Shown here: one piece after another, positions 1-64,000 of the stretch
Layout: each line of letters starts with the position of its first letter
Position numbering within the stretch: the stretch's first letter is position 1
From: Halorubrum sp. CSM-61
GTDB taxonomy: Archaea > Halobacteriota > Halobacteria > Halobacteriales > Haloferacaceae
Length of the DNA: 64,000 nucleotides
Assembly: GCF_003781945.1 (NCBI RefSeq)
Contig: NZ_RJJW01000002.1
Span: 124,015 to 188,014 of the forward strand
Direction of reading: 5' to 3'
Translations under genes and position numbers: made by a program
The notes under the pieces: model-generated
What the model saw: only the letters and a program-made list of their open reading frames with translations
Told to the model about the DNA's origin: nothing
The model's database searches: none

Positions 1-90
<90 letters not shown>

Positions 91-94
<4 letters not shown>

Positions 95-822
95 TCCGTT
101 CCCGCGGTCGGATAGTCACCGTCGCCGCCGCTGTCGCGTCGGTCGCAGTGATCGGTGCGTTCCTCGCACCGGGGGTCGCGGCGCTCGACGGTCCGGAGAC
201 GGAGCCGGCGGTCGAGGAGGGGTCGTCGTTCGTCGTCGCGCTCGACGCGGACGGCGACGCGACGGTCGCGCTCGTGTTAACGTACGACCTCGCTGACGCC
301 GACGACGAGGCGGCGTTCGAGGAGTTGCGGGAGCGCCCCGAGAACGTCACGGCCCGGTTCGACGACCGCATGACGCGGATCGCCGAGCGGACCGCGACCC
401 AGACGGGACGAGAGATGAGCGTCTCCGACGTGCGGACCGAGGTCGAGTCGACGGACGGGACCGGCGTCGTTCGCCTCTCGGCCTCGTGGTCGAACCTCGC
501 CGCGGTCGACGGCGACCGGCTGGTCGTGAGCGAGCCGTTCGAGAGCGCGTTCCGGCCGGACCGCCCGTTCGTACTCGTCGCACCCGACGGGTACGCGCTG
601 GCCGACGCGACGGTCGAGGCGGACGCAACGGCCTCGCCGGACGAGACTGGCGCCGCGAGCGCCGAGTGGAGTCCCGGCACGGATCTGTCCGGGTTCTCTG
701 CCACGCTCGCGCCCGCGGAGTCCGGAGGCGTCACCGACGGCTCGCTGCCGACTCCGCTGGCTCCAACGCTGGCCCTCCTAGCGGTCGGCCTCCTCGGATA
801 TGCCGGCTGGCGACGGACGTAG
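91..822 (+). CDS. Exported, C-terminally membrane-anchored protein of unknown function
   Basis: 243 residues. A Sec-type signal segment spans about residues 1-32 (Arg residues, then a hydrophobic stretch ending near Ala-Leu-Asp). The acidic body (about 35-205) looks extracellular. A Thr/Pro-containing linker leads to a hydrophobic helix at about 220-238, followed by Gly-Trp-Arg-Arg at the very C-terminus, so the protein is probably anchored with its body outside the cell. The GTG start overlaps the stop of the upstream gene by four bases, suggesting coupling. I do not recognise a named domain with confidence; the architecture resembles haloarchaeal surface proteins with an N-terminal signal and a C-terminal membrane anchor. 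Confidence 0.75.
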
Positions 823-1043
823 CTGGAGTCGGCTGTACGAATCGCGCGGATCTGTCCCCACGGATCGCAACGGGTCCCACCGGGTCACGACCCCGCCGCC
901 CCCACCGGACCCGAACGGGGGACCGCCATCTCGACGCCGACCGTCGGGAGCGATCGCCCGCCGCTGTCAGAGGCACTCGATCCCTCGCCTTTTTTCGTTC
1001 GTTCGACCCCGCACGTTTTGGTCGTCCGACACTGTGTGTGACT

Positions 1044-2720
1044 ATGACACGGCCGGAGTTCCCGACAGCCACGGGGTCCGAGGGGTCGGCGCGCGCGTCC
1101 GGAGCGGTGACGTCGGCGAGCACCGAGGCCGTCGACGAGGCGCTGAAGACCCGCACGATGGACGAGGCGCCCGTCGGGATCACGGTCGCGGACGCGACGC
1201 AGCCGGACATGCCGCTGGTGTACGTCAACGCCGCGTTCGAGCGGGTAACCGGGTACTCGACCTCGTACGCGGTCGGTCGCAACTGTCGGTTCCTGCAGGG
1301 CGAGGCGACCCGGGAGAAGCCGGTGACCCGAATGCGCGCCGCCATCGAGGCCGGTGAGTCAACGACAGTCGAGCTGCGTAACTACCGGCGGAGCGGCGAG
1401 CTGTTCTGGAACGAGGTGACCCTCGCGCCGCTTCGGAACGACGCGGGCGAGGTCACGTACTACGTCGGCTTTCAACAGGACGTCACGCGTCGCAAGCGGG
1501 CCGAACAGGCCGTCGCGGACCGGGCGGCGCGGATCGAACGCGAGCGGATCGCGCAGGAGCGTCTGCTGGAGCGGCTGGACGGCGTCGTCGCCGACGTCAC
1601 CGAGGCCGTGGCGCTGGCGTCGTCGCGGGAGGAGCTCCGACGGGAAGTCGTGCGGAGCGTCGCTGACACGTACACCGGCGCGTGGATCGGGACGTACGAC
1701 CCGGCGACCGAAACGGTCGACCCGAAGGCGACGGCGGGTGAGGTCGGACCGGACATCGAAGCGGTCACCGTGGAAACCGCGGACGACACAGGTCGGTCGG
1801 CGGCCCCTGTCGTCGCGGCGGCGGTCGACGACCGGCGCGTGCGGCTCGAACCGATCGTGCCGGACGAGCCGACCGAAGCGGCGGCGGTCGCCGGCGTGCC
1901 GCTCTACTTCGGCGAGGCGACCTACGGCGTTATCGCCGTCTACGCGCAGACCGAGGAGTTCCGGCGACACGAACGCGACGTGTTGACGGCGCTCGGACGG
2001 ACCGTCGCGATCGGCATCAACGCGCTCGAGAGCCAGCGGACACTCCGCGGCGAGGGCCTCGTCGAGTTCGAGCTGACGCTCGGTGGTCACCCGCTCGGCT
2101 CGTTCGCGGAAGCGCTGTCCTGCTCGCTCCGGCACGTGGGTACCGTTGGCGACCGCGGCGAGCGATCGCTGCTGTTCGAGCTCGACGGGGCGACGGACGT
2201 CGGTGCCGAGCGCGTCCGCGCGGCCGCAGAGGCGGCCGGCGTCACCGTCCACGCGGTCCTCGCCGCGGAGACCGAGGTCCCTGTGGTCGAGCTGTCCGTG
2301 GACGAGACGGAGTTAGAGGAACTGTGCAGGGAGTACAGCGGCGAGGTGTGCGGCTGGGCGGTCGAGGCGGGCGTCGCGGTCGCGACGGTCGAAGTCGGCC
2401 GCGAGGCCCTGGCGCGTTCGCTCGCGGCCGACGCGATGGAACGGCTGCCGAACGCGGACCTCCGCAGCTACCGCCGGCGGGAGGAGACGCGCCGGACCCC
2501 CGGCGGGTTCGTCGCCGAGATCGAGTCGCGGCTGACGGAGCGGCAGCGGGCCGCGCTGATCCGCGCGCACACGAGCGGGTACTTCGAGTGGCCACACGAG
2601 ACGAACGGAGAGGAGATCGCCGACTCGATGGGCGTCAGCCGGTCGACGTTCCACCAGCACCTGCGGGCGGCACAGCGTAAGATCGCGGCGGCGATCGTCG
2701 AGCGCCGAGACGGACTGTGA
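1044..2720 (+). CDS. LOV/PAS-GAF-Bat HTH regulator, putative blue-light sensor
   Basis: 558 residues. Residues about 35-150 form a PAS domain of the LOV type: the motif Gly-Arg-Asn-Cys-Arg-Phe-Leu-Gln-Gly places the flavin-adduct cysteine at Cys81, and the later Asn-Tyr-Arg and Phe-Trp-Asn motifs fit LOV flavin contacts. A helical linker and a GAF-like domain (about 175-320) follow, then a Bat-associated region and a C-terminal HTH_10 helix-turn-helix (about 490-555) as in bacterio-opsin activator proteins. No kinase domain is present, so it is a one-component regulator. ATG at 1044 is chosen because upstream codons of the open frame (from 486) overlap the previous gene and are low-complexity Arg-rich. 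Targets are unknown; light control is inferred from the LOV motif. Confidence 0.88.
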   Translation: MTRPEFPTATGSEGSARASGAVTSASTEAVDEALKTRTMDEAPVGITVADATQPDMPLVYVNAAFERVTGYSTSYAVGRNCRFLQGEATREKPVTRMRAAIEAGESTTVELRNYRRSGELFWNEVTLAPLRNDAGEVTYYVGFQQDVTRRKRAEQAVADRAARIERERIAQERLLERLDGVVADVTEAVALASSREELRREVVRSVADTYTGAWIGTYDPATETVDPKATAGEVGPDIEAVTVETADDTGRSAAPVVAAAVDDRRVRLEPIVPDEPTEAAAVAGVPLYFGEATYGVIAVYAQTEEFRRHERDVLTALGRTVAIGINALESQRTLRGEGLVEFELTLGGHPLGSFAEALSCSLRHVGTVGDRGERSLLFELDGATDVGAERVRAAAEAAGVTVHAVLAAETEVPVVELSVDETELEELCREYSGEVCGWAVEAGVAVATVEVGREALARSLAADAMERLPNADLRSYRRREETRRTPGGFVAEIESRLTERQRAALIRAHTSGYFEWPHETNGEEIADSMGVSRSTFHQHLRAAQRKIAAAIVERRDGL

Positions 2721-2845
2721 ACTCGACGCCCGACGGTCGCACGGCAGGCGGCCCGCGCCTGACGGACGAGAGACGGACGAGCGGCGGAGTCCGTCGACAA
2801 ACAATAAAAGGTTAACAGGCTCGGTTCGTTACCTCCTTCCAATAG

Positions 2846-3535
2846 ATGGCCAAGGACGTCAAACCGACTCGCAAGAACCTGATGGCGATCGAGGACCGCA
2901 TCGAGCTCTCCGAGCGCGGTCACGACACGCTCGAACAGAAGCGTGACGGCCTCATCATGGAGTTCATGGACATCCTCGATCAGGCGCAGGACGTCCGCTC
3001 GGACGTCTCCGAGAACTACGAGACGGCCCAGCGCAAGATCGACATGGCCCGGGCGATGGAGGGCGACGTCGCCGTCCGCGGCGCGGCCGCGGCGCTGAAA
3101 GAGCACCCCGAGATCACGACCCAGTCGAAGAACATCATGGGCGTCGTGGTCCCGCAGATCGAGTCCTCGAAGGTCCGGAAGAGCCTCGACGAGCGAGGGT
3201 ACGGCCTGCTCGGTTCCTCGGCGCGCATCGACGAGGCCGCGGACGCCTACGAGGAGCTACTAGAGAAGATCATCCTCGCCGCAGAGGTCGAGACGGCGAT
3301 GAAGAAGATGCTCACGGAGATCGAGACGACCAAGCGCCGCGTGAACGCGCTGGAGTTCACGCTCCTCCCGACCCTGTACGAGAACCAGGAGTACATCGAG
3401 CAGAAGCTCGAAGAGCAGGAGCGCGAGGAGATCTTCCGCATGAAGAAGATCAAGGCGAAAAAGGAGGAAGAAGAGGCGGAGGAGGAAGCCGCCGCCGAGG
3501 CCGCCGCAACCGAGGAGCCGGAGCCCGCGGACTGA
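2846..3535 (+). CDS. atpD: A-type ATP synthase subunit D
   Basis: 229 residues, the usual length for haloarchaeal subunit D. This central-stalk subunit rotates inside the A3B3 head and couples ion flow through the membrane ring to ATP synthesis. The N-terminal Pro-Thr-Arg-Lys-Asn-Leu motif, the long helical hairpin and the Arg-Arg-Val-Asn-Ala-Leu-Glu motif near residue 165 are family hallmarks. The last 35 residues form a Lys/Glu then Ala/Glu-rich charged tail. An AT-rich TATA-like box (2803-2810) lies about 40 bases upstream, giving a short leader. The rest of the atp operon is not in the window, so this subunit gene stands apart from, or at the edge of, the operon. Confidence 0.95.
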
Positions 3536-3584
3536 CGTCCCAGAACGCCCGTTTTCACGCCCCTCGATCGCCGCTCTTTCGTCT

Positions 3585-3992
3585 ATGTCCTGTCCCCACT
3601 GTAACGCCGCCGTCGTCGCGTTCGCCGTTCCGCCCGCGCTCCGCGAGCACGCGCCGGACTCCCTGACCGCTATCTGTACTCGCTGTCTGCGGACGGTTCC
3701 GGCGGCCGAGGCCGGCGCCGACGCCGAGACCGGCGAGCAGTTCGACGACGACGCGGATCCGGACCTCTCCGCCGTCGACCCCGCGTTCCCCGGCGGCGAG
3801 GCGGGCGTCGCGCTCGCGCTCGCCTGCGGCCAGTTGGAGTCGCTCGCGCTCAATCGGGCGTCGATCGAGGCGCTCGTCGAGCACGCGGAGCGGTCGGGGG
3901 CCGACGCCTTCGCCTTCTTCGAGCGGCTCGACGCCGCCGACGCCGCGTTCGACCTCGAACGGCGGCGGTCGGCGCTGCTCGATATGGTGTAG
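3585..3992 (+). CDS. DUF6276-family small zinc-ribbon-like protein
   Basis: 135 residues. Two cysteine pairs (Cys-Pro-His-Cys at 3-6 and Cys-Thr-Arg-Cys near 31-34) look like a zinc ribbon at the N-terminus. The C-terminal half is helical and acidic. It starts 49 bases after atpD on the same strand; DUF6276 proteins are commonly found next to subunit D in haloarchaea, from general knowledge, so co-transcription is plausible. No biochemical function is known to me. Confidence 0.7.
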   Translation: MSCPHCNAAVVAFAVPPALREHAPDSLTAICTRCLRTVPAAEAGADAETGEQFDDDADPDLSAVDPAFPGGEAGVALALACGQLESLALNRASIEALVEHAERSGADAFAFFERLDAADAAFDLERRRSALLDMV

Positions 3993-4072
3993 CGAACGAG
4001 ATAATCGGATCCGGTAGCGATCGGTACGGGCAGAGTAGTGAGAGACTGCGAGAGTAAGTATGTCAGTGTAGC

Positions 4073-4536
4073 TGATCGGTCGTTTATAAGTGATCGAGTG
4101 ATGTTGCTGTCGGCTGTTTATACGTGATCGATGGCACTGGGGTGAACACCCCCAAAGCCCCAGCCGCTCGGCTGTACGTGATCCGTCTCTCGGTGGCAAA
4201 CACGTCCAAAGCCCCAGCCGCGAGGGCTCGCGCGACTCGCTTCGCGCTTCAGTCGCTCGCGGTGCTCGCTCCTTCCAGTGCTTGCGTCGTCGTGCTTCGC
4301 CCTCGCGACTGCCCCTTTGAGTCCCACCCGCACCGCAACCGCACAGCACCTCTCACCTCCCCAGCCTCGTCGGTGGTCCTCCGCGTTGCTCCGGACCACC
4401 GACTCCCTCGCGCGGCGCTCCTCACGGCCGCCGGTGGCGGCCGCTCGGAGGCGCGCGCCACCGCATTCGTCTTTTATAAGCGATCGTCACCGTCGCTCAC
4501 GGCTATTTAAATACTAAATCGCCACCGCCGATCTGC
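4073..4536 (-). ncRNA. Structured dispersed repeat, copy C (minus strand), candidate ncRNA
   Basis: Read on the minus strand from 4536 to 4073. It shares with two other copies (6391-6691 and 55040-55488) a TATA-like CTTATAAA (4473-4480), a GCGGTGGCGCGC block, a first hairpin (arms 4425-4432 and 4436-4443), a second hairpin (arms 4369-4379 and 4393-4403), the blocks GGCTGGGGAGG and GGGTGGGACTCAAAGGGGCAG (20 bases or fewer each when split), and the main stem (arms 4299-4311 and 4215-4227, 13 pairs with one G-U). The 3' terminal block containing GGCTGGGGCTTTGG is present twice (4205-4220 and 4151-4166). It lies between two convergent genes. Open frames across it are low-complexity Arg/Ser/Pro and not credible. 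The RNA nature is inferred from compensatory changes. Confidence 0.65.
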
Positions 4537-4587
4537 AACACTTCCTCCCGCTATCGAGCGAGCGGGACCGCTTGGTGGCCGGTCGTT

Positions 4588-4974
4588 TCAATCGGCTTCG
4601 TCCCGATCCCGATCGTCGTCGATATCGATCCCGTCGGGGTCGTTCCACTCGTCTTCCGTTTCGTCTCCGTCGTCGTCCGCCTCGGTCCCGGCCGGCCCGA
4701 GGGACTTCTCCCCGCGCCGCCGCTCATGGACGGCGAGTCCGGCCTTGCGCGCGTCGCTCTCCGGTGCGTACGGGTCCTCGGAGGGGTCGTAGTCGCGTTC
4801 GCCGCGCTCGAACAGGTACGCGAAGAAGCCGAACAGCGGAACGAAAAAGCAGATGAGCGCCCACTTCCGGCGGTCCATCCCGTGGTTCGGCGCGTCGAGG
4901 TACGCGTAGGCGGCGAAGCCGACGAGCCACGCGAGCGGGACGCCGGCGAGGATGACGGCGACGATCGGGTCCAT
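4588..4974 (-). CDS. Small two-helix membrane protein, PLDc_N-like
   Basis: 128 residues. Two hydrophobic helices lie at about 5-25 and 40-58, separated by a short loop with Met-Asp-Arg-Arg-Lys-Trp; the second helix carries a Phe-Phe-Val-Pro-Leu-Phe-Gly motif. This resembles the PLDc_N/short membrane protein family, whose members have no defined enzymatic activity. The C-terminal half is very acidic and probably cytoplasmic. It is transcribed alone, convergent to the DUF6276 gene, and the structured repeat copy C lies between their 3' ends. Function is unknown. Confidence 0.7.
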   Translation of the reverse strand: MDPIVAVILAGVPLAWLVGFAAYAYLDAPNHGMDRRKWALICFFVPLFGFFAYLFERGERDYDPSEDPYAPESDARKAGLAVHERRRGEKSLGPAGTEADDDGDETEDEWNDPDGIDIDDDRDRDEAD

Positions 4975-5112
4975 ACCCCCGCTTCGGGCTCGTCGGCTTA
5001 AGCCTCAGGGGCGGAACGACGCCGCGGAGGCCGGCGCGGTCGCGGCACGGCGCGACCGATCGGACCCCGTTTCGACCGAGTCCTTTTGTGAGTCGCCGAG
5101 AACACCGCGCTC

Positions 5113-6375
5113 ATGTCCTCCGTCACGATCGCGAACGTCGAGGCCGCCGCCGACCGGCTCGAACCGGCGGCGATCGTCCAGCGCACCCCCGTCGAGCGTA
5201 GTCGGTCGCTGAGCGAGCGGTGCGGCGCCGACGTGCGCCTCAAGATGGAACACCTCCAGCGCACGGGCTCGTTCAAGACGCGCGGCGCGTACAACGCGAT
5301 ATCGCGGGCCGTCGAGCGGGCCGCGGACGGAACCGACGGACCCGATATCGAGCGCGTCGTGGCCGCGAGCGCGGGCAACCACGCGCAGGGGGTCGCGCTG
5401 GCGGCGTCGGGCGCCGAGATCGACGCGACGATCGTGATGCCGGAGTCGGCGCCGGCGGCGAAGATCGAGGCGACCCGCGGGTACGGCGCCGAGGTCGTGC
5501 TCCGCGGGAGCGCGTTCCCGGAGGCGATGGCCCACGCGCAGACGCTGATCGACGAGCCGGGGGTCCACTTCGTCCACGCGTTCGACGACCCGGACGTGGT
5601 CGCCGGACAGGGGACCCTCGGGCTGGAGGTGCTCGATCAGGTACCGGACGTCGACACCGTCTTGGTCCCCGTGGGGGGCGGCGGACTCGCCGGCGGAGTC
5701 GCGGCCGCGGTCAAGGCGCGGTCGCCGGAGACGCGGGTCGTGGGGGTACAGACCGAGGGCGCCTCCACGCTCTCGGAGAGCCTCGCGGCCGGCGAGCTCG
5801 TGACGCGCGAGGAGCCGGACACCATCGCGGACGGGATCGCGACGGGCGGGCTGAGCGAGCTCACCTTCGGCCTCCTGAACGAACACCTCGACGACGCCGT
5901 CGTCGTGAGCGACGACGACGTGGCGGCCGCGATCCTCCTCCTCTTAGAGCGCGCGAAGCAGATGATCGAGGGCGCGGGCGCGACCGCCGCGGCCGCCCTT
6001 TTGAACGACGACGCCGTGGACGACCTCGACGTGGCCGGCGAGACCGTCGTCCCCCTGCTCTGTGGCGGCAACATCGACGTCACGACGCTGAAGGAGGTGG
6101 TGACGCACGCCCTCGTGGACCGCGACCAGCTGATCGAGCTGTCGGTCCGGATCGACGACACGCCCGGCACGATGGGGGAGATCAGCACCCTGATCGGCGG
6201 GGAGCGCGCGAACATCCGGACGGTGCGCCACGAGCGCAGCCGACCGGACCTGCCGGTGGGCGACGCCGACCTCGTGTTCGAGGTGGAGACCAACGGTCCG
6301 GCCCACGTCGATCGCGTTCTGAAGGCAGTGCGCGAGGCGGGCTACGAGGTCGAGTGGACGGCACAGGAGGGGTGA
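5113..6375 (+). CDS. ilvA: Threonine ammonia-lyase (threonine dehydratase) with C-terminal ACT domain
   Basis: 420 residues. It deaminates L-threonine to 2-oxobutanoate with pyridoxal phosphate, the entry step to isoleucine. The PLP lysine is Lys55 in Ser-Phe-Lys-Thr-Arg-Gly-Ala; the phosphate-binding Gly-Gly-Gly-Gly-Leu lies near residue 190 and the Ser-Ala-Gly-Asn-His-Ala-Gln motif near 90. Residues about 340-415 are an ACT domain, which usually gives feedback control by an amino acid. The length is that of the single-ACT form rather than the long biosynthetic form with two. It stands alone on the plus strand; repeat copy A begins only 15 bases after its stop. Confidence 0.92.
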   Translation: MSSVTIANVEAAADRLEPAAIVQRTPVERSRSLSERCGADVRLKMEHLQRTGSFKTRGAYNAISRAVERAADGTDGPDIERVVAASAGNHAQGVALAASGAEIDATIVMPESAPAAKIEATRGYGAEVVLRGSAFPEAMAHAQTLIDEPGVHFVHAFDDPDVVAGQGTLGLEVLDQVPDVDTVLVPVGGGGLAGGVAAAVKARSPETRVVGVQTEGASTLSESLAAGELVTREEPDTIADGIATGGLSELTFGLLNEHLDDAVVVSDDDVAAAILLLLERAKQMIEGAGATAAAALLNDDAVDDLDVAGETVVPLLCGGNIDVTTLKEVVTHALVDRDQLIELSVRIDDTPGTMGEISTLIGGERANIRTVRHERSRPDLPVGDADLVFEVETNGPAHVDRVLKAVREAGYEVEWTAQEG

Positions 6376-6390
6376 GGACGGCACCATCTA

Positions 6391-6691
6391 CTTATAAATC
6401 GAACTGCGGTGGCGCGCGCCTCCGAGCGGCCGCCACCGGCGGCCGCGAGGAGCTCGTGCGAGGGACGCCGCGAGCGACCGGAGGGAGCGAGCGGCGAGGC
6501 TGGGGAGGTACGAGGCGCGGTTGCGGTGCGGTCGGGTGGGACTCAAAGGGGCAGCCGGCGAGGCGGGCGCAGGTGACGTAAGCACCGCAGGAACGAGCGC
6601 AACGAGTGACGAGGAGCGCAACGAGCGTGCGCCCGCCTCGCCGGCTGGGGCTTTGGAAGTGTTCGCCGTCTCGCCATTGGAGATTTATAAG
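6391..6691 (+). ncRNA. Structured dispersed repeat, copy A (core form), candidate ncRNA
   Basis: Shortest of three copies. TATA-like CTTATAAAT at 6391-6399, then the conserved GCGGTGGCGCGC block about 15 bases on. First hairpin: 6426-6434 with 6438-6446 (9 perfect pairs, loop ACC). Second hairpin: 6466-6471 with 6491-6496. Main stem: 6552-6571 with 6628-6647, 20 perfect pairs. Outside it, GGG faces GGG and CAAAG can pair with CTTTG, giving a symmetric internal loop closed by a short outer helix. The enclosed loop keeps the block GACGTAAGCACCGCA. A mirrored TTTATAAG ends the element at 6684-6691. It lies between ilvA and the following same-strand gene. Confidence 0.7.
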
Positions 6692-6774
6692 CGGATCAGC
6701 CGATCCTCAAACTACTATTCTCATATTTCTGTTCTGTAGAAAATACTATCAATGAAAAGTGAATTATCAGAGAC

Positions 6775-7155
6775 ATGGGTAACAGTTCCAAGACGGACCT
6801 ACAGCGAGACATCCTCCTCACGTGGTGGGAAAATCCGAACGCGACGAACAAGGAGATCGCGGACGCGTGTGACTGTTCGGCGTCGTACGTCAGCCAGATC
6901 AAGAACCGGTTCGACGACTACAACGAATTCGAAGCGATGATGGACAGACAGGACGCGGAGTTAGAGCAGATGTTCGGAGAGGGTATCTTCGGAAACAGTG
7001 AGACGGCACCGGCGGCAGTCGACCGGGGAGGACCGGGAGTCGCTGAACAGTGGAACGAGATCCCGAACAACATTCCGGGACTGTTGATCAAGCTCATTAT
7101 CGTGGTGGTACTCGGATACGCGGCGGTCCAAGTCGGGATGACGCTCTTTCTCTGA
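6775..7155 (+). CDS. Membrane-tethered helix-turn-helix protein
   Basis: 126 residues. Residues about 5-50 form a helix-turn-helix (Asn-Lys-Glu-Ile-Ala-Asp-Ala-Cys-Asp-Cys-Ser-Ala-Ser-Tyr-Val-Ser pattern) with the look of an archaeal winged or homeodomain-like DNA-binding unit. An acidic linker runs to a single hydrophobic helix at about 103-123 that ends the protein. This is the architecture of a small membrane-anchored DNA-binding protein with its HTH in the cytoplasm. The upstream 75 bases are AT-rich, unlike the surrounding DNA, and probably hold the promoter. No partner gene is adjacent; the target is unknown. Confidence 0.72.
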   Translation: MGNSSKTDLQRDILLTWWENPNATNKEIADACDCSASYVSQIKNRFDDYNEFEAMMDRQDAELEQMFGEGIFGNSETAPAAVDRGGPGVAEQWNEIPNNIPGLLIKLIIVVVLGYAAVQVGMTLFL

Positions 7156-7209
7156 CCTTTTAAGACCCCAAAGTCGGATAACGGATTGTCAGTCTGCTCG
7201 ATCCGACGA

Positions 7210-7217
7210 TTTAAAAC
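7210..7217 (+). promoter_or_regulatory. TATA box of cysS
   Basis: TTTAAAAC centred about 28 bases before the cysS ATG, the spacing expected for a leaderless haloarchaeal transcript. Confidence 0.5.
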
Positions 7218-7241
7218 TCTCACCCGAGCTACCACGTCGTA

Positions 7242-8738
7242 ATGAGTCTCGTCGTTACCGACACCCTGGAAGACGAGCGCGTCGAGTTCACGGCTGACGG
7301 CGACGTCACGCTGTACGTCTGCGGCCTGACGGTGTCGGACGACCCCCACCTCGGACACGCCCGCCTGTGGTTCCACGCCGACGTCCTCCACCGGTGGCTC
7401 GAACACGTCGGCTACGACGTGCGCCACGTCGAGAACGTCACCGACGTCAACGAGAAGATCACGGCCCGCGTCGGCGAGCGCGACGGGTGGACCGAAGAGC
7501 GCGACGTGGCCGAGGCGTTCACCGCGACCACCTTCGACGCGATGCGCGGGCTGAATCTGTTGCGCGCCGAGGTGTACCCCCGCGTCACCGAGCACGTCCC
7601 CGAGATCGTCGATCTCGTCGAGACGCTGGTCGAGAAGGGGTACGCCTACGAGTCGAACGGCTCCGTCTACTTCGACGTGACCGCGTTCGAGGAGTACGGG
7701 AAGCTCTCGAACCAGGACGTGGAGGAACTCGAAGCGCAGGGCGAGCCCGACGAGCGGTCCGAGAAGCGCAACCCGGCGGACTTCGCGCTGTGGAAGGCCG
7801 ACGGCGTGAGCGAGACCGCCGCGCGCGAGCACGCCAAACACGACCACGGCGAGTCGACGCCGTCGGGCGAGACGTGGGCGTCGCCGTGGAGCGAGGGGCG
7901 CCCGGGCTGGCACGTCGAGTGCTCGGCGATGTCGACGACGCATCTCGGCGACACCCTCGACATCCACATGGGCGGCCGGGATCTGGTCTTCCCTCACCAC
8001 GAGAACGAGATCGCGCAGTCGGAGGCCGCCACCGGCGAGACGTTCGCCCGTCACTGGCTCCACGTCGGCCTGCTGGCGATGGACGGCGAGAAGATGTCCT
8101 CCTCGATCGGCAACTTCTGGACCGTCCCGGACGCCTTAGAGGAGCTCGGCGTCAACGTCGTCCGCACCTTCTACGCCGGGGCCGCCTACCGCTCCGAGCA
8201 GGCGCTCACCGAGGAGACGATCAGCGAGGCCGAGGAGCGGTGGGAGCGCCTCTCGCGCACCTACGACCGCGCGGTCGCGGCGCTCGACTCCGTGGACGCT
8301 CAGGCGAAGGCCGAGGACGGCGAGTTCCGAGAGGCCGTCGAGACCGCCCGTGACGACTTCGCGAGCGCGATGAACGACGACCTGAACCTCCGGGAGGCGA
8401 CCGCGGCGCTTCTGGACCTCACCGACGCGGTGAACCGGCACGTGGACGGCGCGGGCGACGACACGGGTGCGGGAGACGCGTACGACTACCGCGCCCTCCG
8501 CGAGGCGGTCGAGGCGTTCGACGACCTCGCGGGCGACGTGCTCGGGCTCCAGTTCGAGTCGACGACCGACGGCGACGTGGACCTGGCCGGCGAGCTGGTC
8601 GACCTGATTCTTGACGTGCGCGAGGCCGAGCGCGAGGCCGGCAACTACGAGCGCGCCGACGAGCTCCGGGACGCGCTTCGCGAGGTCGGCGTCGAGATCG
8701 AGGACGGTGCCGACGGGGCGTCGTACCGGTTCGAGTGA
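7242..8738 (+). CDS. cysS: Cysteinyl-tRNA synthetase
   Basis: 498 residues, usual length. It charges tRNA-Cys with cysteine. The class I signature HIGH appears as His-Leu-Gly-His at 36-39 and the second signature Lys-Met-Ser-Ser-Ser starts at Lys284. A zinc site is suggested by Cys28 and later Cys/His residues including the Trp-His-Val-Glu-Cys-Ser segment near 224-229. The C-terminal anticodon-binding helical domain contains a short Gly/Asp/Ala-rich insertion near residue 405. It is transcribed singly with its own TATA box and probably no leader. Confidence 0.96.
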   Translation: MSLVVTDTLEDERVEFTADGDVTLYVCGLTVSDDPHLGHARLWFHADVLHRWLEHVGYDVRHVENVTDVNEKITARVGERDGWTEERDVAEAFTATTFDAMRGLNLLRAEVYPRVTEHVPEIVDLVETLVEKGYAYESNGSVYFDVTAFEEYGKLSNQDVEELEAQGEPDERSEKRNPADFALWKADGVSETAAREHAKHDHGESTPSGETWASPWSEGRPGWHVECSAMSTTHLGDTLDIHMGGRDLVFPHHENEIAQSEAATGETFARHWLHVGLLAMDGEKMSSSIGNFWTVPDALEELGVNVVRTFYAGAAYRSEQALTEETISEAEERWERLSRTYDRAVAALDSVDAQAKAEDGEFREAVETARDDFASAMNDDLNLREATAALLDLTDAVNRHVDGAGDDTGAGDAYDYRALREAVEAFDDLAGDVLGLQFESTTDGDVDLAGELVDLILDVREAEREAGNYERADELRDALREVGVEIEDGADGASYRFE

Positions 8739-8769
8739 CGACCGATCGGGAGCGCCGTCTCCTCGTCGG

Positions 8770-9096
8770 TCAGAGATAGTGGATCGACGTGTCGGTATCG
8801 GATCGATCCTGCAGATGCGAGTCGACGGCCTTCACCACGTCCCCGATCTTCCGCCCCGACTGACGGACGTAGATCAGCCCGCAATGAGTCAGTCCGTGGC
8901 CTTTGACGAGGGAGAGAAAATCGTCGTCGAACGTCAATAGGACCCAATCGTTGTCCGCCGCGAAACGCAATTGTTCGCGGTCGGGATCGCCGAGCGTGCC
9001 TTCGTCGCGTGCCGTGTGGACCGTCCGGCCGCGGCGACGGAGGCCGTCGGCGACCGGGATCCAGATACTCTCGTCGCAGTACAGCTCAGTCGTCAT
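8770..9096 (-). CDS. DUF5615 PIN-like protein, probable toxin of a toxin-antitoxin pair
   Basis: 108 residues. The N-terminal Tyr-Cys-Asp-Glu-Ser and the central Asp-Asn-Asp-Trp-Val-Leu-Leu-Thr-Phe-Asp-Asp-Asp-Phe give the acidic residues of the DUF5615 / Mut7-C-type PIN-like fold, a family of probable ribonucleases. Its ATG overlaps the stop of the DUF433 gene by ATGA, and DUF433-DUF5615 pairs are known as toxin-antitoxin-like modules. Expected role: RNA cleavage restrained by the upstream partner. Activity is inferred from family, not visible directly. Confidence 0.82.
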   Translation of the reverse strand: MTTELYCDESIWIPVADGLRRRGRTVHTARDEGTLGDPDREQLRFAADNDWVLLTFDDDFLSLVKGHGLTHCGLIYVRQSGRKIGDVVKAVDSHLQDRSDTDTSIHYL

Positions 9097-9323
9097 ACCG
9101 CGGCCGACTCGGAGGAAGACGACCTGAAATCATCGATGTGATCGTAGTAGTACGCCAGCGCCCGGTGGACATCGGCGAGGCTGAGGTCGGGATACAGCTG
9201 CGTGATCTCGTCGGGTTCGTAGCCACTGTGTTCGTACGCTGCGGCGACATCCTTCACTCGAATCCCTGTCCCCTCGATCGTGGGCGCACCGTCGCTGTGT
9301 TCGGGATCTCGGACGATCACCAT
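9093..9323 (-). CDS. DUF433 protein, probable antitoxin
   Basis: 76 residues. The core Gly-Ala-Pro-Thr-Ile-Glu-Gly-Thr-Gly-Ile-Arg-Val then Leu-Tyr-Pro-Asp-Leu-Ser-Leu-Ala-Asp-Val-His-Arg-Ala-Leu is the DUF433 helix-turn-helix-like signature (typical: rigid Gly-Thr-Arg-Ile then a Tyr-Pro-x-Leu-x-x-x-x-Val motif). The ATG at 9323 is chosen because the much longer open frame upstream runs into pheA on the same strand and is Arg-rich noise. It precedes the DUF5615 gene with a four-base overlap, so the antitoxin would be made first. It may bind its own promoter. Confidence 0.82.
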   Translation of the reverse strand: MVIVRDPEHSDGAPTIEGTGIRVKDVAAAYEHSGYEPDEITQLYPDLSLADVHRALAYYYDHIDDFRSSSSESAAV

Positions 9324-9379
9324 ACGACCGATCGATCCCCCGACGACTTGAACTATCGGGTGGACGGATCGGGAGCGTC

Positions 9380-10186
9380 CTACTCCAACACGTGCTCCGT
9401 GTCGTACGATCCGAGCACTTTGACCCACCCGTTGTCGGCGATCGCCTCCACGTCCTCGACCGCCGTCGCCATGTGCTCCTCGTAGAGCCCGGCGTCGACG
9501 TCGAAGTGGAACAGGTAGTCGCCGAGGCGCTCGCCGCTCGGCCGCGACTCGATCCGCGAGAGGTTGAGGTTGCGGTCGGCGAACGCCTCCAGCAGTTCGA
9601 GCAGGAGGCCGGGGTAGTTCGCGTTCGGGTAGACGATCAGGGTCGTCTTCCCCCCGGCGTCGGAGCGCGCGGACTCGGGCGCGACGACGAGGAAGCGCGT
9701 CGCGTTGGAGGTGCGGTCCTGGATGTCCTCGGCGAGGATCTCGAGGTCGTCGCCGGCGTTGTCCGGGTGACCGATCCCGGCGACGCGGGCGTCCTCGCGG
9801 GCGCGCTCGACCCCGCGGGCGGTGGAGGCGACCGCCTCGAGCCCCGCGTTCGGGTAGTTGGCCTCCAGCCAGTTGCGACACTGCGCGAGCGCCTGCGAGT
9901 GGCTGGCGACGACGTCGAACTCCGGCCCCTGCGCGAGGAGGGCGTGGCGGATCGGGGTGACGACCTCGCGGGTGACCGCGACGTCGTGGTTCGCGAGGGC
10001 GTCGAGGCTCTCCGTGACGGAGCCCTCGATGCTGTTCTCGATGGGGACGACTCCGCGCTCGAACTCGCCGGCCGCGACGGCGTCGACGATGGCGGTGACC
10101 GACTCGCGGAACGACACCTCGGCGGCGACGGCCCGCGCCGCACGGTGCGAGTACGTGCCGGCCGGGCCGAGCGTGACGGCGTTCAT
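9380..10186 (-). CDS. pheA: Prephenate dehydratase
   Basis: 268 residues. It converts prephenate to phenylpyruvate in phenylalanine synthesis. The N-terminal Leu-Gly-Pro-Ala-Gly-Thr-Tyr-Ser-His, the Pro-Ile-Glu-Asn-Ser-Ile-Glu-Gly motif near 48 and the Thr-Arg-Phe motif near 163 are catalytic-domain hallmarks. Residues about 180-262 form an ACT domain with the Glu-Ser-Arg-Pro motif of phenylalanine-regulated enzymes. There is no fused chorismate mutase, as usual in archaea. The TA pair follows 56 bases downstream on the same strand. Confidence 0.95.
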   Translation of the reverse strand: MNAVTLGPAGTYSHRAARAVAAEVSFRESVTAIVDAVAAGEFERGVVPIENSIEGSVTESLDALANHDVAVTREVVTPIRHALLAQGPEFDVVASHSQALAQCRNWLEANYPNAGLEAVASTARGVERAREDARVAGIGHPDNAGDDLEILAEDIQDRTSNATRFLVVAPESARSDAGGKTTLIVYPNANYPGLLLELLEAFADRNLNLSRIESRPSGERLGDYLFHFDVDAGLYEEHMATAVEDVEAIADNGWVKVLGSYDTEHVLE

Positions 10187-10277
10187 CGCCCCTACCTATC
10201 AGACCGCGTTAGAAAAGCGTGCGGGGTCGCACGGATATTGGCAGGCGGGGCGGGGAACGGAGCGATCGGTCGGCGGT

Positions 10278-10817
10278 TCACTCCTCGTCGGTCGGCACCG
10301 CCGCCAGCGCGTCCTCGACGATCCGGACCGCGGTCGCGCCGTCGCGCCGCCCCACGACGACGACGAGCGTCTCCCCGGCGACGCCGGCGGCCGCGACCGC
10401 GACCTCGGCGGCCGCGAGCCGGTTGAGGACCGCCGCGAGCGCCGCGGCGTCGACCGCGCCGGTCGCGAGGATCGCGGTGTCGCGTCCCTCCGGCACGACC
10501 GCCGCGCCGCCGACGCGGAGGAGGGGGTCGGCGGCGGAACCGTCCTCCGCGTCCGCCGCGTCTACCGCCACCCCCACCCCGCTCCGCATCGACACGCTGG
10601 CCGCGCGGCCGGCGGTCGCGTACTCGGACAGCTCCTCGCGGAAGCGGCGGAGCGCGGTGGCGATCGCGTCGGTGTCGGCGTCACCGTCGTCGCCGAGGCC
10701 GGCCTCGGCGGCGAGCCACGCGGCGGCGGCGCTGTGGTTGAGGACGTCGGCGCGGAGCGCGTCGAGGACGAAGGGGCGCGCACGGGCGGCCTCGCGGGTC
10801 TCGGCTGCGAGCGACAT
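10278..10817 (-). CDS. DUF7523-like hypothetical protein
   Basis: 179 residues starting Met-Ser-Leu-Ala-Ala-Glu-Thr. The first 80 residues are helical and Ala-rich (Arg-Pro-Phe-Val-Leu-Asp-Ala-Leu-Arg-Ala-Asp-Val-Leu-Asn). The C-terminal 60 residues alternate beta and alpha segments ending in a Val-Val-Val-Val-Gly-Arg-Arg-Asp-Gly stretch that could be ACT-like. ATG at 10817 is preferred: the longer frame would overlap the divergent cbiX start. It sits back to back with cbiX, with about 150 bases between them. Family assignment is from memory and moderate; function unknown. Confidence 0.6.
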   Translation of the reverse strand: MSLAAETREAARARPFVLDALRADVLNHSAAAAWLAAEAGLGDDGDADTDAIATALRRFREELSEYATAGRAASVSMRSGVGVAVDAADAEDGSAADPLLRVGGAAVVPEGRDTAILATGAVDAAALAAVLNRLAAAEVAVAAAGVAGETLVVVVGRRDGATAVRIVEDALAAVPTDEE

Positions 10818-10967
10818 GGCCGGACCTGCGGCGCGGGGCGGCATGGCGGTTTCGGTCGGGGGCTCGGAGGCGAGAGCGGTCGAGGGTCGGAGGCGAGAGA
10901 CGAGTCCGGGTTCCCACGGCCTCGCACGTGCCGAAGTCCCTAAGAGCGGCGCGTCCCCAGTACACGT

Positions 10968-11837
10968 ATGCAGTCGCTCGTCATCGTCGCACACGGCTCA
11001 CACCTCAACCCGGGGTCGAGCGCGCCGACGTACGACCACGCGGACACCGTCCGCGCGACCGGCGCCTTCGACGAGGTGCGCACCGGCTTCTGGAAGGAGG
11101 AACCGCACTTCCGCGAGGTGCTCCGCACCGTCGAAGGCGACGAGATCTACGTCGTCCCGCTGTTCGTCTCCGAGGGCTACTTCACCGAGCAGGTGATCCC
11201 CCGCGAGCTCCGGCTCGACGGCTGGGACGTCTCCGAGTGGGACTCCGACGGCCTCTCGGCCGATCAGGCCGCCCTCGTCGCCGAGGACGTCGACCGCGAG
11301 GTCCACTACTGCGGCCCCGTGGGGACCCACCGCGCGATGACCGACGTGATCGTCCGGCGCGCGGAGTCGGTCACCGGCGACCCCGACGTGGGCGAGGGGT
11401 TCGGGCTCGCCGTCGTCGGTCACGGCACCGAGCGCAACGAGAACTCGGCGAAGGCGATCGAGTACCACGCCGACCGGATCGCCGAGCGCGACCGCTTCGA
11501 CGAGGTGAAGGCGCTGTACATGGACGAAGAGCCCGAAGTCGACGACCTCCCGGAGTTCTTCGAGAGCGACGACGTCGTCTTAGTCCCCCTCTTCATCGCC
11601 GACGGCTACCACACCCAGGAGGATATCCCGGAGGACGTGGGGCTCTGTGAGGACCACACCGAGGGGTACGACGTGCCGACCGAGGTGGACGGCACCCGGA
11701 TCTGGTACGCGGGCGCGGTCGGCACCGAGCCCCTGATGGCCGACGTAATCTTAGAGCGCGCCGCCGACGCCGGCGCCGACCTCGGGACCGCGCTCGACGA
11801 CGTGCGCGAGACGACCCGCGTCGCCACGGGGGACTGA
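10968..11837 (+). CDS. cbiX: CbiX/SirB-type chelatase with two tandem domains
   Basis: 289 residues. Two chelatase-like repeats: residues about 1-130 with Val-Ala-His-Gly-Ser-His near the N-terminus, and about 140-285 with Val-Val-Gly-His-Gly-Thr-Glu. The His of the first motif is the usual metal-chelating residue. The family inserts cobalt (or nickel/iron) into sirohydrochlorin or related tetrapyrroles. It is followed two bases later by the DR2241-type gene; in Deinococcus the equivalent parts are fused, from family knowledge, so the pair probably act together. The main cobalamin operon lies 20 kb away and lacks a chelatase, so this gene may feed it. Confidence 0.82.
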   Translation: MQSLVIVAHGSHLNPGSSAPTYDHADTVRATGAFDEVRTGFWKEEPHFREVLRTVEGDEIYVVPLFVSEGYFTEQVIPRELRLDGWDVSEWDSDGLSADQAALVAEDVDREVHYCGPVGTHRAMTDVIVRRAESVTGDPDVGEGFGLAVVGHGTERNENSAKAIEYHADRIAERDRFDEVKALYMDEEPEVDDLPEFFESDDVVLVPLFIADGYHTQEDIPEDVGLCEDHTEGYDVPTEVDGTRIWYAGAVGTEPLMADVILERAADAGADLGTALDDVRETTRVATGD

Positions 11838-11839
11838 CC

Positions 11840-13084
11840 GTGGCGGAACCCGCCTCCGACCCGGCCGACGCGGCGCGGGACGGCGCCCCCGAAGTCCCGG
11901 AGATCGATCTCCCGAGCGACACCTTCGACGCGGTCCTCGACGCGCTCGCCGAGCGCGACCCCGGCGACCCCCTCCGGTTCGAGGGGTTCAGCGTCGCGCG
12001 GGCCGACGAGGGCGACGGCGAGAGCGCCCCGGACGAGTACGTCCTCGCCGACGGCGACCGCCCGAGTAGACTGAGCGAGCGGGAACTCCACGAGGCGCTC
12101 GACGAGCGCGCCCCCGCGGTCACCGACTGGTACGCCTTCGAGCGCGTCGTCGGCGAGTTCGGCCCGCGCCGCGCGTTCCTGCGCTGGCTGGAGGACGCCG
12201 ACGGCGCGACGGTGGCGACCCGGTACGCCGCGCTCGCCGAGGGGGTCGAGCGCGCGTGGGGCGAGCTACGGATCACGGCCACCGTCACCGACCGCGGCGA
12301 GCGCCGGTACGACGTGCGCCACGCCGACGACGCCGGCGTTTCGGTCGACGAGCTCGATAGCTACGACGACCCCCTCGACGCCCGCGAGCTGGTGACGTTC
12401 GACGAGAAGGGGCGGTACCGGCCGCTCAAAACCGCGCCGACGCTCGCGGGCGGCTGGGTCTTCCCCGACCTCGGCCCGCGGGACGCGTACGAGACGGTCG
12501 AGACGATCTACCCCGCGACGGTCGCCAACTGGCACCGCGAGCGCGAGGGCGAGCTCGACGTGACCCACTGGCGCGAGACGATGGAGCGGCAGTCCGGGAT
12601 TTACGGAGTCATCAAAACGTGGGACCGCGGCGAGGGCCACGAGCACGTGAACTGGGTCGCGGAGGCGTGCTGCGACGACTCGCAGTGTCTGAAGCGCCGG
12701 GAGTGGCAGTACGACGACGAGACCGACCTCGACGTCGACGGCGGCGACGGCGTCTTCCCCTGCCGGGAGCCCTGCTCGGTCGTCGTCTCGGCCGCGCGCA
12801 AGTGGACCCGGCTGGAGAGCGAGCAGCCCCGGACCTACGAGTTCGAGCTGACGCCGAGCGAGAAGGAGCAGGTCGAGGAGATAATCGACGCGGTCGCCGA
12901 CGGGAGGATCGACGAGATCCGCGAGGCCGACACGAAGGAGGGGGCGAACCGCTACCGGACCCGATTCCTCCGCGCCAAGCTGTTCGACGACGAGGGGAAC
13001 CTCGGCGGCGTGCCGACCGATCCGGACGAGGAAGACGGAGACGACGCGGACGAAGACGACGCGGACGAAGACGACGAGGAGTAG
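11840..13084 (+). CDS. DR2241-type Fe-S protein, likely partner of CbiX
   Basis: 414 residues, GTG start two bases after the cbiX stop. Cysteines cluster in Ala-Cys-Cys-Asp-Asp-Ser-Gln-Cys (about 275-282) and Phe-Pro-Cys-Arg-Glu-Pro-Cys (about 306-312), four or five ligands that fit the 4Fe-4S domain of the DR2241 family. The flanking regions are acidic alpha/beta sequence and the C-terminal 25 residues are a pure Asp/Glu tail. The tight spacing and the known domain pairing point to a joint role with the CbiX chelatase in tetrapyrrole metallation. Its exact contribution (electron transfer or cobalt handling) is not established here. Confidence 0.72.
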   Translation: MAEPASDPADAARDGAPEVPEIDLPSDTFDAVLDALAERDPGDPLRFEGFSVARADEGDGESAPDEYVLADGDRPSRLSERELHEALDERAPAVTDWYAFERVVGEFGPRRAFLRWLEDADGATVATRYAALAEGVERAWGELRITATVTDRGERRYDVRHADDAGVSVDELDSYDDPLDARELVTFDEKGRYRPLKTAPTLAGGWVFPDLGPRDAYETVETIYPATVANWHREREGELDVTHWRETMERQSGIYGVIKTWDRGEGHEHVNWVAEACCDDSQCLKRREWQYDDETDLDVDGGDGVFPCREPCSVVVSAARKWTRLESEQPRTYEFELTPSEKEQVEEIIDAVADGRIDEIREADTKEGANRYRTRFLRAKLFDDEGNLGGVPTDPDEEDGDDADEDDADEDDEE

Positions 13085-13109
13085 CGGAGAGAGGCGACCC
13101 GAACCGCCC

Positions 13110-14600
13110 TCAGATCGGGTACTCGCGCGGCTCGTGCTGGATCGAGATCCACTTCGTCTCCGTGACCTCCCGGAGGAACGCGTCGCTGTTGTACTCGCCC
13201 ACGCCCGAGGCGCCGACCCCGCTGAACGGGACGTGCGCCTCGTCGTTGATGGGCTGGTCGTTGATGTGGACGTTCCCGGTCTCCATGCGGCCGGCGATCT
13301 CCTTGGCGACCGAGAGGTCGCCCGCGTGGACGGCGCCGGAGAGCCCGTACTCCGTGCCGTTGGCGATCTCGACCGCCTCGTCCACGTCCGAGAACGGGAT
13401 CACGGGCGCGATGGGGCCGAAGTGCTCGTTGCACGCCGCGGCCATGTCGTTCGTGACGCCCGAGAGGACGGTCGGCTTCACGACCAGGGAGTCGTCGACG
13501 CCGTCGATGTCGGCGGTCTCGCCGCCGGTCTCGAGGGTCGCGCCGGCGTCGACGGTCTCCTCGACGTACCCCAGCATCTCGTCGCGCTGGGACTCGTCGA
13601 TGATGGGCCCGACGACCGTGTCGGGCTCGTGCGCGCTCCCGACCGCCAGCTCCTCGGCGCGCGCGGTCAGCTTCTCGACGTACTCGTCGTAAATGTCCTC
13701 GTGGACGACGTGGCGGTTGACGGAGATACACACCTGTCCCTGGTGGACGAAGGAGCCGAACGTCGCCGCGTCGACGGCGCGGTCGACGTCGGCGTCACTC
13801 GCGACGACGTGCGCGTTGTTGCCGCCGAGCTCCATCGCGGCCACGGCGAGGTTCTCGCCGGCGAGCCCGGCGACGTGCCTGCCGACCGACGTGGAGCCGG
13901 TGAAGGAGACCACGTCGCTCTCGGGGTGACTGGCGACGCGGTCGCCGATCTCGGAGCCGCGACCGGTGACGACGTTGAGCACGCCCTCGGGGAGGTCCGT
14001 CTCCTCGAAGAGCCGCGCGAACAGCAGCCCGCCCGTGATCGGGGAGTTCGTCGAGGGCTTGAGGACGACGCCGTTCCCGGCGGCGATGGCGGGGAGGACG
14101 GCCCGCGCGCTCAGGTTCAGCGGGAAGTTCCACGGCGAGATCACCGTCACCACGCCCTTCGGCCCGCGCTCGACGACGTTCTCCTTGCCGGGGATGTTCG
14201 ACTCGGCGTGCTCGCCCTTCATCCGGCGGGGCAGCGTCGCGGCCTCGCCCGCGTGATCGGCGGCGATCTGTATCGAGGTCTCGCCCATGATCGCCGAGCC
14301 GCCGACCTCGTGGGCCAGCAGGTCGGCGACGGCCTCGTCGTGCTCCTGTAGCGCCTGCAGGAACTGCTGGATCACCGCCGAGCGCCGCGCCGGCGGCGCC
14401 TCGGCCCACTCCTCCTGTGCGGCGGCCGCGGCCTCGTAGGCGTCGTCGACGTCGCCCTCGGTCGCGGCGGGCACCTCGGCGACGACCTCGCGCGTCGAGG
14501 GGTCCTCCACGGCGATGGTCTCGCCGTCGCCGGCGGCGACCCACTCGCCGTCGATGTACTGCGCGCTCCAGTCGGCGTCGATGGACAGGTCGGTCGACAT
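13110..14600 (-). CDS. NAD(P)-dependent aldehyde dehydrogenase
   Basis: 496 residues, full family length. Catalytic Cys291 lies in Gly-Gln-Val-Cys-Ile-Ser-Val-Asn-Arg; the general base Glu is in Met-Glu-Leu-Gly-Gly-Asn-Asn; cofactor loop Phe-Thr-Gly-Ser-Thr-Ser-Val-Gly; and Ser-Pro-Trp-Asn-Phe-Pro near 150. The Asn-Asn after the Gly-Gly is seen in vanillin/benzaldehyde-type and other broad-range enzymes, so substrate is uncertain. ATG at 14600 is chosen over the in-frame upstream ATG at 14666, whose first 22 codons encode hydrophobic sequence not found in the family. Transcribed alone, divergent from topA. Confidence 0.9.
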   Translation of the reverse strand: MSTDLSIDADWSAQYIDGEWVAAGDGETIAVEDPSTREVVAEVPAATEGDVDDAYEAAAAAQEEWAEAPPARRSAVIQQFLQALQEHDEAVADLLAHEVGGSAIMGETSIQIAADHAGEAATLPRRMKGEHAESNIPGKENVVERGPKGVVTVISPWNFPLNLSARAVLPAIAAGNGVVLKPSTNSPITGGLLFARLFEETDLPEGVLNVVTGRGSEIGDRVASHPESDVVSFTGSTSVGRHVAGLAGENLAVAAMELGGNNAHVVASDADVDRAVDAATFGSFVHQGQVCISVNRHVVHEDIYDEYVEKLTARAEELAVGSAHEPDTVVGPIIDESQRDEMLGYVEETVDAGATLETGGETADIDGVDDSLVVKPTVLSGVTNDMAAACNEHFGPIAPVIPFSDVDEAVEIANGTEYGLSGAVHAGDLSVAKEIAGRMETGNVHINDQPINDEAHVPFSGVGASGVGEYNSDAFLREVTETKWISIQHEPREYPI

Positions 14601-14774
14601 CTGTGGTTTACCAAACGGTAGAATCAGGGAAAAGGCGGCCGATAGGAGCGATATCACCCGGATCAAAGATCGAAGACAGGTCCTCGAAATCGGGTGTTTC
14701 TCGCCGATCGGGTCGCGCGCGTGCGATCAGGCGGCGCGAAAGCTTTAGACGGGAGAGCGGCCTACCCCGGGGCA

Positions 14775-17369
14775 ATGAGTCGGGGCCCCGAGCTGATCAT
14801 CACGGAGAAGGACAACGCGGCGCGTCGCATCGCCGACATCTTGAGCGGCGAGTCCGCGACGGCGGAGCGGGAGAACGACGTGAACGTGTACAAGTGGGGC
14901 GGCAAGCGCTGTATCGGCCTCTCGGGCCACGTCGTCGGCGTCGACTTCCCCGCCGAGTACAACGACTGGCGCGACGTGGAGCCGGTCGAGCTGATCGACG
15001 CGCCGGTCACGAAGGAGCCCACGCAGGAGGGGATCGTCGCCGCGCTCCGGAAGCTCGCGCGCAACGCCTCCCGGGTCGTCATCGCGACCGACTACGACCG
15101 CGAGGGAGAGCTGATCGGCAAGGAGGCGTACGAGCTGGTGCGCGAGGTGAACGAGGACGCGCCGATCGACCGGGTCCGGTTCTCCTCGATCACCGAAAAC
15201 GAGGTAAACGAGGCGTTCGCGAACCCCGACGAGCTCGACTTCGATCTCGCCGCCGCGGGCGAGGCCCGACAGGTGATCGACCTGACGTGGGGCGCGGCGC
15301 TCACCCGCTTCCTCTCGCTTTCCGCCCGCCAGCTCGGCGACGACTTCATCTCGGTCGGCCGGGTGCAGGGGCCGACCCTCAAGCTGATCGTCGACCGCGA
15401 GCGCGAGATCCAGGCGTTCGACCCCGAGGCTTACTGGGAGCTGTACGGGAACCTGACCAAGTCCGGCGGCGATCCCTTCGAGGCGCGCTACTTCTACTTA
15501 AACGACGAGGGCAACGAGGCCGAGCGCGTCTGGGACGGCGACGTCGCCGAGGTGCTCACGGAGGCGCTCGACGCGGCCGACGAGGCGGTCGTCGACGACG
15601 TGCGCCGCCGCACCCGTACCGACGACCCGCCGACCCCCTTCAACACCACGGCGTTCATCCGCGCCGCGGGCTCGCTCGGCTACTCCGCGCAGCGCGCGAT
15701 GTCGCTCGCGGAGGACCTGTACACCGCCGGCTACGTCACCTATCCGCGGACGGACAACACGGTGTACCCGGACGACCTCGACCCCGAAGAGCTGATCGAG
15801 GAGCTCTCGGCGGCCTCGACGTTCGGGACGGACGCGAAGGGCCTGCTGGAGCAAGACGAAATCGAACCCACCGAGGGCGACGAGGAGACGACCGACCACC
15901 CGCCGATCCACCCGACCGGGGAGCTCCCGTCCGCCTCCGACCTCTCGGAGGACGAGTGGGAGGTGTACGAGCTGATCGTCCGCCGCTTCCTCGCGACCTG
16001 CGCCGAGCCCGCGACGTGGGAGCGGCTCCGCGTCGTCGCGCTCGCGAACGGCGAGGCGACCGCGATCGCCGAGGGTGCGGACGGGCTCGCCGCCCTCCGG
16101 AACCCCGAGGAGGCGGCCGGTCCCGGCGAGCTCGTCGCCGACGGCGGGCTCCGCCTGAAGGCGAACGGGAAGCGCCTGCTGGAGGCCGGCTACCACGACG
16201 TGTACCCGTACCGCTCCAGCGACGAGCGGATCGTCCCGGACGTGGAAGTCGGCGAGACGCTCTCGCTCACCGATCGGCGGACCGACGCGAAGGAGACCCA
16301 GCCGCCCCGTCGCTACGGCCAGTCCCGGCTCATCGAGGAGATGGAGAAGCGCGGCGTCGGCACGAAGGCGACCCGCCACCGCACCTTAGAGAAGCTGTAC
16401 GACCGCAACTACATCGAGAGCGACCCGCCGCGACCCACCCGACTCGCGGAGGCGGTCGTCGAGGCCGCCGAGGAGTTCGCGGAGCACGTCGTCAGCGAGG
16501 AGATGACCGCCCAGCTCGAGCGCGACATGCAGGCGATCGCCGCCGGCGAGAAGGAGTACGACGAGGTGACGGAGGCGTCCCGCGAGCTCCTCGACCGCGT
16601 GTTTGACGACCTCACCGAGTCGCGCGAGGCGGTCGGCGACCACCTCCAGAAGTCGCTGAAGGCGGACAAGACGCTCGGCCCCTGTCCCGAGTGCGGCGAG
16701 GACCTCCTCGTTCGGAAGTCGCGGCAGGGGTCGTACTTCGTCGGCTGCGACGGCTACCCCGACTGCGAGTACACCCTGCCGCTCCCCTCCACCGGGAAGC
16801 CGCTCATCCTCGACGAGACCTGCGAGGACCACGAGCTCCGACACGTGAAGATGCTCGCGGGCCGGAAGACGTTCGTCCACGGCTGCCCGCAGTGCAAGGC
16901 CGACGAGGCCGACGAGCAGGAGGACGAGGTGATCGGGGTCTGCCCCGAATGTGGTGAAGAACACGGGGGGGAACTGGCCATCAAACGCCTCCGCTCCGGC
17001 TCCCGGCTCGTCGGCTGCACGCGCTACCCCGACTGCGACTACTCGCTGCCCCTCCCCCGGCGCGGCGAGATCGAGGTCACCGACGAGACCTGCGAGGAGC
17101 ACGGCCTCCCGCACCTCCGGGTCCACTCCGGCGACGAGCCGTGGGAGCTCGGCTGTCCCATCTGCAACTACCGGGAGTTCACCGCCAGACAGGAGGGCTC
17201 GGAGCTCCAGACCGTCGAGGGGATCGGCGAGAAGACCGCAGAGAAGCTCCAAGACGCCGGCGTCGACGGCGTCGACGACCTCAAGTCGGTCGACCCGGAC
17301 GAGCTGGCGGCCGACGTCGACGGCGTGGGCGCGGACACGGTCCGCGACTGGCAGGCGAAGGCGGACTGA
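14775..17369 (+). CDS. topA: DNA topoisomerase I (type IA)
   Basis: 864 residues. It relaxes negative supercoils by single-strand passage. Toprim domain at about 1-145 (Glu-Lys-Asp-Asn-Ala-Ala; Asp-Tyr-Asp-Arg-Glu-Gly-Glu), then the type IA core with active-site Tyr323 in Tyr-Pro-Arg-Thr-Asp-Asn. At least three C-terminal four-cysteine zinc modules follow (about 636-780, e.g. Cys-Pro-Glu-Cys-Gly), and the protein ends with a helix-hairpin-helix pair (about 815-860, Val-Glu-Gly-Ile-Gly-Glu-Lys-Thr-Ala). ATG at 14775 is chosen because it directly precedes the Toprim strand; the frame is open further upstream, to 14694. Single-gene unit. Confidence 0.96.
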   Translation: MSRGPELIITEKDNAARRIADILSGESATAERENDVNVYKWGGKRCIGLSGHVVGVDFPAEYNDWRDVEPVELIDAPVTKEPTQEGIVAALRKLARNASRVVIATDYDREGELIGKEAYELVREVNEDAPIDRVRFSSITENEVNEAFANPDELDFDLAAAGEARQVIDLTWGAALTRFLSLSARQLGDDFISVGRVQGPTLKLIVDREREIQAFDPEAYWELYGNLTKSGGDPFEARYFYLNDEGNEAERVWDGDVAEVLTEALDAADEAVVDDVRRRTRTDDPPTPFNTTAFIRAAGSLGYSAQRAMSLAEDLYTAGYVTYPRTDNTVYPDDLDPEELIEELSAASTFGTDAKGLLEQDEIEPTEGDEETTDHPPIHPTGELPSASDLSEDEWEVYELIVRRFLATCAEPATWERLRVVALANGEATAIAEGADGLAALRNPEEAAGPGELVADGGLRLKANGKRLLEAGYHDVYPYRSSDERIVPDVEVGETLSLTDRRTDAKETQPPRRYGQSRLIEEMEKRGVGTKATRHRTLEKLYDRNYIESDPPRPTRLAEAVVEAAEEFAEHVVSEEMTAQLERDMQAIAAGEKEYDEVTEASRELLDRVFDDLTESREAVGDHLQKSLKADKTLGPCPECGEDLLVRKSRQGSYFVGCDGYPDCEYTLPLPSTGKPLILDETCEDHELRHVKMLAGRKTFVHGCPQCKADEADEQEDEVIGVCPECGEEHGGELAIKRLRSGSRLVGCTRYPDCDYSLPLPRRGEIEVTDETCEEHGLPHLRVHSGDEPWELGCPICNYREFTARQEGSELQTVEGIGEKTAEKLQDAGVDGVDDLKSVDPDELAADVDGVGADTVRDWQAKAD

Positions 17370-17418
17370 CTCCCGACCGTCGGGGACCTCGTCGCCGTCG
17401 GGGGCACCGCCCTCTCCG

Positions 17419-17426
17419 TTTATAAG
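17419..17426 (+). promoter_or_regulatory. TATA box of the PAS histidine kinase gene
   Basis: TTTATAAG centred about 30 bases before the ATG at 17453, consistent with a leaderless or near-leaderless transcript and with that start codon. Confidence 0.55.
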
Positions 17427-17452
17427 CTCCGAGCACATGGGGCGGGATATGG

Positions 17453-18871
17453 ATGGATCGTGACGGCGAGTCGACACCGCGCGTGGTGCGGTCGTTCGTC
17501 GAGGCGGTTCCGACCCCGACGGTAGCCTGCGATCCCGAGTCCCTCGCGATCCGGGCGGCGAACGCGCCGGCCGCCGCGCTGCTCGGCCGGGACCGCGGGA
17601 CCCTGACGCTGATGGGGATCACGGACCTCGGCGAGACCGACGAGACGGTCGACGGCGAGCCGGTGGCCGCGGCGGTCGAGGAGGCGGTCGACCTGGAGGG
17701 GGTTACCGAGTTCGAGTGGGAGACCGGCGGGGAGCGGGGGCGTCGCCGACTCTCGCTGTCGCTGCACGCGACGACGATCGCCGACGAGCGGTGGCTGATC
17801 GTCGGGGTGACCGACGTGACCGACCGCGTCACCGCGGCGGAGGCGCTCCGTTCGCAGCTCCGCGTCGTCGATGCCCTCGCCGCGACGGTACCGACCGCGC
17901 TGTTCCAGTGTACCGCGGAGGGGACGCTCGCGCGCTGGAACGACCGGCTCGCGGCCGACGTCGAACGCGACGGGGAGGAGCTGTCCGGGACCGACCTGAC
18001 GGCGCTGTTCGACGACGCGACCCGCGACGCCGTCGCCGATGCGCTCCGGCGCGTGTACCGCGAGCGCGAGCCGGCCGACTGCGAGGCGACGCTTTTGACG
18101 CGGTCCGGCGAGCGCGTCCCCTACCGACTCGCGCTGGGGCCGATCGTCGACGGCGACGAGGTCGTCGGCGCGGTCGGCGTCGGCGAGGACCGCACGGAGG
18201 CGTCGATCCGCGAGGAGCGGCTCGCCGTCCTGACGCGGGTGCTCCGGCACAACTTCCGGAACGACCTCAACGTGGTGACCGGGTTCACGGAGCGGGCGAT
18301 CGAGGCCGTCGAGGACCCGGAGCTGGCGACGGAGCTCGAACGGGTCGTCGACACCGCCGATCGCCTGCTCCGGGTGGGCGAGACCTCTCGGCGCGTCGAG
18401 CGCCTGCTCGCGGACCGGCCCACACCCCAGCCGATCGACCTCGCGGACGCGGTCGAGGAGGCGCTGATCTCGCTCCCCGAGGAGCTCCGCGAGGGCGCCG
18501 ATGTCGAGGTCGACGTGCCCGACGGGATCACGGTGTCGGCGATCGGCTACCTCGCCGAGGCGATCGCTGAGCTCGTCGACAACGCGATCCGCCACAGCGA
18601 CGCCGACCGCCCGCGCGTCGAGATCGCGGCCGCCGAGCTCCCGAGCGAGTCGTGGGCGTCGCTGGTCGTCGCCGACGACGGGCCGGGGATCCCGCCCGCC
18701 GAGCGCGCGGTGCTCACCGGCGAGGAGACGCCGCTGGAGCACGCCAGCGGGCTCGGGCTCTGGTACGTCAACTGGATCGTCGGCGCCGGCGGCGGGAGCT
18801 TCGACATCGGCGCCGCGTCGACCGGCGGGACGCGGATCGAGATGGAGCTTCGGACGCCGAACGACGAGTGA
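17453..18871 (+). CDS. Soluble PAS-PAS sensor histidine kinase
   Basis: 472 residues. Two PAS-like sensor domains (about 10-125 and 135-255), no membrane helix, then a HisKA-like segment with the phospho-acceptor in Arg-Val-Leu-Arg-His-Asn-Phe-Arg-Asn-Asp-Leu-Asn (about 263-274). The ATPase domain shows the N box (Glu-Leu-Val-Asp-Asn-Ala-Ile-Arg-His), G1 (Asp-Asp-Gly-Pro-Gly-Ile-Pro) and G2 (Gly-Leu-Gly-Leu-Trp). No response regulator gene is adjacent; haloarchaeal kinases of this type are usually orphan. The cytoplasmic signal it senses is unknown. Confidence 0.88.
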   Translation: MDRDGESTPRVVRSFVEAVPTPTVACDPESLAIRAANAPAAALLGRDRGTLTLMGITDLGETDETVDGEPVAAAVEEAVDLEGVTEFEWETGGERGRRRLSLSLHATTIADERWLIVGVTDVTDRVTAAEALRSQLRVVDALAATVPTALFQCTAEGTLARWNDRLAADVERDGEELSGTDLTALFDDATRDAVADALRRVYREREPADCEATLLTRSGERVPYRLALGPIVDGDEVVGAVGVGEDRTEASIREERLAVLTRVLRHNFRNDLNVVTGFTERAIEAVEDPELATELERVVDTADRLLRVGETSRRVERLLADRPTPQPIDLADAVEEALISLPEELREGADVEVDVPDGITVSAIGYLAEAIAELVDNAIRHSDADRPRVEIAAAELPSESWASLVVADDGPGIPPAERAVLTGEETPLEHASGLGLWYVNWIVGAGGGSFDIGAASTGGTRIEMELRTPNDE

Positions 18872-18907
18872 GGCGGCGGCGCGAGCGGTGATCCGAGGCC
18901 GACCGAC

Positions 18908-19267
18908 TCACTCGACGAGGCGGACCTCGTCGCCGACCGCGATCTCGTCGGCCGCGCCGGCCGGGAGCTCGATCACGGTGTCCGCGCGGCCGCGACCCAG
19001 CCCGACGAACGGGGCGAGCCGCTTCGTCTTCCGCACCTCGCCGTCGACTACCCACAGCGCGTCGATCGCGAAGGGGACGAACAGCATGTGGAGCCACTGC
19101 GTGTCCGGGGCGTCGAAGGGGAACACCAGGGCGTAGCCGTCGGGGATAGACCGCCGGAACATCAGCCCGCGGCCCTGTTCGAGCGTCGAGCGCGCCACGT
19201 CGACGTCGCCGGCGAGGAGGGTCTCCTCCGAGTTGCCGGACCGGTCGCTGCGGTGGACGAGTCGCAC
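18908..19267 (-). CDS. DUF192 family protein
   Basis: 119 residues with a GTG start. The motif Gly-Leu-Met-Phe-Arg-Arg-Ser near residue 35, then Ala-Leu-Val-Phe-Pro-Phe and Leu-His-Met-Leu-Phe-Val-Pro-Phe-Ala-Ile-Asp, is the DUF192 signature. The family has a small beta-barrel fold and no settled function. No in-frame ATG exists before the conserved core; the GTG at 19267 is chosen because a TATA box (19291-19297) lies 27 bases upstream and because homologues begin with a similar Arg-Val-Val-His segment. The frame continues upstream through the glutaredoxin gene only as noise. Confidence 0.82.
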   Translation of the reverse strand: MRLVHRSDRSGNSEETLLAGDVDVARSTLEQGRGLMFRRSIPDGYALVFPFDAPDTQWLHMLFVPFAIDALWVVDGEVRKTKRLAPFVGLGRGRADTVIELPAGAADEIAVGDEVRLVE

Positions 19268-19290
19268 GCCCGGCACGTGACGGGCGCCGG

Positions 19291-19297
19291 ATAAATA
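19291..19297 (-). promoter_or_regulatory. TATA box of the DUF192 gene
   Basis: On the minus strand this reads TATTTAT, centred 27 bases before the GTG at 19267. It supports a leaderless transcript and decides between two nearby GTG codons (19267 and 19276). Confidence 0.5.
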
Positions 19298-19344
19298 GCC
19301 TCGCGATCGGTCGGCGGCGGTGCCGGCGGTTCCGGCGGCGGCGC

Positions 19345-19602
19345 CTAGCTCGCGTCGCCGTACGTCTCTTCGAGGTACTCGACGATGTCGTCGCTCTCGG
19401 GCATCGCGTCGATCCCGTGTTCCTCGTCCACGAGGACCGGCACGCCGGTCTGCCCGGAGATCTCCTCCACCTCGGTGCGCTCGCCGTGCGAGCGCGGCAC
19501 CATCACCGACTCGTACTCTAAGTCGAGGTCGGCGAGCTTGGTCTTCACTTTCGCGCAGTACGGGCACCCTTCCAGTTCGTAGAGTTTCAGGTTCGTCATC
19601 AC
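19345..19602 (-). CDS. Glutaredoxin-like protein
   Basis: 85 residues. The redox motif Cys-Pro-Tyr-Cys lies at about 13-16 after a beta strand Leu-Lys-Leu-Tyr-Glu-Leu-Glu-Gly, and Gly-Val-Pro-Val-Leu-Val gives the cis-proline of the thioredoxin fold. The length fits a single-domain glutaredoxin or glutathione-S-transferase N-domain-like protein. Haloarchaea use gamma-glutamylcysteine rather than glutathione, so the physiological thiol is likely different (general knowledge). A second in-frame ATG is the next codon; the first is kept because a TATA-like stretch lies about 27 bases upstream. Confidence 0.85.
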   Translation of the reverse strand: MMTNLKLYELEGCPYCAKVKTKLADLDLEYESVMVPRSHGERTEVEEISGQTGVPVLVDEEHGIDAMPESDDIVEYLEETYGDAS

Positions 19603-19742
19603 CGGTGAGTAGGAGACAGACGCGTAAAGAAGTACGGTGGACGGTGCACGCGGCGCGCACGGGCGGCGTCCGTACTTAAAAAAATCGCGTCACGAATTAA
19701 AAAGGAACCGCGCCGACGCCGCCGCTCAGAGGGTGACGCCGC

Positions 19743-21122
19743 CTAGAGGATGACGCCGCGCGTCTGCAGCACGTAGTAGAGCGCCAGCAGCGCCGCGATG
19801 ACGTACTGGCCGAGCGCGACGTCGTCGTACTCGCCGACCGCGACCTTGATCAGCGGGTAGGCGACGATCCCGGCCGCGAGCCCGTCGGCGATCGAGTAGG
19901 CGAACGGCATCACGGTGACGGTGAGTCCGGCGGAGACGGCCCACGCGGGGTCCTCCCAGTCGACCTCGACGAGCCCCTGCAGCATCATCACGCCGACGAC
20001 GATCAGCGCGATGAAGGAGGCGTACGCCGGGATGGCGGCGACGACGGGGATCACCGCGAGCGACGCGAGGAACAGCAGCGCGACGACCAGCGCCGTCAGG
20101 CCGGTGCGGCCGCCCTCCTCGACGCCCGTCGACGACTCGATGTACGTCGTCACCGTGGAGGTGCCGAGCACCGCGCCGGCGGTCGTCCCCACCGCGTCGG
20201 CCATCAGCGGCTTATCCATGTCGGGGAGGTCGCCGTCCTCGTCGAGGAAGTCGCCGAACTGCGAGACGCCGATGAGCGTCCCGGCGGTGTCGAAGAAGTC
20301 GACGAAGAAGAACGTGAACACGACCAGGACGAACGTGAGCGGGTCGATCTGTCCCAGCCCGTCGACGAACGCGCCCGCGAGCGGCGTGATGTCGTACTGC
20401 GCGCTCGGGAGCGTCTCGGGCGTGATCGTCCCGCGTCCGAAGACGCCGGCGAGGGTGAGCCCCCAGCCGGCGGCGGCGGTCGTCAGGATGCCGATCACGA
20501 TCGAGCCCGTGATCCCGCGGGCCCAGAGGCCGAAGGTGAACGCGAGCCCGAGTATCCCTAAGACCGCCCACGGGTTTCCGAAGACCCCGCCGAGCGTGAC
20601 CAGCGTCGCGTCGTCGGGGACGACGATCTGGAGCTCCTGGAAGCCGATGAAAAGCAGGAAGAGACCGATACCGGCGCCGACCGAGCGCTTCACCGGCTCT
20701 GGAAACAGCCGGATGACGTACTCGCGCGCGCCGACCGCGGTGAGCAGCATGAACAGGATCCCTTCGACGAAGACGGCGGCCAGCGCCGTCTGCCACGGGA
20801 CGCCGAGCCCGAGCACGACCGTGTACGCGAAGAAGGCGTTGAGCCCGAGCCCCGGTGCGAGCCCGAACGGCCGGTTCGCGTACAGCGCCATGACGACCGT
20901 CGCGATCGCCGCCGAGAGGATCGTCGCGATGGCGATCATCTGGAACACTTCGCCCTGCCCGTACTCCTCGATCTGGATCGCCTCCGAGAGGATCGCGGGG
21001 TTCACCACGATGATGTACGACATCGCGAGGAAGGTTGTGAGCCCGGCAACCAGCTCCGTCCGGACGTCGGAGTCGTGCTCCTCTAGGTCGAACCGCGCAG
21101 CGAGCGTGTCTGTAAGCCCCAT
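19743..21122 (-). CDS. NCS2/AzgA-type purine or uracil permease
   Basis: 459 residues with 12-14 hydrophobic segments. The Thr-Phe-Leu-Ala-Met-Ser-Tyr-Ile-Ile-Val-Val-Asn-Pro motif (about 30-42) and the Asp-Phe-Phe-Asp-Thr-Ala-Gly-Thr-Leu motif (about 275-283) place it in the AzgA branch, which takes up hypoxanthine, guanine or adenine by ion symport. ATG at 21122 is preferred: a TATA-like GCTTATC lies about 28 bases upstream, and residues further upstream in the open frame do not match the family. It follows gfcR on the same strand, separated by a 21-base tandem repeat. Confidence 0.88.
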   Translation of the reverse strand: MGLTDTLAARFDLEEHDSDVRTELVAGLTTFLAMSYIIVVNPAILSEAIQIEEYGQGEVFQMIAIATILSAAIATVVMALYANRPFGLAPGLGLNAFFAYTVVLGLGVPWQTALAAVFVEGILFMLLTAVGAREYVIRLFPEPVKRSVGAGIGLFLLFIGFQELQIVVPDDATLVTLGGVFGNPWAVLGILGLAFTFGLWARGITGSIVIGILTTAAAGWGLTLAGVFGRGTITPETLPSAQYDITPLAGAFVDGLGQIDPLTFVLVVFTFFFVDFFDTAGTLIGVSQFGDFLDEDGDLPDMDKPLMADAVGTTAGAVLGTSTVTTYIESSTGVEEGGRTGLTALVVALLFLASLAVIPVVAAIPAYASFIALIVVGVMMLQGLVEVDWEDPAWAVSAGLTVTVMPFAYSIADGLAAGIVAYPLIKVAVGEYDDVALGQYVIAALLALYYVLQTRGVIL

Positions 21123-21238
21123 TGAACGGGTGAGTGTACCCCCGGATCGAGTGATAAGCTTTGCTGAACGCCACCGAGAACTATGCAAATATATGGATAC
21201 AATATCGGATTGAAACGTTTAATTGCCGAGAGAAATGC

Positions 21239-21322
21239 GCGAACGTGCCTACTCGAAATGCGAATATGCCCACACGGGGTGCGAATACGCCTACACGAAG
21301 CGCGACCGCGCCTATTCGAACG
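21239..21322. repeat. Four imperfect 21-base tandem repeats spanning the end of gfcR
   Basis: Four adjacent 21-base units start at 21239, 21260, 21281 and 21302, each beginning GCGA and containing GCC(T/C)A(C/T)(A/T)CG. On the minus strand the unit that starts at 21302 carries the last three gfcR codons and its TAG stop, and the other units repeat a similar Phe-Glu/Arg-Val-Gly coding pattern past the stop. Because 21 is a multiple of three, the array stays in frame and would add a 7-residue repeat if the stop were read through. It could be a terminator-proximal expansion or a regulatory array for the permease gene. Confidence 0.7.
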
Positions 21323-22025
21323 TCGTCAGCGCGCCCACGGGGGCGTCCGTGATCTCTCGCGCGCGGTCCATCCCCTCGTCGCCGACGGCGATGAGGGTGA
21401 ACACGCCGGTGACGTCGGCGTCGGCCTGTAAGGCGATGTCCAAGAGGAGCTCCTGCGTCTCGCCCGACCGGATCAGGTCGTCGACGACGAGGACCGTGTC
21501 GCCCGCGTCGATTGCGCTCGCGGGGAGGTAGTAGGTGAGCTCGATCCCGGAGGCGAGCCGCTGGCGCGATTCGATGAACTCCTCGACGGCGGTCTCCTTC
21601 GACTTCTTGGCGTACGCTAAGCGGGCGTCGAAGAAGGAGGCCATCGCCGCGCCGAGGGTGATCCCGTCGGTGGCGGCGGTGAGCACCACGTCCGGCGACT
21701 CGAACTCGAACGTCTCCGCGGCGACGGGCGCGACCAGATCGAGGAACGACTGGTCGAAGACGACCCCGGAGTTGTCGACGTACCCCTCGTCGTCGAACTC
21801 GACGCGAGCGAGGAGTTCGTCGGCGAGCGCGTCGCGGCCGACCGCCTCGACGACCTCGCTCGCGCGGTCGGTCCCGGGGAGCACGTGGCCGTTGACGTAC
21901 CGGTTTAAGTCGCCCGCGGGCAACCCCGTCACCTCGGACAGCTCCTCGTAGGTTCGCGTCTCCTTCAGCATCCGCAACACGGCGACCGCCTGCAGCTGGA
22001 GGGCGGCCTTCTCTGCTCGGTTCAT
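21312..22025 (-). CDS. gfcR: GfcR-type transcriptional regulator with phosphoribosyltransferase-like domain
   Basis: 237 residues. An N-terminal helix-turn-helix (about 1-75: Tyr-Glu-Glu-Leu-Ser-Glu-Val-Thr-Gly-Leu-Pro-Ala-Gly-Asp-Leu-Asn-Arg-Tyr-Val) is fused to a type I phosphoribosyltransferase-like domain with the PRPP loop Val-Leu-Val-Val-Asp-Asp-Leu-Ile-Arg-Ser-Gly-Glu-Thr near 175-190. This is the architecture of GfcR, an activator of sugar-degradation genes in Haloferax; homologues are often misnamed adenine or orotate phosphoribosyltransferase. The ligand-sensing role of the PRT domain is inferred. It stands immediately upstream of a purine-type permease, which hints at a nucleotide or PRPP-linked signal. 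Confidence 0.85.
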   Translation of the reverse strand: MNRAEKAALQLQAVAVLRMLKETRTYEELSEVTGLPAGDLNRYVNGHVLPGTDRASEVVEAVGRDALADELLARVEFDDEGYVDNSGVVFDQSFLDLVAPVAAETFEFESPDVVLTAATDGITLGAAMASFFDARLAYAKKSKETAVEEFIESRQRLASGIELTYYLPASAIDAGDTVLVVDDLIRSGETQELLLDIALQADADVTGVFTLIAVGDEGMDRAREITDAPVGALTTFE

Positions 22026-22142
22026 GCAGATGATCGTGATCGCACAAGTATGAATACGTCGAAGTCCTCGGAGGGACGGATCGCCACGAACGTGGCACCC
22101 GGGAGGTCCCCGGAAGGGGCGAACGGCGCGGTCGCGGCGTCG

Positions 22143-22598
22143 TTACTCCCCCGGCGCGCGGAAGTAGAGGTCCGGCTCGTCGAGGACGAACTCCACGCGG
22201 TCGCGGTCGTCGAGCGGGCGGAGTCGGACCGTCAGTCGGCCCGCGTCGGCCGCGGCCGCCTCGAGCGCTTCCCGGTCCGAGTCGAGGACGAACGTCGGGA
22301 CGCAGACGGCGACCTCCTCCGTCGCGCTCTCGGCGACCACCAGCCGGTAGCTGGCCGTCTCGCCCGCCGCCGCGTACACCCGGACGGACTCGATCTCGAC
22401 CCCGGACAGCAGGTCGTTGACCTCGTCGAACTCCGAGCCGGGCAACAGGACGTGGAGCCGCGCCTCGTCGGCGATCGGGTTCACGTCGCCGGGGTGGAGC
22501 GCGAGCGCCTCCCACCCGCGGTCGCGGTACTCAGCCGCCGTCGCCTCGGTGTCGTCGAACACGCGCTGCCACCGCTCGCCGAGGTCGGCTCTGCTCAT
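22143..22598 (-). CDS. DUF7529-like haloarchaeal protein
   Basis: 151 residues. It starts Met-Ser-Arg-Ala-Asp-Leu-Gly-Glu-Arg-Trp and has a helical N-terminus (Thr-Glu-Ala-Thr-Ala-Ala-Glu-Tyr-Arg-Asp-Arg-Gly-Trp), a His-Pro-Gly-Asp-Val-Asn motif, and an alpha/beta body ending in Asp-Leu-Tyr-Phe-Arg-Ala-Pro-Gly-Glu. ATG at 22598 is chosen over an upstream in-frame start because the additional residues are Arg-rich and lie in a low-information leader. The family name is from memory and function is unknown. It is divergent from the peptide ABC operon. Confidence 0.6.
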   Translation of the reverse strand: MSRADLGERWQRVFDDTEATAAEYRDRGWEALALHPGDVNPIADEARLHVLLPGSEFDEVNDLLSGVEIESVRVYAAAGETASYRLVVAESATEEVAVCVPTFVLDSDREALEAAAADAGRLTVRLRPLDDRDRVEFVLDEPDLYFRAPGE

Positions 22599-22722
22599 AG
22601 GGAGGGAGCGACGCCGCGGGAAGGTAAACCTTCCCGCCTCGTCGTCGCGGGACAGGTAACGCGAAAACGACCGCATGCGCGGCTCTGACGCCGGCGATCC
22701 CCGTGCTACGTGACCACAGATC

Positions 22723-22729
22723 TTATATC
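22723..22729 (+). promoter_or_regulatory. TATA box of the peptide ABC operon
   Basis: TTATATC centred 26 bases before the ATG at 22752, fitting a leaderless mRNA and supporting that start over the in-frame codon at 22710. Confidence 0.5.
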
Positions 22730-22751
22730 CCCCGATAGTATTGAACCGCCT

Positions 22752-24410
22752 ATGTCACGCGATGACTCGGACGTGAACCGCCGGACGTACCTCAAGTACG
22801 TCGGAGGCACTGCGGCCACCGTCGGGCTGGCCGGCTGTTCGGACGACGGCGGCGACGGCTCGGACGGCAGCGACGGCACGGACGGTAGCGACGGTTCCGA
22901 CGGAACCGACGGTTCGGACGGCTCCGACGGCGAGGACGGAGAGGAGCTCCCAGAGCCGGAGACCCGCGAAGAGCACCTCCAGCGCGCGAACCTCCGTCTC
23001 AACGAGCGCGCCCCGTGGGTCTACCTCAACCGCCAGTACAGCGTGTACGGGATCGCGAACCGGCTCGACTGGACCGCCCGCCGCGACGAGCTGATCGAGG
23101 CGCAGGCCATCTCGGTGACCGAGGGCGAGCCGTCGGTCACGATCACCCAGTCGTCGATGGACTCGGGGCTCGACCCCCACGACCACCGCGAGACGCCGAC
23201 GGACAACATCGTCGTGCAGGCCCACGACGGAGTGCTCGGCCGCGACGCCGACGGCGACATCATCGACTCGCTCGCGACCGACTACGAGCGGCTCGAAGAG
23301 GGCCGCGTCCGGTTCGAGATCCGCGACGGCGTCACCTTCCACAACGGCGACGAGCTCCAGCCCTCGGACATCGCCTACAGCGTCAATCGGGTCGTCGACG
23401 AGGAGGTCGGGATCGCGAGCCCGCAGAACGACCAGCTCGCCGGCGTCACGGGCGCCGAGGTCGTCGACGGCGGCGTCGAGGTGACCTCCGACGGGATCAA
23501 CCCGATCGTGTTCTCGCTTTTCGCCTCGTACTGTAAGGTCGTTCAGCAGGACTGGATCGAGTCGCGGGAGTCCTCGGAGATCAACTCCGACATGAACGGG
23601 ACCGGCCCGTTCCAGGTCGTCGAGTACGAGCAGGACGTGGAGATCGTCTACGAGCCCCACGAGGACTACTGGGGCGACGCGCCGGAGATCGAGGAGCTGA
23701 CGATCCGCGCGGCCAGCGAGGCGAGCACGCGCGTCTCGGAGCTGCTCGCGGGCGAGACGGATCTCGTCGTCAACGTGCCGCCGCAGGAGGTGAGCCGCGT
23801 CCGCGACGAGGACACCACGGAGGTCACGGCGGTGCCGAGCACCCGCGTCATCTTCAACGCCATGCGGTACGACGTGGAGCCGTTCTCCAGCGTGGAGTTC
23901 CGCCGGGCGATGAACTACGCCATCGACTTAGACAGCATCATCGAGAACGTCCTGCAGGGGTTCGCCGACCCGACCGGCCAGCCCACCCTCGAGGGGTTCG
24001 TCGGCTACAACGAGGAGGTCGGTCCGTACCCGCAGGACGTCGAGCAGGCCGAACAGCTCGTCGAGGAGTCCGGTCACGCCGGCGCCGAGATCACCCTCGA
24101 AACGCCCGTGGGTCGGTACCTCCGCGACGTGGAGATCGCGCAGGCGGTCGCCAGCCAGATCGACGAGCTCTCGAACGTCTCCTGTGACGTCGAGCAGCGC
24201 GACTTCGCCTCCCTCGCGGGCGAGGTGACGAGCGGCGACATCGAGAACACGCCGCACTTCTACCTCCTCGGCTGGGGGAACACCACGTTCGACGCCAGCC
24301 AGACGATCATCCCGCTTCTCACCTCCGACGGGGCGCTCTCGAGCTACCGGGAAGACGAGGAGGTCGACGAGCTCATGGCCGACTCCCAGAACCTGCCGGG
24401 CGAAAACTAA
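22752..24410 (+). CDS. Peptide/oligopeptide ABC transporter binding lipoprotein, apparently circularly permuted
   Basis: 552 residues. Twin-arginine signal with Arg10-Arg11 and lipobox Leu-Ala-Gly-Cys at Cys29, then a 36-residue Asp/Gly/Ser/Thr linker. It belongs to the SBP_bac_5 family (Phe-Glu-Ile-Arg-Asp-Gly-Val-Thr-Phe-His-Asn-Gly-Asp near 190-205). Residues 72-121 (Arg-Glu-Glu-His-Leu-Gln ... Ala-Pro-Trp-Val-Tyr-Leu ... Tyr-Gly-Ile-Ala-Asn-Arg) look like the segment that normally ends this family, and the real C-terminus stops short at Asp-Glu-Leu-Met-Ala-Asp-Ser-Gln-Asn-Leu-Pro-Gly-Glu-Asn. The end would join the start seamlessly, so the order is a circular permutation. First gene of a five-gene transporter operon. 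Confidence 0.9.
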   Translation: MSRDDSDVNRRTYLKYVGGTAATVGLAGCSDDGGDGSDGSDGTDGSDGSDGTDGSDGSDGEDGEELPEPETREEHLQRANLRLNERAPWVYLNRQYSVYGIANRLDWTARRDELIEAQAISVTEGEPSVTITQSSMDSGLDPHDHRETPTDNIVVQAHDGVLGRDADGDIIDSLATDYERLEEGRVRFEIRDGVTFHNGDELQPSDIAYSVNRVVDEEVGIASPQNDQLAGVTGAEVVDGGVEVTSDGINPIVFSLFASYCKVVQQDWIESRESSEINSDMNGTGPFQVVEYEQDVEIVYEPHEDYWGDAPEIEELTIRAASEASTRVSELLAGETDLVVNVPPQEVSRVRDEDTTEVTAVPSTRVIFNAMRYDVEPFSSVEFRRAMNYAIDLDSIIENVLQGFADPTGQPTLEGFVGYNEEVGPYPQDVEQAEQLVEESGHAGAEITLETPVGRYLRDVEIAQAVASQIDELSNVSCDVEQRDFASLAGEVTSGDIENTPHFYLLGWGNTTFDASQTIIPLLTSDGALSSYREDEEVDELMADSQNLPGEN

Positions 24411-24416
24411 GGCCCG

Positions 24417-25436
24417 ATGGCGCTGGGACGGTTCCTCCTGAAACGCGGGATACAAGGCGTGCTGGTCGTGTGGGGCGTCGTGACGGCGGTGTTCCTGCTG
24501 CGGTTCATCACCCCCGGCGACCCGGTGACGTTCGTCGCGCCGCTGGACGCGAGCGCCGAGCTTCGCGCGCAGATAGCCGCGGAACTGGGCCTCGATCAGC
24601 CGCTGTACGTCCAGTACGCCGACTACGTGGTCGGACTCCTGCAGGGAGACATGGGCTACTCGTACCTCCGCGGGACGGAGGCGAGTACGATCGTCTTCGC
24701 CCGCGTGCCGGCCACCGTCGAGCTCGCGGTCGCGGCGACCGTCGTCGCGGTCGTCATCGCGATTCCGCTCGGCGTCATCAGCGCGACGCGCCGGCGCGAG
24801 CCCGCCGACTACGGGGCGACCCTGTTCTCGCTGGTCGGCATCTCGACGCCGAACTTCTGGCTCGGGATCATGCTCATCCTGGTGTTGTCGGTGAACTTCG
24901 GGCTGTTCCCGACGAGCCGACGACCGATCGGCTTCTTCGAGACGTTCGCGTTCCTCGTCACGGTCGAGAACGGGCTCGCCGTCCCGATGGACGTGGGCGC
25001 GTTCCTCGACGGGATGCGGACGTGGCTGTGGCACATCGCGCTGCCGGCGGTGACGCTCGGCACCTACTTCACCGCGCTCATCACCCGGCTCACCCGCAGC
25101 GGGATGATCGAGGAGCTCGGGCAGCCGTACGTCCGCGCCGCGCGCGCGAAGGGACTCCCCGAGTCGCTGATCCAGTACAAACACGCGCTCCAGAACACCC
25201 TCATCCCTATCGTCACCGTGTTGGGGCTCCAGTTGGGGACCCTGATCGGCGGCGCGGTGATCACCGAGGCCGTGTTCTCGTGGCCGGGGCTCGGCACGCT
25301 CGTGATCGACTCGATCAACGTCCGCGACTGGCCGCTGATCCAGGGGTCGCTGATCGTGATCGGGACCGGGTTCGTGCTGATAAACATCTTCGTCGACGCG
25401 CTGTACGCGTACCTCAATCCGCGGGTGGTCCACTGA
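24417..25436 (+). CDS. dppB: Peptide ABC transporter permease, DppB type
   Basis: 339 residues with six membrane helices. The EAA loop for ATPase contact is Tyr-Val-Arg-Ala-Ala-Arg-Ala-Lys-Gly-Leu-Pro-Glu-Ser (about 239-251). The N-terminal Arg-Phe-Leu-Leu-Lys-Arg-Gly-Ile-Gln then first helix, and Pro-Gly-Asp-Pro-Val, are typical of DppB/OppB. It follows the binding protein by six bases. A periplasm-facing insertion of about 25 residues between helices (near 165-195) is a little longer than usual. Confidence 0.92.
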   Translation: MALGRFLLKRGIQGVLVVWGVVTAVFLLRFITPGDPVTFVAPLDASAELRAQIAAELGLDQPLYVQYADYVVGLLQGDMGYSYLRGTEASTIVFARVPATVELAVAATVVAVVIAIPLGVISATRRREPADYGATLFSLVGISTPNFWLGIMLILVLSVNFGLFPTSRRPIGFFETFAFLVTVENGLAVPMDVGAFLDGMRTWLWHIALPAVTLGTYFTALITRLTRSGMIEELGQPYVRAARAKGLPESLIQYKHALQNTLIPIVTVLGLQLGTLIGGAVITEAVFSWPGLGTLVIDSINVRDWPLIQGSLIVIGTGFVLINIFVDALYAYLNPRVVH

Positions 25437-25476
25437 TGACGAACCGATATCTCTCCCCCCTCTCAGGCGGTGTAGC

Positions 25477-26570
25477 GTGTCGCACGGGCGACTCTCGAAC
25501 GACCGGGGCGGCTTGCGGGGCATCGTCCGAGGCGGGTCGGGGGGTGAGTCTCCGGTGATCTCCCCCCGAACGCTTCGGAACCTCCGGAGCGAGCTGTCTC
25601 GGAGCCTCCTCGCGAAGTTCGGTATCGCGATCCTCGCCGTGATCCTCTTCACGGCGGTGTTCGCCCCGCTCTTGGCACCGCACGACCCGACGGACCAGAA
25701 CCTCGACAACGCGAACGTCCCGCCGCTCGGGTTCACGGCGACGGAGAACCAGACGACCTCGGAGACCGTCGACGGCGAGGTGCAGATCGTCGAGGAGGAG
25801 GTCGTCGTCAACACCACGGCCGAGCACCCGCTCGGCACCGACTCGCTCGGCCGCGACGTGCTCTCCCGGACCATGTTCGGCGCGCGCACGTCGCTTCTGG
25901 TCGGCCTGTTCGGGACGGCGATCGCCGTCGTGCTCGGCGTCACCGTCGGGATCACCGCCGGCTACTACGGCGGTCGGGTCGACGACGCGCTGATGCGATT
26001 CGCCGACGTCATGCTGGCGTTCCCCTCGCTCGTGCTTGCGATCGCGCTCATCGGGCTGTGGGGGCAGGCGTCGCTGCGCATCCCCGACCCGCTGGTCGCG
26101 TTCGGGATCGCGTCCGCGGAGATGCCCGAGGACATCGTGTTACCGGGGACCGTGATCGTCGTCGTCGCGCTCGTGAACTGGGTGTGGTTCGCCCGCGTCG
26201 CGCGCGGCGAAGCGCTCTCCGTCCGCGATCAGGAGTACGTGAAGGCGGCGCGATCGATGGGCGGAAGCGACCTGCACGTGATACTCAGACACGTGCTTCC
26301 GAACAGCCTGACGCCGATCTTAGTGCTCGCGACGATCCAGATCGCCGCGATCATCCTGCTGGAGTCCTCGCTGTCGTTCCTCGGCTTCTCGGGGGCGCAG
26401 CTCTCGTGGGGCTTCGACATCGCGCAGGGGCGGCAGTACCTCTCGTCGTCGTGGTGGATCGCCACCGTCCCCGGGCTGGCCATCGTCGCCGCCGTCGTCG
26501 GGATCAACCTGATCGGCGACTGGCTGCGCGACGCCCTCGACCCGGGCATCGAGGGACAGGGGGGTGCGCC

Positions 26571-26574
<4 letters not shown>
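25477..26574 (+). CDS. dppC: Peptide ABC transporter permease, DppC type
   Basis: 365 residues from GTG 25477; GTG 25555, giving a start just before Ile-Ser-Pro-Arg-Thr-Leu-Arg-Asn, is an equally reasonable alternative. Six membrane helices; first near 50-72, then an acidic external loop of about 50 residues, then the core with EAA motif Tyr-Val-Lys-Ala-Ala-Arg-Ser-Met-Gly-Gly-Ser (about 251-261) and the Gly-Thr-Asp-Ser-Leu-Gly-Arg-Asp DppC signature. The stop overlaps the following ATPase gene (GTGA). It forms the membrane channel with DppB. Confidence 0.9.
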
Positions 26575-27807
<1,233 letters not shown>

Positions 27808-27815
<8 letters not shown>

Positions 27816-29139
27816 TCCCCTCGTCACCGTCGACGGCCTCGAGAAGTACTACTACGAGAACGACACGCTGCTCGACCGGCTGACCGGCGCGGAGCCGGAG
27901 GCGGTGCGGGCGGTCGACGGAGTCTCCTTCGACGTCCGCGAGGGCGAGACGCTCGGCGTCGTCGGCGAGTCCGGCTGCGGGAAGTCGACGCTCGCGGAGA
28001 CGCTGATGCGGCTCCGCGAGCCGACCGGCGGCTCCGTGACGTTCGACGGCGACCCCGTCTTCGAGCTCTCCGGCGGCGACATGGACGCGTTCAGGCGGCG
28101 GGCGCAGGTGATGTTCCAGGACCCGTTCTCCAGTCTGGACCCGCGGATGACCGCCGGCGAGATCATCACGGAGCCGCTCGCGATCCACGACGTGGGGACC
28201 GCCGCGGAGCGGCGCGAGCGCGCCGAGACCCTCCTCGAGGAGGTCGGCCTCTCCGCCGACCAGATCGACCGGTACCCCCACGAGTTCTCCGGCGGGCAGC
28301 GCCAGCGCATCGGGTTCGCCCGCGCGCTCGCCATCGATCCGGAGTTCGTCGTGCTCGACGAGCCGGTGTCCGCGCTCGACGTGAGCGTGCAGGCGCAGGT
28401 GTTGAACCTGCTCGCCGACATGCAGGCGGAGCGCGACCTGACGTACCTGTTCATCGCGCACGACCTCTCCGTGGTGCGGCATATCTCCGATCGGGTCGCC
28501 GTGATGTATCTCGGCGAGATCGTCGAGATCGGCCCCACCGAGGAGATCTTCGAGGACCCGCAACACCCGTACACGAAGGCGCTGCTGGAGTCGGTCCCGC
28601 GGGCGGACACCGACGAGCGGGACCGCGTCGTCGAGACGATCCGCGGCGACGTGCCGTCGCCGCGGGACCCGCCCTCGGGCTGCTCGTTCCGGACGCGGTG
28701 CCCGGAGCTGATCCAGCCGCCGTGGCTGGACGCGCCGCAGGCGGCGTTCCGCGAGATCAGCGAGTTCAGGACCCGGATCGAGAACGGCGACATCGACGTG
28801 GACACGCGGTGGGAGCGGGTCGGCGATCCGGACAGAGAGGACCGGGCGGCGTTCGTCGACGCGCTCCGCGAGGAGGCGTTCGACGAGGACCTGCCTGACA
28901 ACGACGAGGAGACGGTCCGCGAGGCGATCCGCGCGCTCGCCGACGGCGATCGCGAGGCAGCCGCGGCGACGCTGCGGGAGCGCTACCGGTCGCCCTGCGA
29001 GGCTATCGATCCCGCGCTGCCGGCGGGAAACCATCCCGACGCGTGCCTGCGGAACGAACAGCCGGCCGACGTGGAGGCGGCCCGCGAAGAGTGGGAGGCG
29101 GATCACGACGCTCCGGAGGTCGGAGCGTCGTCGCGGTAG
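27808..29139 (+). CDS. dppF: Peptide ABC transporter ATPase, DppF type, with enlarged C-terminal domain
   Basis: 443 residues. Walker A Gly-Glu-Ser-Gly-Cys-Gly-Lys-Ser, signature Phe-Ser-Gly-Gly-Gln-Arg-Gln-Arg, Walker B Val-Val-Leu-Asp-Glu-Pro. It overlaps dppD by eight bases. The C-terminal oligopeptide domain begins with Cys-Ser-Phe-Arg-Thr-Arg-Cys-Pro (about 291-298) but is split by roughly 100 acidic helical residues before Pro-Cys-Glu-Ala and the late Ala-Cys-Leu that close the cysteine set. The usual family member has about 15-25 residues in this place. The insertion is colinear with the frame and not a frameshift. It ends the operon. Confidence 0.92.
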
Positions 29140-29203
29140 CTCCTCGGGGAATTCTGGCGACGCGTGGCGAAACGATCGGAGCGGCGGCGGTCGCTCTCCC
29201 TCC

Positions 29204-30046
29204 CTACCGCTCCCGCACGACGACGAACTCCGCGAGGTCGCGGAGGTACTCGATCGCCTCCGTCTCCGGCGGGTCGGCGTCGTCGAGCGCGGCCAGGGCG
29301 AGGTCGGACTGCTCGCGGGCGCGCTCGTCTATCTCCGCGGGCGACAGCGACGTGACCTGCAGGACCGAGGGGCGGTCCATCTCCGCGTCCTGCCCGGTCG
29401 GCTTCCCGAGGTCGTCGGCGTCCGCGGTCGCGTCGAGCACGTCGTCACGCATCTGGAAGGCGACGCCGACGCGCTCGGCGTACTCGCCGAACGAGGCGAC
29501 CGCGTCGGGCTCGGCGCCGCCGGCTATCGCGCCGAGCTCGGCGGCGGCCCGGAACAACGCGCCGGTCTTCCGGCGGGCGAGCTCCATGTACTCCTCCTCG
29601 GTGGTCGGCCGGGCGGCCAGCTCGGTGGCCTCTCCCTCCCCGAGTTCGACGAGCGCCTCGGCGACGGTCCGCATCGCGCGGGGCTCTGCGGAGAAGAGCG
29701 CGAACGCCTCGCCCAGCAGTCCGTCACTGGCGATGATCGCCGGGCCGTAGCCGTACTCGGCCCACGCCGACGGCGTGCCGCGGCGCACCTCGGAGCGGTC
29801 GATGATGTCGTCGATCACGAGCGACGCGTTGTGGACGAACTCGATCCCGGCCGCGAAGTCGACGGCGGCGTCGGGGTCGCCGTCGAACGCCTCGCAGGCG
29901 AGGATCGTCACGGCGGGGCGGACCCGCTTGCCGCCGGCGAGGACGACGTGGCCGACCTCCGCGGACAGCTCGTCGGGCTCGACCTCGTCGATGACGGCCT
30001 CCAGCCGCTCCTCGACCAGCGCGACCCGGCGCTCCAGGTACTCCAT
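29204..30046 (-). CDS. Short-form polyprenyl (geranylgeranyl-type) diphosphate synthase
   Basis: 280 residues. First Asp-rich motif Asp-Asp-Ile-Ile-Asp near 78-82 and second Asp-Asp-Val-Leu-Asp near 202-206, plus Gly-Gly-Lys-Arg-Val-Arg-Pro near 38-44. It condenses isopentenyl diphosphate with an allylic diphosphate, supplying C20 chains for ether lipids, or carotenoid precursors. It is shorter than the main IdsA enzymes (about 330-350 residues); haloarchaea encode more than one paralogue, so product length is uncertain. It ends 64 bases from the ABC operon, convergently. Confidence 0.88.
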   Translation of the reverse strand: MEYLERRVALVEERLEAVIDEVEPDELSAEVGHVVLAGGKRVRPAVTILACEAFDGDPDAAVDFAAGIEFVHNASLVIDDIIDRSEVRRGTPSAWAEYGYGPAIIASDGLLGEAFALFSAEPRAMRTVAEALVELGEGEATELAARPTTEEEYMELARRKTGALFRAAAELGAIAGGAEPDAVASFGEYAERVGVAFQMRDDVLDATADADDLGKPTGQDAEMDRPSVLQVTSLSPAEIDERAREQSDLALAALDDADPPETEAIEYLRDLAEFVVVRER

Positions 30047-30104
30047 CTATCGCCCGGAGGGACCGGTCGCGCAAAGGCCTAACGGAACGGTCGCCGGCCT
30101 CGCC

Positions 30105-30773
30105 TCACTCGAAGCGGATCCCGAGGTCGTGGAGCCCGTCGTTGTTCTCGGCGACGTTGATCAGGAGCGGCGTGAGCGCCTCGATCTCCGGGGCGTTGGC
30201 GACGCCGCCGGCGTCGAGCGCGCGCAGCCCCTCGATCCCCTCCGCGAGGTCGGTCACGGTCGCCTTCGCGTCCTCGTCGTCGCCGATCACGAGCGTGTCG
30301 ATCCCGAGGTCGGCGTCGAGGTTCGCGAGGCGGGCGGCCGCGAGGTTGTGGAACGCGCCCACGACGTCGACTCCCCCGGGCGCGGCGTCCGCGGCGATCC
30401 GCGTCACCGAGCCCGCGCCGGGCTTGTGGTAGTGAAAGCCCTCGTCGTCGCGCTTCATCCCGGTCGCGGGAGAGACGAGCACGTCGCCCGGATCGAGCGC
30501 GTCGGCGATCCCCTCGACGGTGTCGCCGACGTGGTACGGCGGGACCGCGAGCACGACGACCTTGGCCGCGGCGGCGGCGACCTCGTTCTCGGCGCCCGCC
30601 ACCGCGGCGTCGATACCGCGGCTGTCGAGCTCGGTGGTGTACTCCTCGGCCTTGGTCTCCGCCTTCTCCGCGTCGCGCGAGCCGACCGTGACCTCGTGAC
30701 GGGTGTCGGCGGCGAGCCGGAGCGCGAGCCCCTGTCCGATATCGCCCGTTCCGCCGAGTATCGCGATTTTCAT
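30105..30773 (-). CDS. npdG: NADPH-dependent F420 reductase
   Basis: 222 residues. N-terminal Rossmann motif Ile-Leu-Gly-Gly-Thr-Gly-Asp-Ile-Gly-Gln-Gly, then Gly-Ser-Arg-Asp near residue 30 that fits NADP phosphate binding, and Val-Gly-Ala-Phe-His-Asn-Leu near 140. The family transfers hydride between NADPH and coenzyme F420, linking F420-dependent redox to the NADP pool. The length is usual. It sits 59 bases upstream of the prenyl synthase on the same strand, so the two may share a transcript. Confidence 0.92.
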   Translation of the reverse strand: MKIAILGGTGDIGQGLALRLAADTRHEVTVGSRDAEKAETKAEEYTTELDSRGIDAAVAGAENEVAAAAAKVVVLAVPPYHVGDTVEGIADALDPGDVLVSPATGMKRDDEGFHYHKPGAGSVTRIAADAAPGGVDVVGAFHNLAAARLANLDADLGIDTLVIGDDEDAKATVTDLAEGIEGLRALDAGGVANAPEIEALTPLLINVAENNDGLHDLGIRFE

Positions 30774-30894
30774 ACGATCAGTCGCGGCGCTCGCGTCTTA
30801 GTGGTTGCGTGACCGGCCGTCCTCGCCACCGTTCGGACCGGGCGCCCCCGCCCGGATCGGGGGCTTCTTTTCCGAGCGTGGCGAGCCGACGCCC

Positions 30895-31200
30895 ATGGAC
30901 GAGCAGGACCGCGTCAGCGCGTTCGTCGACGAGCACGGACTCGAAGCCGACCTCCCGTACCGCGTCCTCGACCTGGAGAGCGAGGTCGGCGAGATCGCCA
31001 AGGAGGTGACGACGTCGACCGAGTACGGAAGCGACCCCGACGCCGCCGCGATCGCGACCGACGAGATCGGCGACGCGCTGTTCGCGCTGCTCGCGCTCGC
31101 CGACGCGGCCGAGGTCGACGCGGGGGACGCGCTCGACGAGTCGCTGGCGAAGTACGAATCCCGGATCGACGAGTCGGGAGACGCGAGCTCCGGGCGCTGA
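30895..31200 (+). CDS. MazG-like nucleotide pyrophosphohydrolase
   Basis: 101 residues. The metal-binding pattern Glu-Ser-Glu-Val-Gly-Glu-Ile-Ala-Lys-Glu (about 29-38) followed by Asp-Glu-Ile-Gly-Asp-Ala-Leu-Phe-Ala-Leu-Leu is the MazG/all-alpha NTP pyrophosphatase signature. The family cleaves non-canonical or excess NTPs. ATG at 30895 is chosen because the upstream open codons are Pro/Gly-rich and a TATA-like CTTCTTTTCC stretch lies just before. Solo gene, divergent from npdG. Confidence 0.85.
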   Translation: MDEQDRVSAFVDEHGLEADLPYRVLDLESEVGEIAKEVTTSTEYGSDPDAAAIATDEIGDALFALLALADAAEVDAGDALDESLAKYESRIDESGDASSGR

Positions 31201-31246
31201 CGGACCGACTCGGCGATGGCCGACCGAACCGCGGAGCGCGGTACCG

Positions 31247-31435
31247 CTACTCCGCCGCCCTCTCACGCCGGTCGAGCGTCTCGTTGATCGCCAGCGGCAC
31301 GACGACCCCGCCGCCGATGAACAGCGCGAGGGGGACCCATTCCGGATACGACAGGTTCAGCGACTCGATCGCCAAGGCGACGGTGACCGTGAGGGCGATA
31401 CACGTCCCGATGACTGCGTTCTCGCGGGAGACCAT
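31247..31435 (-). CDS. Small two-helix membrane protein of unknown function
   Basis: 62 residues. Helices at about 8-25 and 32-52 (Val-Pro-Leu-Ala-Leu-Phe-Ile-Gly-Gly-Gly-Val-Val-Val-Pro) with a short loop Asn-Leu-Ser-Tyr-Pro-Glu-Trp and a charged tail Arg-Arg-Glu-Arg-Ala-Ala-Glu. No cysteine or other motif. It sits 50 bases downstream of the cbiP upstream operon end and could be an independent unit. Confidence 0.6.
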   Translation of the reverse strand: MVSRENAVIGTCIALTVTVALAIESLNLSYPEWVPLALFIGGGVVVPLAINETLDRRERAAE

Positions 31436-31486
31436 ACGCGATCCGTCGTTCGTATTCGTGAAATCGGTTGCGCCGCCCCGGCGCGG

Positions 31487-33067
31487 TCACCCCAACTCAC
31501 CGAGCCCCGCGGCCGCGAGATCGACGTGCTCGGCGACGAGGTCGGCGGCGCGGTCGTAGGGAGACCCGGATCGCGCCGCGTTCGGTTCCTCGACCGCCGG
31601 TCGCGACGTCCCGGCCGCCTCGAACACGCGATCGACGAACGCCTCTCGCACGCCCTCGTTCTCGAAGAGCCCGTGGAGGTAGGTCCCGAGCACGCGGTCG
31701 GTCGCCGCGCTCTCCGGGCCGAGCGGTCGGGCGGTCTCGTCGGTCGGCGACGACCGACCCATGTGGATCTCGTAGCCGGCCGCGGTCCCGGTCGCCCCCG
31801 CGATCGGACCGACCCCGTCGACGGGCCGAGTCACGCGCTCCACGCGCTTGTCGGGCGAAAAGCGGGTTTCGACCGGGAGCACGCCGACGCCCTCGACCTC
31901 GCTGGCCGGTCCCGTCCCCTCGACGTGGGCGCCCGTGATCCGCTCGCCGAGGATCTGGTATCCGCCGCAGATCCCGACGATCGGCCCCTCGAAGCCGCGG
32001 ATCGCCTCGTCGAGGCCCGCCTCGCGCAGCGCGAGCAGGTCGTCGACCGTGTTCTTCGAGCCGGGGAGCACGACCGCGTCGGCGTCAGAGAGGGGTCGGT
32101 CGGCCCCACTGCCGGACGCGTCGATCGGGACGTACGCCACCCGGACCCCGGGTTCGCGCGCGAGGGGTTCCAGGTCGGTGAAGTTCGAGATTCGGTGGAA
32201 CCGCGGGACCGCGACCCGGACCGCCTCGTCGTCGGGGACGCCGTCGTCCGCGCCGAGGACGCCGGCGACCTCGCCCCGGCCGGCGCCGCGATCGTCGCCC
32301 GCGTCCGGCAGCGAGAGGCTGTCCTCCGCCGGGAGGCCGGGATCGTCGTGGGGGACGACGCCCACGATCGGGACGCCCGTCCGGTCCTCGATCTCCTCGA
32401 TGCCGGGTTCGAGGAGGGACGGGTCGCCGCGGAACTTCGTGATGACCGCGCCGGCGACGCGCTCGCGCACGTCGTCGGGGAGGAGTTCGAGGGTGCCGTA
32501 GAGGCTCGCGAAGGCGCCGCCGCGCTCGATGTCGACCGCGATCAGGATCGCGGCGTCGGAAAAGCGGGCGCACTCGACGTTCGCGAGATCGCGGTCGTGG
32601 AGGTTGATCTCGGCGATGCTCCCGGCCCCCTCCGCGACGATCACGTCGTGGTCGGCGGCCAGTCGTCGGTGCGCCGCGACCGCGGCGTCCCGCGCGCGGT
32701 CCCAGTGGGACTCGTAGTACTCGCCGGCCGCGACGTGGCCGACCGCCTCGCCGTCGAACACCAGCTGGCTCTCGCCGTCGCCGCGGGGCTTGAGCAGGAC
32801 GGGGTTCATGTCGGTCGTCGCCGGAACCTCGGCTGCCCGCGCCTGCACGTGCTGGGAGACGCCGATCTCGCCCCACTCTCCGTCTGGCGCGAGCGCGACG
32901 CGGGCGTTGTTGCTCATGTTCTGGGCCTTGAACGGGGCGACCGAGACGCCCCGGCGCGCGAGGAGCCGGCAGAGCCCGGCCGCGAGCGTGCTCTTGCCGG
33001 CGTGGCTGGCGGTGCCGGCGATCAGGACGGTGTCGGCGTCGGCGCCGGCGCCGGCGTCGGTACCCAT
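31487..33067 (-). CDS. cbiP: Cobyric acid synthase (glutamine-dependent)
   Basis: 526 residues. It amidates four side chains of adenosylcobyrinic acid a,c-diamide to cobyric acid using glutamine and ATP. N-terminal P-loop-like [11 protein letters not shown]; C-terminal class I glutaminase with nucleophile in Val-Gly-Ile-Cys-Gly-Gly-Tyr-Gln and a late His in Gly-Thr-Tyr-Leu-His-Gly. ATG at 33067 is chosen; the 18 extra upstream codons are Gly/Arg/Ser-rich and not family-like. Last gene of the nine-gene cobalamin operon, 16 bases after cobO. Confidence 0.94.
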
Positions 33068-33083
33068 CCTCTCGCTCACGGTC

Positions 33084-33839
33084 TCAGTACTCCGTCCCCC
33101 GCCGGGCGCGGTGGCCCGCATCGAACGGGTGAGCCTCCTTCCGGACGTTCGTGATCAGGTCCGCCACGCCGTCGAGGTAGTCGGGCTCGTCGTGGCTCCC
33201 GGTGAGGACGAGTTCGAGGTTCTCGGACTTCGACTCCGCGAGCGCGACGACATCCTCGGGGTCGACGAGCCCGCGGTCGGCGGCGTACAACACCTCGTCG
33301 AGTATCAGCATGTGGACGCCCTCGTCGGGGTCGTCGTCGAGCGGGAGGGGGTCGGTCAGGTCCGCGTCGGCGGCGCCCGCGACGAGCGCCTCCGCGCGTT
33401 CGAAGGCGGCCTCCGCCTTCGCCGCGTGCTCGTCGTCGCCGGAGCCGTCGAGGAGCCCGTGCCAACCGTAGTGGCCCGCGTTCTCGTAGGAGAAACCGGG
33501 CATCGCGGCGATCGCGTTGTACTCTCCCCTGACGCCCTCGACGCTGTCGGCGCCGCCCTTCATGAACTGGAGCATGTGGACGCGGTAGCCGTGGCCCGCG
33601 GCTCGAAAGCCCATCCCCATCGCCGCCGTGGTCTTCCCCTTGCCGTCGCCCCACCACGCCTGCACGAGCCCGAACTCCTCGGGCGCGGCCGGCTCGATCG
33701 GCTCCGGTTCGGGGGCGACGCCGCCGCCGGGGGTGCGCGCCCGGTTCGCCGCCCGGTCGTCGCTCTCGGTCGGTTCCGCCGTGGTCTCGTCGCTCGGTGC
33801 CGCCGCGTCGTCGATGGCGTCAGTGTTATCAGTTGTCAT
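33084..33839 (-). CDS. cobO: Cob(I)yrinic acid a,c-diamide adenosyltransferase
   Basis: 251 residues of the CobA/CobO/BtuR type. Walker A-like [10 protein letters not shown] near 60-70 and Leu-Ile-Leu-Asp-Glu-Val-Leu in the middle. It attaches the 5'-deoxyadenosyl group to the cobalt of the corrin ring. The first 50 residues are a haloarchaeal Asp/Glu/Ala/Pro-rich extension ahead of the conserved core. ATG overlaps the cbiZ stop by four bases. Confidence 0.93.
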
Positions 33840-34573
33840 GGTTCGAAGACCTCCGCCCGGTCGTCGGAGACGACGCCGTGCTCGGCGTCGGCCGGCGGAC
33901 CGGGGTACTCGCCGTCCGGGTACCGCGACCGCAGGCTCGCGCGGACCGCGTCCCGGACGCAGACGCGGGCCGCCGCGCCGACCGGGGTGGCGCTGCCCGA
34001 GAACGCCGCCGGCTCCCCGGTCGGGTCGTCGCCGACGACCACCGCGTCGCTCGTCGTCCCCGGCACGTCCGCCGTCGCCAGCAGCGTCGCGGCCTTCGCC
34101 TCGGCCGCGACCGCGACGAGGTTCGCCGCCGCGCCGTCCGCGAGCCGGCGGGTCGTGCCGACGGTCAGGTTGACCGTGCCGGGCCGCGGCGGGTCGTCCG
34201 TCGCCGCCTCGGCGTTGCAGTTGAGGTCGCCCGCGTCGTCGTTCGTCGCGCCCGCCGGCTCCATCGGCAGCGTCGCCGGGTTCGACAGCCCGACGGTCGC
34301 GTACGCGACGACCGGCCCGAAGCGCGCGCCGCGGACGTGAGCCATCGACACGCCGGTGAACAGGGTCGGCGGGGCGCCCTCGCTTTTAAATTCGGCGTGG
34401 GCCAGCCGCTCGTCGCGGTACGCGCCGAGGTCGGTCCGATCGAACCCCTCCGGCACCGAGACGTTGTAGGCGGCGTCGGCCCGCGATCGGCCGCCGCCCC
34501 AGCCGGTCGAGAGCCAGCGCGTCTCGGGGCGGCGCAGGCGGAGCACCCCCTCGCGGACGGTCGCGTCAAACAT
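33836..34573 (-). CDS. cbiZ: Adenosylcobinamide amidohydrolase
   Basis: 245 residues. CbiZ removes the aminopropanol side chain from adenosylcobinamide to give adenosylcobyric acid, which lets archaea salvage incomplete corrinoids. The family segments Val-Leu-Arg-Leu-Arg-Arg-Pro, Ser-Thr-Gly-Trp-Gly-Gly-Gly and Ala-Tyr-Asn-Val-Ser are present near the N-terminus, with Asn-Cys-Asn-Ala-Glu-Ala and Val-Asn-Leu-Thr-Val-Gly-Thr in the middle. It overlaps cobD by eight bases. Its position inside the operon couples salvage to de novo loop assembly. Confidence 0.9.
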   Translation of the reverse strand: MFDATVREGVLRLRRPETRWLSTGWGGGRSRADAAYNVSVPEGFDRTDLGAYRDERLAHAEFKSEGAPPTLFTGVSMAHVRGARFGPVVAYATVGLSNPATLPMEPAGATNDDAGDLNCNAEAATDDPPRPGTVNLTVGTTRRLADGAAANLVAVAAEAKAATLLATADVPGTTSDAVVVGDDPTGEPAAFSGSATPVGAAARVCVRDAVRASLRSRYPDGEYPGPPADAEHGVVSDDRAEVFEP

Positions 34574-35639
34574 CGTCGCCCTCCGGGTCGGTCGCTTCCG
34601 CGCCGGTCGGATCGCCCTCGCCCACGTCCAGCGCCGCGAGCAGCCGGTCGTTCTCGGCGGGTCGGCGTACCGCGACGCGGACGTGCGAGTCGAGCCCGCG
34701 GAAGGTGGTCGCGTCCCGGACCGCGACGCCGCGGTCGCGGGCGTCCGCGATAATCCGCTCGAAGGACCGGCCGCCCTCTGCCTCCCCCACGTCGAGCAGC
34801 AGGAACGGCGCCTCCGAGGGGGTCACGTCGTACCGTTCCGCGAGCGCCGCGGCCATCCGCGACCGCTCCGTGCGGACGCGCTCGCGGGTTTCGCTTATAA
34901 ATTCCTCTTGCCGCATGCAGTGCGCACCCGTCGCGAGCGCCGGGACGCTCACGTTCCACGGGCGCCGGGCGCACTCCAACGCCGCGCCGAACTCGCCCGT
35001 CGCGACCGCGAAGCCCGTCCGGATCCCGGGGAGCCCGAACAGCTTCGTCAGCGATCGGGCGACGACGACGCCCTCAGCTCCCGCGAGCGAGGGGCGATCG
35101 GTGAATCCGCGGAACGCCTCGTCGACGAGCAGGGGCGTGTCGGCCGCGCGGCACCGCGCCGCGAACCGCTCCAGCTCCCCGTGCTCGTAGTCGGTTCCCG
35201 TGGGGTTGTTCGGGGCGCAGACGACCGCGAGCGCGTGGTCGGCCGGGTCGGCGTCGAGGACCGCGTCGGCCGCGACGAAGGCGGGCTCGCCGCCCTGCAG
35301 TCGAACCTCGCGGGCGTATTCGCCGAAGCTCGGCGCGGGGAGCAGGGCGGTGTCGCCCGGGTCGACCGCGAGCGCGACCGCGGCCCGGATGGCGGCGAGC
35401 CCGCCCGGCGTCGGCACGACCGCCACCGGATCGCAGTCGACGTAGTCGGCGGCGGCCTCGCGGAACGCTTCGGGCGGCTCCGCGGGATACGAGCGCGCCG
35501 CCACGAACGCCTCGCGGTACGCCTCCTCGACGCCCGGCGGGACCTCGGGGTTGGTGTTCGCCGAGAAGTCCAGCAGGTCTGGGTCGTCGCTGCTGCCGTG
35601 CGGTTCGCGGTCGACGCCGAGCGCGGTGTCGAGGTTCAT
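34566..35639 (-). CDS. cobD: L-threonine-O-3-phosphate decarboxylase, CobD type
   Basis: 357 residues, a PLP aminotransferase fold. It makes (R)-1-aminopropan-2-ol phosphate for the nucleotide loop. Asn-Asn-Pro-Thr-Gly-Thr precedes the PLP lysine in Arg-Ser-Leu-Thr-Lys-Leu-Phe-Gly-Leu-Pro-Gly-Ile-Arg. The start Phe-Ser-Ala-Asn-Thr-Asn-Pro is typical of CobD (versus HisC). ATG at 35639 is supported by the four-base ATGA overlap with cobY; the longer frame upstream is cobY's shadow. Histidinol-phosphate aminotransferase is the close alternative, made less likely by context. Confidence 0.92.
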   Translation of the reverse strand: MNLDTALGVDREPHGSSDDPDLLDFSANTNPEVPPGVEEAYREAFVAARSYPAEPPEAFREAAADYVDCDPVAVVPTPGGLAAIRAAVALAVDPGDTALLPAPSFGEYAREVRLQGGEPAFVAADAVLDADPADHALAVVCAPNNPTGTDYEHGELERFAARCRAADTPLLVDEAFRGFTDRPSLAGAEGVVVARSLTKLFGLPGIRTGFAVATGEFGAALECARRPWNVSVPALATGAHCMRQEEFISETRERVRTERSRMAAALAERYDVTPSEAPFLLLDVGEAEGGRSFERIIADARDRGVAVRDATTFRGLDSHVRVAVRRPAENDRLLAALDVGEGDPTGAEATDPEGDDV

Positions 35640-36349
35640 GGGTCGGTGTGGTGTCGGTCCGAGTCGTCGGCCGGCGGCTCCTCCGGATCGCCCGCCAGCA
35701 GCCGCTCTGCGATCCGCACGTCCGACGGGTAGTTGACGTTGACGGCGAGCCGGGCGTCGTCGGTGAGATGGACCGCGCCGGCGTCGCCGTCGCTGTCGTC
35801 GTCCGCGGAGCCGTCGTCCTCCGCGTCCCTCCCGTTTCCGTCGCCCGCCCCGCCGCCCACCACGTTGATCCCGGCCGGAACGATCTCGCGGCCGTCGATC
35901 TCGGTCGTCGCGTCCGCGCTGACGCCCAGCTCGTGCTTCCGTGACGCCGGCACGCAGACGGTGAGCGAGTCGCCGTCGGCGGCGCGGGCCGCGTCGAGGA
36001 CCGCGTTCACCGCCGCTCCGTCGAGGAGCGGGAGGTCGGCGGCGACGGTCAACAGGGGATCTCCGCCCGCGTCGGCCGTTTCCATCGCGTGCTGTAAGTC
36101 GGCGACGTAGCCGTTCCCGGGGGCGTCGACGACCGACAGCGACGGGAGCTCGCTCGCCCGGTCGGCGAGGTGTTCCCGCGTCCGCGTCGCGTGCGGGGAG
36201 ACGACCGCGTGTCCCTCGTCGATCCGGCTCTCGGCGAGCGCGTCGAGGACGCGGTCGACCATCGGCCGCCCCGCGACCTCGCGGAGCGGCTTCTCCGTCT
36301 CGCCGCCGAGGCGGGTACCGCGGCCGCCGCACATCAGAAGCGCGTCCAC
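35636..36349 (-). CDS. cobY: GTP:adenosylcobinamide-phosphate guanylyltransferase
   Basis: 237 residues. CobY, the archaeal non-orthologous replacement of bacterial CobU, transfers GMP to adenosylcobinamide phosphate. The nucleotidyltransferase motif Met-Cys-Gly-Gly-Arg-Gly-Thr-Arg-Leu-Gly-Gly lies at the N-terminus. GTG at 36349 is chosen so that the first beta strand (Val-Asp-Ala-Leu-Leu-Met) is present; the ATG five codons later would remove it. An Asp/Glu/Gly-rich insertion at about 175-200 is a haloarchaeal feature. It overlaps cobS by 16 bases and cobD by four. Confidence 0.9.
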   Translation of the reverse strand: MDALLMCGGRGTRLGGETEKPLREVAGRPMVDRVLDALAESRIDEGHAVVSPHATRTREHLADRASELPSLSVVDAPGNGYVADLQHAMETADAGGDPLLTVAADLPLLDGAAVNAVLDAARAADGDSLTVCVPASRKHELGVSADATTEIDGREIVPAGINVVGGGAGDGNGRDAEDDGSADDDSDGDAGAVHLTDDARLAVNVNYPSDVRIAERLLAGDPEEPPADDSDRHHTDP

Positions 36350-37128
36350 GCGATCACCCCCGCGTGCAGCGCGGCGACCCGCGCGAGTTCGGTGGTCGTG
36401 CCGAGCACGTCGCCCGAGACGCCGCCGAGTCGCCGGCGGGACCACCGGAGGACCAGCGCCGCGGTCGCCAGCGCGGCGAGGAGCGCGGCGAGCCCCGGCA
36501 GGACCCGCGGCCACGCGAGCAGCGCGGCGGGCGCCGCCAGCGCCAGGACCGGGAGCGCCGCCCGACTCGACGACTCGCCGGTCAGCGCCGAGCCGAGCCC
36601 CTCGTGGGGCGCGTCGCCGACGCAGACGAGCGTCGCGGTCGCGGCCTTCGCGCCGACCTCGGCGGCGACGACGACCCCGAGCGCGGCGAGGGGGACGCCT
36701 CCGCCCTCCGCGGTCGACGCGGCCCCGACCTCGATCAGTCCGAGCGCGGCTGTCGCCAGCCCGAGCACGACGAGCACGAGCGCGACGGTCCCGCCGACGC
36801 CGAGCTCGGAGTCCTTCAGCACCTGCCGGCGCTCCTCGCGGTCCCCGTGGACCGCCGCGGCGTCGCCGAGGTCGGCCGCGCCGTCGAGGTGGCCGATCCC
36901 GGTGACCGCGTAGACGGCGAGGACGAACGCGAACGCGACCGTGGGGGCGGGGACCGACGCGGGCGGCGCGGCGAGCAGCAACGGGGCGGCGACGAGCGCG
37001 CCGACGAGGTAGCCGACGACCGGGAACGTCCACGGCGATCGCGCGAACGCCCCCCACGCCGTCTCGTCGCGGCCGACCGGGATCCGGGTGAGGAAGCCGA
37101 TCGCCCCGCGGAGCGCGGTCAGAACCAT
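36334..37128 (-). CDS. cobS: Adenosylcobinamide-GDP ribazoletransferase (cobalamin synthase)
   Basis: 264 residues, an integral membrane protein with about six helices. It joins adenosylcobinamide-GDP to alpha-ribazole (phosphate). Family motifs: Arg-Ile-Pro-Val-Gly near residue 15, and Gly-His-Leu-Asp-Gly-Ala-Ala-Asp-Leu-Gly-Asp-Ala near 78-89 followed by Asp-Ser-Glu-Leu-Gly-Val-Gly-Gly. It overlaps cbiB by ten bases. Long runs of Ala/Leu/Val reflect the membrane helices. Confidence 0.93.
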   Translation of the reverse strand: MVLTALRGAIGFLTRIPVGRDETAWGAFARSPWTFPVVGYLVGALVAAPLLLAAPPASVPAPTVAFAFVLAVYAVTGIGHLDGAADLGDAAAVHGDREERRQVLKDSELGVGGTVALVLVVLGLATAALGLIEVGAASTAEGGGVPLAALGVVVAAEVGAKAATATLVCVGDAPHEGLGSALTGESSSRAALPVLALAAPAALLAWPRVLPGLAALLAALATAALVLRWSRRRLGGVSGDVLGTTTELARVAALHAGVIAWTRF

Positions 37129-38177
37129 CCGATCACCCCCGCGGGAGTCGAGATCCACCCCGCCGTCAGCCACCCGACCGCCGCCAGCCACCCCGCCGCG
37201 AGGGCGACCGCGACCCCGCCGGCGACGCCGACGAGCCGGACCGCCCGCTCCGCGTCGGTGACGCTCGGCGGGCTCGCGCCCGGGTTGAGGACGTAGTGCC
37301 CGGGCTTCTCCAGTCGCACGTCGAGCGCGGCCGCGCCGGTCGCCATCGGCCACCCGGAGTTGGGTGACTCCGGTTCCCGCGCCCACGAGGCCGCCCGGCG
37401 GAGGGTCCCGACCGATCCGCCCGGTCCGGCCGCGAGCGCCAGACACCCCGCGGTCGCGCGGGCCGGGAGGAACATGACGGCGTCGTCGAGCCGCGCGCTC
37501 GCCCAGCCGACCGGCTTCGAGCGGTAGCCGAGCATCGAGTCGAGCGTGTTGACGGCCTTCACCCAGACCGCGCCGGCGACCCCCGCGGCGAGCGGGAGGC
37601 CGACTCCGGAACCGCCGACCGCGACCCCGGCCGTCGGGCCGACCGCGATCCCGACCGCCGCCCCGAGCGCGAACCCGCCGAGAGGCGCGACGAAGCCGTC
37701 GGCGAGGTTCTCGGCCGCGCTCTCGACGGCCGCGCTCCGGAGGTCGGCCGGCGAGAGGTCGGTCGCGTCCCGGCCCGCGAGCGCCCGCACCGACTCTCGG
37801 GCCGCGTCCGGGTCGGTCTCGGTCAGGTCGACGACCTCCGCGGTCGTCGCCAGCAGCATCCGGAGGCTGACGGTCGTAAAGAGGATCGCGCCGGCGACGG
37901 CGACAGGGAGGACGGAGGGGGCGGGACGAACGGACGCGGCCGCCGCGACGACCCCGCCCCCGACCGCCGCGGCGGCGAGGGGGAGCCCGACCGCGACCGC
38001 GACGCCGACGAGCCGAGGGTGCGACCACGACCGGTCGAACCGGCCGACGACCGACCCGAACAGCGCGACGGGGTGGACCCGGGCCGGCGGCTCCGCGAGC
38101 GCGAGGTCGATCGCGACCGCGATCCCCAGCGCGGCGAGGGGAGCGAACGGGGGGATGAGAGGGAGCGCGGTCGTCAT
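37119..38177 (-). CDS. cbiB: Adenosylcobinamide-phosphate synthase, CbiB
   Basis: 352 residues, integral membrane. It attaches aminopropanol (or its phosphate) to adenosylcobyric acid. Pro-Pro-Ala-Arg-Val-His-Pro-Val near 30-37, Glu-Asn-Leu-Ala-Asp-Gly near 157-162, and Val-Asn-Thr-Leu-Asp-Ser-Met-Leu-Gly-Tyr near 208-217 are CbiB hallmarks. Note that this is the activity called CobD in bacteria, so the name should not be confused with the threonine-phosphate decarboxylase gene here. Five bases separate it from cbiA. Confidence 0.93.
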   Translation of the reverse strand: MTTALPLIPPFAPLAALGIAVAIDLALAEPPARVHPVALFGSVVGRFDRSWSHPRLVGVAVAVGLPLAAAAVGGGVVAAAASVRPAPSVLPVAVAGAILFTTVSLRMLLATTAEVVDLTETDPDAARESVRALAGRDATDLSPADLRSAAVESAAENLADGFVAPLGGFALGAAVGIAVGPTAGVAVGGSGVGLPLAAGVAGAVWVKAVNTLDSMLGYRSKPVGWASARLDDAVMFLPARATAGCLALAAGPGGSVGTLRRAASWAREPESPNSGWPMATGAAALDVRLEKPGHYVLNPGASPPSVTDAERAVRLVGVAGGVAVALAAGWLAAVGWLTAGWISTPAGVIGWF

Positions 38178-38182
38178 CGCGG

Positions 38183-39505
38183 TTACAATCCGTCGAGGAA
38201 CGCGTCGAACGCCCCGCTCTCCGGGTGGACGTGGCAGTACGTTCCGAGCGTTCGGTGTTCGATCAGGCCGTCGTGCTCCCCGTCGATCCCGCTCCCGCGC
38301 TCGACCTCAAACGCGAACCGGGCGTCGCTCGCGGCGTCGGCCTCCGAGTAGTGGAACTCGTGACCCCGAAGGGTCGCGCCCGCGGCGGCGGTCGGCGCGT
38401 CCCGCGTCGCCCGCAGCTCGACGTGGTCGAGCGCCTGATACCGGTCGCGCATGCGCACGTCCGCCGGGAGGACGCCCGCCATCGCGTGCGTCTCACCCTC
38501 GACGGTCGTCAGCGACTCCGCGAGCGCCATCAGCCCGCCGCACTCGCCGAGCACGGGTGTCCCCTCGGCGGCCGCGCTCGCGATATCGTCGAGCGCGGGG
38601 CTCGCCGCCAGTTCCGCGGCGTGAAGCTCCGGGTAGCCGCCGGGGAGGTAAACGGCGTCGCAGGGCGGGAGCGCGTCGCCCGCGACCGGAGCGAACGTCT
38701 CGATCGTCGCCCGCTCGCGGAGGCGCTCGACCGTCGCCGGGTACGCGAACCGGAAGGCGTCGTCGCGGGCGACCGCGACGCGGGGGCGGTCGGCGGGAGC
38801 GACTTCGTCCGTGGGTTCCGCCGCGTTCACCACGCCCGCCCCGCCCGCCGGTTCCCGAGCGAGATCGACGAGCCGGTCGACCCGGAGCCCATCCGCGGCC
38901 TCGTCGAGCGCGTCGTCGGGCAGGGGCGACTCGTCGCCCATGTGGAGCCCGAGGTGGCGGTCCGGCACTTCGAGGTCGTCGTTCGGCGGGATCCGGCCGA
39001 GATACGCGATCTCGTCCGGCAGCGCCTCGCGGATCCCGTCGGCGTGACGCCCGCCGTGCGCGCGCTGGGCGATCACGCCGGCCACGTCGATGTCGCGGCC
39101 GATCCGGTCGGCGTAGGTCCGGAAGCCGAGCGCGGTCGCCGCGACGCTCTCCATCCCCGCGCTCGCGTCGACCACGAGGACGACCGAGAGGTCGAGCGCC
39201 TCGGCGACCGCGGCGGTGCTCGACCCGTCGCCGTCGTACAGCCCCATGGCGCCCTCGACGACGCAGACGTCGCCCTCGCCGCGGGCGTAGTTCCGGCGGA
39301 GGCCGTCCTCGCCCTGCAGCCACAGGTCGAGCGTGCGCGAGGGGCGCCCGGCCGCGCGCTCGTGGTGGCTCGGGTCGATGAAGTCGGGGCCGGCCTTCGC
39401 CGGCTGCACCGCATGTCCCGCGTTCTCCAGCGCGCGGATCGCGGCGAGCGTCGCGACCGTCTTCCCGACGCCGGAGGCGGTGCCGCCGAGGACGAATCCC
39501 CTCAT
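38183..39505 (-). CDS. cbiA: Cobyrinic acid a,c-diamide synthase
   Basis: 440 residues. It amidates carboxylates a and c with glutamine and ATP. N-terminal P-loop Gly-Thr-Ala-Ser-Gly-Val-Gly-Lys-Thr, [11 protein letters not shown], and C-terminal glutaminase nucleophile in Val-Leu-Gly-Glu-Cys-Gly-Gly-Leu-Met with late His in His-Glu-Phe-His-Tyr and Thr-Tyr-Cys-His-Val-His. It overlaps cobT by four bases (ATGA). Confidence 0.94.
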
Positions 39506-40566
39506 GGCGAGGGCTCCTTCTCGGCCAGCAGGCGGTCGGTGATCTCGGCCACGCGGTCGCGTACGTCGCCCGCGGGGACGCCGGCGCGTTCGGAGAGCGC
39601 CAGCGCCCCGCCCATCCCGACGCCCTCCTTCGCCTCGCCGCGGGCGTACGCCGCCATCGCCGGGTGGTCGCTCTCGCCGAACGCCGGGTCGGTCGCGGCC
39701 AGTCGCAGGTCGAGGTCGTCAGCGAGCGCGCCCACGTCGGCGGAGGGATCGCCGGCCACGAACGAGGTGGTCGCGAGCGGGAGTCGGCGATCGACGCCCG
39801 CGTGCCGCGCGAGCGCGGCGACCGTCGCCATCTGGGTCCCGCCGGCGAGGGTCACGTCGATCCCGCGCTCGACCGCGCCGACGACGAGGCCGGCGGCCGC
39901 GGCGAGCACGGGGTCGCCCATCAGCCGGAGCGCGTCGATCGGAGAGCCCGCGGCGTCGCCGGCGGCGATCCCGCTTTCGGCCAGGCCCTCCTCGACGACC
40001 GCGCGCTTGGTCCGGAGGGGGTTCGCCGGCAGCGACGAGGAGACCGCCGGGCGCTCGCCGAGCGCGGTGAGGACGCCGAGCGCGGTCGTCGTGCCGCCGG
40101 GGATCGTCTCGGCGACGAGGAGCTCGGGGTCGGATCCGTCACTGCCTCCGGACGCGTTCGCTTCCCCGCCCCTCGCCGCTTCCGCCGCCAGTCCCCGCGC
40201 CGCCTCGAAGATCCCCGCCGCGTCAGGGACCGGCTCCGGGTCACGCACGTCGCCGCCCGGCGCGGCGCCCGCGTCGAGGACCGGCGCCTTCGAGGGCGCC
40301 GTCGGAACCGCGAGCCCCGCGTCGACCCCGACGAAGTCGAACCCGACGAGCTCGCGCGCGGCGCGGGTGACGACGGCCGGGGTCGGACAGCCGGAGGGGC
40401 TGACGGGGACGGCCGAGCCGGGCGCGGGCCGCCCGTCGGCGACGATCTCGAGGTCGGCGCTCGGGGTGTGTCTCCGCAGCTCCGGGTCCGCGCCCGCGGC
40501 GCTGATCCCGTCGACCGCGGCGGTCTCGGTCGTCCCCGCGACGACCGCGAGGATCACCTCGGTCAC
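39502..40566 (-). CDS. cobT: Archaeal-type nicotinate-nucleotide-dimethylbenzimidazole phosphoribosyltransferase
   Basis: 354 residues, GTG start. It activates the lower-ligand base (alpha-ribazole phosphate route). The archaeal CobT branch differs from bacterial CobT; this one starts Val-Ala-Gly-Thr-Thr-Glu-Thr and has Pro-Gly-Gly-Thr-Thr-Thr-Ala-Leu-Gly near 155-163 and Leu-Ala-Gly-Gly-Thr-Gln-Met. An acidic Ser/Gly/Asp insertion lies at about 138-150. First gene of the cobalamin operon; the predicted transcript start lies about 90 bases upstream, overlapping a palindrome. Confidence 0.9.
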
Positions 40567-40646
40567 GCCGCACCTCCGGCTCGCCGCTCCGATCCGTCGG
40601 TCTTCCGGGACGGTCGATCGCGTCCGTCTCCCGCCCGATCGTTGAC

Positions 40647-40683
40647 AACCACTAGCAGTTGGTTAGCACAAGCGGACTTTAAT
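40647..40683 (-). promoter_or_regulatory. Promoter and candidate operator of the cobalamin operon
   Basis: On the minus strand ATTAAAG (40677-40683) is the TATA box. The predicted start lies about 25 bases on, near 40655, exactly where an inverted repeat AACCA-N8-TGGTT (40647-40664) is centred. A palindrome on the start site is a natural position for a repressor. No riboswitch-like secondary structure was recognised in the roughly 90-base leader. The regulator is not identified in the window. Confidence 0.45.
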
Positions 40684-40792
40684 CGATCGGGACCGGAGCC
40701 CGGCGGACGGCATCCCCCGCCGATGCGACCGTGAGGCGAGCGCCGGCCTGCTGACAGTCGAGGACGGAGAAATATGCGAACGACTCCCACAC

Positions 40793-40800
40793 ATATAAAT
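40793..40800 (+). promoter_or_regulatory. TATA box upstream of the 43-codon ORF and SDR gene
   Basis: ATATAAAT centred 30 bases before the ATG at 40827. It implies the transcript starts at or just before that ATG rather than at the SDR gene 130 bases further on. Confidence 0.5.
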
Positions 40801-40826
40801 CTGACATTCGCTAACGGGTAGTGATA

Positions 40827-40958
40827 ATGGAAACCGACGGTCCGAGTGTGAAAATCAAGCAGTATGGAACCGGAGACGTCGAGACCGGTTCGGAAAGCCG
40901 CCCGGCGATCGAGCGACGGCGACTGCCGGACGAATCCGGAGAAGGGGGCGGAGCATGA
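40827..40958 (+). CDS. 43-residue ORF translationally coupled to the SDR gene
   Basis: A short frame starting ATG GAA ACC and ending TGA overlaps the SDR start by four bases (ATGA at 40955-40958). The peptide is charged (Glu/Arg/Lys/Gly), without a hydrophobic stretch or cysteines. A TATA box places the probable transcript start just before this ATG, so ribosomes would meet it first. It may be a small protein or a leader that controls the SDR gene by coupling. No homologue is recognised. Confidence 0.5.
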   Translation: METDGPSVKIKQYGTGDVETGSESRPAIERRRLPDESGEGGGA

Positions 40959-41746
40959 CCGGCGACGCCCGCCCGACGCCGGAGGACGCCCTCCCGGACC
41001 TCTCCGGGAACGTCGCCGTCGTCACCGGCGGCGGCCGGGGGATCGGGCGGGCGATAACCCTCGGGATGGCCGCCGCGGGGGCGACGGTCGTCCCCTCGGC
41101 GCGGACCGCCGCCGAGGTCGAGACCGTCGCCGACGAGGCCCGCGATCTCGGCGTCGAGGCGCGGGGGATCACCGCCGATGTGACCGACGACGGCGACGTG
41201 GCCGCGCTGGTCGACGAGACCGTCGACGAGTTCGGTTCCCTCGACGTCCTCGTCAACAACGCCGGGTTCAACCTGGGGGACGCGCTCGGCGATCCAAGCG
41301 AGATCGAGTCGGACGCGGTCGATTCGGTCCTCGACGTGAACCTGCGGGGGGCGTTCCGGACCCTCCGGGCCGCCGGTCCGCACCTGAAGGAGGCCGAGGG
41401 GAGCGTCGTCAACGTCGCCAGCGTGGCGGGCGAGGTCGGCCTGCCGAGACAGCACCCGTACGTCGCCTCGAAACACGGGCTGGTCGGGCTCACGAAGAGC
41501 GCGGCGATGGACTGGGCGCCGGAGGTGCGGGTGAACGCGGTCGCTCCGGGTTACGTCGCCACCGACCTCACGGAGACGTTACAGGAGAACGAGCGACTTC
41601 GGCAGTCGATCCTCGACCGGACGCCGCTCGACCGGTTCGCCGACCCGACGGAGATCGCGGGCCCGGTCGCCTTCCTCGCGAGCGACGTGGCGAGCTTCGT
41701 CACCGGCGAGACGCTCGCCGCCGACGGCGGGTGGACGGCTCGGTGA
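40955..41746 (+). CDS. Short-chain dehydrogenase/reductase, FabG-like
   Basis: 263 residues. Rossmann motif Thr-Gly-Gly-Gly-Arg-Gly-Ile-Gly near 24-31, Asn-Asn-Ala-Gly near 99-102, catalytic Ser in Val-Ala-Ser-Val-Ala and Tyr-Val-Ala-Ser-Lys giving Tyr and Lys, and the closing Asp-Gly-Gly-Trp. The N-terminal 16 residues are a short haloarchaeal extension. Likely an NAD(P)-dependent 3-oxoacyl or sugar/alcohol oxidoreductase; substrate cannot be told from sequence. It is divergent from the cobalamin operon and just before the low-GC islet. Confidence 0.9.
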   Translation: MTGDARPTPEDALPDLSGNVAVVTGGGRGIGRAITLGMAAAGATVVPSARTAAEVETVADEARDLGVEARGITADVTDDGDVAALVDETVDEFGSLDVLVNNAGFNLGDALGDPSEIESDAVDSVLDVNLRGAFRTLRAAGPHLKEAEGSVVNVASVAGEVGLPRQHPYVASKHGLVGLTKSAAMDWAPEVRVNAVAPGYVATDLTETLQENERLRQSILDRTPLDRFADPTEIAGPVAFLASDVASFVTGETLAADGGWTAR

Positions 41747-41953
41747 GACCGGAAGGCGGGCGCTCCGGTACGCGTCACGGTGATCAGTATTCGGCTCGAC
41801 GATCGGCGCAATCGGACGGACTTCCGGATCGTGCTCCGTAGACTCTCGCGAGAGAACGGATTCGGTCAATACAGGAGATAAACTGATCAATATGTGGTAA
41901 CGTCTCTATACTTATACAGCCGTGAGATGTCTTTGGAACCACAGAGTCGGATA

Positions 41954-42439
41954 ATGACGAAGCATACATGTCCAACGTGCGGGCGAGATGATTTCGCGCG
42001 TAATATCGATATGAAGGCTCACCACACGATTGCGCACGGTGAGAGTCTCGTTGATCAGGACAACCCATGCGAATGTCCGATGTGCGGTGAGGTGTTTGCA
42101 AGCGAACCAGGGATGAAAGCTCACCACGCCCTCATTCACGCAGAAAGTATCGCAGAGTCACGAAGTCTTGGCAAATCGACCCGTCAAACTGTTCTGGATC
42201 GAGATGACAATCGATGCCAGAGATGTAATATCAAAGTCGCAGCAGGCAGCGAGAACGGAGCTGGGTTTCAGCTCCACCATATCGTTCCGTTTTCAGCGGG
42301 TGGCCCAAACCATCCGGATAATCTTGTCACTCTTTGTAACGATTGCCACACACTGGCACATCAGCAAATGAAGAATCTTGTCGAGGAACATACTGAATTG
42401 CTCGATGAACTCCGAACCATCGTGTGCGACACCAAGTAA
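41954..42439 (+). CDS. Double C2H2 zinc-finger HNH nuclease-like protein
   Basis: 161 residues from ATG 41954. Two C2H2 fingers come first: Cys6-Cys9-His23/24-His28 and Cys41-Cys44-His57/58-His62, both with the eukaryote-like Cys-x2-Cys-x12-His spacing. The HNH part follows: Cys88-x2-Cys91, His108-His109-Ile-Val-Pro, Asn123, Cys128-x2-Cys131-His132, His136, i.e. a zinc-stabilised HNH fold. Two earlier in-frame starts (41894 and 41927) exist, but the TATA-like CTATACTTATAC at 41905-41917 lies too close to them. Local DNA is AT-richer than neighbours, a sign of transfer. Probably a DNA-cutting enzyme or defence nuclease. Confidence 0.8.
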   Translation: MTKHTCPTCGRDDFARNIDMKAHHTIAHGESLVDQDNPCECPMCGEVFASEPGMKAHHALIHAESIAESRSLGKSTRQTVLDRDDNRCQRCNIKVAAGSENGAGFQLHHIVPFSAGGPNHPDNLVTLCNDCHTLAHQQMKNLVEEHTELLDELRTIVCDTK

Positions 42440-42545
42440 AAATTCAATAAATCCTATCCAGTATGTGGGTAGGGATACAGCAATTCATCGGGGTTGGGAG
42501 GTCAATTGGCGGTAGTTTGATTTTGATTGTCCATGATTGTGATGT

Positions 42546-43895
42546 ATGAGCCAAAGTATTGGGCGTGAATTAGCGGCTCTGCGACAGAAGCTGGATAGGT
42601 TACCAGAGACAGAGGAGCCACCGCCAACAACGTTACAAGTGCTCAATCGGAGTACCCAGGAACGCGCTTGGCAGCAGTTCTTCGTACACTTCCTGACTCC
42701 TGAGGCACCACATGGTCTTGATCACGCGGTATTAGAACATGTCTTGTCCGGTTTAGCTGAGAGAATGGATATGGAGTTCTCGTTTTCACGGTTCGAAATT
42801 GAGGACATTCGGATCGCACAAGAGGTGACGACGGACGCCGGAATTCCGGACGTCATTATGTGGGTACCTGAGGAGTGGTACATCTGTTGGGAACTGAAGG
42901 TACACGCTTCAGAGGGTCATGACCAGACTGATCGGTACGTGAGCGTGGATTCGTTTAATGGCATTGGGCTTGCGAAAGATGACATGCCGGCGGAGGGCCA
43001 TCATTACGTCTTTTTAGCGCCGGAAGCGGCGTCGCCGCCGACCGCGAATGAGTTCGCTCATGTTTCATGGGAGTGGTTTGTCGATGAGTTGCAGGCTTTT
43101 CTGGCGGCGAGTTACGATGCATACCCTGCACGAACTACGGCACAGCTGAAAGATTTCGCGGATACAGTTCGGAGCGAACTCACCATGACAGAATACCAAG
43201 AAAACCAGCGAGAAATGGTAGAACAGTACGTTGAACACCATGATGTGATCACGGAAATTGAAGCAGCATTCGATGACGCATGGACTGAGTTTCAACAGAC
43301 ATGGGGGACGCGATTAGCAAATACCATAGAGACGGCAACGCTTGATAATGACTCAGACGTGTCCGACAAGTATGCTGCCGTAGAGTTGAAGATGGGTTCA
43401 GGGAAACAACGGCAATGGACATTCCGACAGGGGAGCCCAGATTGGTCATGGATATTCCCTCGTGAGTGGTGGCAGCGATTGGATACTGGACAGCCGATAA
43501 CGAAAACACCGAAACCGAATGCAAGAGTGGGATTTCTGCATCGTCTTGAATGGGATCGGGAAACAGCGGTCGGCGATCGGACACTTGTCGTGTACGTTCG
43601 GAACGCGCCATCTGGGCACGAAGACTTCTACAATGGGTTCGCAAAGCGTATTACAGAAGCAACGACTGAAATTGAATCGGCACTTTCGGCAACAAACTTC
43701 ACCATGACTGGAAACAAGTCAAACATCATACGCGGAGAATACGAAATTGAAGTGGAGCGTCACGACGGATTCTTTGACGCGTACTTGCATGCGTTAGCTC
43801 GTGCACTCAATGAAGGCGCACTGTCGAACCCAGCATTGGTCGAGATGATCGACCGTCTATACGAAGACACGATTCAGAATGATGTATTCCTCTAA
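42546..43895 (+). CDS. PD-(D/E)XK nuclease-superfamily protein
   Basis: 449 residues. The motif Gly-Ile-Pro-Asp102-Val-Ile-Met-Trp, then Trp-Glu116-Leu-Lys118-Val, is the D...ExK active-site pattern of PD-(D/E)XK nucleases. The rest is helical and acidic with a beta-rich C-terminal half; no helicase or methylase domain is visible. DNA composition is clearly different: bases 43201-43260 hold 25 G/C of 60, and codons end in A/T far more often than in the flanking genes. It lies 106 bases after the HNH gene on the same strand. Together they look like an acquired accessory islet, possibly restriction or phage defence. No transposase or integrase is next to it. Confidence 0.7.
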   Translation: MSQSIGRELAALRQKLDRLPETEEPPPTTLQVLNRSTQERAWQQFFVHFLTPEAPHGLDHAVLEHVLSGLAERMDMEFSFSRFEIEDIRIAQEVTTDAGIPDVIMWVPEEWYICWELKVHASEGHDQTDRYVSVDSFNGIGLAKDDMPAEGHHYVFLAPEAASPPTANEFAHVSWEWFVDELQAFLAASYDAYPARTTAQLKDFADTVRSELTMTEYQENQREMVEQYVEHHDVITEIEAAFDDAWTEFQQTWGTRLANTIETATLDNDSDVSDKYAAVELKMGSGKQRQWTFRQGSPDWSWIFPREWWQRLDTGQPITKTPKPNARVGFLHRLEWDRETAVGDRTLVVYVRNAPSGHEDFYNGFAKRITEATTEIESALSATNFTMTGNKSNIIRGEYEIEVERHDGFFDAYLHALARALNEGALSNPALVEMIDRLYEDTIQNDVFL

Positions 43896-44053
43896 GAGAA
43901 ATCGTGCAATTGGCACGTACCATTAACCAGCCGTTTCAGGTTGTCTATGTCTGAAGAGTAGGATTTCCACGGAGCCGTATTGGTCGCTCCCCGTCCGGGT
44001 TCGACCGGACGTGCGACGCGGAATCCGATCCGGGGTCGCGAACCTCCCCGCGC

Positions 44054-44284
44054 CTACTCGGTGAGCGGGAGGAAGATCCCGAAGACGAACGGGGTGACGA
44101 GCGCGATCGCGGTCCCGAGGAACTCCATATTGAGGAGGAGCCGCTCCTCCCAACCGGGCACCTGCGCGCCCGTCACGTGGATGTACGCCTCGCCGACGAC
44201 CCCGATCAGGAACAGCCCGAGCCCGAACAGGACGCCGCGTTTGGTGATCTTCGGATAGTCCAGGTTTCCGTACCGGCCAGCCAT
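44054..44284 (-). CDS. Small two-helix membrane protein
   Basis: 76 residues starting Met-Ala-Gly-Arg-Tyr-Gly. Hydrophobic helices at about 19-35 (Val-Leu-Phe-Gly-Leu-Gly-Leu-Phe-Leu) and 51-74 (Leu-Asn-Met-Glu-Phe-Leu-Gly-Thr), with a loop of about 15 residues. ATG at 44284 is preferred over the in-frame start at 44353 because the extra codons overlap the next gene's end region and read as noise. It is the first gene downstream of the pilus/secretion pair and same strand as it; function unknown. Confidence 0.65.
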   Translation of the reverse strand: MAGRYGNLDYPKITKRGVLFGLGLFLIGVVGEAYIHVTGAQVPGWEERLLLNMEFLGTAIALVTPFVFGIFLPLTE

Positions 44285-44355
44285 GAGCGACGGTTTTTCG
44301 GAGAATTTGATAAGGATTGCCGTTCCGGGGTTCCGGATCGACGTCGGTGACACCC

Positions 44356-46317
44356 CTACGCCAGCCCGCCCGCGGTGAACACCGCGTAGCAGATCGCCAC
44401 GAGCAGCCCGGAGTGGAACAGCGCGGCGTAGCGCCCGCGGGAGGCGGTACCCGCGAACCAGCCCGACGCGAGCATCGTCGCCTGCGTGACGACGTACAGG
44501 CGGAAGCGTTCGAGGTCGGGGAGCACGGTCTCCGGCTGAGTCACGAGATCGGTGGCGCCCGCGAGGTCGGCGAGCCGCGCGGCGTCGATCACCTGCGTGT
44601 TGACGACGGCGACGACCGCCGCGACCAGCGCGGCCGCCGCCCAGCCGACCGCGACGTACGGGTGCATCGAGGAGCGGAGCGCGCGCTGCTCGCTGTAGAG
44701 CCGCCCGACCTCGATCCGGAGCGTCTCGAAGACGGCGTCGGCGTCGCTCCCGGCGTTCACGGCGTCGGTGACGAGCCCGAGCGTCCCCTCGGCCAGCGGG
44801 GTCCCGACGCGGTCGACGAACCGGTCGATCGCGGCCGCGCGGACGTCCGCGGCACCCTCTGACTCCCCGTCGGACCGCCCCGTCGCCGTCGTCGACCGGA
44901 GCGCGAACGCGAGGTCGGCCACGTCGTCGTCCAGCACGCCGAGGTCAGCGTCGCGCGCGACCGCCTCGACCGCCGCGGGGAAGGGCCGCCCCCGCGCGAC
45001 GTGGCCCGAGACGGCGTGGACGAAGTCCGCCAGCTCGCGGTCCTTCGCGTCGTCGATCCGGGTGCGCCTCCCCGCGACGGCGCCGACGGGGAGCGCGAAG
45101 GCGGCGTACGAGAGCAGCCCCACGTTGACGAGGGTGTACCCCTCGAACGCGAGCGCGGCCGCGAGCAGCGCGGCGGGCGGCGCGCAGACGACCGCGGCGC
45201 TTGCCGGATTGTGCCCGGCCGAGGCGAGGATTCCGCGGGGGGTCGCCGGCAGGTCGTAGCTCGCGCGCTGGTTCGGCGGGCGGAGCGTGCCGACCGCGAC
45301 CGCGCCGACGAGCCCGATGGCGACGAGGAAGGCGACGGCGCCGTAGAGGACGACCGCCCGCGTCGGCACCACCCCGACCGGGGTGTCGACCGGCGGGAGC
45401 AGCTCCGGGACGACGACCGTGAGCGCGGTCGCCGCGATGACGAGCAGCGCCGGCAACACCAACACGACGACGAACAGCTCCGTGAGCAGCTCTAAGAACC
45501 GCCGCGCGCGCTTCCGGGCCCGGTCCTGCCGGTGGGCTAACATTCGGCGCTCCGTCCGCAGGTACTCCGCGAGCGCCGCGTCGCCGGTCGCCGCGTGCTT
45601 GCGGAACTTCAGCAGGAACGGCGCGAGCAGCTCTCGCGAGGGCGTGTCGCGGGCGACGCGACGCAGCCCCTCGTCGAGGCTCCCGGCGAGTTGCGCGGCG
45701 TTGATCGCCTTCCGCAGCGAGGCCGCGGTCCCGCCGTACGCGTCGTTGGCGGCGGCCTTCTCGACCATCTCGCGAGGGCCGTCGCTCCCGGCCGCGAGCA
45801 GTTCGAGGTAGCGCACCGCGGACGGGAGGGTCCGCTCGATGTCGGTCCGCCGGGTCGCCGTGAGCCACCGGAGGTGGAGGCCGCCGAGCCGCACCGTCGC
45901 GCGCTTCGCGAGGAGCCCGGCGAGGGCGGCGGCCACGAGGGCGACGCGGTCGGCCGACAGCGACCCGATCGGGACCGGCGATCGCGCGCCGATCCGGGCG
46001 TCGGCCGCCGCGAGCACGCCCGGAACGATCGACGCGGCGACGATCAGCGCCGGGACGACGACGGCGACGCAGGCGACCCACGAGAGCCCGTACACCCGCG
46101 ACAGGTACGTCTCGAACCCCGTGTCGAGCGCGGTGCCGCGGTACCGCTTCCGGTCGGCGTCGTGCCGGCGGTCGCCCGCGTGGCGCGCGAACAGGGCGTA
46201 CAGCACGCGGTCGACCACCGAGGAGCCGCCGGCCCGCGCGAACCCGTCTGCCTCGGCCGCGTCGAGGGCGCGGCGGCCGCCCGGGGCGTCGGTCCGGGTC
46301 CGCGAGTCCCCGCTCAC
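44356..46317 (-). CDS. Type II/IV secretion membrane core protein (PilC/TadC-like)
   Basis: 653 residues. Two T2SSF-type domains, each with paired membrane helices; helices lie near 80-120, 275-335, 390-430 and 555-650. Polar helical segments between them (about 160-260) with Arg/Lys clusters are cytoplasmic. It acts as the inner-membrane platform of an archaeal pilus or secretion machine. The ATG overlaps the ATPase stop (ATGA), so the two are made together. No pilin genes are in the neighbourhood, so which appendage it builds is not known. Confidence 0.82.
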   Translation of the reverse strand: MSGDSRTRTDAPGGRRALDAAEADGFARAGGSSVVDRVLYALFARHAGDRRHDADRKRYRGTALDTGFETYLSRVYGLSWVACVAVVVPALIVAASIVPGVLAAADARIGARSPVPIGSLSADRVALVAAALAGLLAKRATVRLGGLHLRWLTATRRTDIERTLPSAVRYLELLAAGSDGPREMVEKAAANDAYGGTAASLRKAINAAQLAGSLDEGLRRVARDTPSRELLAPFLLKFRKHAATGDAALAEYLRTERRMLAHRQDRARKRARRFLELLTELFVVVLVLPALLVIAATALTVVVPELLPPVDTPVGVVPTRAVVLYGAVAFLVAIGLVGAVAVGTLRPPNQRASYDLPATPRGILASAGHNPASAAVVCAPPAALLAAALAFEGYTLVNVGLLSYAAFALPVGAVAGRRTRIDDAKDRELADFVHAVSGHVARGRPFPAAVEAVARDADLGVLDDDVADLAFALRSTTATGRSDGESEGAADVRAAAIDRFVDRVGTPLAEGTLGLVTDAVNAGSDADAVFETLRIEVGRLYSEQRALRSSMHPYVAVGWAAAALVAAVVAVVNTQVIDAARLADLAGATDLVTQPETVLPDLERFRLYVVTQATMLASGWFAGTASRGRYAALFHSGLLVAICYAVFTAGGLA

Positions 46318-48611
46318 GGTCGCCCCTCCCCGTCCGCCGTGCGGGCGGCGCGCTCGACGGTCGCCGCCTCGTCGGTCCGGAGGTCCGCGAGGAACTCGAA
46401 CAGCGCGTCGAAGTCGTCGATCCCGTCGCGGACGAGGTACTCGACGTACCGGCGCTTGGACGCGAACTCGGACTCGACGGCGGCCACGTCGCGGTCGGTG
46501 TTGTCCGCGACGCGAGCGAACGCGTGGAGCCGGGGACCGTCACCGCCGGGCACGGTCGACCCGCCGGTCTCGGGGGCGCCCGAGAACCGGAACTCGCCGC
46601 CGGCGTCGCGCCACGCGACCGTGTTGTAGTACACCGTCTCGGTCCCCTTGTCGACGACGCCGGCGCCGCCGTGTTTGGGGTTCCCCGTCGGGCTGCGTTT
46701 CGCCTCCGGGTCGAGCGCCTCGTACTCCGCCTCGGAGAGCAGCTCGACCGCCCGCGAGACGTAGCGCTCGCCGTCGACCTGCCGCGGGAAGACGACGAGA
46801 TCGACCTCGCGGAGGAGGTACGCGGGGAGCCCGCGCTCGATCACGCGGTTGACGAGCGCCTCCACGTCCTCGGCGTGGGTGGTGCCGATCACGCCGTGGC
46901 CCGTGTTGAGCGTCTCCGCGAACGTCTCGAAGCTCGCGGGCGTGTTGATCTCGGCGATCACCTCCACGTCGGGGTTGAGGTAGTTCGCTTCCGCCATCAG
47001 CTCCGACATGCTCACGGCCTTGTACGCGTCCTCGTGGTCGCGCGTCGTGAGCGACACCCCGGTCTCGTGCGGGAGCCGGACCTCGCGGGACCCCTCGTCG
47101 ATCGACACCGGCCGGTCGTCGAACGGGATGAAGGGCGTGTGGGCGTTCAAGAGGGTCGTCTTCCCCACGCCGGTCGGTCCGGCGAAGAGGACGGTCCCCC
47201 GGTGCTCGTACAGCAGCCACAGCAGGGTGACCAGGTCGGGCGAGAGCGTCCCCCGATCGACCAGATCGACGGGCGTCAGGGCGTCCGCGCTCTGCTTCCG
47301 GATCGAGACGTGCGGCCCGCCCTCGGAGATGACGGGGAGCGCCACCGCACACCGGATCGTCTCGTCGACGCCGTCGACGTCGAGGTTCACCTTCGCCGAC
47401 GGCGTCGACGCGTTGAGCTCGGTGCCGTCGCGGGCCGCCAGGCCGGTGACGACGTTGACGAACGCGGTCTCGTCGTCGAACGCGAGGTTGGTCGGGACGC
47501 GTCGCCCGCCGTCGCCGGCGTCGTTCCCGGCCCCCTCCAAGATCGAGGTCCGGGGAACCACCTTCACGCGCTCGCCGACGCGGTTCGCCTCCACGTCCTC
47601 TAAGTTCGGGTCGCGGATCGGGACCGTTAAGATCCCCTCGCCGACGAAGTCGCGGAGCACGTAGTACGCCAGGTCGTCGAGCCGGTCGTGGGCGTACCGC
47701 GAGTCGATCGGCGGGGCCGCGAGCCCCCGGTCGGCCAGCGCGGAGCGGGCGCGGTGGGCCGCCGCGCCGAGCCACGCGCGGGTGTTGCGCGCGGTGAGCC
47801 GCCGCGAGAGGAACCGCCGGGCGTGCTCGGCGACGAACGCCTCGCGGTCGTCGACGACCCCGTTGACGGTCGTCTCCCAGATGCGCTCCTTGCACTCCTC
47901 GATCAGCGCCTCGTCGCCCGGGAGGAGGTCGGGCTCGCGGACGGCGTACTTCGTCTCGAACGCGTCGGAGCCGAGCAGCCGCTCGCGGGCGACGACGACC
48001 TCGACGGAGAGCCCGGCGAAGCCGACCGCGTACCGGGCGAGCCGCTCGGCGGCGACCCGCTCGACGTACTCCGCGTCGACGTCGACGCCGGTCTCCAAGG
48101 GTGCGAACGTCTCGGTGTGGACGACCAGCTCGCGCTCGTCGCCCACGTCCGCCACCTCGATCCGGTCGTCTAAGGCGAGCGGCGTCACGTCGCCGAGGAG
48201 CCGGAGGTCGCGCAAGGCGTGGTAATCGATCCGGCGGCGCGCCGCCGCGCTCGCGTCGAGCAGCCGGTCGAGCGCGCGCTCGTACTTCGGCTCGAACCCC
48301 GCCTCTGCGCGCTCGTTCACGCCGACCCGCGTGAGGGGTCGCCGGTGGCGCACCCCGGAGAAGTGGTCGCGGACGCGCTCCAGCGCCACCTCGTCGCCCG
48401 CCGACAGCGGCGGCTCGCGCACGTCGTAGCCGAACCGGCCGCCGTCGCGCTCGCGGACGGTGGCGACGACCCCCGGCTCCGACTCGTACTGCGCCCGCAC
48501 GTCCGGCGCGTACCACGCCTCGGGGTCGTCCGGCGGCACCGGCGCGGGCACCGCGCCGCCCGGGTCGTCGTCCGCGTCGTCGACGATCCGGAGGGTCGGC
48601 CCGTCGCTCAC
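46314..48611 (-). CDS. Type II/IV secretion system ATPase (PilB/TadA-like)
   Basis: 765 residues with a GTG start. Walker A Gly-Pro-Thr-Gly-Val-Gly-Lys-Thr-Thr-Leu is at about 480; the Asp box Val-Ile-Ala-Glu-Ile-Asn and the His box Gly-Thr-Thr-His-Ala-Glu-Asp follow. It hydrolyses ATP to power pilus assembly or secretion with the PilC-like partner. The N-terminal 400 residues are the usual helical N1/N2 domains with acidic haloarchaeal composition. Upstream, a 20-codon reading frame overlaps its GTG by GTGA (see 48608-48670). Confidence 0.88.
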   Translation of the reverse strand: MSDGPTLRIVDDADDDPGGAVPAPVPPDDPEAWYAPDVRAQYESEPGVVATVRERDGGRFGYDVREPPLSAGDEVALERVRDHFSGVRHRRPLTRVGVNERAEAGFEPKYERALDRLLDASAAARRRIDYHALRDLRLLGDVTPLALDDRIEVADVGDERELVVHTETFAPLETGVDVDAEYVERVAAERLARYAVGFAGLSVEVVVARERLLGSDAFETKYAVREPDLLPGDEALIEECKERIWETTVNGVVDDREAFVAEHARRFLSRRLTARNTRAWLGAAAHRARSALADRGLAAPPIDSRYAHDRLDDLAYYVLRDFVGEGILTVPIRDPNLEDVEANRVGERVKVVPRTSILEGAGNDAGDGGRRVPTNLAFDDETAFVNVVTGLAARDGTELNASTPSAKVNLDVDGVDETIRCAVALPVISEGGPHVSIRKQSADALTPVDLVDRGTLSPDLVTLLWLLYEHRGTVLFAGPTGVGKTTLLNAHTPFIPFDDRPVSIDEGSREVRLPHETGVSLTTRDHEDAYKAVSMSELMAEANYLNPDVEVIAEINTPASFETFAETLNTGHGVIGTTHAEDVEALVNRVIERGLPAYLLREVDLVVFPRQVDGERYVSRAVELLSEAEYEALDPEAKRSPTGNPKHGGAGVVDKGTETVYYNTVAWRDAGGEFRFSGAPETGGSTVPGGDGPRLHAFARVADNTDRDVAAVESEFASKRRYVEYLVRDGIDDFDALFEFLADLRTDEAATVERAARTADGEGRP

Positions 48612-48670
48612 GGCTCGGCTCCCCGCGTCGCTCGGTTCGTCGCGGCGTCGGCGTCCCGTCTCCGCGTCAT
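48608..48670 (-). CDS. 20-residue leader ORF coupled to the secretion ATPase
   Basis: ATG at 48670, Arg/Ala-rich 20-residue frame ending TGA overlapping the ATPase GTG. A TATA-like CTTAAA box (48701-48706 on the plus strand) would start transcription near 48677, just before this ATG, so the short frame would be the first one translated. It may be a leader peptide only. No homologue is recognised. Confidence 0.4.
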   Translation of the reverse strand: MTRRRDADAATNRATRGAEP

Positions 48671-48805
48671 CGTTCGATCGGCGGGTGGCCGACGGGTCGG
48701 TTTAAGCGTTGTTTTCTGTCAGAGACAGGTAATTTCAGCGTTCGAAAATATACGCGCAAATAGCCCGGTTCGGACGCGCCGCATCCGCCTCCGACGCCGA
48801 TCCCC

Positions 48806-50071
48806 CTACCGAGCCCACACGCCCTCGGTGAAGTCGATCGCGTCGTTCCACTTGCCGACCACGGTCGCGACCGCGAGGTCGCCGGTGACGTTGTTCATCG
48901 TCGCGATGCGGCCTAAGATCGGGTCGACGCCGGCGACGAAGCCGACGACCGCCAGCGGGAGGCCGACCTGACTCAACACGACGGTCAGCATGACGAGCCC
49001 GGCGCCCGGGACGCCCGCGGTCCCGATGCTGATCAGCACGGCGACGACCAACACGAGGAGCTGCTCGGTGAGCGCGAGCGGCTGTCCCACGGCGTTGGCC
49101 GCGAACATCACGGTGATCGCCTGCCGGATCGCGGCGCCGTCCATGTTGGCGGTGGCGCCGACGGGGAGCGCGAACGAGTACACCCGCTCTTCGATCCGGA
49201 GGGCCTCCTCGGCGTTCGTCATCGTCACGGGGAGCGTCCCGCTGGAGGAGCGCGTCGCGAAGGCGGTGACCATCGCGTCCTTCGCCCCCCGGAGGAACGC
49301 GATCGGAGAGACGCCGGCGACGACGCGCATGAGCACGAACAGGTAGGTGAACGAGATGTGGACGACGACCGCGACGGCGACCGCCAACACGAGCGCGCCG
49401 AGCGAGGAGAACACGCCCACGCCCTCGGTGCCGATCCCGACCGCCATGAGCGCGAACACGCCGATGACCCCGTACTCCAACACGCCGCGGACGACGACGA
49501 ACATCGCCTCGGCGCCGATCTCGAACGCCTCGAACACGCCGTCGACCTGGTCTCCGAGCTCCGGTTTCTGCGCCCGGACGTAGGTGAGCGCGATGCCGAA
49601 CACGATCACGAAGAAGACCGTCGCGAGCAGGTTCCCGTCGGCCATCGCGGCCACCGGGTTGTTCGGGACGATCCCGAGGACGACCTCGGTCAGCGACGGC
49701 GGCGCCTGCGACTGCGCCTCGCCGCCCGTGAACTCCACGCCGCGACCCGGCTGCAGCAGGTTCGCGACCGCGAGCCCGATCAGCCCGGCGAGCGTCGTCG
49801 TTACCGCGTAGAGCCCGACCGTCGCGCCGCCGATCTTCCCGAGCTTCGCCGGCGAGAGCTGTCTGATCCCGGTGAGCAGCGTGAAGACGATGATCGGGAC
49901 GACGAGCATGTTGAGCAGGCGCAAGAAGAGGTCGCCGAACGGTTCGACGACGGTCATCCGCTCGCCGAAGACCGCGCCGGCGAGCGATCCGAGGAGGAAC
50001 GCGAGCGCGATGCGATAGATGAGCGGTACCGATCGGTATCGACGCCACAGCGATCCGGTGAGACTGGCCAT
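48806..50071 (-). CDS. Dicarboxylate/amino acid:cation symporter (DctA/GltP family)
   Basis: 421 residues, eight helices plus two re-entrant hairpins expected. The re-entrant motif Ala-Thr-Arg-Ser-Ser-Ser-Gly-Thr-Leu-Pro-Val-Thr and the Asn-Met-Asp-Gly-Ala-Ala motif bind substrate and sodium. It imports dicarboxylates such as succinate/malate or glutamate. ATG at 50071 is chosen; the longer open frame from 50120 reads as an Arg-rich region. Single-gene unit, divergent from the membrane histidine kinase. Confidence 0.92.
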   Translation of the reverse strand: MASLTGSLWRRYRSVPLIYRIALAFLLGSLAGAVFGERMTVVEPFGDLFLRLLNMLVVPIIVFTLLTGIRQLSPAKLGKIGGATVGLYAVTTTLAGLIGLAVANLLQPGRGVEFTGGEAQSQAPPSLTEVVLGIVPNNPVAAMADGNLLATVFFVIVFGIALTYVRAQKPELGDQVDGVFEAFEIGAEAMFVVVRGVLEYGVIGVFALMAVGIGTEGVGVFSSLGALVLAVAVAVVVHISFTYLFVLMRVVAGVSPIAFLRGAKDAMVTAFATRSSSGTLPVTMTNAEEALRIEERVYSFALPVGATANMDGAAIRQAITVMFAANAVGQPLALTEQLLVLVVAVLISIGTAGVPGAGLVMLTVVLSQVGLPLAVVGFVAGVDPILGRIATMNNVTGDLAVATVVGKWNDAIDFTEGVWAR

Positions 50072-50442
50072 GCCGACGGATAGTGATCGAGGGGGGAAAC
50101 GCCTCCGTTACGGACCGCACTTGAAGAGACCTGTGACGCCGCTTCCGGAGACCGCGATGGGAAGTTCGTCATCGAAACGCGGATAGCCGGCCGGCGAACG
50201 GCCGGAAGCGGAGCCGATGGCCGCGTCGGCGGGGATCGAGTCGCCGGAGATCCCGAGTCGAAATCGGTCCGGTTGAGAGTCGGACCGTCACCGGAACCGG
50301 CAAACGCGGCGGTCGTCGCTCCCCGTGCGGCGTGTCGGACCCGACCGATCTCCGTCTCCGAATCCCCTCTCGCCGTCACCGATTCTCCGAGTTGATACCG
50401 AACCGCGAACGGTTAAACCCCGGTGACGACGAGTCGACACTA
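50072..50442. other. Intergenic region between dctA-type and histidine kinase genes
   Basis: 371 bases. No credible gene or RNA was seen; frames are short and Arg/Pro-rich. A GGTTAAAC box (50411-50418) lies about 28 bases before the kinase ATG and serves as its TATA box. The promoter of the divergent symporter should also be here but no clear box was picked. Confidence 0.6.
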
Positions 50443-51585
50443 ATGCGGACGACACGGATCCGGAACGTCGGGGAGCTGGGGCTGCTCGCGGCCGTCGGCC
50501 TCGTTCCCCTCGGATACCACCTGACATCGCTGTCGGCGATGAGCGACCCGGCCGCGATCGTGACCGGCGCGCTCGTCCCCATCGCCTGCAGCGCGCTCGT
50601 CGTCGCCGCGACGGTGCCGGTCGCCCGGTCCCCACTCTCGCCGACGTACACCCTCCGTATCACCGGCTGGAGCGCGCTAGGGGCGGTGACGCTCGGCGCG
50701 GTCGCGCTGCTCTTCGTCGCCTACGAGATGAGCCAGGGACCGCCGCCGGAGCGACCGTTCGTGGTCATCGTCGGCGCGGCCTCGGTCGGGTCGGTGTTCG
50801 GGCTCGCGTTCGGGCTGACGGACGCGCGACAGCAGCGCACGCAGGATCAGTTGGAGCAGGCGAACGACCAGCTCACGGTGTTGAACCGCGTGCTCCGACA
50901 CAACATCCGGAACGCGATGACGGTCGTCAGCGGGCGGGTGGAGCTCCTCAGCGAGCGCGCCGACGGCGGCGAGGAGAGCGCCGCGGTCGTCGAGGAGAAC
51001 GTCGACCGACTGCTGACCGTCAGCGAGCACGCCCGCCACATCGGCTCGGTGATCGGCACCGACGGCGCCCACGAGGACGTGGAGGCGGTCGTGGACCTCG
51101 TCGAAGTCGTCGACGGCGTGGTCGAGCGGCTCCGGGCCGAACACCCCGACGCCGAGTTCGACGTCCCCGACGCGGAGGCGTGCCGGGTGCGGGCGCACCC
51201 GCTCGCAGAGGTCCTCGCGTCGGAGGTGATCGAGAACGCGGTGGTGCACAACGAGGGCGACTCGCGGCGGATCGACGTCTCGGTCCGCCGCGTGGACGGC
51301 GGCGCCGCGCTCCGCGTCGAAGACGACGGCCCGGGGATCCCCGAGGAGACGGTCGAGACCCTCCGGCGCGGCTACGAGACCTCGATGCGCCACACGGACG
51401 GGCTCGGCCTGTGGCTCGCACAGTGGGTCGCAGACCGATCCGACGCCGACCTCGCGTTCGAGTCGACCGCCGAGGGTCAGGTCGTCGCGATCCGGTTCGA
51501 GCGCGTCGAGGGGACGGAGGGGGTGCCCGCGAGCGACGAGATCGTCGGGGGCGACGGAGACACCGAAGGCGACGGTCCCGGCTGA
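50443..51585 (+). CDS. Membrane sensor histidine kinase
   Basis: 380 residues from ATG 50443. Four hydrophobic helices at about 10-120 form a membrane sensor, followed by a coiled coil (Arg-Gln-Gln-Arg-Thr-Gln-Asp-Gln-Leu-Glu). The phospho-acceptor His is in Arg-Val-Leu-Arg-His-Asn-Ile-Arg-Asn-Ala-Met-Thr (about 147-158); N box Glu-Val-Ile-Glu-Asn-Ala-Val-Val-His, G1 Asp-Asp-Gly-Pro-Gly-Ile-Pro, G2 Gly-Leu-Gly-Leu-Trp. The TATA box spacing indicates a leaderless mRNA, which favours this start over 50332. No response regulator is adjacent. Confidence 0.88.
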   Translation: MRTTRIRNVGELGLLAAVGLVPLGYHLTSLSAMSDPAAIVTGALVPIACSALVVAATVPVARSPLSPTYTLRITGWSALGAVTLGAVALLFVAYEMSQGPPPERPFVVIVGAASVGSVFGLAFGLTDARQQRTQDQLEQANDQLTVLNRVLRHNIRNAMTVVSGRVELLSERADGGEESAAVVEENVDRLLTVSEHARHIGSVIGTDGAHEDVEAVVDLVEVVDGVVERLRAEHPDAEFDVPDAEACRVRAHPLAEVLASEVIENAVVHNEGDSRRIDVSVRRVDGGAALRVEDDGPGIPEETVETLRRGYETSMRHTDGLGLWLAQWVADRSDADLAFESTAEGQVVAIRFERVEGTEGVPASDEIVGGDGDTEGDGPG

Positions 51586-51650
51586 GAGACAGACGGAGAA
51601 CGTTGCCCGAACTGCAGGCCCTTTCACCCGGTCGGGCGAACCCCGACGAG

Positions 51651-52637
51651 ATGAGCACGCTGGACCGGCTCGAACGGGTTGGACAGTTCACGAGCAAGTA
51701 CTTCGTCCTCTGGGTCCTCGTCGCCTCCGCGGCCGCGCTGTACGCGCCGTCGGCGTTCACGCCGATCGCCGAGTACATCACGCCGCTCTTGGGGATCATC
51801 ATGCTCGGGATGGGACTGACGCTCACGCCCGACGACTTCAAGCGCATCGTGGAGCGCCCGCGCGACGTGGCGATCGGCGCCGCGGCGCAGTGGCTCGTGA
51901 TGCCGACGCTCGCGTACGCGCTCGTCGTCGCCCTCGGGCTCCCGTGGGAGGTCGGCATTGGGCTGATCCTCGTCGGCGCGGCGCCGGGCGGCACCGCCTC
52001 GAACGTGATGACGTACCTCGGTCGCGGCGACGTGGCGCTGTCGGTGACGATCACGACGGTGACGACGATCGCCGCCCCGCTCGTGATGCCGGCGTGGATC
52101 GTCGCCCTGGCGGGCGAGCAGATCTCCGTCACCTTCGCGCAGCTCTCCGAGACGATCGTCTGGGTGGTCTTGGTGCCGGTCGTGGCGGGGCTCGCGCTCC
52201 GGCTCCTCCTCGACCGCTACGCGCCGACCGCGGCGAAGGTCGGGCTCTCGGTGTTCCCCGCGGTCAGCGTGGTCGCCATCGTCGCCATCGTGGCCGCCGT
52301 CGTCGGCCTCAACGTCGAGAACATCCTCACCGCGGGCGCGCTGGTCGCCGTCGCCGTCGTCCTCCACAACGGGCTCGGCCTCGGCGCGGGCTACGGGGTC
52401 GGGAAGCTGACCGGGATGGCCGAGGACCGCGCCCGGGCGTGCGCCTTCGAGGTCGGCCTCCAGAACAGCGGGCTGGCCGTCGCGCTCGCGACCGCCTTCT
52501 TCGACCCCATCACGGCGCTGATCCCGGCGCTGTTCAGCGTCTGGCACAACGTCTCGGGACCGGCGCTGGCGACGCTGTTCACCCGGATCGACGGCGAGCC
52601 GATCTCGGAGTACGAGCCGGCGGTCGGCGCCGACTGA
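51651..52637 (+). CDS. Bile acid:sodium symporter family transporter
   Basis: 328 residues, about ten helices. Gly-Ala-Ala-Pro-Gly-Gly-Thr-Ala-Ser-Asn-Val near 116-126 and Glu-Val-Gly-Leu-Gln-Asn-Ser-Gly-Leu-Ala near 267-276 are the BASS family crossing motifs that bind sodium. Prokaryotic members import organic acids such as pyruvate or pantoate precursors; substrate here is unknown. It follows the kinase by 65 bases on the same strand, so co-regulation with it is possible but the spacing allows its own promoter. Confidence 0.9.
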   Translation: MSTLDRLERVGQFTSKYFVLWVLVASAAALYAPSAFTPIAEYITPLLGIIMLGMGLTLTPDDFKRIVERPRDVAIGAAAQWLVMPTLAYALVVALGLPWEVGIGLILVGAAPGGTASNVMTYLGRGDVALSVTITTVTTIAAPLVMPAWIVALAGEQISVTFAQLSETIVWVVLVPVVAGLALRLLLDRYAPTAAKVGLSVFPAVSVVAIVAIVAAVVGLNVENILTAGALVAVAVVLHNGLGLGAGYGVGKLTGMAEDRARACAFEVGLQNSGLAVALATAFFDPITALIPALFSVWHNVSGPALATLFTRIDGEPISEYEPAVGAD

Positions 52638-52688
52638 ATTCCGGAACCGACCCGCGGCCTTTTGTTCCGCGCGCCGGTACTCGATCCC

Positions 52689-53729
52689 ATGCGCGCCGCC
52701 ATTTTCAACGGTCCCGGAGCGATCGGCGTCGAGGAGCGACCGCGCCCCGAGATCGAGGCCCCGACCGACGCGATCGTCCGCGTGACCCACACCGCGATCT
52801 GCGGCTCCGACCTGTGGTTCTACCGCGGCGACAACGACCGCGACGCGGGCTCTCCGGTCGGTCACGAGCCGATGGGGATCGTCGAGGAGGTCGGCGACGA
52901 GGTCACCTCCGTCGACCCCGGCGACCGCGTGCTCGCCCCCTTCGCCATCTCCTGTGGCGAGTGCGAGTTCTGCCGGAAGGGGCTCCACACCTCCTGCGAG
53001 AACCGCGACTCGTGGGGCGGCGACAACGGCGGGGGGCAGGGCGAGTACGTCCGGTCGACCCACGCCGACGGGACGCTCGTCCGGGTCCCCGACCGGTTCG
53101 CCGACGACGAGGAGACGCTCCGGTCGCTGCTCCCGCTGACCGACGTGATGGGGACCGGCCACCACGCGGCCGTGAGCGCGGGCGTCGAGGCCGGCTCGAC
53201 GGTGGCCGTCATCGGCGACGGCGCGGTCGGGCTCTGCGGCGTGCTGGCGGCCCGGCGGCTGGGGGCGGAGCGGATCGTCGCGGTCGGCCACCACGAGGAC
53301 CGCCTCGATCTCGCCGAGGAGTTCGGCGCCACGGAGACCGTCTCGGCGCGCGGCGAGGCCGCCGTCGAGCGGATCCGCGAGCTCACGCACGGCGGGCCGA
53401 ACCACGTGATGGAGTGCGTCGGCGCCGCGAGCGCCATGAACACCGCGATCCACGCCGTGCGTCCCGGCGGCACGATCGGCTACGTCGGCGTCCCCCACGG
53501 GGTCGACGACGAGGGGCTCGACGTGTTCGGGATGTTCGGGGACAACGTGACGCTCGCCGGCGGCGTCGCGCCGGTCCGCGCGTACGCCGAGGAGCTGATG
53601 GACGACGTGTTACAGGGCACCCTCGATCCCGCGCCCGTCTTCACGGAGACGATCGGCCTCGACGAGGTCGCCGAGGGGTACCGCATGATGGACGAGCGCG
53701 AGGCGATCAAGGTGTTGGTCAAACCGTGA
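52689..53729 (+). CDS. Zinc-dependent alcohol dehydrogenase family protein
   Basis: 346 residues. Catalytic zinc Cys in Ile-Cys-Gly-Ser-Asp near 38-42, His in Gly-His-Glu-Pro-Met-Gly near 62-67, structural-zinc-like Cys-Gly-Glu-Cys-Glu-Phe-Cys-Arg-Lys-Gly-Leu-His-Thr-Ser-Cys near 89-103, and the coenzyme loop Gly-Asp-Gly-Ala-Val-Gly-Leu. Oxidises an alcohol or polyol with NAD(P). ATG at 52689 is preferred over 52662 since the core begins Met-Arg-Ala-Ala-Ile-Phe. Substrate cannot be told. Confidence 0.92.
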   Translation: MRAAIFNGPGAIGVEERPRPEIEAPTDAIVRVTHTAICGSDLWFYRGDNDRDAGSPVGHEPMGIVEEVGDEVTSVDPGDRVLAPFAISCGECEFCRKGLHTSCENRDSWGGDNGGGQGEYVRSTHADGTLVRVPDRFADDEETLRSLLPLTDVMGTGHHAAVSAGVEAGSTVAVIGDGAVGLCGVLAARRLGAERIVAVGHHEDRLDLAEEFGATETVSARGEAAVERIRELTHGGPNHVMECVGAASAMNTAIHAVRPGGTIGYVGVPHGVDDEGLDVFGMFGDNVTLAGGVAPVRAYAEELMDDVLQGTLDPAPVFTETIGLDEVAEGYRMMDEREAIKVLVKP

Positions 53730-54025
53730 ATCGTCCGATCTAGGGGGGCCGTCCACGATCCGGTGGGCGGACCCGAGGGGAGCGAATCCGGAGAGCGCGA
53801 ACCCGAGGGGCGCGAACCTCGGCCGAACCGCGTGCGCCGGCCGACGACTGACGCGGCCGGGGCGGCTCAGTCCCCGAATTCCGACGGTTTTTCGCGGTGA
53901 GTTGCTCGCTCGGGAAGGGGGTCGCAGCGGACGGATCCGCAGAGAATTCACTCGCGTCCGACTCAGAGAAAATACCCCCGCGTGAGGTATCTTTATTTTC
54001 AGGGATAAGTATGATAGACTCGGAT
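53730..54025. other. Intergenic region upstream of the malyl-CoA lyase-like gene
   Basis: About 296 bases. It contains two imperfect units with the shared pattern ACCCGAGGGG-GCGAA (about 53767-53815), GC-rich and of unclear meaning, and at the 3' side an AT-richer promoter with CTTTATTTTC (53991-54000) about 30 bases before the ATG at 54026. No gene was seen. Confidence 0.5.
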
Positions 54026-54937
54026 ATGCCAGACGTTACCCTTCGTCGAACGCAGTTGGCGACGCCGGCGAGCGACGAGAAGATGATGCACTCGGCGGCC
54101 GACAGCGACGCCGACGAGGTGTTCCTCGATCTGGAGGACTCGGTCGCGCCGAACGCGAAGCCCGACGCGCGCGAGCCGCTGATCGAGGCCGCCCGCGAGG
54201 AGGACTGGAGCGACAAGGTGCTCAGCTTCCGGATGAACGGGATCGACACGAAGTGGTGGTACGACGACCTCATCACGGTCGTGGGCGAGGCCGGCGAGCA
54301 CATCGACGACATCATCGTCCCGAAGGTCAAGTCCGCCAGCGACGTCCACACGGTCGAGAACCTCCTCGCGCAGGTCGAGGAGAACAACGGGTTAGAGGTC
54401 GGCGCCATTGGCCTCGAACCCCAGATCGAGGACGGCGAGGGGATCCACAACGTTCACGACATCGCGCACGCGTCCGACCGGCTCTCGTCGATCATCTTCG
54501 GACCCGGCGACTACTCCGCGGCGATGGGGACGCCGGGACTCGACATCGGCCAGTTCCCCGAGTACCCCGGCCACTACTGGCACCACGCGCTCTCCGAGTG
54601 TAACTCCGCCGCCAAGTCCGCCGGCCTCCCCTGTCTCGACGGCCCGTACGCCGACATCGAGGACGCAGACGGGTTCCGCGAGTCCGCCGAGAACGCCAAC
54701 ATGATCGGCTGCGACGGCAAGTGGGCGATCCACCCCTCGCAGATCGAGATCGGCAACGAAGTGTTCGCGCCGGACCCGGAGACCGCCGAGCGCGCCAAGC
54801 GCATCGTCGACGCCTACGCCGAGGCGATGGAAGAGGGCAAGGGCGCCGTCAGCGTCGACGGCCAGATGGTCGACGAGGCCACCAACAAGATGGCCCAAGA
54901 CATCGTCGAAACCGCCGAGGCCGCCGGGATCCTATAA
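54026..54937 (+). CDS. HpcH/HpaI-CitE family lyase, probable L-malyl-CoA/beta-methylmalyl-CoA lyase
   Basis: 303 residues. TIM-barrel lyase with Leu-Asp-Leu-Glu-Asp-Ser-Val near 36-42, the metal/phosphate segment Ile-Gly-Leu-Glu-Pro-Gln-Ile-Glu-Asp-Gly-Glu-Gly in the middle, and Trp-Ala-Ile-His-Pro-Ser-Gln-Ile near the C-terminus, all typical of the CitE/Mcl group. In haloarchaea such enzymes cleave or form malyl-CoA-type thioesters in the methylaspartate cycle. ATG at 54026 fits the TATA box at 53991 (about 30 bases), whereas the ATG at 54011 is too close. Which thioester it uses is not visible. Confidence 0.82.
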   Translation: MPDVTLRRTQLATPASDEKMMHSAADSDADEVFLDLEDSVAPNAKPDAREPLIEAAREEDWSDKVLSFRMNGIDTKWWYDDLITVVGEAGEHIDDIIVPKVKSASDVHTVENLLAQVEENNGLEVGAIGLEPQIEDGEGIHNVHDIAHASDRLSSIIFGPGDYSAAMGTPGLDIGQFPEYPGHYWHHALSECNSAAKSAGLPCLDGPYADIEDADGFRESAENANMIGCDGKWAIHPSQIEIGNEVFAPDPETAERAKRIVDAYAEAMEEGKGAVSVDGQMVDEATNKMAQDIVETAEAAGIL

Positions 54938-55039
54938 CACCTCGATCGAGCGCGCTCGCGTCCTTCCGGCACACCGACTTTTTCGCGTCGATCGCGTCTC
55001 GGAGCGGTCACCGACTGATCGATTACGGGAGTGAGTATC

Positions 55040-55488
55040 GCAGATCGGTGGTGGCGAATCAGTACTTAAAGGATCCGTGAGCGATGGCGACGATCGCTTA
55101 TAAATAACAACGCGGTGGCGCGCCCCGGTGAGCGGCCCGTAGGGCCGCGAACCGACGGTGCGAGGGAGTCGCTGGCGGCGACAGCCGCCAGCGACAGGGC
55201 GAGAGCGAAGCTCTCGCTAGCAACCGGACGTAGTCCGGTGACGAGGCTGGGGAGGCGTGAGGCGCGGTTGCGGTGCTGTGCGGGTGGGATTCAAAGGGGC
55301 AGTCGCTGTGGGCGGCGCAGGCGACGCAAGCACCGCAAGGAGCGAGTAAAACGAGCGACTGAGGCGCGCAGCGAGCGTGCGCCGCCCACAGCGACTGGGG
55401 CTTTGGAGGTCTTCGCCGCAACACCGTCGACCACTTATAAACAACCGACAGCAACACCACTCGATCGCTTATAAACAACCGATCAATC
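55040..55488 (+). ncRNA. Structured dispersed repeat, copy B (longest form), candidate ncRNA
   Basis: Longest of three copies. It opens with GCAGATCGG and a TTAAA-type box, then CTTATAAAT (55097-55105) and the conserved GCGGTGGCGCGC block. First hairpin: 55132-55138 with 55142-55148 (loop GTA). Second hairpin: 55168-55179 with 55184-55195, 12 perfect pairs. Two more small hairpins follow (GCGAGAGC-GAA-GCTCTCGC and ACCGGAC-GTA-GTCCGGT). Main stem: 55300-55319 with 55378-55397, 20 perfect pairs, differing from copy A at six base pairs, each compensated. Two CTTATAAA boxes (55434-55441, 55468-55475) close it. It lies between two convergent genes. Confidence 0.7.
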
Positions 55489-55536
55489 CACGTGCAATAC
55501 CCACTCCCGAAATCGCTCGTCTTCCGTCTGTTCCAT

Positions 55537-55905
55537 TTATAACGGCTCGATCAGCTCGACCGCGTGCCCGTCGGGGTCCTTCACGAACGCGGTTCGCGCG
55601 CCGGCCTCGGGCTGGTCGCCCGGCTCCTTCACGACGCCGTGGTGGTCGATCGCCTCGAACGTCGCGTCGACGTCGTCGACGCCGACGGCGACGTGGTCGT
55701 AGCGGTCGCCGTCCGCGCTCGGCTCCTCACCGTCGGTGTCGGACAGCTGTAACTCGACGCCCGCGTCGTCGGCGACGTACACGTTCCGGGTGTCGCCGTC
55801 GGCGGTCGTGAACTCCCACGACCGCTCGAACCCGAGCTGCTCGACGTACCAGTCCGCGGTTCGGTCCGCGTCGGCCACGTTCAGACACGTGTGGAGAATC
55901 TCCAT
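55537..55905 (-). CDS. Glyoxalase-like VOC protein
   Basis: 122 residues, two beta-alpha-beta-beta-beta repeats. The metal-binding set fits glyoxalase I: His5 in Leu-His-Thr, Glu in Val-Glu-Leu-Gln-Leu (near 51), His in Asp-His-Val-Ala-Val (near 71), and Glu in Val-Glu-Leu-Ile (near 118). It may detoxify methylglyoxal, giving hemithioacetal products processed to lactate. A TATA-like TTTATTA lies 27 bases upstream on the minus strand. It is divergent from the large lactate oxidase gene, which supports a linked role in methylglyoxal/lactate metabolism. Confidence 0.82.
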   Translation of the reverse strand: MEILHTCLNVADADRTADWYVEQLGFERSWEFTTADGDTRNVYVADDAGVELQLSDTDGEEPSADGDRYDHVAVGVDDVDATFEAIDHHGVVKEPGDQPEAGARTAFVKDPDGHAVELIEPL

Positions 55906-56003
55906 GCCTCGGCGTGTCGCGGCCGGATAATAAATCCCGGTCGGAGCCGCGAAAATGTATCATCAACAAAGGTTTTATTCGCGTCTCGTCCCCCCTATAC
56001 GGT
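55906..56003. promoter_or_regulatory. Divergent promoter region of the VOC and lactate oxidase genes
   Basis: About 98 bases. On the minus strand TTTATTA (55927-55935) precedes the VOC ATG at 55905 by about 27 bases. On the plus strand TTTTATT (55973-55979) precedes the ATG at 56004 by about 28 bases. Both spacings point to leaderless transcripts. A regulator acting here would control both genes. Confidence 0.5.
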
Positions 56004-59000
56004 ATGGCAAGCGAGCCCACGCGAGGAAGTAGCACGCCCGACCTGGACACGTCGGCGGCCGCACTCGGCCACGATCGACCGGACGTGGCCGCGTATCGGG
56101 CGCTCGCGGAGGATCTCCGCGATCGCGTCGCCGGCGAGGTGCAGTTCGACGAGTACGCGCAGGTGCTGTACGCGACCGACGGGAGCATTTATCAGGCGCG
56201 TCCGGCCGGGGTCGTGATCCCGCGTTCGATCGCGGACGTGCAGGCGACCATGGAGGTCGCTGCCGACCACGAGGTCCCCGTCATCCCGCGGGGCGCCGGC
56301 TCGTCGCTCGGCGGCCAGACCGTCGGCCCCGGCTGTGTCGTCCTCGACTTCTCGACGCACATGGACGAGATCCGCGAGGTCCGCCCCGACGACCGGCGAG
56401 CGGTGGTCCAGCCGGGGGTCGTCCAGGACCACCTCGACGACCGGCTGGCCGAGGACGGCCTCAAGTTCGCGCCCGATCCGGCCTCCTCGGCGCGCGCGAC
56501 CGTCGTCGGCGGCATCGGCAACAACTCGACGGGAGCGCACTCGGTGCGGTACGGCATCACCGACGCGTACACCGAGGAGCTGAAAGTCGTCCTCGCGGAC
56601 GGCTCGCTCATCCACACGCGCGAGGTCGTCCTCGACTCGCCCGAGTACGAGGAGATCGTCGCCAAGGACGACCGGGAGGCCGCGCTCTACGAGACCGCGC
56701 GCGCGCTCGTCGAGGAGAACCGGGCCGAGATCGACGAGAAGTACCCCAACCTCAAGCGCTCGGTCTCCGGCTATAACCTCCACAAGGTGATCTACGAGAA
56801 CGACGCGGGCGAGGAGGTGATCAACCTCTCGAAGCTCTTGGTGGGCGCCGAGGGGACCCTCGGCACGATCGTCGAGGCCGAGGTGTCGCTCGTCACCCGC
56901 CCCGAGGAGACCGCGCTCGCGCTGTACACCTTCGACTCGCTCGGCGACGCCATGAAGGCGGTCCCCGAGGCCTTGGAGTTCCCGGTGAGCGCGGTCGAGT
57001 TAATGGACGACGAGGTGTTCGCGCTCGCCGCGGGCTCCCAGGAGTTCGCCCAGTACGCCGAGCCGATTCCGGACCGCGCCACCGCGGCGCTCATGCTGGA
57101 GTGGGACTCGGAGCTCGTCGACGACTTCGAGGCGGCGATCGCCGACACGAACGCCCACTTCGTCGACGACGGCGACGCGTTCGACGTGCTCGAAGCGTAC
57201 ACGCCCGAGGACCAGGAGGACCTCTGGAACCTCCGCAAAGCGGCGATTCCCCTCTTGATGAGCATGCGAGGCGACCCCAAGCCCTACCCGTTCATCGAGG
57301 ACGCCACCGTGCCGCCCGAGGAGCTCGCCGAGTACGTCGGCCAGTTCGAGGACGTGCTGGACGACCACGACACCTCGGCCGCCTACTTCGCGCACGCGGG
57401 GAGCGGCACCCTCCACATCCGCCCCATCCTCTCGCTGAAAGAGGAGGAGGGCGTCGAGAAGATGCACTCCATCGCCGAGGACGTCACCGACCTCGTCTTA
57501 GAACACCACGGCGCCTTCTCGGGCGAGCACGGCGACGGCCTCGCGCGCACCGAGTTCAACCCCAAGATGTACGGCGAGGCGCTGTGGTCGGCGTTCCAAG
57601 AGCTCAAATCGACGTTCGACCCCGACTGGCGGATGAACCCCGGGAAGGTCGTCTACGTCGACGGGGACACCGCGGCCGAGCGGGGGTACCCCGACACCGC
57701 CGCGGACACGGACATGCGCGAGAACCTCCGGTACGGGCCACAGTACCAGTCGATCGAACCGCAGACCGAACTCGACTTCTCTGACGAGGGCGGCTTCTCC
57801 CACCTCGTCGAACTGTGTAACGGCTGTGGCACCTGCCGGGAAACGGACTCGGGCGTCATGTGTCCGACCTACCGCGCCTCCGAGGAGGAGATCCAGGCGA
57901 CCCGCGGACGGGCGAACATGCTGCGGGCGGCGATCAGCGGCGAACTCGACGAGGACGAGATCCACTCCGACCGCTTCCAGGAGGAGGTGCTCGGCCTCTG
58001 CGTCGGCTGTAAGGGCTGTCAGAGTGACTGCCCGACCGGCGTCGACCTCGCGAAGCTGAAGGCCGAGGTGAAACACGAACACCACGAGAAGGAGGGCGCG
58101 GGGCTGCGCGAGCGGATCTTCCGGGACATCGATCGGTTCTCGGCGCTCGGGAGCACGCTCGCGCCGATCTCGAACGCGGCGACGAAGATCCCGGGCGCTC
58201 GGAAGGTGATGGACGCGGTCGCGGGGATCGCCCCGAACCGCGAGCTGCCGACGTTCCGCTCGGAGAGCTTCGAGGAGTGGTTCGAGGCGCGCGGCGGGTC
58301 GGCGGTTACCCGTGGCGAAGCGGCCGACACGGTGGTGCTGTTCCCGGACACGTACACGAACTACAGCTACCCCGAGGCTGGCAAGGCCGCGGTCGAGGTG
58401 CTGGAGGCGGCCGGTATCCGGGTAGAGGTGCCAGACGACCTCGCGCCGTCGGGGCGCGCGGCGTTCTCGACCGGCTTTCTGGACGACGCTCGCGAGCGCG
58501 CGGCGACCAATGTCGAGCGGCTCGCGCCCCGGGTCCAAGAGGGACAGTCCGTGGTGTTCGTCGAGCCCTCGGACGCGGTGATGTTCCAGGACGAATACCT
58601 CGATCTCCTCGACGGCGAGGACGTGGAGGCGGTCTCCACGGCCGCGTACGGGGTGTTGGAGTACCTCGACGCGGGACGCGTCGACGAGCGGTTGGCGTTC
58701 GACGCGCCCGCCGAGTCGCTCACGTACCACGGCCACTGCAACCAGAAGGCGACGAACAAGGACCACCACGCGGTCGGGGTGCTCCGGCGCGCGGGCTACG
58801 ACGTGGACCCGCTCGACTCGTCGTGTTGCGGGATGGCGGGCTCGTTCGGCTACGAGTCCGAGCACTACGACCTCTCGAAGGCGATCGGCCGGATCCTCTT
58901 CGATCAGGTCGACGAGAGCGACGGCGAGACGGTGACCGCGCCCGGCGCGTCCTGCCGGTCCCAGCTCGGCGACCGTGACAGCGATGCGGAGAACCCCCCA

Positions 59001-59099
59001 CACCCGATCGAAAAGGTCGCTCGCGCCGTGACCGGCCCCGCGGCCGACGCCGACGTGAGCACCGCCCAGCCAACGGGACCGGCGGCCGCCGACGACTGA
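56004..59099 (+). CDS. FAD/Fe-S 2-hydroxyacid dehydrogenase (GlcD-GlcF fusion)
   Basis: 1031 residues. N-terminal FAD_binding_4 domain (about 50-250: Ile-Pro-Arg-Gly-Ala-Gly-Ser-Ser-Leu-Gly-Gly-Gln), FAD-oxidase C domain to about 550, then a two-cluster 4Fe-4S domain (Cys-Asn-Gly-Cys-Gly-Thr-Cys near 600 and Cys-Val-Gly-Cys-Lys-Gly-Cys-Gln-Ser-Asp-Cys near 667), and a C-terminal domain with Cys-Cys-Gly pairs near 935 (Ser-Cys-Cys-Gly-Met-Ala-Gly). It is the combined GlcD-GlcF architecture, oxidising D-lactate or glycolate and passing electrons to the membrane. ATG at 56004 has a TATA box at 27 bases. D-lactate is likeliest given the adjacent permease. Confidence 0.9.
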   Translation: MASEPTRGSSTPDLDTSAAALGHDRPDVAAYRALAEDLRDRVAGEVQFDEYAQVLYATDGSIYQARPAGVVIPRSIADVQATMEVAADHEVPVIPRGAGSSLGGQTVGPGCVVLDFSTHMDEIREVRPDDRRAVVQPGVVQDHLDDRLAEDGLKFAPDPASSARATVVGGIGNNSTGAHSVRYGITDAYTEELKVVLADGSLIHTREVVLDSPEYEEIVAKDDREAALYETARALVEENRAEIDEKYPNLKRSVSGYNLHKVIYENDAGEEVINLSKLLVGAEGTLGTIVEAEVSLVTRPEETALALYTFDSLGDAMKAVPEALEFPVSAVELMDDEVFALAAGSQEFAQYAEPIPDRATAALMLEWDSELVDDFEAAIADTNAHFVDDGDAFDVLEAYTPEDQEDLWNLRKAAIPLLMSMRGDPKPYPFIEDATVPPEELAEYVGQFEDVLDDHDTSAAYFAHAGSGTLHIRPILSLKEEEGVEKMHSIAEDVTDLVLEHHGAFSGEHGDGLARTEFNPKMYGEALWSAFQELKSTFDPDWRMNPGKVVYVDGDTAAERGYPDTAADTDMRENLRYGPQYQSIEPQTELDFSDEGGFSHLVELCNGCGTCRETDSGVMCPTYRASEEEIQATRGRANMLRAAISGELDEDEIHSDRFQEEVLGLCVGCKGCQSDCPTGVDLAKLKAEVKHEHHEKEGAGLRERIFRDIDRFSALGSTLAPISNAATKIPGARKVMDAVAGIAPNRELPTFRSESFEEWFEARGGSAVTRGEAADTVVLFPDTYTNYSYPEAGKAAVEVLEAAGIRVEVPDDLAPSGRAAFSTGFLDDARERAATNVERLAPRVQEGQSVVFVEPSDAVMFQDEYLDLLDGEDVEAVSTAAYGVLEYLDAGRVDERLAFDAPAESLTYHGHCNQKATNKDHHAVGVLRRAGYDVDPLDSSCCGMAGSFGYESEHYDLSKAIGRILFDQVDESDGETVTAPGASCRSQLGDRDSDAENPPHPIEKVARAVTGPAADADVSTAQPTGPAAADD

Positions 59100-59276
59100 G
59101 GCGGCGTCGCGGCGACCCTTCTCGATTCGACTGCGCCGGTCGCTCGCGTGAGACGGATTCGCGCCTGGATCCTCACGAAAGACACAGAAGAATTGTTGAT
59201 GTATAACGAACTATTCACCACTATACGGTGCGATTCCGAGCCGCTTATCCGCATATAGGGGCGATCAGTCACTGTA

Positions 59277-59399
59277 ATGGCAGAGATCAAAACGATCCTC
59301 AAAAGCGACTCCGCGCGACTGAAAGACACCCCGCGACCCGAAGACCTCGAGGCGGCGACCAGCCCGGCCGCGCGCCTGCTGGCGTGGCTGCGCGCCTGA
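59277..59399 (+). CDS. 40-residue leaderless gene between the lactate oxidase and permease
   Basis: ATG at 59277, stop TGA at 59397-59399. The peptide is Lys/Arg/Ala/Leu-rich with an amphipathic look, beginning Met-Ala-Glu-Ile-Lys-Thr-Ile-Leu. A TATA-like CATATAGG (59251-59260) lies about 25 bases upstream, matching leaderless transcription. It is on the same strand as the oxidase and opposite to the permease. A small protein is plausible; no homologue is recognised and I did not see a Shine-Dalgarno. Confidence 0.5.
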   Translation: MAEIKTILKSDSARLKDTPRPEDLEAATSPAARLLAWLRA

Positions 59400-59518
59400 G
59401 CGACGCTGATCTTTTGAACTGGTAGCCGATTCGACTCGTTCGCCGACCGACGAGCCCGTCGCTCGCGAGTCGCCGGCGTCGCTGATAAAAAGACCGCGCC
59501 GCGGTGCGGTTCCCGCGC

Positions 59519-61285
59519 TCAGAACACGGTGGGGAACAGCACGTAGCTGAACAGCAGACACAGCAGGCCGACGCCGGTCGCGTAGTACAGCAGCGGGATC
59601 ATGTTCAGCCGCATCACCCGCCCCTCCTGTCCGAGGAGGCCCACCGTCGCCAGCGCGGCGACGAGGTTGTGGATCGCGACGAGGTTCCCGATGGCGCCGC
59701 CGACGGCCTGCGCGCCGACGATGATCGTCCGCGGGAGCCCCAGCTGCGTCGCCGCCTCGAACTGGAACGCGCCGAAGGTGATGTTCGAGACGGTGTTCGA
59801 TCCGGCCATCGCCGCGCCGAGCGCACCGATCAGCGACGCGAAGGCGGGGTAGGCGACGCCGAGCGCGTCGGCGGTCGTCTGCGCGAGCAGGACGATCATG
59901 CTGCCGACCTCGGGCGCGCCCGGATGCGCGCCGGACTGGAGCATCACCTGCACCATGGCGATGACGAAGACGAGGGCGATGAACGGCGAGACGATCTTCC
60001 GGCCCGCCTCCTTCCACGCGTCGCCGACTTCCTGTCCGGACATCCCGAAGATCGGGATCGCGAGCACGGCGCTCACGAGCAGCCAGAAGCCCGGCACGTT
60101 CATCCACGCGACGCTCCCGGCGAGCGTGGTGCCGAGGATGTCGCTCCAGCTGACGATGAAGATGTCGCGGTTGATGAACTCGGAGATCGGACCGACCGCC
60201 CGCGTCACGACCAACAGGATCACGAGCAGGATGTACGGCGACCACGCCTTCAGCAGCGACATGTCCTCGCCGCCGCTGAGGTCGGCCGCCTCGGCCTCCG
60301 GCGAGACGCCGCCGCGGCTCTCGGCGTCGCCGCCGTTCGAGCCGTTCGACTGCCCCGGCTCGATCGAGCCGACCCAGTGGTCTTCCCACCGCTCGCGCTC
60401 CGGGAACTCCCACTCGTCGTCCGGCAGGAGGTAGCCCGCGCGCAGGATGCTCAGGATGATCGCGCCGCCGACCATCGAGCCGATGAGCGCCGGGAACTCG
60501 GCCGTGAGGAACCACGCCGAGATCCAGTACGGGACCGCGAAGGCGATCCCGGAGAGCAGACACAGCGGCGCGACCTCCCAGGCCGGCGCCAGCGAGCGGT
60601 CGTCCGGGTCGCCGAAGAAGTAGACGACCATCCCGACCGCGAACAGCGGCATCACGAACCCGACCAACGCGTGATACGTCGCCGCCCACGCCGCCACTTC
60701 GACCGAGAACTCCTGGACGCTCATTCCGCCCTCCTCGATCGCGGTACGGGTGAACTCGACGCTCTCCATCGGGCTCTGGATCCCGACCACGATCGGCGTC
60801 CCCACCGCGCCGTACGTGACCGCGATGATGTGGCCGATGATCGCGGCGACGACCGCCGCGAGCGCCGGGAAGCCGAGTCCGAGGAGCAGCGGCGCGACGA
60901 CCGCGGCCGGTGTCCCGAAGCCGGCGGCGCCCTCGATGAACGTCGCCATGAAGAAGGCGATCAACACGATCTGGACGCGCCGGTCGTCGCTGACCGTCGC
61001 GAACCCGCGGTTGATCCGGTCGAACGCGCCGGCCTCCATCAGGGTGTACAGGAGTACGAGCGCCCCGAAGACGATCCAGAGGATCTCTACCGCCGTCATC
61101 ACGCCGACCGCGGACGCCGCCGCCAGCCAGTTCACCGGCATGCTCCACGCGGTGTATCCGATCACCAGGGCCGCGACCCACGCCAGCGGCATCGCGCGGG
61201 TCGCCGGCCAGAGGAGCCCGATCAACAGTACTCCGGCGAGGAGCAGCGGAACCGCGGCCACCGCGACGTCGATTCCGGTGGTCAT
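59519..61285 (-). CDS. lctP: L-lactate permease family transporter
   Basis: 588 residues, 12-14 hydrophobic helices. Gly-Ala-Ala-Gly-Phe-Gly-Thr-Pro-Ala-Ala near 115-124 and Ala-Gly-Ser-Asn-Thr-Val-Ser-Asn-Ile-Thr-Phe-Gly-Ala-Phe-Gln near 500 are typical of LctP. It imports L- or D-lactate and glycolate by ion symport. A hydrophilic Gly/Ser/Asp/Glu loop at about 300-345 is a haloarchaeal insertion between helices. It faces the 40-residue ORF and the oxidase gene, completing a lactate uptake and oxidation cluster. Confidence 0.92.
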   Translation of the reverse strand: MTTGIDVAVAAVPLLLAGVLLIGLLWPATRAMPLAWVAALVIGYTAWSMPVNWLAAASAVGVMTAVEILWIVFGALVLLYTLMEAGAFDRINRGFATVSDDRRVQIVLIAFFMATFIEGAAGFGTPAAVVAPLLLGLGFPALAAVVAAIIGHIIAVTYGAVGTPIVVGIQSPMESVEFTRTAIEEGGMSVQEFSVEVAAWAATYHALVGFVMPLFAVGMVVYFFGDPDDRSLAPAWEVAPLCLLSGIAFAVPYWISAWFLTAEFPALIGSMVGGAIILSILRAGYLLPDDEWEFPERERWEDHWVGSIEPGQSNGSNGGDAESRGGVSPEAEAADLSGGEDMSLLKAWSPYILLVILLVVTRAVGPISEFINRDIFIVSWSDILGTTLAGSVAWMNVPGFWLLVSAVLAIPIFGMSGQEVGDAWKEAGRKIVSPFIALVFVIAMVQVMLQSGAHPGAPEVGSMIVLLAQTTADALGVAYPAFASLIGALGAAMAGSNTVSNITFGAFQFEAATQLGLPRTIIVGAQAVGGAIGNLVAIHNLVAALATVGLLGQEGRVMRLNMIPLLYYATGVGLLCLLFSYVLFPTVF

Positions 61286-61484
61286 GGCTCTCTCCCCCGG
61301 TTATGCTCGACTACTCGATTCCGTCGACGACTCATGTGACAGGTTACCACCCACATACGACGCGAATTACATCACAGTCATTAGTTATAAAAGGTAAGTA
61401 TCATATCGCCGCTATCTCTTCTCAGAGCGAGAGTCCCGCTACGCGACGGACTCGGCGGCCGGGCGTCCTGAAGAATTCACTGAC

Positions 61485-61934
61485 TTATCGCTCCCCGCCC
61501 GGTTCGGCCGCGAGCGCGGCGTCGCGCAGCTCCCGGCAGCGGTCGTCCTCCACAGTCAGCTCCGGGACCGCCGTGGGACTTCCGTCGGCGTCGACCGCGA
61601 CGAACACGAAGTACGACTCGGTGGTCAGCTCGCGCTCGCCGGTCCGGGGGGACTCACGGAACGCGCGGATCCGAGTGCGGAGGCTCGTGCGCCCGACCGC
61701 GTACACGTACGACTCGACGATGCAGGTGTCGCCCTGCGGCACCGGTCGCTTGAAGTCGAGCCCGTTGATCTTGGCCGTGACGCAGGTCTCGCCCGCGGCA
61801 CGCATCGCCGACATCGCGCCGATCTCGTCCATCCATTTGACGACGTTGCCCCCGTGAGCCGACTCGTAGTTGTTGGTGTGGGTCGGCTGGACGCGCTGGC
61901 GGTTCTCGATGTAGGTGTCGCTGACGGTCGGCAT
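61485..61934 (-). CDS. Hot-dog acyl-CoA thioesterase
   Basis: 149 residues. Gly-Gly-Asn-Val-Val-Lys-Trp-Met-Asp-Glu-Ile-Gly-Ala near 28-40 is the catalytic helix segment of YciA/acyl-CoA thioesterase-type hot-dog proteins. Asp36 or nearby is the likely acid. ATG at 61934 is chosen over the longer frame, whose residues 1-59 are Arg-rich. Hydrolyses acyl-CoA; chain length unknown. Single gene, divergent from the zinc-finger mini gene. Confidence 0.85.
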   Translation of the reverse strand: MPTVSDTYIENRQRVQPTHTNNYESAHGGNVVKWMDEIGAMSAMRAAGETCVTAKINGLDFKRPVPQGDTCIVESYVYAVGRTSLRTRIRAFRESPRTGERELTTESYFVFVAVDADGSPTAVPELTVEDDRCRELRDAALAAEPGGER

Positions 61935-62113
61935 GGCGGTGCTCACACGCCGGGGCGTGAAAGGGGCGGCGGCGCGCCGTCGGTTCCGGAGCGTGAGTTC
62001 ACAGAGCATACGTGACCGCTTCTCTCTTGAAAACCCGATCGTCCCTGGGCGTTTTCGCGGATCGCTGGAGCCGCAACAAGATATATATACTCGCGTGGCA
62101 TTCACTAGCATGC

Positions 62114-62296
62114 ATGTCTAGTAGTGCACCCAGCGCGGACGACGACGTGTTCGACGAGTTCCTGTCCGATCACGGCCACGAGACGGAGATCGTACGCTGG
62201 GAGCGATCTTATAACAAGCTTCAGTGTCCGGAGTGCGGTGCGCTACACCCCGAGGGAACAGCGCGGTGTGACGTGTGCGACTGGCGTCCGACCTGA
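62114..62296 (+). CDS. HVO_0416-type zinc-finger mini protein
   Basis: 60 residues. Cys-Pro-Glu-Cys-Gly ... Cys-Asp-Val-Cys-Asp-Trp near the C-terminus gives a four-cysteine zinc ribbon; the N-terminal half is acidic (Asp-Asp-Asp-Val-Phe-Asp-Glu-Phe) and helical. Small zinc-finger proteins of this kind are common in haloarchaea and several are regulators, from general knowledge. A TATA box ATATATATAC (62081-62090) precedes the ATG by about 28 bases. The in-frame longer reading begins upstream but the ATG at 62114 fits the promoter. Confidence 0.78.
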   Translation: MSSSAPSADDDVFDEFLSDHGHETEIVRWERSYNKLQCPECGALHPEGTARCDVCDWRPT

Positions 62297-62384
62297 CGCC
62301 GACGGCGTCGTACAGTCGATTAGCGGTTTTCTTTCGAGCGGAGTCGGCGGCAGTATTATGTAGTATCAATCGATAGTGGCGAGT

Positions 62385-62543
62385 ATGCCGACCTGCCAGA
62401 ACTGCGGTTCGTTCGTCACGACCGACTACGTTCGGGTGTTCACGCCGAACGAGGTCGATCGGCCCCGAGTCTGTCCCGCCTGCGAGGACCTCGTCCGCGA
62501 CGGCGCCGACGTGCGCGAGGCGCGGGCAACGCGAAGCAACTGA
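62385..62543 (+). CDS. DUF7563-type zinc-finger mini protein
   Basis: 52 residues, too small for routine gene calls. Cys-Gln-Asn-Cys-Gly near 4-8 and Cys-Pro-Ala-Cys-Glu near 31-35 form a four-cysteine ribbon; Asp-Tyr-Val-Arg-Val-Phe-Thr-Pro lies between. A TATA-like TATTATG (62354-62360) precedes the ATG by 28 bases. The family assignment (DUF7563) is from memory. It is one of two mini zinc-finger genes in tandem with the helicase. Confidence 0.75.
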   Translation: MPTCQNCGSFVTTDYVRVFTPNEVDRPRVCPACEDLVRDGADVREARATRSN

Positions 62544-62669
62544 CGGCGGCGACCCGACAGCGACCATGTCGACGCCCCGACGGAAGACGCGGAGACGCCC
62601 CGACGCGACGTTCCCTCCGGAGCGGCCCGAGCCACGGCGTTTAAGGAGAACCGGAGTCAGGAGTAGACA

Positions 62670-64000
62670 ATGACCGATCCCACGGTGACGCGACTGTTCG
62701 GCGGTCCGGGCAGCGGGAAGACCACGGCGCTTCTGGACCGCGTCGAGGGGATCCTCGAGGACGACGAGGCCGACGTCCGCGACGTGCTCGTCGTCTCGTA
62801 CACGCGCGCCGCCGCCGCCGAGATCCGCGAGCGGCTCGCCGAGCGCCTCGACATCTCCCCCCGCAGCCTCCAGGGGAACGTCTGTACCATGCACGCGAAG
62901 GCGTACGAGCTGCTCGACCTCTCTCGCGGCGACGTGGTCGGCGAGGACGACAAGGAGGCGTTCTGCGAGGAGTACGGCATCGAGTTCGAGGACCAGCACG
63001 GCGGCGCGGGGCGGCGGACCGCGCGGTCGACGACGATCGGCAACAAGATCATCGCCACCTCGCAGTGGCTCCAGCGCACCGAGCGCGACGTGGCCGACTG
63101 GTACGACGTGCCCTTCCAGTGGAACGTCGAGGAGGTCCGGCTCCCGCCCGAGGAGGACCCGAACGCCCAGCAGGGGAACAAGTACACGCCGACGTGGCCC
63201 TCCGACGACGACCGGATCGACATCCCCGAGACGATCCGCGCGTGGCGCGGCTACAAGGGCGACCACGACCTCGTCGGCTTCGCGGACATGCTCGAACGCG
63301 TCGCGCAGCGCTCGCTGGTCCCGAACGTCGAGTACCTGATCATCGACGAGTTCCAGGACATCACGACGCTGCAGTACAACGTCTTCGAGGAGTGGAAACC
63401 GCACATGCGGAAGGTGCTCATCGCCGGCGACGACGACCAGGTCGTCTACGCGTGGCAGGGCGCCGACCCCGACCTCCTGCTGGACACCGAGGTCGACGAG
63501 GACGTCGTCCTCCCGAACTCCTACCGGCTCCCCTCCGAGATCCTCAACGTCGTCAACGCCGAGATCCGTCACATCGACAAGCGACAGGAGAAGGACCTCC
63601 ACCCCCGCAAGGAGGGCGGCACCGTCGAGGCGATCGAGTCGCCGTCGATGCTCGAGCTCGTCCGGAACGTCCGGTACACGGTCGAGGACGACGAGGGCAG
63701 CGTGATGTGTCTGTTCCGGGCGCGCTACCAGATGTTCGACTTCATCGACGAGTTCATCGACCACGGGATCCCCTTTACCATGCTGACCGACGGCCGGATG
63801 TGGACCGACCGCGTGCAGGACTACGTCAGCGCCATCGAGAAGGCCGACGCCGGCGACCCCGTGAACGGGCTGGAGGCCCGACGCCTCGCCGACATGCTGC
63901 AGGACTCGGCGTTCGGCACCCACGAGCGCGACGAGTTCTACGACTTCCTCGACGACCGCGAGGAGGCGGCCGACGCCGACGACGTCTCCCTGATCGAGGT
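62670..64000 (+). CDS. UvrD/Rep-type ATP-dependent DNA helicase (3' partial)
   Basis: At least 443 residues; the end is outside the window. Walker A Gly-Gly-Pro-Gly-Ser-Gly-Lys-Thr-Thr at 11-19, motif II Asp-Glu-Phe-Gln-Asp, motif Ala-Gly-Asp-Asp-Asp-Gln-Val-Val-Tyr-Ala-Trp-Gln-Gly-Ala, all UvrD/PcrA hallmarks. It unwinds DNA 3'-5' in repair. ATG at 62670 sits about 28 bases after a TTTAAGG box. The mid-part has an acidic haloarchaeal insertion (about 150-185). Confidence 0.9.
   Translation, partial: MTDPTVTRLFGGPGSGKTTALLDRVEGILEDDEADVRDVLVVSYTRAAAAEIRERLAERLDISPRSLQGNVCTMHAKAYELLDLSRGDVVGEDDKEAFCEEYGIEFEDQHGGAGRRTARSTTIGNKIIATSQWLQRTERDVADWYDVPFQWNVEEVRLPPEEDPNAQQGNKYTPTWPSDDDRIDIPETIRAWRGYKGDHDLVGFADMLERVAQRSLVPNVEYLIIDEFQDITTLQYNVFEEWKPHMRKVLIAGDDDQVVYAWQGADPDLLLDTEVDEDVVLPNSYRLPSEILNVVNAEIRHIDKRQEKDLHPRKEGGTVEAIESPSMLELVRNVRYTVEDDEGSVMCLFRARYQMFDFIDEFIDHGIPFTMLTDGRMWTDRVQDYVSAIEKADAGDPVNGLEARRLADMLQDSAFGTHERDEFYDFLDDREEAADADDVSLIE

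Follow-up and report, generated by a model that had tools for sequence, protein, structure and literature searches.

Pneumococcal BOX elements are modular, high-copy intergenic sequences with stable predicted folds. REPINs show conserved feet, compensatory changes in their hairpins and tandem clusters (PMC3116915), and PATEs, small mobile repeats (SMRs) and switch repeats are known in Haloquadratum (PMC3119063). The window analyzed here, a stretch of 64,000 nucleotides from Halorubrum sp. CSM-61, harbors three copies of a repeat whose family is apparently abundant, non-coding and undescribed in haloarchaeal chromosomes: a literature search that included the literal core sequences and covered subscription journals thinly found no published description. 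The explanation that we favor, at slightly less than an even chance, is a high-copy, non-coding interspersed repeat family of Halobacteria that resembles REP/REPIN sequences and has a three-hairpin body, is non-autonomous, is homogenized by gene conversion and folds as single-stranded DNA.

A sequence-only reading of the window had described three copies with ordered conserved blocks. The copies are present where that reading placed them, and the blocks are above chance (3-4 found, 0.06-0.07 expected). Their extent was, however, set too small, as outer inverted repeats flank some copies, including the one placed at 55040. Copy A spans 6392-6690 and copy B, outer repeats included, 55020-55515. 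The features are the following:

6392..6397, + strand: 5' TTATAA of copy A (sequence and family profile)
6406..6416, + strand: first conserved block of copy A, GCGGTGGCGCG
6413..6459, + strand: P1 of copy A, with outer helix, tandem GA/GA and apical GC hairpin
6458-6465, + strand: GCGAGGGA of copy A, preceding P2
6466..6495, + strand: P2 of copy A, with tandem GA/GA motifs
6496..6508, + strand: conserved block GAGGCTGGGGAGG of copy A
6509..6543, + strand: G-rich linker of copy A, ending in GGGTGGGACT
6544..6655, + strand: P3 of copy A; 20 perfect pairs, the foot being CAAAG/CTTTG, a 3x3 internal loop of GGG/GGG and an interior that is conserved and rich in purines
6645..6669, + strand: 3' block of copy A, CTGGGGCTTTGGAAGTGTTCGCCG
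6685..6690, + strand: 3' TTATAA of copy A
55020..55042, + strand: left outer inverted repeat of copy B, CGATTACGGGAGTGAGTATCGCA (sequence and family count)
55098..55103, + strand: 5' TTATAA of copy B
55112..55405, + strand: whole core of copy B, its P2 with extra hairpins
55112-55122, + strand: first block of copy B
55243-55255, + strand: GAGGCTGGGGAGG of copy B
55292-55296 / 55401-55405, + strand: P3 foot of copy B
55493..55515, + strand: right outer inverted repeat of copy B, TGCAATACCCACTCCCGAAATCG (sequence and family count)
4206..4464, - strand: whole core of copy C
4454-4464, - strand: first block of copy C
within 4309-4320, - strand: 5' foot of P3 of copy C
4206-4217, - strand: 3' block of copy C
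4152..4163, - strand: second, tandem 3' block of copy C

The pairing ascribed to the three copies was confirmed. Copies A and B have 20 perfect P3 pairs each, and the positions at which they differ (4, 7, 8, 10, 13 and 14) are all compensated; copy C retains 13 P3 pairs, one T-G among them. The upstream hairpins keep their pairing despite differing in sequence and length.

The view of a three-copy element had to be abandoned. In the 3.7-Mb Halorubrum genome to which the window belongs, the core CAAAGGGGCAGNNG is matched exactly at 84+80 = 164 places, while a reversed-pattern control has 1+1 = 2. A search of Halorubrum and other haloarchaeal genomes, which the same reading had suggested, detected relatives by core and pattern matches. 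The exact core is present in 49 of 53 Halorubrum genomes, with at most 162 matches per genome, and is nearly absent elsewhere. GGACTGAAAGGGGC, a version with the G-C-swapped foot that was discovered via Halobaculum relatives, matches 185 of the 342 Halobacteria genomes sampled, with 56 of 81 genera represented and a maximum of 83 copies per genome among the 342; controls gave about zero. By core and pattern counts, several species have few or zero copies. Copies are intergenic wherever checked. In G000, contigs C4, C7 and C13 end no more than a few hundred bases from an element copy, and the assembly breaks there are probably due to the repeats.

Relatives occur in named plasmid records of Halobaculum, Natrinema, Halorussus, Haloarcula, Salinigranum, Halorientalis and Haloplanus; plasmid copies are few, and the halovirus search gave 0 matches. 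A virus or plasmid was therefore rejected as the vehicle. Nine exact core matches in viral contigs, and those in non-haloarchaeal records, are probably due to chance.

The anatomy of the family was drawn from 287 distinct copies. In its 5' part, TTATAA is followed by GCGGTGGCGCG, P1, GCGAGGGA, P2 and GAGGCTGGGGAGG; the 3' part comprises a G-rich linker ending in GGGTGGGACT, then P3, CTGGGGCTTTGGAGGTGTTCACCG and a TTATAA that is thus present on the 3' side too. P3 has 16-20 pairs, a foot (CAAAG/CTTTG in this Halorubrum-type anatomy, [C/G]RAAG across the family), a GGG/GGG internal loop and a conserved purine-rich interior, and both the loop and the interior are conserved between genera. Extra 3' blocks are found nearby in 60 of 279 copies and were interpreted as a tandemly repeated unit of about 55 bp. 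In three copies (L059, L117 and L146), the P3 interior is inverted relative to the arms; an inverted interior was found in L348 as well.

Some copies show further peculiarities. In about 20, the hairpins contain an inserted double hairpin some 50 nt long (GCCGGCGGC-loop-GCCGCCGGCTGCCAGAGG-hairpin-CGCTGG) that resembles the small mobile repeats targeting PATE palindromes. The insert lies inside P1, P2 or P3 (loci L049, L053, L074, L090, L095, L145 and L163) and is apparently reversed in L095. At five loci of related genomes (L331, L334, L338, L345 and L347), a shared and conserved stretch (GGATGGGTGAAAGCCCGGCAGCG...) precedes an element that differs in its P3 interior.

The data strongly support selection for single-strand folding of the strand listed above. 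Unique hairpins contain 185 GA/GA and 0 TC/TC 2x2 internal loops, and 51 GNA versus 10 TNC triloops. Among interior mismatches of P3, G.T outnumber A.C by 59 to 15, or by 30 to 11 if stem position 4 is left out; the respective counts are 41 and 13 in P1 and 13 and 9 in P2, which by itself has no wobble bias. When whole P3 hairpins were aligned locally, irregular interior included, the counts were about equal (87 and 85); the P3 wobble bias is located in the outer stem. The listed strand has the higher predicted stability in 120 of 120 copies under both RNA and DNA parameters, and the latter result is the fairer one because RNA parameters favor G.U.

These asymmetries bear on the possibility that the element is palindromic DNA shaped mainly by mutation, in which quasi-palindromes are perfected by template switching or hairpin copying and the fold is under no selection. 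The inverted P3 interiors, an in-place inversion at ilvC (see below), the extra hairpins and the high perfection of the stems are in line with such an origin. Mutation of this kind would, however, show no strand preference, in conflict with the 185:0 and 51:10 ratios; furthermore, conservation extends to the unpaired blocks, and the GGG/GGG loop is retained between genera. We consider this explanation very unlikely.

Pairing is also maintained between lineages of this old family, even though almost all stem bases vary. Besides CAAAG/CTTTG, the foot occurs as CGAAG/CTTCG and, in other genera, as GAAAG/CTTTC, the arms being compensated in all types. In genome G015, CGAAG replaces CAAAG in 70 of 75 matches, and the CTTCG partner arm was found at the G015 loci read. 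The foot has switched lineage-wide, whole genomes in concert, with compensation. Across genera, and with anchors selected without regard to pairing, the columns of foot and stem pair more often than in shuffles, which serve as a guide rather than as a probability because the copies are related. Foot position 1 is CG in 97 and GC in 22 pairs, and stem position 2 is AT in 95, CG in 13 and GC in 12; pairs were counted by script, and stem lengths are too variable for a single alignment. The initial proposal of selection on an RNA fold was thus borne out as regards single-strand folding on that strand, with compensation across species and genera, but not as regards its RNA nature.

Which nucleic acid folds was approached through loop type and wobble pairing. 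Triloops prevail over tetraloops (136 versus 40), and the 40 tetraloops include 20 GNNA, 3 GNRA and 0 UUCG. With a closing G-C pair, GNA and GNNA loops form extraordinarily stable DNA mini-hairpins (PMC4686876). G.U would account for about 2% of P3 stem pairs, compared with 15 of 99 canonical pairs (15%) in the SRP RNA of the same genome; RNA-type loops and G.U are not a strict requirement of RNA, so that low values lower the RNA claim and do not exclude it. Loop type and G.U rate fit single-stranded DNA better than RNA.

Transcription signals were also considered. A TATA box had been placed about 25-30 bases before each conserved block; TTATAA actually begins about 14 nt before the first block, and in the family profile the 5' motif peaks at -14 to -9. 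A promoter with TTATAA as its -27 TATA would put the transcript start inside P1. In other genera, where few full-length relatives were read, no TTATAA was seen ahead of them, and no conserved promoter was found for the element. Tandem gene contexts are sense in 41 cases and antisense in 43, and a role as 3'-UTR or terminator was rejected for this lack of sense bias. Clustering of flanking genes revealed no recurrent partner except small families.

A structured non-coding RNA family, in which each copy would be transcribed in whole or in part and the three-hairpin fold would bind a protein or regulate neighboring genes, accounts for much of the above: the one-strand fold that tolerates G.T over A.C, the tandem GA and purine-rich internal loops, the compensatory foot changes and an RNA fold z-score of -4.6 against shuffles. 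Some probability stays with RNA because the P3 interior is deeply conserved. The strand asymmetries are, however, equally explained by single-stranded DNA, and the minus strand, too, beats shuffles (z -4.4). Loops of the GNA/GNNA instead of the GNRA/UNCG type, the scarcity of G.U, the badly placed TATA-like motif, the even sense and antisense contexts and the species with few or zero copies speak against an RNA; in Rfam 15 no match reached gathering scores, and relaxed E-values gave chance-level matches only. An RNA family is, on this balance, unlikely. Single-stranded DNA is favored because of the loops, the G.U rate, the promoter placement and the 41/43 contexts, and the element probably acts as folded single-stranded DNA, not as an ordinary RNA gene.

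The family is probably mobile DNA. One form of mobility would be that of a classical non-autonomous transposon, either a MITE, bounded by terminal inverted repeats, or a PATE that an IS200/IS605 Y1 transposase mobilizes. The PATEs and other small repeats of Haloquadratum provide a precedent. Of 225 copies, 31 are flanked by outer inverted repeats on both sides and another 22 on a single side; most copies, however, lack them. A link to Y1 transposases (PF01797) was rejected: G072 and G350 keep 67 and 26 matches, respectively, without a Y1 gene, and no complete element was found beside the Y1 loci examined. Around the Y1 loci of 11 genomes, element hairpins were absent save for isolated short motif matches, and such hairpins are missing from the only Y1 element in the window's genome. 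No linkage to a transposase or recombinase was found, no clean empty site was seen, and near-empty sites L071, L215 and L081 show no target duplication. The diversity of the copies and the existence of one old site are unlike recent transposon bursts. We regard a classical transposon as decidedly unlikely.

The old site lies downstream of ilvA, and most of the Halorubrum species examined have an element there. When species with about 90% identity in ilvA are compared, the hairpins at this site prove to have been replaced. On the 3' side of the ilvA-site element, the window contains a gene (6775-7155) whose 126-residue product may contain a helix-turn-helix; the next gene differs in many relatives, where it is cysS-like. 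At ilvC, occupancy varies, and in one species (L212) the element is inverted in place between the same outer inverted repeats. Divergent element doublets 46-49 bp apart form large palindromes in one genus of family f3 (L330, L343, L344 and L349); inverted doublets were not seen in Halorubrum. Neither replication-strand bias nor orientation domains were detected in G015 (p 0.25), which counts against lagging-strand insertion, and inspection of G022 by eye gave no clear pattern of copy positions.

A tentative mechanism can be outlined for the REP-like reading. The folded species would be single-stranded DNA exposed during replication, repair or recombination, and three parts of it (foot, GGG/GGG loop and purine-rich tip) may be recognized by a putative trans-acting protein. 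Copies, being non-autonomous DNA, would spread slowly. The concerted switching of the foot, the replacement of hairpins at one fixed site and polyploidy, which is described for haloarchaea in PMC4056108, suggest that hairpins are swapped, and the family homogenized, by gene conversion between dispersed copies in polyploid cells. Besides the lack of orientation domains, two observations count against this reading: conservation of the P3 interior across genera exceeds what a REP needs, and mobility is at odds with the lack of a linked transposase or recombinase, of an empty site and of a target duplication.

A broader proposal, which we consider doubtful but worth stating, is a class-wide system in which each genome has more than 100 dispersed elements that fold as single strands and are kept functional by concerted hairpin exchange and lineage-specific, compensated foot switching. 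If true, it would imply that a dedicated protein recognizes the elements and possibly that recombination maintains a nucleic acid of a new kind, be it single-stranded DNA or RNA. The orthologous ilvA site is a natural covariation experiment, with wholesale hairpin replacement and pairing kept. Compensatory stems with conserved loops may arise in folded DNA; hence, covariation alone is no proof of RNA. As haloarchaea are genetically tractable, both the choice between RNA and DNA and the recognizing protein are directly testable.

Compared by description alone, the element shares with pneumococcal BOX its modular, high-copy, intergenic and stably folding nature, and differs in being archaeal and in its module plan. 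Like the structured RNAs of Rfam 15, it has covarying stems and conserved loops, but it matches no family there and its loop and G.U statistics differ. With the PATEs, SMRs and switch repeats of Haloquadratum (PMC3119063) it has in common that it is haloarchaeal, transposase-free, palindromic, targeted by palindrome-inserting small repeats and found in either orientation at one site; PATEs, however, have near-terminal palindromes like IS605 ends, while the element has hairpins throughout and no IS605-type relative was found. The likeness to REP/REPIN sequences (PMC3116915) includes palindromic units that are intergenic and number in the hundreds, feet that are conserved, a variable, compensating hairpin, possibly an arrangement as inverted doublets in some genera, and a predicted folding as single-stranded DNA or mRNA. 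Unlike them, the element is archaeal and about 250 nt long, and comprises internal blocks and a GGG/GGG loop besides its three hairpins; these hairpins are swapped at a fixed site, and no linked RAYT or other Y1 gene was found. Altogether, the element lies outside REP, PATE, MITE and all Rfam families and yet, even without a RAYT, works in a REP-like manner.

Follow-up and report, generated by a model that had tools for sequence, protein, structure and literature searches.

A foreign low-G+C islet in Halorubrum sp. CSM-61 carries a zinc-finger HNH gene and a PD-(D/E)XK gene akin to HRAMP-linked nucleases: candidate defence cargo

The window analysed here is a 64,000-nt stretch of Halorubrum sp. 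CSM-61 contig NZ_RJJW01000002.1, and coordinates are positions in this window unless another contig or locus is named (Table 1). It contains a low-G+C islet of two intact plus-strand genes, A (a zinc-finger HNH protein) and then B (a PD-(D/E)XK protein), with a spacer of 106 bases between them (42440-42545). The original prediction, made from the sequence alone, had described the same two genes, strand and spacing exactly, and its HNH and PD-(D/E)XK assignments are borne out by the Pfam matches of Table 1, that of B lying above the curated cut-off. It had also noted the lack of a transposase, correctly; searches of the islet gave no tRNA or known RNA family either. For gene A, we use the start codon backed by relatives, rather than that of the mechanical ORF, which begins earlier, at 41894.

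Table 1. Features of the islet and its left flank, as positions in the 64,000-nt window.
Feature	Position	Strand	Basis
Low-GC islet	41835..43980 (approximate edges, each +/- about 20-40 bases)	.	G+C steps and flank homology
Preserved ancestral flank stretch, ~32 bases	41770..41801	.	90-94% match to L087 and L088
Gene A, two C2H2-like zinc fingers plus HNH nuclease, 161 aa	41954..42439	+	Pfam PF01844 E 7e-14; PDB search; homologues
Zinc finger 1 of A, CPTCGRDDFARNIDMKAHHTIAH	41969..42037	+	Cys/His kept in all homologues
Zinc finger 2 of A, CPMCGEVFASEPGMKAHHALIH	42074..42139	+	Sub-threshold zf-C2H2 match; kept in most homologues
HNH domain of A, CQRC ... HHIVPFSAGGPNHPDNLVTLCNDCH	42215..42364	+	PF01844, residues 88-137
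Gene B, PD-(D/E)XK nuclease, PDDEXK_4 / PADLOC PDC-S26, 449 aa	42546..43895	+	PF14281 E 1e-6; PDC-S26 E 4.6e-15
Nuclease domain of B, residues 28-213	42627..43184	+	Alignment of 23 relatives; model and fold comparison
C-terminal domain of B, residues 233-449, compact alpha/beta	43242..43892	+	AlphaFold2 mean pLDDT 93

The G+C content of the islet (41834-43980) is 49.7%, versus 70.5% for the remainder of the window, where the next-lowest stretch of equal length (2147 bases) has 64.4%; the two 60-base counts first used to draw attention to the islet, 25 at 43201-43260 and 46 at 15241-15300, are exact. Third-codon-position G+C is 0.49 in gene A and 0.52 in gene B, as compared to 0.92-0.97 in six flanking genes. 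At the left edge the 60-base G+C count falls from 38 to 26 from 41800 to 41840, at the right edge it rises from 34 to 43 from 43940 to 43980, and homology of the flanks to other Halorubrum genomes stops near 41833 and restarts near 43966-43985. The span of 41750-43950 originally given thus needs slight adjustment, the left edge lying inside it (near 41835) and the right edge outside it (near 43980). Composition and codon-position signature mark the islet as foreign, horizontally acquired DNA, and its still un-ameliorated composition suggests a recent arrival. The second-lowest G+C pocket of the window (6501-7500, 0.588) is a separate feature, with a small HTH-plus-membrane-segment protein encoded on the plus strand at 6775-7155.

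An SDR gene and a gene for a small membrane protein flank the islet. Just outside its left edge, a short stretch has its counterpart immediately upstream of an HTH gene in two relatives (L087 and L088), and this HTH gene is absent from the window genome; the gene is missing while the flank stretch is kept, so the islet occupies the place of lost host genes. At the same site, two congeners (G065 and G248) have APH-like kinase, acyl-CoA-dehydrogenase-like and HTH regulator genes, while in another (G194) the SDR gene directly abuts a TadC-like gene with nothing between, these gene names being read from the sequences rather than taken from profile matches. The site is itself variable among Halorubrum (L087:2919-5940, L088:1230-4305), with kinase-like, acyl-CoA-dehydrogenase-like and HTH genes, or no genes.

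Signs of several routes of entry were looked for. The whole window has zero tRNA genes, which leaves no footing for tRNA-linked integration; the best match between the edges is at the level of shuffled sequence, and a repeat search found no transposon-type terminal repeats, inverted or direct. No target duplication was seen at the islet edges, which are blurred, with host genes missing at the site. A viral origin was rejected: gene B was not found in phage records or viral contigs, gene A was not found in viral contigs, and phages gave distant HNH matches only.

Six relatives of A, at 44-73% identity, occur among 391 haloarchaeal genomes, one per species, in which our class-wide searches scored the best candidates per genome; HNH matches of any kind are found in 285 of the 391. 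The HNH motif and the finger Cys/His residues are conserved in a seven-sequence alignment of A, with a truncated or frameshifted sequence in one relative (G267). In a PDB search, the fingers match multi-finger zinc proteins, while the best solved relative of the HNH part is McrA (5-methylcytosine-specific restriction enzyme A). The surroundings of the six relatives differ from each other, and none has B nearby. A is probably an independent HNH nuclease, guided by its zinc fingers and riding as mobile cargo.

Homing enzymes are common among small free-standing HNH proteins, and A might be a selfish homing-type endonuclease responsible for the insertion of the islet, with B as a passenger or a neighbour from the same event. 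That its relatives occupy variable regions of mobile appearance, in one case next to phage tail-like genes, and that haloviruses have relatives of its HNH part, would fit such an origin. However, the congener sites differ by several genes instead of presenting a clean insertion, neither the duplication nor the repeats sought above were seen at the blurred edges, and A has its own spacers in the islet and interrupts no gene; we judge a homing origin improbable.

Gene B scores 29.3 bits against PF14281 (cut-off 22.3), a profile matched by all 16 aligned family members, and matches eight PDC-S26 models, the best of which is given in Table 1. An alignment of 23 relatives shows invariant E39, D102 and E116-x-K118, plus Q127-x-x-x-Y131; E39, D102, E116, K118 and Y131 do not vary in either of two alignments. 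With its catalytic residues thus invariant, the enzyme should be active. AlphaFold2 gives a fair model of the whole protein (pLDDT 82) and a very good one of the C-terminal domain alone. B has no sequence match in the PDB, and neither half gave a firm match among solved structures. For the nuclease part, LmuA, McrC, Can2/Card1 and SduA are among many PD-(D/E)XK folds at Z about 5-6.5, too weak to choose a single closest one; for the C-terminal domain, resemblance to DUF1054 proteins, to the secretion-chaperone/YbjN fold or to the McrB DNA-binding domain is weak (Z at most 6.2) and is not counted as evidence.

Relatives of B were found in 85 of the 391 haloarchaeal genomes and on 16 plasmids of a plasmid collection. 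Two B-family nucleases, about 27% identical, lie <3 kb apart in G224 and in Haloarcula amylovorans (L063:8846-12865, L170:5328-9341). B relatives are mostly in larger islands, and this, together with the loss of host genes at the same place, would be expected if the islet were the decaying, non-functional relic of a larger defence island since lost. Both reading frames are intact, though, with the catalytic residues retained; the un-ameliorated composition points to a recent arrival, and the broken copies that do exist in the family (e.g. in G263 and G313) look different from B. A relic is thus very unlikely.

The five nearest relatives of B, at 63-68% identity, connect it to HRAMP (haloarchaeal RAMP), an array-less type III CRISPR derivative of which HNH and PD-(D/E)XK nucleases are typical associates, as described in passages of PMC12669027 and PMC8730458. 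We identified clusters as HRAMP by their gene content, by weak profile matches and by the passages of these published descriptions; genes in relatives were called with a simple script. Three genomes (G373, G188 and G095) have a complete cluster, in which genes for Cas7-like, unknown and Cas5-like (weak Cmr3 match) proteins, for a DEDDh exonuclease and for an HNH protein lie upstream of B. Several members of the B clade close an HRAMP locus as its final gene. Four of the five nearest relatives sit downstream of an HNH protein unlike A. Halorubrum vacuolatum (G347, L062:7318-10890) has lost the Cas7-like, unknown, Cas5-like and DEDDh genes but retains the HNH gene and B together with a small flanking gene. 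Elsewhere the arrangement is looser: in G224, the HRAMP cluster is about 10-12 kb from B, and an HNH-like gene lies on the opposite strand beside the second B-type gene; beside the clade member of Natronococcus pandeyae there is no HRAMP and no HNH gene.

In our tree, the window B falls within an eight-member clade (SH-aLRT 99) together with HRAMP-linked members, and by this phylogeny we assign it to an HRAMP-linked nuclease clade. The three deepest branches of this clade form one three-way split, and the window B may branch at the base; if basal, it may never have belonged to an HRAMP locus. No HRAMP core genes (Cas5-like, Cas7-like or third protein) lie beside the islet. In the whole window genome, the HRAMP Cas7 query has no match at E <= 1, while finding its target in 104 of the 391 genomes, and the HRAMP Cas5 query has no match either, while the same search is strong in G188, G095, G373 and G224. 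A homologue of the HRAMP DEDDh exonuclease (53%) is encoded on another contig of this genome lacking HRAMP Cas5 and Cas7 (G000:C15:62147-62773).

HRAMP Cas7 occurs in 36 of 75 listed genomes with B homologues versus 104 of 391 overall, more than expected (P = 7e-6). Of 88 B loci, 21 are <=60 kb from HRAMP Cas7, where about 2 would be expected; since these tests ignore the shared ancestry of the genomes and the expected number comes from rough averages, the association is to be read as strong rather than exact. The ~30-kb spacing between distant B homologues and HRAMP was rejected as a conserved gene cluster: the intervening genes are unrelated, leaving shared islands only. In one such island (G294; L193, L194), between a B homologue and HRAMP, there are tRNA-guanine-transglycosylase-like and preQ0-pathway-like genes that by eye resemble a 7-deazaguanine DNA modification (Dpd) system.

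Within 1.6 kb, an HNH gene is found upstream on the same strand in 4/5 of the nearest B relatives, versus on either side in 4/75 of the others (Fisher P = 2e-4, again a strong rather than an exact value, as shared ancestry is ignored). A neighbourhood that is common in the B clade, and that outlived loss of the HRAMP core once, makes joint action of A and B conceivable: the two could form a true two-gene defence module, in which the zinc-finger HNH protein replaced an HRAMP-type HNH partner and both serve one response, e.g. a nick by A and a cut by B. The close, same-strand placement of the two genes and their alike composition agree with such a module, as do the HNH genes of the nearest relatives and the retention of HNH and B in H. 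vacuolatum, which indicates that the pair can outlast Cas genes. Against it, A shows no clear orthology to the HRAMP HNH proteins, which it matches in the HNH domain only (~39% over 66-75 residues), and is of another HNH subfamily; clade members in G224 and N. pandeyae are without an adjacent same-strand HNH gene; and conserved co-occurrence, suggested at the outset as a check, failed, with A and B adjacent in 1 of the 391 genomes and the close relatives of A solitary. We hold a joint module to be rather unlikely, a dedicated two-component A-B system being possible but unsupported.

A bolder proposal would make HNH plus PD-(D/E)XK pairs into reduced, Cas-free descendants of HRAMP that have shed the core at least two times (in the window genome and in H. 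vacuolatum) and persist as defence modules with new targeting, here by zinc fingers; we offer it as a long shot.

The explanation that we favour, with reasonable though limited confidence, is that the islet is horizontally acquired defence cargo, in which B comes from an HRAMP-linked clade and now stands without the Cas5/Cas7 core, A is independently mobile, and the two need not act together. The cargo would have replaced host genes between the SDR and small membrane-protein genes. B probably serves in defence as a DNA nuclease, either by itself or via a C-terminal sensor: as a metal-dependent PD-(D/E)XK enzyme that stands without a Cas5/Cas7-like core, it probably acts alone, and it might cut incoming viral or plasmid DNA or kill the infected cell, its activity being triggered when a target or partner is recognised by the C-terminal domain. 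A would be an HNH nuclease steered to DNA by its two zinc fingers, and the two genes may be neighbours mainly because both travel as mobile cargo. The label of candidate defence module given to the islet at first is therefore reasonable with respect to the defence link (membership of B in PDC-S26, and homologues clustered with HRAMP loci) and to the two nuclease folds side by side, but not with respect to a conserved two-component system.

The single-gene candidates of PADLOC stem from guilt-by-embedding, and most of them await testing (PMC12988326), and our literature search found no functional test of any PDC-S26 member. One of these candidates, PDC-S26, is now tied statistically to HRAMP loci across 391 genomes. 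The islet and the H. vacuolatum locus supply natural nucleases without a CRISPR-like core, which should be useful in addressing the stand-alone role of HRAMP nucleases.

Among the closest known systems, HRAMP resembles the islet in two respects: the downstream nuclease gene of its clusters is among the nearest relatives of B, and there, too, B is preceded by a same-strand HNH gene. The pairing had been thought to match no named system, but HRAMP nuclease sets already pair HNH with PD-(D/E)XK, so the general combination of HNH with this type of PD-(D/E)XK gene is not new, while the exact A-B pair is found nowhere else in the 391 genomes. The islet differs from HRAMP in standing apart from core genes, in a genome without Cas5 or Cas7, and in having an HNH protein of a different, zinc-finger type. 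B agrees with PADLOC PDC-S26 and PF14281 in matching eight models of the former and, above its cut-off, the profile of the latter; PDC-S26 is defined as a single-gene family, however, whereas in the islet an HNH gene adjoins. A resembles McrA-type and free-standing haloarchaeal and haloviral HNH proteins in its canonical HNH motif with a CxxC pair, but carries two C2H2-like fingers where McrA has its DNA-reading part.
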